From a virus: DNA of 21,191 bases. The stretch covers positions 1 through 21,191 of the IMG/VR virus record IMGVR_UViG_3300037316_000083; one strand, written 5' to 3'. This document shows positions 1-21,191 of this stretch, piece after piece. Each line of letters starts with the position of its first letter. Within the stretch, counting starts at the first letter, position 1. Below the pieces are notes generated by a model. The model worked only from the letters and a program-made list of their open reading frames with translations, had not been told where the DNA came from and did no database searches. A program made the position numbers and the translations under genes.

Positions 1-74
1 ATAATGATGCGGGTGATTATTGGATCATAAGTGATACCGCTGCACAAGCAGTGGGTCTTTTGGAGCAATACTAA
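1..74 (+). CDS. 3' end of an unknown phage gene (partial)
   Basis: The frame with codons beginning at position 3 is open from the left edge and ends at a TAA at 72-74. It gives the C-terminal residues NDAGDYWIISDTAAQAVGLLEQY. The stop directly abuts the ATG of the following fibre gene at 75, which suggests one transcription unit with translational coupling. Too little is visible to assign a function. By position next to fibre genes it is probably a structural or tail-associated protein. Confidence 0.6.
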   Translation, partial: NDAGDYWIISDTAAQAVGLLEQY

Positions 75-1235
75 ATGTCAGTTCATATTACAGGCGGCGG
101 TGGAGGCGGCGGTAGTGGAGGCTTTGTATCTCCGACTCAACAAATATTCTTAACAGGTTCAGGTATTTATACTAAACCAGCGAACGCAGTTTTTCTCACA
201 ATTGAGATGGTAGGCGGTGGAGCAGGTGGAGAAGGTTCTGGAACTACTGGTGGAATAAGTGGAACTGCTGGGACTGATTCAACTTTTGGAAGTTCACTCT
301 TAAATGCTGGAGGTGGAGCTATAGGAATAGCTGCTCAAGGCGGACTAGGCGGGACTTCTTCTTTAGGTTCTGCTACTGGAATAGCGCTAACTGGTGGTAA
401 CGGTCAAGGAGAACAATTTGACTCTACGGCGGCTGTATCTCTTATGGGCGGAATGGGCGGTGGTTCCGCGCTTGGAGGCGCTGGAGGTGGTAGTGTAGCC
501 GCTAATGCCGCAAATGCAGCACCAAATACAGGAGGGGGAGGCGCTGGAGCTGGTAGAACAGCAATAGCTAATGCCTATTCAGGTGCAGGCGGTGGTGCTG
601 GAGGGTATATACTAGCTGAAATAGCAAGCCCTTTAGCTACTTATGCCTATACTGTAGGGACTGGTGGTACAGGTGGTGCAGCTGGTGCTTCAGGTTATAC
701 AGGCGGCAACGGCGGTTCTGGTATAATCATCGTAACAGAATACTATGCCAATGGTGCAATCGGGACTGCGACTAACGTCACTGGAATTGTAGCTGTAGCT
801 AATGGTGGAACTGGACAGAGTACACCTCCAGTAAGTGTTATTCTAGTAAATCCTACAAGTCCAATCACAGTTTTTTACACTGCAATTACTGGATGGACAA
901 TATTGGAAGATCCAACCGGATCATTTAATAATTCTACAGGAATATTTACTCCACCTCACGCAGGATTATTTGGATTTGATATCGCTTTATTAGAACAATC
1001 ATCAACTTCTACTGGGAATAATTTTTTTCAAGTTCAGTTATATAATGTAATATCGACTGATCAACGACGCGGCCAAACTAGAATAGCCGCAGGACTAAAT
1101 GTAGAAAACGTCACTTTACCCGCTACCATGAGATTAGCATTTGGAGATTCAGTGCAAGTCTCTGTATCTACAGATTTAACTAGTCCAAGTTTTCTAGCTG
1201 GCTATTGTAGTATGAGTATATGGGAGATTAGATAA
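75..1235 (+). CDS. Glycine-rich tail fibre protein with jelly-roll-like C-terminal tip
   Basis: A 386-residue predicted fibre or receptor-binding protein. The N-terminus is Gly-rich. Residues about 20-220 read as the glycine-rich domain common in phage fibres: a hydrophobic strand with YTKP and an IEMVGGG turn, then many GG/GGG turns and a closing GSGIIIV strand. Residues about 241-248 carry VANGGTGQ, a linker typical of tail fibres. Residues about 252-386 look like a C1q/TNF-type beta-sandwich: a strand with STGIFTPPHAGLFGF and a final SMSIWEIR strand. There is no signal peptide or membrane segment. The start abuts the previous stop, and the next gene begins 2 nt after its stop. The fibre role is inferred from domain style. 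The specific receptor is unknown. Confidence 0.75.
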   Translation: MSVHITGGGGGGGSGGFVSPTQQIFLTGSGIYTKPANAVFLTIEMVGGGAGGEGSGTTGGISGTAGTDSTFGSSLLNAGGGAIGIAAQGGLGGTSSLGSATGIALTGGNGQGEQFDSTAAVSLMGGMGGGSALGGAGGGSVAANAANAAPNTGGGGAGAGRTAIANAYSGAGGGAGGYILAEIASPLATYAYTVGTGGTGGAAGASGYTGGNGGSGIIIVTEYYANGAIGTATNVTGIVAVANGGTGQSTPPVSVILVNPTSPITVFYTAITGWTILEDPTGSFNNSTGIFTPPHAGLFGFDIALLEQSSTSTGNNFFQVQLYNVISTDQRRGQTRIAAGLNVENVTLPATMRLAFGDSVQVSVSTDLTSPSFLAGYCSMSIWEIR

Positions 1236-1236
1236 T

Positions 1237-1605
1237 ATGAGTTACAACCTCCTTCTTCCAGTTCACATCATTCAAGCGGCGGATATGTCGGCATCTGTGA
1301 TTGGCACTGCCATTGCTATTAAGAATCAAGATAATATAGGTATTCAATTGAACTGGACTGGAAGTCCGTCTGGAACCTTTGATGTTCAGATATCCAATGA
1401 CCACGTTCAAGATCCGAGTGGTAACATTACTAACGCGGGTAACTTCATTTCCATACCCTTATCTCCTGCTATTACCGCTACCGGAACACCCAATACTGCA
1501 TTCATCGATGTGAATCAGAGTGGGGCTATTTTTATACGAGTAAACTATAATAGAATCAGTGGAACTGGGGTACTCGATGCGTATATTTCAGCTAAGGGAG
1601 TTTAG
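1237..1605 (+). CDS. Small phage structural-type protein, unknown role
   Basis: A 122-residue protein between two fibre genes, in the same operon with 1-3 nt spacing. The sequence is rich in beta-prone segments and short of charge: MSYNLLLPVHIIQAADMS, then IAIKNQDNIGIQLNWTG, a SGTFDVQISNDH strand and a C-terminal IFIRVNYNRISGTG/DAYISAKGV. It resembles small beta-sandwich proteins often encoded near phage tail or head-surface proteins, but I cannot name a family with certainty. It has no cysteines, no signal peptide and no transmembrane segment. A small virion or fibre-associated protein is the most likely role, inferred from context. Confidence 0.7.
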   Translation: MSYNLLLPVHIIQAADMSASVIGTAIAIKNQDNIGIQLNWTGSPSGTFDVQISNDHVQDPSGNITNAGNFISIPLSPAITATGTPNTAFIDVNQSGAIFIRVNYNRISGTGVLDAYISAKGV

Positions 1606-1608
1606 AAT

Positions 1609-4548
1609 ATGAGCGGCCAATACTCAAGATATCCAGTATTAGGCGGCGGCGGAGCGTCTGGAGTCTCAAGCCTGAATGGTCAAACCGGGTCGCTTACTTT
1701 ATTTCCGGGTTCAAATATCACGATAGTTCCAGTTGCAGGCGGACTTGAAATTTCAGCTACTTCTTCTAGCAGTGGAACAGTGACTTCATTTTCCTTCCTT
1801 CCTACTTCAGTTGGAACAGTGATTAATCCTACAACTAATCCGCAATTGACTCTAAATCAATCAGGAATATCTACAAATGGTTATCTCAGTGCGACTGATT
1901 GGAATACTTTCAATAATAAACAGCCAGCAGGGAGTTATCTCACTGCGCTTATAGGAGATGTAACGACTCTTGGTTCGGTTGCCACATTAGCTAACTTGCC
2001 TGAAAGGAGATATATTGATTTTGGGTATGGGAATGATGCAAATACTGGAACAATCACTCAACCCTGGAAGACGCTGACTCATGCCTATGCGACTGTAACT
2101 GATGCAAGCATAAATAAGCCATATGTATTCTATTTGTCGGGTGGAAATAATGATATCGATACGGTCATTAATGCTAATCCGAATGTTAATCTATTCTGTG
2201 AATATCCTATTCAAATTAATGGTAATTTTACCTTAGCTCCCGGTTTTGAAGCACTCACCTCATTTACTAATATTGTATTTACTGGTAATTTCTCCTTTAT
2301 TGATTCGACCACCCATGCATCCTATATTGATTTTTATGAATGTGAATTCTTTCAAAACTGCACATGCGAAATGACGGGTTCAGGCACGTTAGGAATTACA
2401 GCTATTAATACAGTATTTATTTCTTCTAATTGGACTTTGCCAGGTGCTTTTGGTCTGTTTGAAGGATGTAATTTTCTAGGAAGTACAGTATTTAACGATA
2501 GTGGAAATGACTCTTACTATGAATTTATAGGTGGATATACCGATTCTGCATTTACGATTACAGGTGGAATTGATCCAGCGTATTTCTCTGGCTTTGTTTG
2601 GGATATTGTCTTCGGAGCCTCTTTAACATTTGTCACGACTGGCAGCGGTGTTCCTAACGTACAATTCGATTCTTCTGGATTGCCCCCCACTTATACAGGG
2701 ACGGCAAATCTGACTTATCTATCTTTTTCTCAACATGAAAGCTACACACCCGCAATTCCAGCTAATTGGGTAACGCCGCCGACTCAAGTAAAACAAGCAT
2801 TAGATGAATTAGCGGCGACCCCAGGGAGTGTAGTCAGTGCAAATGGATTTGCGGGTACTGTAGCACCCTCTACACATGCAATCACCCTATCCACGAATCT
2901 CAACACACCGGTCATTGCGGGCAATGGAACTTCATTGATTGCAGCGACTACGACTGGTACCGGATCTACGGTAGTCCTCTCCGCTAGTCCTACGTTGACC
3001 GGAAATCCTGTCAGTACTAATTTAACGATTAACGGAATAGGTGGCAATGGATACATTAATTATAACAGTCAATCCGCGACTCCAGCAGCTCCTACGAGTG
3101 GATTTACGGTCTTTGCGGATGCTACAAATCGATTTACACAAATTAATACTAATGGCTTCACTACGACCTATGATAGTTCCGGAATTACTGCCAATCGAGT
3201 TTATGTTCTCAGAGATGTGAGCGGTAAATTCGTACTCGATTCAAGATGGAGTGCAGCTTCTCAAACTGTTTCCACTACTCCCTTCACGATTTTATCAACG
3301 GATGCATTTGCCTCTTATTTTGTAGTGACTTCTACTTTGGCCATTACTATTAATTTACCAACGGCTATATCGGTAGCAGATAGAATTTATTTATTCACAG
3401 ACATATCAGGAAATGCCAATGTCAATAATATCACCCTTGTTCCAAGTGGAACCGATAAGATTGAAGGGTTAAACTCAAATTATATAATTAACCAAAATTA
3501 TGGGTCCATCATTCTTTTAAGCGATGGGGTCGGAAGCTGGTGGATTATTGGTGGATCGACTGAAGCAACTTCGGCAGGCGGTGTAAATTCATTTAGTACC
3601 AATGGAAGCATTACTGCACCTGCAGGCGTCACTATGGCGACCGTTTATTTAAGACCTGGCTCAGGCGGCGGCGGTGCTGGTTCAGGCGGCGGTGGCGGAT
3701 TTACAGGGAGTACCGGCGGTGGAGGGTCAGGTTCGAGCGGTGGAGGTGGTGGGGGCTCAGCACTCTTTACATTCATCCAATTAACAGTTGTTCCGGGAAC
3801 CACCTATAACATCATCATAGGAGCCGGCGGCGGCGGATTTTTAGGCGGTGCAGGAGGTGCTGCAGGAGCAGCCGGAAGCAATGGAACTAGCGGTGGAAAT
3901 GGCGGACAGACTAGTTTCATCGGCAGCTCCGTGAGCTTTATTGCTGCCCAATCTACTGGTGTCGGCGGAACAGGCGGTATTCATGGTACTCTAGGAGCTG
4001 CTGGGACTGCGGCAGCAGGCGGCGCGGCAAAAGCAGGGGGCATTGCAGGAGGGGATTACTATGGATTATTTGCAGCGCAAAATGGCCCTGGCAATGGCGG
4101 CGCCTCTGTCATAGGAGGCAGCATTACAGGTGGAAATGGCGGAGCTGGTGCCGCAGGTATAGCTTCGGTCGATGCAATCTTCGGCAAGGGCTCGAATCCT
4201 GGAGGAACCGGTGGAAGTGCAGGAATAGGAACCGGCATTACCAATGGCGGCGGCTCAGGCGGAGGCGGAGGCGGGTCAGGAGCTTGGGGAGGAAATGGAT
4301 ATTACAACTCAGGTATCTCTCAGGCAGGAGCAGGCGGAAATGGAGGATCAGGGGGCGCGGCAAATGCGACCACTGCTACAGTCGGCGGAAATGGATTTGC
4401 AGGCGTTGCTGGAACTAATGGCGGCGGCGGTGGCGGCGGTGGCGGCGGTGGTGCAGGTGGTTCCGGTGGAACTACAGGCGGCGCAGGCGGAACCGGCGGG
4501 AATGGTGGCGCGGGTTCGAATGGATTTGCAATTGTGATTTGGGGCTAA
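1609..4548 (+). CDS. Long tail fibre: beta-helix-like middle, polyglycine tip
   Basis: A 979-residue fibre-type protein. Residues about 20-51 (SSLNGQTGSLTLFPGSNITI) and about 87-104 (GYLSATDWNTFNNKQPAG) are recurring phage-fibre motifs. Residues about 132-160 contain DFGYGNDANTGTITQPWKTL, the start of a DUF1565/pectate-lyase-like right-handed beta-helix that seems to run to about 375 with regular aromatic and Asn turns. Residues about 384-402 (WVTPPTQVKQALDELAA) form a short helical connector found in many fibres. From about residue 655 to 979 a glycine-rich domain begins with NSFSTNGSITAPAG and ends in long Gly runs, probably packed polyglycine helices forming the distal tip. The start follows a GAATATG junction three bases after the previous stop. 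Host attachment is inferred. Enzymatic (depolymerase) activity is possible but not shown. Confidence 0.8.
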   Translation: MSGQYSRYPVLGGGGASGVSSLNGQTGSLTLFPGSNITIVPVAGGLEISATSSSSGTVTSFSFLPTSVGTVINPTTNPQLTLNQSGISTNGYLSATDWNTFNNKQPAGSYLTALIGDVTTLGSVATLANLPERRYIDFGYGNDANTGTITQPWKTLTHAYATVTDASINKPYVFYLSGGNNDIDTVINANPNVNLFCEYPIQINGNFTLAPGFEALTSFTNIVFTGNFSFIDSTTHASYIDFYECEFFQNCTCEMTGSGTLGITAINTVFISSNWTLPGAFGLFEGCNFLGSTVFNDSGNDSYYEFIGGYTDSAFTITGGIDPAYFSGFVWDIVFGASLTFVTTGSGVPNVQFDSSGLPPTYTGTANLTYLSFSQHESYTPAIPANWVTPPTQVKQALDELAATPGSVVSANGFAGTVAPSTHAITLSTNLNTPVIAGNGTSLIAATTTGTGSTVVLSASPTLTGNPVSTNLTINGIGGNGYINYNSQSATPAAPTSGFTVFADATNRFTQINTNGFTTTYDSSGITANRVYVLRDVSGKFVLDSRWSAASQTVSTTPFTILSTDAFASYFVVTSTLAITINLPTAISVADRIYLFTDISGNANVNNITLVPSGTDKIEGLNSNYIINQNYGSIILLSDGVGSWWIIGGSTEATSAGGVNSFSTNGSITAPAGVTMATVYLRPGSGGGGAGSGGGGGFTGSTGGGGSGSSGGGGGGSALFTFIQLTVVPGTTYNIIIGAGGGGFLGGAGGAAGAAGSNGTSGGNGGQTSFIGSSVSFIAAQSTGVGGTGGIHGTLGAAGTAAAGGAAKAGGIAGGDYYGLFAAQNGPGNGGASVIGGSITGGNGGAGAAGIASVDAIFGKGSNPGGTGGSAGIGTGITNGGGSGGGGGGSGAWGGNGYYNSGISQAGAGGNGGSGGAANATTATVGGNGFAGVAGTNGGGGGGGGGGGAGGSGGTTGGAGGTGGNGGAGSNGFAIVIWG
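4421..4473 (+). repeat. GGC/GGT trinucleotide tract encoding polyglycine
   Basis: A run of GGC and GGT codons near the 3' end of the long fibre gene gives at least ten consecutive glycines. The tract has a 9-bp period (GGCGGCGGT). It keeps other frames open in both directions, so the Ala/Gln-rich and Ala/Thr-rich reading frames that overlap it are by-products of composition. It is a plausible site of slippage-driven length variation in the fibre tip. A change by a multiple of 3 would not break the frame. Confidence 0.7.
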
Positions 4549-4559
4549 ATAGGTGCCCA

Positions 4560-4664
4560 ATGAGTACCCAGTTCAGTACCCAGTTCAGTAACCAGTTCAG
4601 TAACCAGTTAAACTCAAAAGGAGTTAGAAAAGGAGTTAAGAATGCCGTTAAAAAAAGGTCATAG
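4560..4664 (+). CDS. Possible small ORF with STQF/SNQF tetrapeptide repeats
   Basis: A 34-codon ORF starts with ATG at 4560, twelve nt after the fibre stop. AGGTG lies 5 nt upstream. It encodes M, then STQF STQF SNQF SNQL, then a basic tail KGVRKGVKNAVKKRS, and stops at 4662-4664. It overlaps the start of the next gene by 23 nt in another frame. The whole ORF lies in 12-bp-period repeats, so it stays open by construction. It may be a real leader-type peptide or just a repeat-derived ORF. The Shine-Dalgarno site of the downstream gene lies inside it, so its translation could tune that gene. No function can be assigned. Confidence 0.3.
   Translation: MSTQFSTQFSNQFSNQLNSKGVRKGVKNAVKKRS
4563..4639 (+). 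repeat. 12-bp-period tandem repeat array upstream of the DUF6496-like gene
   Basis: Four tandem 12-mers (AGTACCCAGTTC twice, then AGTAACCAGTTC and AGTAACCAGTTA) occupy 4563-4610. After a 5-bp step, a second unit AAAAGGAGTTA occurs at 4616-4626 and 4628-4638, again with a 12-bp step. The second copy supplies the Shine-Dalgarno site (AAGGAG, 4630-4635) of the gene at 4642, so the ribosome-binding site has itself been duplicated. Confidence 0.85.
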
Positions 4665-5538
4665 TCCTGAGGTTGTTTCACACAACATACATGAGATGGT
4701 GAGGGCAGGCCATGCCCCTAAGCAGGCGGTAGCAGCCGCACTCTCAAAAGCCCGCAAGTATAAAAAGATGGCTGAAGGGGGCACGGCCGGTGGGGGCACG
4801 CTCAACCCCGATGGAAGCGAGCAGGACCCGAATAAATATGGAGGCGGACCGACCCTAGCTGAGAAGGCGGCGGCTAAGGCCAATCAAAGTCAGAAGCTCG
4901 GTAATAAAATCGGTTATGGAATGAATCAAGGGGGCGTAGTCGACGAAGAAGAAGAGGATGGACCTGATGTGCCATCCGGAATGCCTAAAATGATGGCCTA
5001 TGGAGCAGACCCTGAGACCTCTAGCGAGGATGAGGATACGAGGAACCCTCTCAGTAAGCCCGTGGTTGCTTCAGGCTTGAATAAAAACGAGTCGATGAGG
5101 GAAATGGGTAGATTAGGACCGGATGACATTAAAAGGGATTTAAACGAGATTAGGAAGGATGGGGAGTACTACCCCGATCGGGTAGCTAACCCAGAAGAGT
5201 ATCGTCAAGTACAAGATTTTGCGGCTGCACTTCGAAGAGAAGCTGACGATGCCCCACGTCCTGAGAACTTTGCGATGGGTGGATTGGTGCAAGGCGAAAC
5301 AGCGGCAAGTGATGAGCCGATTGGCAATGCTCCGGAGGAGGGTGATGAGGAGCGGGGAGATACCCAGATGGCCTCTACAATGCGAGAAGGGGGCATGATG
5401 CCTGAGAAGCCCGATGGCTTGGAGCATAGAATTATGGGTGATCCTACAGGGCCTGGCTTGTCTCAAGAGGCACTGATCGCAATTCAAAATAAGAAAAAGA
5501 ATAGAAGATATGGAGTTTATGACCCGAGTCGGGGTTAA
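4642..5538 (+). CDS. DUF6496-like phage protein with acidic Gly-rich extension
   Basis: A 298-residue protein with a strong Shine-Dalgarno (AAGGAG, 6 nt spacing). The N-terminal about 40 residues (MPLKKGHSPEVVSHNI... HAPKQAVAAALSKARKYKK) match the short basic, helical module I know from phage and bacterial proteins as DUF6496: P-[LM]-KKG-S, an H-x(2)-M helix and KQAVAAALSKA. The remainder is low-complexity and disordered-looking, with Gly stretches, acidic clusters (VDEEEEDGPDVP at about 100, DEDTRNP at about 133) and repeated MGG/MRE motifs. It has no cysteines, signal peptide or membrane segment. It sits last in the fibre operon, so a virion-associated or ejected protein is possible, but its function is unknown. 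DUF6496 assignment is from memory of the motif. Confidence 0.75.
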   Translation: MPLKKGHSPEVVSHNIHEMVRAGHAPKQAVAAALSKARKYKKMAEGGTAGGGTLNPDGSEQDPNKYGGGPTLAEKAAAKANQSQKLGNKIGYGMNQGGVVDEEEEDGPDVPSGMPKMMAYGADPETSSEDEDTRNPLSKPVVASGLNKNESMREMGRLGPDDIKRDLNEIRKDGEYYPDRVANPEEYRQVQDFAAALRREADDAPRPENFAMGGLVQGETAASDEPIGNAPEEGDEERGDTQMASTMREGGMMPEKPDGLEHRIMGDPTGPGLSQEALIAIQNKKKNRRYGVYDPSRG

Positions 5539-5589
5539 AAAAAAGCCCTCAAACACCAGGTCCGGTTAATTTGAAAGCTTCTTTTTTTT
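5537..5589. terminator. Candidate bidirectional terminator (A-tract/T-tract hairpin)
   Basis: Eight A residues followed by GC (5537-5546) can pair with GC-TT-C-TTTTTTTT (5577-5589), with one A-C mismatch, enclosing about a 30-nt loop. It begins in the stop codon of the rightward gene and lies downstream of the leftward zinc-finger gene, where a convergent terminator is expected. The stem is AT-rich with a large loop, so the call is weak. The eight-T run is the better part of the evidence for rightward termination. Confidence 0.4.
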
Positions 5590-5862
5590 CTATACAAATG
5601 AAGGAAACAGGTCAGAAGGGGATTATGGAATAGTTCATTCTTAATTTCAAGACAAAATTCTACTATCCCCTACTACTCCGTTTCCGGGATTGTATGCATG
5701 AGCGCATCTTTAGATGCTTGTCGCCTATCGCAGTCACTCACTCGCCCAGCTCCCGGGAAGAACACAGACTTTGAATTCAGCTCAAAATCTCTGTACGACC
5801 CCGGGAACGATTCTTGGCTTGTCAGACCCTACCCTTTTCGAACCTTTTGAAAAGCCGCCGGA
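5590..5862. other. Non-coding structured intergenic region with several inverted repeats
   Basis: About 270 bp without a convincing gene. Visible elements: AGGGGAT and its complement ATCCCCT about 40 nt apart in 5615-5670; a tight palindrome GCATCT-TT-AGATGC near 5704-5717; and a nested structure in which CCCGGG at 5752-5757 can pair with CCCGGG at 5800-5805, enclosing ACAGA (5764-5768) paired with TCTGT (5790-5794) and a partly paired TTTGA/TCAAAA core. It could be a structured RNA, a replication or packaging-related site, or the 3' flank of the leftward gene. I see no tRNA or rRNA in it. Confidence 0.4.
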
Positions 5863-6153
5863 CTATTCTCGCCCCTTGACCACCGTTTTGGCATCCTGCC
5901 GCCGTATGATCAGTCTCTTAGGTGAATAGAGGTCATTCAGACCCATTCTGTACTCACTAGCTTGAACACTTTCCAATGATTCAAGAGCCTTTCGGTCCCT
6001 TTCAAATTTGTAACGTCTCTCAAATTTGTGGATTTTTGTCGGGGTACGAAGTCTCATCGACTTTCGTAAAATAGATTGACACCCATCGCTACAGACTATC
6101 TGATTCGAGAAACGATCGAGTTGAGTATTGCACCAAGCGCAAGTGATATCCAT
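5863..6153 (-). CDS. Small basic zinc-finger protein, leftward
   Basis: A 96-residue leftward ORF (ATG complement at 6151-6153). The N-terminus has CAWC at about residues 5-8 and VCSDGCQ at about 20-26, a C-x2-C ... C-x3-C pattern like the treble-clef or zinc-ribbon fingers of small phage and HNH-associated proteins. It is followed by basic and charged helical sequence (RRYKFERDRKALESLE) and a basic C-terminus. It is the only gene in an 800-bp gap and runs opposite to its neighbours, so nucleic-acid binding or regulation is a reasonable inference. The catalytic residues of an HNH nuclease are not evident. No strong Shine-Dalgarno is seen (GGAAC 7-8 nt upstream). It may be a regulator of the divergent early operon. 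Confidence 0.5.
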   Translation of the reverse strand: MDITCAWCNTQLDRFSNQIVCSDGCQSILRKSMRLRTPTKIHKFERRYKFERDRKALESLESVQASEYRMGLNDLYSPKRLIIRRQDAKTVVKGRE

Positions 6154-6205
6154 CTAAGTTCCATATCCTAAAGCTGGGTTAACGAGTTGAGCTTTAAAAT
6201 CCTCG

Positions 6206-6274
6206 AACTAGACTTTTTTATGTTGACTTGGAGTGTTAGGTGATTTATCCTAGGCTTCAAGTTTTTGTCTAGTT
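6206..6274. repeat. 8-bp inverted repeat flanking the early promoter
   Basis: AACTAGAC at 6206-6213 and its exact complement GTCTAGTT at 6267-6274 lie on either side of the predicted promoter, with 53 bp between arms. This is an arrangement expected of paired operator half-sites or a DNA loop. Both arms are next to T runs. Chance occurrence of an 8-bp pair in AT-rich sequence is not negligible. Confidence 0.4.
6223..6251 (+). promoter_or_regulatory. Sigma70-like promoter, rightward
   Basis: TTGACT at 6223-6228 (one mismatch to the -35 consensus) is followed by exactly 17 bp and TATCCT at 6246-6251 (two mismatches to the -10 consensus). Transcription would start near 6258, in the gap between the leftward zinc-finger gene and the rightward early operon. 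This is the best promoter I see in the window. Confidence 0.55.
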
Positions 6275-6329
6275 AACCAAAACTTAATTGAAACCCGACT
6301 GATTAGCAAATAATTAGTTGGGTTTTTTT
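6258..6329 (+). ncRNA. Possible short leader RNA or attenuator
   Basis: A transcript from the promoter at 6223-6251 would run only about 70 nt before the terminator at 6291-6329. No rightward gene lies upstream for that terminator to serve, so it either ends a tiny RNA or controls read-through into the gene at 6346. The segment 6275-6289 (AACC..AACT..AATT with small bulges) can pair with the terminator's 3' arm (6312-6324). This makes a competing antiterminator possible. The role is inference from geometry. Confidence 0.4.
6291..6329 (+). terminator. Strong rho-independent terminator before the early operon
   Basis: The left arm 6292-6304 (AACCCGACTGATT) and right arm 6312-6324 (AATTAGTTGGGTT) pair over 13 positions with two G-U wobbles and a 7-nt loop. 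Further Ts follow through 6329. It is oriented for rightward transcription, because the complement lacks a T run of this length. It lies 17 nt upstream of the start at 6346. Confidence 0.8.
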
Positions 6330-6345
6330 ATTTAGAAGGATTGGA

Positions 6346-6576
6346 ATGTCTGAAAGATACGGCCTTTGTAGAACCTGCAAGGGATGTGGAAATTACTATG
6401 ACTTCCCCTATTGCCCCACCTGCAATGGCACTGGCTTCTCAGGGGATGCCCAAGATTACATAGACCCCACCTATGCCGTAAGGGCTCAGAAATCTCCTCC
6501 TCAAGATGGAATACGCTCGCTTAAACAGTTGAAGCATGACATTATGCAGTATATTCTAACTCGGATAGGAAAATAA
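6346..6576 (+). CDS. Small DnaJ-like zinc-finger protein
   Basis: A 76-residue protein with two C-x2-C-x-G-x-G type knuckles: CRTCKGCG at about residues 8-15 and CPTCNGTG at about 23-30. These are the signature of the cysteine-rich DnaJ zinc-binding fold, in a single-module version. The rest, including a basic C-terminal helix (SLKQLKHDIMQYILTRIGK), has no recognisable domain, and there is no J-domain. AAGGA lies a few nt upstream of the ATG, after the terminator. It is the first gene of the rightward early-type operon. It may bind RNA, DNA or protein through the zinc module, but the function is unknown. Confidence 0.7.
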   Translation: MSERYGLCRTCKGCGNYYDFPYCPTCNGTGFSGDAQDYIDPTYAVRAQKSPPQDGIRSLKQLKHDIMQYILTRIGK

Positions 6577-6738
6577 ATGGAAGAAGAAAGTATTGAGATT
6601 ACTAAAAAGAGATTCGAAGAACTTTGCGCGATTATGGATATGATTCAAGAAGCCCTAGTATTGCTGGGACCGATTCTAACTACAATCAATGAAAATTTGG
6701 ATTATCTCGTGGATGTAAGCAAATTGAGGAAGCCATGA
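6577..6738 (+). CDS. Small acidic helical protein (53 aa), unknown
   Basis: A short ORF starting immediately after the TAA of the previous gene (ATG at 6577) and ending in a TGA at 6736-6738 that overlaps the ATG of the Rad52-family gene by 4 nt (ATGA). It encodes MEEESIEITKKRFEELCAIM followed by a hydrophobic, helix-prone stretch (QEALVLLGPILTTINENLDYL) and a basic end. Its tight packing between two genes and the stop/start overlap support it being real. No family is recognised. A coiled-coil or helix-hairpin accessory protein is the most that can be said. Confidence 0.6.
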   Translation: MEEESIEITKKRFEELCAIMDMIQEALVLLGPILTTINENLDYLVDVSKLRKP

Positions 6739-7655
6739 TGGACTTAGAGAAATTAAAAGTTCCCTTCTCAGCCGATGAGATTGAATGGCGTATAGCTCAA
6801 TCGGGAAAGAATGGCACCCTTTGGGCGTATTGCCTGGCTTATATCTCTGCTAGGGCGATTCTGGATAGACTGGATCAAGTCTGTGGGCCTGAGAACTGGA
6901 AAGTTTCCTATGAATTCGTTGGGACTACAGGTGTGATGTGCAATCTCTCAATTCGATGTGCCTTTGATCCGATTACAAGTGAATTCAGTGAATGGGTGAC
7001 TAAGTCCGATGGGGCTGAGATGACCGACATTGAGGCATTCAAGGGCGGCATTAGCTCAGCATTGAAACGCGCAGGTTCCGCTTGGGGCATTGGTCGGTAC
7101 TTGTACAGCCTTGAGACTGGTAAGGCCCTCATTGTTGAGAGAGGGAGTCACCCGAATGCGAAGTATGGAAAGCTGAAGGATGGAACTGCATTCTATTGGT
7201 TACCTCCTGAGCTCCCCTTATGGGCCCTTCCAAATAAAGAATTCTGTGAAAGAACTGGTTCCAAAGAGCTCCCAACAAATGAGTCTAAGCTCCCAACATT
7301 GCCGCCTCTATCTGAAAAGCCTAATGGCGTATTCTCATCTAAGCTCTCTCAGAAGCAAGTGGATAGACTCTGGGCCATTGCGAATTCTAAGAGTGTCTCT
7401 AAGGGAGTGGTTTATGCCAAGCTTGTGGAAATGGGAGTGGGCTCTGAATTTGACTTAACTAAGGGACAGTACGACTTGATTTGCAATGAATGGCTGCCTG
7501 ATCAATCTAAAAACAGGGTGCCAGGCCCGGTTGTTGCTCCTAAGTCTGAGAAGCTAGGAATGATTCCCAATATTCTTCCTAAAATGCCTGCAGGTGATTA
7601 TGAGGATACCGGAAGCAATACATTTTTTGATGAGCCGCCGGATTGGGCGAAATGA
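6735..7655 (+). CDS. Rad52/Rad22-family single-strand annealing protein
   Basis: A 306-residue protein matching the phage Rad52/22 (Sak-like) family. Residues 1-60 carry LKVPFSADEIEWRIAQSGKNG, then WAYCLAYISARAILDRLDQVCGPENWK. Residues 75-140 carry the conserved core with EWVTKSDGAEMTDIEAFKGG and SALKRAGSAWGIGRYLYSLE. These proteins form rings, bind single-stranded DNA and anneal complementary strands in recombination-dependent replication and repair. The C-terminal about 140 residues are a Pro/Ser linker plus a charged region, probably for SSB or partner contacts. The ATG overlaps the previous stop (ATGA), and the next gene likewise overlaps its stop. Two in-frame ATGs at 6735 and 6738 are equally possible starts. 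Confidence 0.9.
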   Translation: MMDLEKLKVPFSADEIEWRIAQSGKNGTLWAYCLAYISARAILDRLDQVCGPENWKVSYEFVGTTGVMCNLSIRCAFDPITSEFSEWVTKSDGAEMTDIEAFKGGISSALKRAGSAWGIGRYLYSLETGKALIVERGSHPNAKYGKLKDGTAFYWLPPELPLWALPNKEFCERTGSKELPTNESKLPTLPPLSEKPNGVFSSKLSQKQVDRLWAIANSKSVSKGVVYAKLVEMGVGSEFDLTKGQYDLICNEWLPDQSKNRVPGPVVAPKSEKLGMIPNILPKMPAGDYEDTGSNTFFDEPPDWAK

Positions 7656-7963
7656 GCTATATGATGAATTACATCCTCAAAGATAAAGAGGCGATTGCTG
7701 AACCTGATACTTTAAAATGGTGTAAATGGTTTGAAAATGCTGATCGCCAAATAGCACTAGATCGGATTGGAGATTCCAGAATCAGTACCGTTTTTTTAGG
7801 AATAGATCATAGTTTTATTTACAAAGGAACCCCTATTCTTTTTGAAACGATGATCTTTGGAGGTAAAAGAGATGGCTATCAAGCCAGATATTGTACTTGG
7901 ATTGAGGCTATGGAAGGTCATTTGGAAATGATTAAGATTGTAACAAAGGAAAGTTTGAAATGA
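7652..7963 (+). CDS. Conserved-type phage protein, unknown function
   Basis: About 103 residues from the ATG at 7652, which overlaps the previous stop as ATGA. A TTG at 7643 would extend it by three residues but is less likely. The sequence has a charged N-terminal helix (DTLKWCKWFENADRQIALDRIGD) and a central beta-rich segment (SRISTVFLGIDHSF). It then has LFETMIFGGKRDGYQARYCTWIEAMEGHLEMIK, a pattern I associate with a widespread small phage protein of unknown function. There are no catalytic motifs. It overlaps the next gene by 4 nt. It is co-transcribed with recombination genes, which suggests early expression. Confidence 0.75.
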   Translation: MSYMMNYILKDKEAIAEPDTLKWCKWFENADRQIALDRIGDSRISTVFLGIDHSFIYKGTPILFETMIFGGKRDGYQARYCTWIEAMEGHLEMIKIVTKESLK

Positions 7964-8250
7964 AATATGTAATTGTGCGTACTTATTCAATGGGTGTCTT
8001 CGCAGGTGAATTAGATCCAGAATCAACTGAGACTTTGAAAATTCTTAGGAATGCTCGCAGAATATGGTTTTGGGCAGGGGCATCCAGTTTGAGTCAATTA
8101 GCAGTTGATGGAACTCAAAGACCTTTGGAGTGCAAATTTCCGGTGGAGGTTCCAAGAATTGAATTAACATCGCCACAAGGATTTGAAATTTTGGATGTTA
8201 CCGATAAAGCCAGAGTCTCTATTGCTTCGGTGCAGATATGGAAACAGTAA
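7960..8250 (+). CDS. DUF6948-like protein
   Basis: A 96-residue protein with the pattern of DUF6948: YVIVRTYSMGVFAGEL at the N-terminus, NARRIWFWAGASSLSQLAVDGTQRP in the middle and KFPVEVPRIELTSPQGFEIL near the end, closing with SVQIWKQ. The family is small, beta-rich and frequent in phages, and its function is not known to me. It overlaps the preceding gene by 4 nt (ATGA). Its last codons contain the ATG (8238) of the Gly-X repeat ORF in another frame. Family call is from remembered motif similarity. Confidence 0.75.
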   Translation: MKYVIVRTYSMGVFAGELDPESTETLKILRNARRIWFWAGASSLSQLAVDGTQRPLECKFPVEVPRIELTSPQGFEILDVTDKARVSIASVQIWKQ

Positions 8251-8444
8251 TTAGCTCTGGCGATGGCTCTGGCGATGGCTCTGGCGTTGGCTATGGCTCT
8301 GGCGATGGCTTTGGCGATGGCTCTGGCTATGGCTTTGGCGGTGGCTCTGGCGATGGCTCTGGCGATGGCTCTGGCGATGGCTCTGGCTTTGGCTATGGCG
8401 ATGGCTCTGGCGATGGCTCTGGCTTTGGCTATGGCGATGGCTAA
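8238..8444 (+). CDS. Gly-X dipeptide-repeat protein encoded by the hexamer array
   Basis: A 68-residue ORF whose ATG lies 12 nt before the end of the DUF6948-like gene. After METVISS it is entirely alternating Gly and one of Ser, Asp, Tyr, Phe, Val or Gly (GDGSGDGSGVGYGSGDGFG and so on), ending GYGDG. In this frame GGC is constant and the variable codon is KNT, so sequence drift changes the residue between the glycines. Proteins of this Gly-Asp/Ser/Tyr type occur as hypothetical phage and bacterial proteins. The product would be disordered, acidic and aromatic-dotted. It may instead be an untranslated repeat. The overlap with the upstream gene and sensible start context make it the most plausible of the frames. 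Confidence 0.5.
   Translation: METVISSGDGSGDGSGVGYGSGDGFGDGSGYGFGGGSGDGSGDGSGDGSGFGYGDGSGDGSGFGYGDG
8254..8439. repeat. 31-copy GCKNTG hexamer array, open in all six frames
   Basis: Thirty-one consecutive hexamers of form GC-[T/G]-N-TG, chiefly GCTCTG, GCGATG, GCTATG and GCTTTG. A 12-bp higher-order unit (GCTCTG-GCGATG) and two copies of a 24-bp block (GCTCTG-GCTTTG-GCTATG-GCGATG) occur. Variation is almost confined to hexamer positions 3 and 4. No frame contains a stop: Gly-X, Ala-Leu/Met and Trp-Leu/Arg rightward; Arg-Ala-Ile-Ala and two others leftward. The array lies between the DUF6948-like gene and a 60-residue Cys-containing ORF. Confidence 0.9.
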
Positions 8445-8619
8445 TCTCTCAATCGTAATCAGCAATGAATTATTGGAATTACTTTTTGAAAACAAAGAAG
8501 TTCAGTTTGAACAAAGCGATGGGTCCACTATTTCCATAAAATTGGAAGACCCTATTCCTTCTTTGATCTATGGACTTTGTCATCATTGTGGCAATGATCC
8601 ATGTGAATCCTGGAACTAA
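8437..8619 (+). CDS. Small Cys-containing protein, unknown (60 aa)
   Basis: From the last ATG of the hexamer array the frame gives MANLSIVISNELLELLFENK, a short acidic beta/alpha segment with VQFEQSDGSTISIKLEDP, and a C-terminal LCHHCGNDPCESWN holding a C-x2-C-x4-C group. Upstream ATGs in the array would add an Ala-Leu/Met tail, which I regard as repeat read-through. The start overlaps the Gly-X ORF by 8 nt. The stop overlaps the stop of the convergent RusA-like gene by 2 nt. No Shine-Dalgarno is visible because the array occupies the site, so translation would depend on coupling. The function is unknown. Confidence 0.6.
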   Translation: MANLSIVISNELLELLFENKEVQFEQSDGSTISIKLEDPIPSLIYGLCHHCGNDPCESWN

Positions 8620-9041
8620 AGTGGGTGAATCTCTATAACCACATGCTCCATTTTCTCAAACGAACGGAGTGACTTTTTAACCGCACGAACACAGAAGAAC
8701 TGACTATCATCCATTCCTAGCATCTTGCATATGCAATCATGCAAAGCCTTAATCCGATTACTCACATCCAGCTTCTTAATGCTTCCGTCTCTACAAAATA
8801 ATGAACCGTGATGAAAGTAGAATGTCGCATCGCACGAGAGTGGAAGCCCATCTTTTATCCAGGGTCTTAACTCCAATTTAGCATCTAGAATTGCCGCAGC
8901 GTGTAACTTCGGATATCCTAGCATGTACTTCTGAAACTCCTTCAACTTAGGAGAGGCAGCATGGCGCACTTTCCCATGACGTTGGAACACAATGTATTGA
9001 TGATTAGAACTAGGGGGCATAATTTCAATATCAAGCCTCAT
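8616..9041 (-). CDS. rusA: RusA-like Holliday junction resolvase
   Basis: A 141-residue leftward gene. The N-terminus (RLDIEIMPPSSNHQY) and the C-terminal half with GSIKKLDVSNRIKALHDCICKMLGMDDSQF match the RusA family (PF05866). In that pattern K-x-D-x(2)-N-x(2)-K-x(3)-D is followed by a G-x-D-D loop, and the aspartates (LDVSN, ALHD, GMDD) bind the catalytic metal. Length is near the usual 120-140 residues. RusA enzymes dimerise and cut four-way DNA junctions, which suits Rad52-type recombination and clearing branched DNA before packaging. It is the only leftward gene among rightward ones. Its start faces the next rightward gene across a 49-bp spacer, and its end overlaps the convergent gene. 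Confidence 0.8.
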   Translation of the reverse strand: MRLDIEIMPPSSNHQYIVFQRHGKVRHAASPKLKEFQKYMLGYPKLHAAAILDAKLELRPWIKDGLPLSCDATFYFHHGSLFCRDGSIKKLDVSNRIKALHDCICKMLGMDDSQFFCVRAVKKSLRSFEKMEHVVIEIHPL

Positions 9042-9090
9042 GCTCCCTACCTATTCCTTTTTGATTGAATTCTATAGTGATTTAAATTAA
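9042..9090. promoter_or_regulatory. Divergent 49-bp intergenic spacer
   Basis: The spacer separates the leftward RusA-like gene from a rightward operon, so it should hold at least a rightward promoter or serve both. It is AT-rich, with TTGATT near 9061-9066 and TATAGT near 9073-9078. That spacing is too short for a canonical rightward sigma70 pair. TATAGA is a candidate -10 on the leftward strand. No single promoter stands out. Confidence 0.3.
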
Positions 9091-9324
9091 ATGGCTCGGA
9101 TGAGAACTATAGAACAAATCAATCAGGAATACACACAACACGCCGCATTAGCGGGTGATATCGCATTTAAAAAAAATAAGCTCAACTCAGAGTTGAATAA
9201 GTATCATTCCAAAATGGATCAGCTCGTAAAAGAAGCCGATGCTTTAAAAGCTGAAGAAGATAAAAAGAAGCAAGTTGCTGCACTCGTGAAGCCACCTCTG
9301 AATGAGGTCCGTGAGGCGGTATGA
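9091..9324 (+). CDS. Small coiled-coil protein, unknown (77 aa)
   Basis: Residues about 5-60 form a charged, heptad-like helix (EQINQEYTQHAALAGDIAF, KNKLNSELNKYHSKMDQLVKEADALKAEEDKKKQ), suggesting a coiled-coil dimer or bundle. There are no cysteines and no membrane segment. The terminal region is KPPLNEVREAV. The gene overlaps the next by 4 nt (ATGA), the first of a run of such couplings. The start lies in an AT-rich leader with no clear Shine-Dalgarno, so the site of initiation is less certain. The function is unknown. Confidence 0.65.
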   Translation: MARMRTIEQINQEYTQHAALAGDIAFKKNKLNSELNKYHSKMDQLVKEADALKAEEDKKKQVAALVKPPLNEVREAV

Positions 9325-9629
9325 ATCTAGTGACCTTTTGCGAGAATCGGTATCAAGAGTTATCAGAGCGAGCGAAAAACTCAGCCTATGACATTCTCAT
9401 TGATTCTGAGACTATGGCATTGAAAACCGTACTTCAGACTTATCGGAAGTGCGTTTACCTAGCCCACATACCCAAAGTCTTATTTGATTTTGGACTGGTC
9501 AATATCGAGTTAAAAGACGCTCCGCTTCCAGTCATGACAAATGTATTGAAGATGTCAAAAGTTGAAGAAATAAAAGAAGTTAAACAAACTTTTTCTGATT
9601 TTTGTGAAAATGAGGACGATGATTGCTAA
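9321..9629 (+). CDS. Hypothetical phage protein (102 aa)
   Basis: A mostly helical protein with three or so helices: MNLVTFCENRYQELSERA, an acidic/neutral segment, LKTVLQTYRKCVYLAH, and a C-terminal IKEVKQTFSDFCENEDDDC with an acidic, cysteine-ended tail. No signal peptide, transmembrane segment or catalytic motif is seen. It is linked to its neighbours by overlapping start and stop codons, so it is probably expressed with the early accessory set. I do not recognise a family. Confidence 0.65.
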   Translation: MNLVTFCENRYQELSERAKNSAYDILIDSETMALKTVLQTYRKCVYLAHIPKVLFDFGLVNIELKDAPLPVMTNVLKMSKVEEIKEVKQTFSDFCENEDDDC

Positions 9630-9924
9630 ACTCAAAGCCCTTCAACAATTCTGGTATGAGAAGCTCAGAATGTCTGGCTTCAAGGACGTCGAGAAGAAGC
9701 AATGGGATAAAAGAACCAGAATCTATCAGGATCGCGAGCAAGTAGAGACTTATTATAGACGTCTACAAGCCTTTTTGGTGGATAACCCCGATATTCCCGA
9801 CCTTCATAGAACTACTCTGAATCTCTACAGCCAAGGAACTTATATCAACGTCATAGCCAGTCATGTCAGAAAAAGTCGGTGGACCGTGAGACGCATTATT
9901 CAGAAATATCGGAATCAGATATGA
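9619..9924 (+). CDS. Helix-turn-helix-like small protein
   Basis: About 101 residues from the ATG at 9619. A GTG at 9604 and an ATG at 9610 are alternative in-frame starts with larger overlap into the previous gene. The C-terminal third reads LYSQGTYINVIASHVRKSRWTVRRIIQKYRNQ: a helix, a turn with the small residues of an HTH, and a basic recognition-type helix. This suggests DNA binding as a transcription regulator or packaging-type HTH. The N-terminal part (FWYEKLRMSGFKDVEKKQWD, then YYRRLQAFLVDNPDIP) is helical and charged. It overlaps the next gene as ATGA. The HTH is a visual assignment without a family match. Confidence 0.6.
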   Translation: MIAKLKALQQFWYEKLRMSGFKDVEKKQWDKRTRIYQDREQVETYYRRLQAFLVDNPDIPDLHRTTLNLYSQGTYINVIASHVRKSRWTVRRIIQKYRNQI

Positions 9925-10334
9925 CTTACGAATGGCTGATCAGAGAAGCCAATGGCAAGGATCTACCCTTTATCTACTCCTCCTGGCTATCTACTTACCG
10001 CTATGACTCAGTGTTAGGTAAGTCCTGTCGGAACAATGTCTTCTTTCCTGAGTATACCCGCGTTATAGATGGAATACTTTATAACTCTAAAGCAGTGGTC
10101 GCTTGTCATAAAGAGACGCCCGATGTTCTCTTTTCCTATCTCGTTTACGAAGGGACTCACTTGCACTATGCATTGACTAAAAAGTTATTTGTAAAATTGG
10201 GATTGTTTAGATCCTTATTATCTGCCGCAGGTCCCTTCAAGATATTCACTCATCGAACCGTTACATTTCAACATGTGATAGAAGACAAACATCCAGAATG
10301 GAACTATAATCCATTTTTAATTTATAAGAGGTAG
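9921..10334 (+). CDS. GNAT-like acetyltransferase-type phage protein
   Basis: About 137 residues from the ATG at 9921, which overlaps the previous stop as ATGA. A GTG at 9879 would extend into the preceding frame. The pattern is that of phage GNAT-like proteins: an N-terminal EANGKDLPFIYSSWLSTYRY, FFPEYTRVIDGIL, a strand with LFSYLVYEGTHLHYALTKK, and FVKLGLFRSLL where acetyl-CoA-binding GNATs carry R/Q-x2-G-x-G/A. Here that motif is degenerate (KLGLF), so acetyl-CoA binding is doubtful and the role may be non-catalytic. There is no membrane segment. It is 2 nt upstream of the next gene, so co-transcribed. The substrate is unknown. Confidence 0.6.
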   Translation: MTYEWLIREANGKDLPFIYSSWLSTYRYDSVLGKSCRNNVFFPEYTRVIDGILYNSKAVVACHKETPDVLFSYLVYEGTHLHYALTKKLFVKLGLFRSLLSAAGPFKIFTHRTVTFQHVIEDKHPEWNYNPFLIYKR

Positions 10335-10336
10335 TT

Positions 10337-10597
10337 ATGGCGAAAGACGAAAAAGCATGCGCTGAAGTGAATTCTAAGAGAACTTATGCAAAAGTTATGC
10401 ATATGTATGCGGGTGTGGAATTGATTGGGTCTAAGACCTCAGTTCATCAAAAAGAAGCTGAGATGGAATTGAGACCCGACTTAGGCGGAGTGAGATTGGT
10501 CTCGAAGAAGACTAAACGAGTGATTCTCATTCCATTCGCAAATATTAAAGGTGTTGAATTGTTGCCTGATCATGACTCAGCCCATGCTAAAGCATGA
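10337..10597 (+). CDS. Hypothetical phage protein (86 aa)
   Basis: A small protein with a basic N-terminal part and a beta-rich core: GVELIGSKTSVHQKEAEMEL, then GGVRLVSKKTKRVILIPFANIKGVELLP, which reads as a compact beta-barrel or strand-turn-strand unit, and a short acidic/His tail. AAGAGG a few nt upstream gives a reasonable Shine-Dalgarno, and the gap to the previous gene is 2 nt. There are no catalytic motifs or cysteine pairs (a single Cys near residue 8). I do not recognise it. A small DNA- or protein-binding fold is possible. Confidence 0.7.
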   Translation: MAKDEKACAEVNSKRTYAKVMHMYAGVELIGSKTSVHQKEAEMELRPDLGGVRLVSKKTKRVILIPFANIKGVELLPDHDSAHAKA

Positions 10598-10673
10598 TGG
10601 ACTTTATTGTAAGCATCATGATAAGTGGTTCATTGTTCCGAGCTCTACAGTTAAATTTGCAAAGTTTGAATAA
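10572..10673 (+). CDS. Very small ORF, possible HxxC-type peptide (33 aa)
   Basis: ATG at 10572 begins inside the end of the previous gene. An ATG at 10584 is the alternative. The frame encodes MTQPMLKHDGLYCKHHDKWF then IVPSSTVKFAKFE and stops at 10671-10673, just before the next gene. The balanced composition and the LYCKHHDKWFIV segment look more like a real peptide than the competing frames in this 97-bp spacer. The C-x-H-H group might bind a metal. The short length keeps confidence modest. Confidence 0.35.
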   Translation: MTQPMLKHDGLYCKHHDKWFIVPSSTVKFAKFE

Positions 10674-10694
10674 ATAGATTTACAAGAAAATAAC

Positions 10695-11066
10695 ATGCCA
10701 TTCCAAAAAGGATCAAAACGACCTAGCAATGCTGGAAGGAAAAAGGGAAGCAGTAACCGTCGAACTATGATGGTAGATGAAATGGTATCAAAACTCAATG
10801 TAGATCCATTAGAAGTATTATTATTATTTGCCAAGGGAGATTGGAAGAAATTAGGCTATGATGCAGAGAGTACTATTTGTTATAATAGTGCTGGAATTGA
10901 ATATACACGGTTGACTATCTCTCCTGAAACGAGAATCATGGGAGCAAAGGAAGCAGTGAAATATATTTACTCTCAGAAGAAAGCAATGGAACTCTCAGCA
11001 AGCTCAAATGAAGGATTTAAGATTATCGTACAAGACTTTACAATTAACAAAGGGGAAAAGAAATGA
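10695..11066 (+). CDS. Candidate terminase small subunit / DNA-binding protein
   Basis: A 123-residue protein starting MPFQKGSKRPSNAGRKKGSSNRRT, a basic AT-hook-like N-terminus (GRKKGS) seen in phage small-terminase-type proteins. It is followed by DEMVSKLNVDPLEVLLLFAKGDWKKLG and by SPETRIMGAKEAVKYIYSQKKAMELS, a helical module that in related phage proteins ends with a conserved KRKA[IV]E-type segment. A small terminase recognises the packaging site on concatemeric DNA and recruits the large subunit. It is not adjacent to the large terminase (about 2 kb away), so alternatives such as another DNA-binding adaptor are open. It overlaps the next gene as ATGA. Confidence 0.5.
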   Translation: MPFQKGSKRPSNAGRKKGSSNRRTMMVDEMVSKLNVDPLEVLLLFAKGDWKKLGYDAESTICYNSAGIEYTRLTISPETRIMGAKEAVKYIYSQKKAMELSASSNEGFKIIVQDFTINKGEKK

Positions 11067-11293
11067 GCCTGATTCAAACATTGATCACTACTATTTTACC
11101 TGTTCTTTTGCAGATAGCGGAAGCCGCGTTAGGTGTTAAGCCTGATCCGACTGATGCCAGCTGGGTCGCAGCACTTTTAAAAGAAATAGTGGGTCTAGTG
11201 CAGAAGTTTATTCCATCCTGGCTTCTCCCTCCTGTTCAGGAATTAGAAGCCTTGATTGCAGCTGAGATTGAGAAGCTATTAGGGAAGGTATAA
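11063..11293 (+). CDS. Small hydrophobic/amphipathic protein (76 aa)
   Basis: The sequence is dominated by hydrophobic helices: residues 1-24 (MSLIQTLITTILPVLLQIAEA and following) and about 37-54 (VAALLKEIVGLVQKFIPSWL), then an acidic amphipathic tail (PPVQELEALIAAEIEKLLG). The first helix could insert in a membrane. The rest looks amphipathic and self-associating. It overlaps a second hydrophobic gene by 1 nt (TAATG), a pairing that resembles holin/antiholin or spanin-like arrangements, but no endolysin is nearby. The call is only 'hydrophobic phage protein'. Lysis is a possibility. Confidence 0.6.
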   Translation: MSLIQTLITTILPVLLQIAEAALGVKPDPTDASWVAALLKEIVGLVQKFIPSWLLPPVQELEALIAAEIEKLLGKV

Positions 11294-11484
11294 TGCTCAC
11301 TCGACTAGTCCTGATAGCTACAGGGGCACTTCTGATCATCTATGATGGGTTCTCCTTCCTAACAGGCGGACTCAAGAATACAATCTCCTGGCAAATTACT
11401 CAACTCTCTCAGAAATATTTAATAATTCCATTCGGATTTGGATTACTCATGGGTCATTTCTTTGGTCAATTGAATAAGGTTTGA
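11293..11484 (+). CDS. Small two-helix membrane protein (63 aa)
   Basis: Two likely transmembrane helices: residues about 5-25 (LVLIATGALLIIYDGFSFL) and about 44-60 (LIIPFGFGLLMGHFFGQL), separated by a short polar loop (GGLKNTISWQITQLSQKY). It is similar in style to small membrane proteins found next to phage packaging genes (IIPFxFGxLMGHxF pattern), of unestablished function. A holin-like role is possible from size and topology. It begins at the TAATG overlap of the preceding hydrophobic gene. A spacer with GGGGGACAGGA separates it from the methyltransferase. Confidence 0.65.
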   Translation: MLTRLVLIATGALLIIYDGFSFLTGGLKNTISWQITQLSQKYLIIPFGFGLLMGHFFGQLNKV

Positions 11485-11502
11485 TTCTATCGGGGGACAG
11501 GA

Positions 11503-12864
11503 ATGATCTATCAGGGGGATTGTCTGGAAGTGATGAGGGGATTGGAAGCCAATTCTATAGATGCGCTTGTAACCGATCCACCCGCAGGTATCTCATTCAT
11601 GGGAAAGAAGTTCGATACCTTTGAATCTCATGATCACTTTATTCAGGAAATGAAAGTTATATTTAGGGAATGCTTGAGAGTAATGAAGCCTGGTGCTCAT
11701 GGCTTTGTCTGGGCATTGCCTAGGACTAGTCATTTGACGGCTACTGCACTTGACCTAGCAGGATTTGAGATTAGGGATGTCGTCAATCATATCTTTGGAT
11801 CAGGATTTCCTAAGTCGCATGATATTAGTAAGGCAATGAATAAGTTAAAGCTTACTCTTTCAGCCGAGCAATGGGAAGGATGGGGCTCAGCCCTTAAGCC
11901 AGCATGTGAGCATTGGATTTTAATTAGAAAGCCCTTAGAAAAAGGTTTCTCATTAGCCGAGAATACTTTGAAGTGGGGATGCGGTGGGATTAATATTGAT
12001 GGGAGTAGGATTGGAACTGAACAAAGAATAAATAAAGGTGTTCCAAGCTATCAAGGTCCTACGGGTACTTTCTCTGGGCAAGGCGAGATACCAACGAGAT
12101 CAGACAAAATGGCTACCGGCAGATTTCCTAGCAATTTGCTTTTATCCCACTCCCCCGGCTGTATTGAGGTGGGGACTAAGAAGGTGAAGGGACAAAACGG
12201 CGGCGGCGGCTTAAAATCACCTTGTTGGACAGATTCAACAAATGAAAATAAGAAAAAAGATTATGGTGCTTTTACCGGCTACGCCTCCGAAGACGGCACC
12301 GAGACCGAAGCAGCATGGGAATGTTCGGAAGGATGTGCTGTGAGATTGTTGGATGAGCAGTCGGGGACATTGAAAAGCGGTGCTTCAAAAGATACTTATA
12401 TTCAAAAAGAATCTGAAAATATTGCAATGAGTGGTAAGAACTATGAGCGTCGCATGGAAAATAGAAAGGCTGACTCTGGTGGAGCGAGCCGATTTTTTTA
12501 TTGCGCGAAGCCCTCAAAAAGTGAAAAGAATTTGGGGTGTGAGGGATTGGAAGAAAAGACATCGGGTTACAGTCCAAATACCTATGAAAGTAAAATTGCA
12601 AATAGATTGAATCAGTCAAATCCCAACGTCAATAGCCATCCCACCGTAAAATCAACCCGCCTCATGTCCTACCTGATCAACCTGATCACCACGCCCAACG
12701 GCATCATTCTAGACCCCTTCCTAGGCAGCGGAACCACAGGAGTCGCAGCAATCAGAAATGGCTTCCAATTCATAGGCATTGAAAAGGAATTAGAATACTT
12801 TCAAATTGCTGAGAAAAGGATATGGTATGAGAATGAGCGCAGTGACTCGGGTATTCAGGATTAA
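11503..12864 (+). CDS. DNA methyltransferase (N6-adenine/N4-cytosine type, beta-class order)
   Basis: A 453-residue SAM-dependent DNA methyltransferase of the PF01555 kind. The catalytic motif IV appears first as TDPPAG at residues 24-29 (an A replaces the usual Y/F/W), and motif I appears near the end as DPFLGSGTT at 404-412, followed by FIGIEKELEYFQIAEKRI. The order IV then I is that of beta-class enzymes. Residues 180-370 form a large, Gly/Ser-rich insert with a C-x-E-x-C pair (AWECSEGC) that may be the target-recognition region. Such enzymes usually mark or protect phage DNA against host restriction. Alanine in motif IV is a known phage variant to my knowledge, but could alter target choice. 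The start has GGACAGGA upstream. Confidence 0.85.
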   Translation: MIYQGDCLEVMRGLEANSIDALVTDPPAGISFMGKKFDTFESHDHFIQEMKVIFRECLRVMKPGAHGFVWALPRTSHLTATALDLAGFEIRDVVNHIFGSGFPKSHDISKAMNKLKLTLSAEQWEGWGSALKPACEHWILIRKPLEKGFSLAENTLKWGCGGINIDGSRIGTEQRINKGVPSYQGPTGTFSGQGEIPTRSDKMATGRFPSNLLLSHSPGCIEVGTKKVKGQNGGGGLKSPCWTDSTNENKKKDYGAFTGYASEDGTETEAAWECSEGCAVRLLDEQSGTLKSGASKDTYIQKESENIAMSGKNYERRMENRKADSGGASRFFYCAKPSKSEKNLGCEGLEEKTSGYSPNTYESKIANRLNQSNPNVNSHPTVKSTRLMSYLINLITTPNGIILDPFLGSGTTGVAAIRNGFQFIGIEKELEYFQIAEKRIWYENERSDSGIQD

Positions 12865-12881
12865 GAAGCGGCGTAGGAAGC

Positions 12882-13082
12882 ATGTTTGTGGATGATAAGA
12901 ATGAATCAGATTTATGCGAACTACATGGGATACAAAAATATCTTTATAGTAGAATTGCCGAAGCATCCCTTTGTAAAGCTTGCTTAGAAGAAGGTTATTA
13001 TAGGCATGATATTGAATTTGAAATGTCTAAATTTTTTGAATTGAAAATTAAAAAGGCAAATTGTGATTGTAGTCAGTATTAA
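12882..13082 (+). CDS. Small Cys/His protein (66 aa)
   Basis: A 66-residue acidic protein with CELHG at residues 12-16 and LCKACLEEG at about 30-38, a C-x2-H plus C-x2-C set that could form a treble-clef zinc site. Its C-terminus ends CDCSQY. It has AGGAAG a few nt upstream of the ATG and ends 2 nt before the large terminase gene, so it is expressed together with it. It is of unknown function. A small zinc-binding protein feeding into packaging or nucleic-acid handling is a context guess. Confidence 0.6.
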   Translation: MFVDDKNESDLCELHGIQKYLYSRIAEASLCKACLEEGYYRHDIEFEMSKFFELKIKKANCDCSQY

Positions 13083-13084
13083 AA

Positions 13085-14569
13085 ATGATAGACCTAGAAA
13101 TAAATCTACAACCCAAGCAAAAGTTATTCAAAGAATATATAGAAAAGTATCCAGTCACTTTATTTGGAGGGGCAAAAGGTGGAGGTAAATCAAAAGGACT
13201 ACGCCTTATTCTACTCCTTCGAAGGTTCCAGTATGCCGGAAGCCATGGAGCAATTTTCCGTCGAACTTATCCAGAACTGGAAGGTAACCATATACGGCCT
13301 CTCTTGGAAGAATTCCCTGCTTTACAAAAATATTGGAACTCAAGCAAGAAACTACTCACCTTGCCCAACGGTTCGACGCTTCAATTCTGTCATTGCAATA
13401 ATGAATCTGATATATCCTTGTATCAGGGACGTGAGTTTCATGATTTGGCCATTGACGAAGCGGGGCAATGGACTGAAAGCATGTTTAGGAAACTTCAAGG
13501 CTCTAATCGTTCGTCTAAAGAGGGGATTGAAGCTAAGACAATCTTAACCGGGAATCCGGGCGGGCCTGGGCATAAATGGCTCAAAAGATTATTCATCGAA
13601 CGTCGATTTAACGAAAGAGAAAGGCCAAACGATTATGCATTCATTCAAGCCTTGGTTGACGATAATCCTGCTCTTCTATCAATTGATCCTGATTACGTTC
13701 ATCGTTTGGAATCTGAGCCAAATGAAGCACTTAGAAAAGCTTATCGGCACGGAAGCTGGGACATTTTCGCGGGTCAATTCTTCAATGAAATATCACGCGA
13801 CGTCCATCTTATTAAATCTATGCCTATCCCTCGTCATTGGAATCGCTTCGGTGCTTATGACTATGGCTTTAATCATCCAGCTGCATTCGGATGGTTTGTT
13901 GTAGATGAGGATGGGAATGTGATTCAATACCGGGAATTGGTGCAGGCAGGCTTGAGAGTCGATCAGTTCGCTGAGAGGGTCAATCAATACCCAGACACTA
14001 CCCAGCTTCAAAGTATTGTCGCAGGCCATGATTGCTGGGCTAAGAAGGCCATGATCAATCGAGGGTCGACACCGACGATTGCCGAAGAGTTTTTAAAGCA
14101 TAACCTGATCTTGACACGTGCTAAGATCGATCGGGTTCAAGGGGCATCACAAGTCAGGAATTACCTAGCATGGAGAGATTTAAAGAATGGAAATAGCAGT
14201 CCACGGTTTACGATGTTTGATTCATGTCCCATTAGTTTTGACGCGCTTACTCGCATGGAGCATGACCCAGACCATGTTGAGGATGTACTTAAGATCGACG
14301 CACTCGAAGGGGACCCCATGTCAGGAGATGACGCCTATGACATGGTCCGTTATGCCCTTATGAGTCGACCTCTCATCTCTCAAGCCGAACGCATTAAGCA
14401 TGCTCCAGGTTCCTCCGAATGGGCTCAGCAAGAGGTCGAGAGAATGGAGCAACGCCTTCAAGAGCAAATTGAGCGTGGGGAAGCTCAAGGAAGGGGCGAG
14501 GACATGGATAATACAATTGGATTGCCCGAAGATGATGTGCTGAGATATTACATTAACAAGAGGCGATGA
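13085..14569 (+). CDS. terL: Terminase large subunit (packaging ATPase/nuclease)
   Basis: A 494-residue protein with all the hallmarks of a phage large terminase. Walker A GGAKGGGKS is at residues 28-36, Walker B LAIDEAG has D124 and E125, and a coupling motif TGNPGG is at 155-160. The C-terminal RNase H-like nuclease has AYDYGFNHPAAF at about 258-269, AGHDCW at about 313-318 and GDDAYDMVRYAL near 417-428, supplying the metal-binding acidic residues. It powers DNA translocation into the prohead and cuts concatemers. Length is typical. It follows the Cys/His gene by 2 nt, and the next gene lies 7 nt downstream of its stop. Confidence 0.95.
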   Translation: MIDLEINLQPKQKLFKEYIEKYPVTLFGGAKGGGKSKGLRLILLLRRFQYAGSHGAIFRRTYPELEGNHIRPLLEEFPALQKYWNSSKKLLTLPNGSTLQFCHCNNESDISLYQGREFHDLAIDEAGQWTESMFRKLQGSNRSSKEGIEAKTILTGNPGGPGHKWLKRLFIERRFNERERPNDYAFIQALVDDNPALLSIDPDYVHRLESEPNEALRKAYRHGSWDIFAGQFFNEISRDVHLIKSMPIPRHWNRFGAYDYGFNHPAAFGWFVVDEDGNVIQYRELVQAGLRVDQFAERVNQYPDTTQLQSIVAGHDCWAKKAMINRGSTPTIAEEFLKHNLILTRAKIDRVQGASQVRNYLAWRDLKNGNSSPRFTMFDSCPISFDALTRMEHDPDHVEDVLKIDALEGDPMSGDDAYDMVRYALMSRPLISQAERIKHAPGSSEWAQQEVERMEQRLQEQIERGEAQGRGEDMDNTIGLPEDDVLRYYINKRR

Positions 14570-14576
14570 ATCGAGC

Positions 14577-15131
14577 ATGGGACTGATTAAGGATTTAAGA
14601 ATCAAACTATCGAAACGTCGTTATGCAAAATACGCCAAGAATGTTTTGTTAGGGGAAGAAGTATTACCCTACGGTCAATGGTGTTTAGAAAATCCTGATA
14701 TCAAAGGATTGACGAAGGCAGTTACAGCTAAGAAGGTTTTGAACGATCAGTTCTTTGAGGAGCAGAAGAAATGGGTAACCTCTGTCGAAATGGTCAATGG
14801 TGTACCCACTTCAGTAAGAGTTCCTCTCAATCCCATATATGCAGCAAGAGCTACTGCAACAAAGCAGTTGAAGAAGGCATTGAAAGATTACTCTGGCTCA
14901 GCCGAATATGCATCCGATCGGTTGTTTGAGCTCAAGGTTGAAGCCGATAAAGAGGGCAAAGATTGGACTCAGATAGCTGTTAGAGAGATTGCACAACTAT
15001 CAGGTAAGCTGGTTGAGACGGATGGAACTCAAGAGGAAATGGAACGTATCAGGGGTACTTTAACGTATTGCAATGACTGTATTCCTAATTGCGCGGGGCA
15101 TATTTATGGCACCAAAAAAATTGAAGTCTGA
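14577..15131 (+). CDS. Unknown phage protein between terminase and portal (184 aa)
   Basis: A 184-residue basic, largely helical protein that starts MGLIKDLRIKLSKRRYAKYAK. Features are a mid-segment VTSVEMVNGVPTSVRVPLN, an alanine-rich helix (YAARATATKQLKKALKDYS) and a C-terminal run YCNDCIPNCAGHIYG with three cysteines that may bind metal. The ATG at 14577 is the only sensible start. GAGC directly upstream is a weak Shine-Dalgarno. Being directly between large terminase and portal, it might serve head assembly or packaging, but no family is recognised and the idea is contextual only. Confidence 0.6.
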   Translation: MGLIKDLRIKLSKRRYAKYAKNVLLGEEVLPYGQWCLENPDIKGLTKAVTAKKVLNDQFFEEQKKWVTSVEMVNGVPTSVRVPLNPIYAARATATKQLKKALKDYSGSAEYASDRLFELKVEADKEGKDWTQIAVREIAQLSGKLVETDGTQEEMERIRGTLTYCNDCIPNCAGHIYGTKKIEV

Positions 15132-15324
15132 TTGGTTTACTATTCGGGAAGATTTGGATGGGATAGATAAGTTTGACCATGCCTTAAAAAGATTCTCTGA
15201 ATGCAAATGTGGAAGATCTTATGAATTTTATTCTCAAGTAGATGATAAGCCAGAATATTATACCGAGATTACTTTAGTATGTGAATGTGGCAAATATATA
15301 ATCATGGAATTTCCAGTCAATTGA
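15106..15324 (+). CDS. Small zinc-ribbon-like protein (72 aa)
   Basis: From the ATG at 15106, preceded by GGGG, the ORF gives MAPKKLKSDWFTIREDLDGI, then SECKCGRSYEFYS and later TLVCECGKYIIMEF. Two C-x-C-G knuckles about 30 residues apart give a zinc-ribbon type arrangement. A longer start at 15073 would place it deep inside the previous gene, so the shorter form is favoured. The overlap with the previous gene is 26 nt. The function is unknown. The zinc ribbon suggests nucleic-acid or protein binding. Confidence 0.6.
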   Translation: MAPKKLKSDWFTIREDLDGIDKFDHALKRFSECKCGRSYEFYSQVDDKPEYYTEITLVCECGKYIIMEFPVN

Positions 15325-15330
15325 GGACTT

Positions 15331-15696
15331 ATGGAACTAGAGACGGTCATAAAAATAGTCGAGAAGATGAGTCAATCCAATGTCAGGGAGTTTGAGATGG
15401 ATGGATTGAAGGTTAGATTTAAAGACTCGTCCATGACTACTAGCGTGAGTAATAATATTCCTATCTTAAAGTCAGTGCCAGTCCATACATCCGGCTATAT
15501 TTCGCTTCAAGATCAATTCCCAGCTCCAAAGCACATTATTCCTGATCCAAAGCCAGAAGAACTATTCAAGCCCTTATCTCCCTTTGAGTTAATGACTGAG
15601 GAGGAGATTTTAATGTATGCGACTCCAAGATATGATGAGATTCAAGCTGAGAAGAAAGCCCATCAAGATAAAATTCTGAGCGAGGGTAAACCATGA
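15331..15696 (+). CDS. Hypothetical protein preceding the portal (121 aa)
   Basis: The N-terminal about 35 residues (MELETVIKIVEKMSQSNVRE then FEMDGLKVRFKD) form a helix and strand. A Pro-rich, extended middle follows (LQDQFPAPKHIIPDPKPEELFKPLSPFEL), then an acidic C-terminal helix (EEILMYATPRYDEIQAEKK). It has GAGGACTT as a Shine-Dalgarno and overlaps the portal gene by 4 nt (ATGA). Its position before the portal suggests a small head or packaging accessory. I do not recognise a family. Confidence 0.65.
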   Translation: MELETVIKIVEKMSQSNVREFEMDGLKVRFKDSSMTTSVSNNIPILKSVPVHTSGYISLQDQFPAPKHIIPDPKPEELFKPLSPFELMTEEEILMYATPRYDEIQAEKKAHQDKILSEGKP

Positions 15697-17621
15697 GCAA
15701 TAAAAAAATTGAACGTCGCAACATGACTCAGACCGATGCCAAAGGTAATGTTCTCAGAGAACCTAAGAACCTAGCTGAGACGGCCGTGAATTATCGTTGG
15801 TGGACTTTGGATGAGTCGGACATGGCAGCGGCGATTGCTGCATGGCTTCTGTTTACAAAACATCATCAAGGTTCCAGAATCGAACAAATGCAGCAGGATA
15901 CGAGATTGTACGGCATGACTTCAGCCTACAATATGATGGGTACAGCATTCACACGTGCGAGTTCAGTCAGCTCAAGTCCGACCACACAAAGAGTCAGCTA
16001 CAACATTTGTGAGAGTATTATAGACACGCTCGAATCAAAAATGGCCAAAAACAAAGTTATTCCAACATTCATAACTAATGGGGGCGATTGGCGAGCGCAG
16101 CAAAAAGCAAAGAAGCTCACGAAATTTGCACAAGGTTTATTCTATCAAGAGAAGGTCCATAACAAGACCATCCGCTCTTGGGGGGACGGGGCTGTCTGGG
16201 GGGACGGCTTCGTACAGGTATTTGAAAAGAATGATAAGGTATGTATCGAGAGAGTACTGCCTCATGAGATATTTGTCGATACGGTCGAATCTCTGACCGC
16301 TGAGCCTCAACAACTTCACAGAGTCAAGTTGATGGATCGAGACATTGCTTTAGAATTATTTCCAGAGTTAGAAGAGTACATTGAAAATGTCTCACCCGCT
16401 AACTATCAAGATATCGGTGGGCAAATGACGGCAGTGGATATCATTTGTGTCACTGAATCATGGCATTTAAAATCGAGTCCCGATGCCAATGACGGAATGC
16501 ATGTATTCTGTGTGGGTGAAGGGGCATTAGCCGAAGAGTATGACAAAGATTACTTCCCATTTCCTCATGTGAGATATGCGAGACGCAAGCTAGGATGGTA
16601 TGGCCAGGGAGCTTGTGAGAGATTACAAAACATTCAAGGTGCCATCAATCGGTGCATGATCCTAAAAGATAGATCCATGTGGATGATGGGCTCTTATAAG
16701 ATACTCATTGAGAATGGTTCGAAGGTCGTCAAACAACATTTGGACAATGAGATTGCAACCGTAGTGACGTATTCAGGAATACCTCCGCAGTATATAACAC
16801 CGCCTTCGGCTAACCCCGAAGTCAAGGAATGGATCGATGCCCTCATCCAGTGGGGTTATCAACAAGAGGGTGTCAGCAGACTCAGTACAACCGGCGAGGC
16901 ACCCTTGGGAGTGGAGAGTGGAAAAGCACTGCGCACTCTATCTCAAATCGGCGATGATCGCTTCCTATTCATGCAACAAGAGTTAGAAGATTTTACTCTA
17001 GAGATAACCCGACAAGCGGTGGATGTAGCGAAAGACATTTACGCGAGGACTAAAAAATATGAAGTGGTTTTCCCAGATACTCGATTCATGGAGACAGTGG
17101 ATTGGAAAGATATTCAGCTGGATAGTGAAGAGTATGTGCTCAAAGCTTATCCTACCTCAAGTCTATCAGACGATATTACAGGGCGTCTCAGTGAGATTCA
17201 AGAGCTAGCACAAGCCGGAATGGTGAGCCCACGTTCTTCCAGGCGATTAATGGATATGCCAGACGTTGAGATGAGTGATTCATTGGCTAATGCAGCTGAA
17301 GATCGTTTGCATCAAATATTTGAAATGATGTTAGAAGATAAGAAGATGATCCGCTTTGAGCCAGGCTTCCATGATGCGCAATTGGCAAGCCAATTGGCAC
17401 TGCAGTACATCAACTATGCAGAGTATTATCAATGTCCCGATGAGAATATACAGCTTGTGAGAGACTTCCTAGCTCAAGTGAACAGTGAGGCGATTACTCC
17501 TCAACCCGGTGTGGTTCCACCTGGAAGCCCACCGAGCGGGCCAACAACTCCGCAAGCAGCGCCTCAACCCACACCTCAATCGAATCTCATTCCCAACAAT
17601 GCAGGAGCACAAGCCGCATGA
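15693..17621 (+). CDS. Portal protein
   Basis: A 642-residue protein with the order and content of a phage portal (head-tail connector). It has an N-terminal helical clip/wing region (AETAVNYRWWTLDESDMAAAIAAW, TRLYGMTSAYNMMG, SYNICESIIDTLESKM), a beta-containing wing with VCIERVLPHEIFVD, and the stem/crown region. Residues about 385-450 carry GIPPQYITPPSANPEVKEWIDALIQWG followed by STTGEAPLGVESGKALRTL, typical of portal loops. The C-terminal about 45 residues are Pro/Gln-rich and disordered. It forms a dodecamer at one vertex through which DNA enters and leaves. It overlaps the previous and next genes as ATGA, and is followed by the scaffold gene. Confidence 0.85.
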   Translation: MSNKKIERRNMTQTDAKGNVLREPKNLAETAVNYRWWTLDESDMAAAIAAWLLFTKHHQGSRIEQMQQDTRLYGMTSAYNMMGTAFTRASSVSSSPTTQRVSYNICESIIDTLESKMAKNKVIPTFITNGGDWRAQQKAKKLTKFAQGLFYQEKVHNKTIRSWGDGAVWGDGFVQVFEKNDKVCIERVLPHEIFVDTVESLTAEPQQLHRVKLMDRDIALELFPELEEYIENVSPANYQDIGGQMTAVDIICVTESWHLKSSPDANDGMHVFCVGEGALAEEYDKDYFPFPHVRYARRKLGWYGQGACERLQNIQGAINRCMILKDRSMWMMGSYKILIENGSKVVKQHLDNEIATVVTYSGIPPQYITPPSANPEVKEWIDALIQWGYQQEGVSRLSTTGEAPLGVESGKALRTLSQIGDDRFLFMQQELEDFTLEITRQAVDVAKDIYARTKKYEVVFPDTRFMETVDWKDIQLDSEEYVLKAYPTSSLSDDITGRLSEIQELAQAGMVSPRSSRRLMDMPDVEMSDSLANAAEDRLHQIFEMMLEDKKMIRFEPGFHDAQLASQLALQYINYAEYYQCPDENIQLVRDFLAQVNSEAITPQPGVVPPGSPPSGPTTPQAAPQPTPQSNLIPNNAGAQAA

Positions 17622-18475
17622 GTAAAGAAGCCGCACTAGCAGTAGCTACAGCATCTAGTCCTAGTCCAGAAGCTGCACCGACAGCAGCAACAACTGGCAC
17701 CTCAACCCCACCTGAGATGGGCTCTAAACAGTTCGCCTTATTTGCAAAAAAAGAAGCCCAGCTCGTTCAAGATCGGCAAGCCCTCAATGCTGAGAGAGAT
17801 AGAGTTCAGGGAGCGGCGAAACAATACGATGAGTACTTGAATACGAAAAAGACCGACCCCATCAAAGCCATGAAAATGATGGGCTTCACAGAGACCGATA
17901 TTTTTAATTACATGGCAGCGGCTGAACCGCAGGAGGTGACTCCTGAACAAAAAGCGATTCAGGCTGCTGAGGCAGCAGCCGATGCTAAGATTAAATCGTT
18001 TGAACAGGCTCAAACTAAAAAAGAGCAAGAGGCTCAGGCGAAGGCTGATCAATCCATCATTCAATCTTATCGGCAAAACGTTTCCCGAACTATTACCGCC
18101 AATCCTGAGAAGTATGAATATTGTAAGTACCATGGACCTTTGGCTGAAGAACTTATCTATGAGACGGTTCTTAAAATTGTCACAGACAGTCAAGGGAAAG
18201 ACGTCCCCACGGCGGAAGAAGCTGCTCAAATGGTAGAGGATTTTTATGAAGGCCAGGATAAGCAAATGAGTCAACTGAAGAAGCGTCAACCGAAACCTAG
18301 TGCCGAAACTACACCTCAACCCACTCGCACAAGGACTCTCTCTAAGCCCCCAGTGCCCACTGCTCCTGCACGCACCTTAAGCAGTCGTGCGACTGTTACC
18401 TCCTCATCGGTTAAGCCTTTGAATGAGACTAGGGATCAGAAGAGAGAGAGATTGATCAATATGTTGAAGGCATAA
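17618..18475 (+). CDS. Scaffolding protein
   Basis: A 285-residue Ala/Gln/Lys/Glu-rich protein directly between portal and major capsid genes, the classical position. Residues 1-35 are low-complexity Ala/Ser/Pro/Thr. Residues about 36-75 (SKQFALFAKKEAQLVQDRQAL) and 95-150 form long charged coiled-coil helices. The C-terminal about 60 residues are basic (LKKRQPKP, TRTRTLSKPP, RDQKRERLINMLKA), typical of a capsid-binding helix-loop-helix end. Scaffold proteins guide coat assembly and are lost from the mature head. The start ATG overlaps the portal stop. Identification rests on composition and position. Confidence 0.75.
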   Translation: MSKEAALAVATASSPSPEAAPTAATTGTSTPPEMGSKQFALFAKKEAQLVQDRQALNAERDRVQGAAKQYDEYLNTKKTDPIKAMKMMGFTETDIFNYMAAAEPQEVTPEQKAIQAAEAAADAKIKSFEQAQTKKEQEAQAKADQSIIQSYRQNVSRTITANPEKYEYCKYHGPLAEELIYETVLKIVTDSQGKDVPTAEEAAQMVEDFYEGQDKQMSQLKKRQPKPSAETTPQPTRTRTLSKPPVPTAPARTLSSRATVTSSSVKPLNETRDQKRERLINMLKA

Positions 18476-18618
18476 ATGCTCCCTTTTCCACTTCATTAGA
18501 AGACCTATACGATTCATGACATAATGCTCATCTAGACATAAGAGCACTTTGCATAGGGTTCTAAGACCTTTCGATAGGAAGGTTTTAATTCTCAGCTCAT
18601 CTCGCGAGGTGTTTAATT
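18476..18618 (+). promoter_or_regulatory. Leader between scaffold and major capsid genes
   Basis: A 143-bp leader, the longest gap in the packaging/head operon. It contains a 10-bp hairpin with loop GATA at 18563-18586 and a near-palindrome at 18598-18611 centred on CTCGCGAG. The palindrome overlaps the capsid Shine-Dalgarno GAGGTG (18606-18611, 7 nt before the ATG). No good sigma70 pair is seen, only a lone CATAAT near 18520. The hairpin could end some transcripts, protect or process the mRNA, or tune capsid output relative to scaffold. A dedicated late promoter cannot be excluded. Confidence 0.4.
18563..18586 (+). terminator. Hairpin upstream of the major capsid gene (weak terminator or mRNA stabiliser)
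   Basis: AAGACCTTTC pairs with GGAAGGTTTT over 10 positions (two G-U wobbles) around a GATA loop. The right arm ends in four Ts within the stem, and AATT follows, so a true rho-independent terminator would be poor. A processing site or 5' stabilising hairpin for the abundant capsid message is as likely. Confidence 0.45.
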
Positions 18619-19905
18619 ATGGGTGCAATGACGCAGGGTACAGTCCCTCAAATTTTAAAAGAATTATATGATAATCAAAAGGTTCATTGGCTCACTTTCA
18701 AGGATAATCCGACCTATGCCATGCTACACAAAGAAGAAAAATTTCCGGGCAAGTTTTTTCCTCAGCCGGTAGTTTATGGTCTCTCAGGCGGCGTTAGCGC
18801 GACATTTGGAAGTGCATTTGCGAATCAGCAATCTCCTAATGTCGCAGAGTTTTTGGTCACAAGAACTTCTGACTTCTCAATCGCGACAATCGATGGACAG
18901 TTGCTTGCTTCTGCTCAAACTGACCCGGGAGCATTCATCGATGGAAGTGAGCTTATGATTGATGCTGCCTTCCAAGTCGCAGTCAATCGAGATGCTTCGG
19001 CAATTTTCCGCAACGGCGCCGGTACTATTGGACAGATTGCTACAGTAACTTTAGTCGCTGCAAATACCTATGCAGTTCTACTGGTCAATCCAGACGATGC
19101 AGTACAATTTGAAAAGGGATTGACGTTAGTCTCAGTTCAATTTGTAGATGGAACTGGGTTAATGCCAGTAGATGCGGCTTTAATCACAGCAGTTAATCGG
19201 AACACGGGTGTGTTAACGGTTACCTCTCTGACTAATCTCGTAGTCGATTGGCCCGCACTTTACTTCTTAGCAGTACAAGGCGACTTACCGAATGCAGTCA
19301 ACTTCAACTTTCAGCCGATTGGTTCTAATACAACCAATAGTCTATTGAGAATAGCTGGATTTGCAGCCTGGCTTCCTTTGGCAGGTCCACCCCTTGTAGA
19401 TTCGTTTTTCGGGGTCAACCGCAATTTGGACACACAGCGCTTAGCGGGCGTAACTTTTGACGGAACTGCTCTCAGTATGGAGGAAGCGAGTCTCCAAGGA
19501 ACTGGACGCATTGCGCTCAATGGTGGACGTGTAGATACAGGTATAGCTTCATTTGCAACCTATACAGCCATCATTATTTCCCTTGGAAGTAAAGTTCAAT
19601 ACATCGATGAGAAGATTGGTGAGATTGGATTTAGAGGGGTTCAAGTCAATGGAGCAAATACCGTTGTATCTATCTTTCCGGACCGATCATGTCCTGACGG
19701 CGTGATCTACTTTCTAGAATTGGATAGCTGGACATTGAGAAGTCAAAATCCTTCTGTGCATATTCTTAAGTACATGGACGAGATAGAAATTCTAAGAATT
19801 CCAGGAGCTGATAGTGCAGAGCTTCGCGTCGGGGGATATAAAAACCTCTATACGAACAGAATGGGACATAATGGAGTCGTGGCAGTTCAGTTACAAGAGT
19901 TCTAA
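18619..19905 (+). CDS. Major capsid protein (HK97-fold type)
   Basis: A 428-residue protein directly after the scaffold gene, with strong Shine-Dalgarno GAGGTG 7 nt from ATG. The order fits an HK97-fold coat protein. It has an N-terminal arm and helix (QGTVPQILKELYDNQKVHWL and FKDNPTYAMLHKE), then the E-loop region (FGSAFANQQSPNVAEFLVTR). The C-terminal A and P domain has IGFRGVQVNGANTVVSIFPDRSCPDGVIYFLELDSWTL, the G-x-V-V-x-x-PDR-x-CP pattern I associate with this coat family. The central GLTLVSVQFVDGTGLMPVDA segment resembles an inserted beta-domain. There are two Cys at most and no signal. A strong terminator follows, as expected for the most abundant structural message. Confidence 0.85.
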   Translation: MGAMTQGTVPQILKELYDNQKVHWLTFKDNPTYAMLHKEEKFPGKFFPQPVVYGLSGGVSATFGSAFANQQSPNVAEFLVTRTSDFSIATIDGQLLASAQTDPGAFIDGSELMIDAAFQVAVNRDASAIFRNGAGTIGQIATVTLVAANTYAVLLVNPDDAVQFEKGLTLVSVQFVDGTGLMPVDAALITAVNRNTGVLTVTSLTNLVVDWPALYFLAVQGDLPNAVNFNFQPIGSNTTNSLLRIAGFAAWLPLAGPPLVDSFFGVNRNLDTQRLAGVTFDGTALSMEEASLQGTGRIALNGGRVDTGIASFATYTAIIISLGSKVQYIDEKIGEIGFRGVQVNGANTVVSIFPDRSCPDGVIYFLELDSWTLRSQNPSVHILKYMDEIEILRIPGADSAELRVGGYKNLYTNRMGHNGVVAVQLQEF

Positions 19906-19974
19906 AATAATATTTCTAGAGTTGAAAAACTTTTGAAATAAGAATAGACAGTCAGTGTTTGTAAATAATCGTTT

Positions 19975-20003
19975 GGAGAGGGGCATGGTGCTCCTCTCCT
20001 TTA
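19975..20003 (+). terminator. Rho-independent terminator after the major capsid gene
   Basis: GGAGAGGGGC pairs with GCTCCTCTCC over 10 positions (one G-U) around the 5-nt loop ATGGT, followed by TTTATTC. This is the most stable hairpin seen in the head module. It lies 70 nt after the capsid stop, so the next gene would be read by leak-through or by its own promoter. Confidence 0.8.
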
Positions 20004-20017
20004 TTCTTTACATGATA

Positions 20018-20033
20018 TTCGATGGGGATCGAA
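20018..20033 (+). repeat. Short perfect inverted repeat in the leader of the next gene
   Basis: TTCGAT and ATCGAA flank a GGGG loop, giving a perfect 6-bp stem. It sits between the capsid terminator and the Shine-Dalgarno (AGGGGG, 20055-20060) of the DUF3494-containing gene. It could be a leader hairpin or a protein-binding site. No promoter with good spacing was found in 20005-20060. Confidence 0.4.
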
Positions 20034-20068
20034 CTATCTTTAAACTCTAACCTCAGGGGGCCTTCACA

Positions 20069-21191
20069 ATGTCGAATCGCAGAGATAATCAATTTACATG
20101 GAATCCACATAACCGAGCAACGGTCTTAGACTGTTCCTTTATCGTGGACTCACAAAATGGGAATGGCTTAGGTATTCGGAGTCTCAAAAACTCGGGACGC
20201 ATCGCATCGGTCTTTATGAACTCAGTTGTAGTACCTTCCGGTAGTCCCGCTTTTGGAACTGCGAGAAGCTATGCGATTATCGGCGCGTCGACAGTGACCA
20301 ATACTGGATCTACCGTTGTGAATGGTAACGTAGGATTGACGCCTGGCAGTGCAGTGGTAGGCTTCCCTCCCGGTATCATCAATGGAGCTGAGAATGTCGA
20401 TAACGCAGCGGCAATGGCTGCAAAGGCTGCAGCTCAAGCCAGTTATACTGACTTGTCGACTCGTCCTTCCACCGTCATTCCATCGGCCTTAGACGGTCAA
20501 ACTTTATTGGCAGGGGTTTATAGTTTCGCCTCAGGTGCAGCGACACTTGCAGCGAGTGCACCCGGCACTTTAACTTTAGATGCGGCAGGGAATCCAAACG
20601 CTATCTTTGTGATTCAAACGGCGACTACTTTAGGGACCGGTGCAGGCGGGGCAGCTACGATTGCATTGATCAACGGAGCAAAGGCATCCAATGTCTATTT
20701 CGCAGTGGGGAGTTCAGCCACACTCAATGTCACGGGTGGCAGCGTTTTCAATGGTAACACCCTTGCTCAGGTATCGGTTACTGTAGGATCGGGCACTGTG
20801 AATGGATCTTTGGTAGCATTGACCGGGGCAGTTACGATTAGCGCAGCCAGTATCATCAATGCAGTCCCCTTCGTTTCAGGTGGAACTACTACTTTGGAAC
20901 CGGGTCTTATCGTCGTTAATTTACAGGATGATTATAATCGATATTTAGGGGGCTATGCAGGCTTTTCAGGACCCCTCAGCGGAACACCACTGGCTGTAAA
21001 TGCGACTGCGTTGACCGTAGGTAATCCTTATGTCATTGTCTCAGTCGGAAATAATACGCCGCAAGATTGGTATGCATTAGGTTTGACGCCTTCCATTGTC
21101 CCCGCTGTAGGGGTAGCCTTTATTGCAGCATTAACAGGGTTTGGAATGACTCCTGCGACCGTTCAAGCTTTATCGGGGACTAACATTCCAG
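20069..21191 (+). CDS. Capsid-associated protein with embedded DUF3494 (ice-binding-type) domain, partial
   Basis: Open from ATG 20069 through the right edge (374 codons seen, no stop). Residues 1-55 (RRDNQFTWNPHNRATVLDC, FIVDSQNGNGLGIRSLKNSG) are a phage-type N-terminal segment. Residues about 59-266 match DUF3494 (PF11999): SYAIIGASTVTNTGSTVVNG, NVGLTPGSAVVGFPPGIING, AGVYSFASGAATLAAS, LDAAGNPNAIFVIQTATTLGT, LINGAKASNVYFAVGSSATL and NGSLVALTGAVTI. This is the right-handed beta-solenoid of bacterial and eukaryotic ice-binding proteins. Residues about 271-374 (LEPGLIVVNLQDDYNRYLGG, VGNPYVIVSVGNNTPQDWY, PSIVPAVGVAFIAALTG) resemble phage decoration-type capsid proteins. No signal peptide. The domain call is from motif recognition. 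Ice binding itself is untested. Confidence 0.8.
   Translation, partial: MSNRRDNQFTWNPHNRATVLDCSFIVDSQNGNGLGIRSLKNSGRIASVFMNSVVVPSGSPAFGTARSYAIIGASTVTNTGSTVVNGNVGLTPGSAVVGFPPGIINGAENVDNAAAMAAKAAAQASYTDLSTRPSTVIPSALDGQTLLAGVYSFASGAATLAASAPGTLTLDAAGNPNAIFVIQTATTLGTGAGGAATIALINGAKASNVYFAVGSSATLNVTGGSVFNGNTLAQVSVTVGSGTVNGSLVALTGAVTISAASIINAVPFVSGGTTTLEPGLIVVNLQDDYNRYLGGYAGFSGPLSGTPLAVNATALTVGNPYVIVSVGNNTPQDWYALGLTPSIVPAVGVAFIAALTGFGMTPATVQALSGTNIP

Follow-up and report, generated by a model that had tools for sequence, protein, structure and literature searches.

A DUF3494 beta-solenoid inserted into a capsid-adjacent phage protein as a candidate virion-surface adhesion cassette

Introduction

Ice-binding domains can hold a bacterial cell at ice, as in MpAFP, the giant ice adhesin of Marinomonas primoryensis. 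The DUF3494 (PF11999) family, with solved members such as EfcIBP (6eio), AnpIBP (7bwx), SfIBP_1 (6bg8), ColAFP (3wp9) and FfIBP (4nu2), provides another ice-binding fold, found in cellular proteins that are secreted or located at the cell surface; mutation of AnpIBP has shown that ice is bound through the B-face of the solenoid (PMC7277481). Almost all swappable add-on domains known from phage particles have Ig-like folds and bind sugars weakly. These Ig-like domains, carried by T4 Hoc, T5 pb10, N4 gp17 and tail sheaths, are modular, dispensable and exchanged among phages; the proteins that bear them include decoration, sheath, baseplate and fibre components (PMC7602432, PMC9230969). Podoviruses may also bear head appendages such as the phi29 gp8.5 head fibre, which aids attachment (PMC7602432), and PF11999 genes of Arctic marine vOTUs have been interpreted as host cryoprotection genes (PMC11515562).

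Here we analyze a viral fragment of 21191 bases from a putative soil phage (the window, meaning the whole stretch of DNA) in which a head-region gene encodes a DUF3494 domain. The domain shares profile, sequence, predicted fold and a Thr/Ser/Ala-rich B-face with the solved ice-binding proteins, but unlike the cellular ones it is free of a signal peptide, is built into a head-region protein of a phage and falls in a clade made up of viral sequences only. It resembles the Ig-like add-ons in being modular, dispensable and exchanged among phages, and occurs on the same classes of protein, although it is a beta-solenoid and not an Ig sandwich, and the protein that carries it matches none of those families. 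PF11999 is phage-borne here as in the Arctic vOTUs, yet in the window it forms part of a virion-type protein. MpAFP offers a likeness in its putative counterpart role, an ice-binding domain that keeps a cell or particle at ice, with a different fold and in a bacterium rather than a virus. The phi29 head fibre can be likened to it as a podovirus head appendage, but no sequence or fold match was found and the display domain differs; the gp8.5 gene, too, presumably adjoins the capsid gene. A literature search, thin in subscription journals, turned up no account of DUF3494 serving as a domain of virions. The best overall explanation, to which we give a probability of about 0.6, is a virion-surface adhesion cassette built on a DUF3494 solenoid, most likely for ice.

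Results

The DUF3494-bearing gene starts with an ATG at 20069 and stays open, without a stop codon, to the last base of the window, so that the gene (20069-21191) is truncated by the contig end and its translated portion comprises 374 residues. It is preceded, in this order, by genes for a terminase, a portal, a probable scaffold and a probable major capsid protein (Table 1). The 428-aa capsid candidate had no Pfam or PHROG match and is probably the major capsid protein on the basis of synteny; a scan with it retrieved 25 viral contigs (65-82% identity). Synteny and this conservation uphold the placement, made in an initial annotation of the window from its letters, of the DUF3494 gene directly after the major capsid gene. 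Relatives keep the order portal, scaffold, capsid, base-protein gene (the gene encoding the segments that flank DUF3494), adaptor and nozzle, some with extra intervening genes: in the window, L026, L059, L086 and L122 the base-protein gene follows the capsid gene immediately, and several genes separate the two in L034, L044 and L072. HNH endonuclease look-alikes, recognized by eye only, lie between them in L002 (9313-9792) and L020 (9393-9884). Terminator-like hairpins were seen in 4 of the 15 gaps examined.

Table 1. Features of the window in the region of the DUF3494-bearing gene.
Feature	Position	Strand	Evidence or remark
Terminase large subunit	13085..14569	+	PF03237 and phrog_979
Portal protein	15693..17621	+	phrog_156, E 2.9e-8
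Probable scaffolding protein	17618..18475	+	between portal and capsid genes; kept in relatives
Probable major capsid protein, 428 aa	18619..19905	+	25 viral relatives, 65-82% identity; synteny
Terminator-like hairpin, 11 pairs then TTTATTCTT	19975..19999	+	between capsid gene and DUF3494-bearing gene
N-terminal base segment, aa 1-55	20069..20233	+	conserved in ~95 relatives; 81% identity with insert-free L026 paralogue
Linker PSGSP ahead of domain	20234..20248	+	P-x-GSP-like linker in 17/56 viral copies
Inserted DUF3494 (PF11999) beta-solenoid, aa 61-268	20249..20872	+	Pfam match at 20276-20854; model
Solenoid B-face segment 1, STVTNT, aa 74-79	20288..20305	+	mapped from AnpIBP (PMC7277481)
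Solenoid B-face segment 4, SSATLN, aa 215-220	20711..20728	+	mapped from AnpIBP (PMC7277481)
Solenoid B-face segment 6, GAVTIS, aa 253-258	20825..20842	+	mapped from AnpIBP (PMC7277481)
C1 base segment	20897..20983	+	HMM map; abuts N segment directly in insert-free relatives (insertion site 1)
C2 small module	20984..21154	+	HMM map; encloses insertion site 2 in some relatives
Beginning of C-terminal part	21155..21191	+	contig end truncates gene; C3 missing

Searching 50,697 phage records by tblastn gave no match for the DUF3494-bearing protein, the capsid protein or two other viral DUF3494 domains, and the portal protein matched at 21% only. A search for the host with a capsid profile found no match in 297 genomes from the phylum to which the Granulicella genome belongs, or in 399 from that of the Nitrosospira genome. 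Two glycine-rich proteins, probably of the tail tip or fibre, are encoded at the opposite end of the contig (75-1235 and 1609-4548), and positions 8254-8442 hold 16 copies of a 12-base tandem repeat, GCTCTGGCGATG, in which several frames are open and read GDGSGDGSG or MALAMALA.

The identity of the inserted domain is clear from both profile and structure. PF11999 matched residues 70-262 with 136.2 bits against a cut-off of 28.7 (E 1.6e-39), covering profile positions 1-207 of 208, and the nearest solved chains by sequence were EfcIBP (6eio, E 9.7e-31) and AnpIBP (7bwx). An AlphaFold2 model of the domain (pLDDT 86-96 across most of it; helix at 113-130) is a triangular beta-solenoid with a long helix on one face. 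Its top PDB fold match was 6eio (E 7.6e-15, TMt 0.83), and all 31 PDB matches at E<=0.001 were DUF3494 ice-binding proteins. The initial annotation had named a clear DUF3494 beta-solenoid and proposed an HMM search and a structure prediction as checks; the score far above the cut-off and the solenoid obtained agree with it. It had also described the N segment, the domain and the C segment as continuous in one frame, which they are; domain-free relatives join the same two segments directly. The C-terminal segment, called phage-type, does recur in relatives, but in the window it is incomplete because the contig ends.

In the contigs from the capsid scan, the next gene also encodes these N and C segments; in most cases nothing stands between them and the protein has ~215-255 aa. 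A scan for this base-protein family yielded 102 viral contigs, of which 80 were retained, and relatives of the base protein number ~95. HMM mapping gave the architecture N, site 1, C1, C2 and C3. Among 76 non-redundant base sequences, 47 had nothing at site 1, 10 (from nine distinct phages) had DUF3494 there and 7 had a different module of 70-86 aa. This other module is beta-rich (L002, L012, L013, L016, L019, L022 and L058), and Pfam gave no match to it in those members that were scanned. A further insertion site lies within C2, where 12/76 sequences carry an extra ~100-200 aa; these insertions, in the base-protein genes of L089-L104, had no Pfam match in five members scanned. When an insert-free member was modelled with AlphaFold2, site 1 fell in the loop that links strand 45-49 to strand 68-73. 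Tandem base genes occur in four of the nine DUF3494-bearing phages, the first gene without and the second with the domain (L026, L062, L067/L068 and L071/L072). Relatives with and without the insertion, which the initial annotation had suggested seeking, thus both exist and reveal a plug-in site, and we regard the insertion and its recurrence as real with near certainty.

The likeness of the C segment to decoration-type proteins that had been proposed was not borne out: no PHROG, Pfam or PDB family matched the flanking protein, and a fold search with the insert-free base protein returned nothing significant in PDB or BFVD. Because the base is without a known family or fold, the label decoration-like is drawn from where the gene lies and from the modular make-up of the protein; the gene does occupy the capsid-adjacent position in the head module expected of a decoration protein, and no homologue among the known decoration families or folds was found.

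Scanning with the DUF3494 domains of the window and of L026 retrieved 51 viral loci. Beyond the base family, DUF3494 was present in undoubted virion proteins: tail sheath proteins (L140, phrog_2839 and PF17482; L145, phrog_279), a protein of the baseplate J type (L113, PF04865) and tail-fibre-like proteins (L120 and L133). Other carriers, including the 1411-aa protein of L106, had no family match besides PF11999. A P-x-GSP-like linker stands ahead of 17 of the 56 viral copies, the window's included, across differing host proteins. The initial reading stands as to a true DUF3494 solenoid in a capsid-adjacent gene, but the domain is no lone curiosity: it recurs as a cassette across several kinds of phage virion protein. 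Proteins with two or three DUF3494 domains, or adjacent genes of one phage that share as many, were seen in L118, L120, L124, L133, L134, L144 and L146.

On a base tree built from the base segments with the insert excluded, the presence of DUF3494 required 8 changes, at least 4 of them forced by well-supported branches. In the domain tree, copies from the base family were interleaved with those from other phage proteins, and a single clade for the base-family domains was rejected (AU test, p = 0.0027). A single inherited insertion is thus rejected under the model used, loss and exchange being indistinguishable in some cases, and the DUF3494 cassette was independently acquired several times. 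The window domain falls in a virus-only clade (25 rows, SH-aLRT 99); its best viral match has 62-65% identity and its best cellular match 47%, the latter in a bacterial set collected by patterns from two phage domains, which under-samples cellular copies unlike those two.

To characterize the putative ice-binding face, we mapped the six B-face strands of AnpIBP onto the DUF3494 alignment and scored 24 outward positions. In the window, 87.5% of these are Thr/Ser/Ala/Gly and 37.5% Thr, with no charged (0/24) and no bulky (0/24) residue, compared with Thr/Ser/Ala/Gly contents of 87.5% in EfcIBP and 71% in AnpIBP. The flat Thr/Ser/Ala face for which the initial annotation had suggested looking is accordingly present, of the kind seen in functional ice-binding proteins. 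Entropy at these positions was 0.67 bits versus 1.23 bits at polar strand positions on other faces (p = 0.002; 25-row phage clade), a conservation in keeping with a functional site of binding. That the B-face mediates binding to a surface is probable. Cellular DUF3494 copies, not all of which need bind ice, show the same low B-face entropy, so that the pattern does not separate ice from another flat ligand; ice is the leading candidate, at somewhat less than even odds.

The strongest competing ligand is a sugar lattice, with the B-face docking to bacterial surface glycans or to soil polysaccharide such as cellulose, peat or biofilm. Weak adhesion to carbohydrate or cells is the role mostly ascribed to decoration proteins and to the add-on domains of sheaths (PMC7602432, PMC9230969), and it has been suggested for the Ig-like domains in Hoc and pb10; the spread of DUF3494 over decoration-like, sheath, baseplate and tail-fibre proteins, as well as insertion sites that accept other beta modules, recalls those domains. 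However, the nearest solved structures are all ice-binding proteins, the constrained, uncharged, Thr/Ser-rich face is the counterpart of the known ice-binding face, and aromatic or charged residues of the sugar-site type are almost missing from it; we consider a glycan adhesin unlikely, although it is the alternative to be taken most seriously. The domain could also be a mere spacer or stabilizing bulge without any ligand, since the inserts at site 1 are variable and often missing, and hence dispensable. Constraint on outward B-face positions that exceeds that on the other strand surface, and the repeated recruitment of the same domain, speak against this and make it decidedly improbable.

Export signals bear on whether the gene instead serves the infected cell. 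By a crude hydropathy rule, signal-peptide-like starts were found in 72 of 84 cellular DUF3494 ORFs versus 6 of 54 viral ones, the six being internal or late starts or tail-sheath-like N-termini, and by the same rule the N-terminus of the window protein has no signal peptide, in keeping with the absence of a secretion signal first noted from the letters. The protein thus has the features neither of an exported (secreted or cell-surface) protein nor of a stand-alone secreted cryoprotection protein. An auxiliary gene whose product cryoprotects the host is the published reading for three Arctic vOTUs with PF11999 (PMC11515562), but for the copies studied here the lack of an export signal and the insertion into virion-type proteins, a conserved head-region gene in the window and sheath and baseplate proteins elsewhere, argue against it and leave it a very slight chance. 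Our data argue for a structural role of phage PF11999 over that of a host cryoprotection gene. A fusion created by an assembly or frame error, suggested by the location of the gene at the extreme end of the fragment, was rejected as having a negligible chance, given that eight other distinct phages have the same architecture uninterrupted and distant from contig ends.

Discussion

Incorporation into the virion, binding of a ligand and the identification of that ligand as ice are inferences that differ in strength. Display of the DUF3494 protein on the virion is likely. The phage is tailed and probably a podovirus, and the gene product would lie on the surface of its particle in the manner of a head decoration protein, with a base (N, C1 and C3) that is a beta-rich domain, presumably on the head or neck. 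The DUF3494 solenoid is plugged into the loop that joins base strands three and four, and would act as an adhesion cassette: its B-face, flat and rich in Thr/Ser/Ala, would order water and attach to some regular surface. That surface would most likely be ice, in freezing soil or peat, and virions might thereby be held at ice-water interfaces or protected through freezing. The cassette would be swapped among phages in the manner of Ig-like domains.

A broader proposal is more tentative. Several uncultured tailed-phage lineages might have ice-binding virions, with exchanged DUF3494 cassettes on heads, tail sheaths and baseplates by which particles adsorb to ice crystals, and so, where soils freeze, persist or collect hosts; we consider this a possibility with the odds against it. 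If true, a second kind of add-on, built on an ice-binding fold and repeatedly acquired, would link virion design to freezing environments, and direct tests of phage persistence in permafrost and peat would become possible. PF11999 in viromes should not be scored automatically as host cryoprotection genes.

Some of the contigs may come from permafrost or glacier-forefield samples, a point that played no part in the analysis. Spartobacteria MAGs from palsa (L178, L167 and L173) hold the sole cellular DUF3494 copies within a mostly viral clade, and these copies may be prophage-borne or may be donors.
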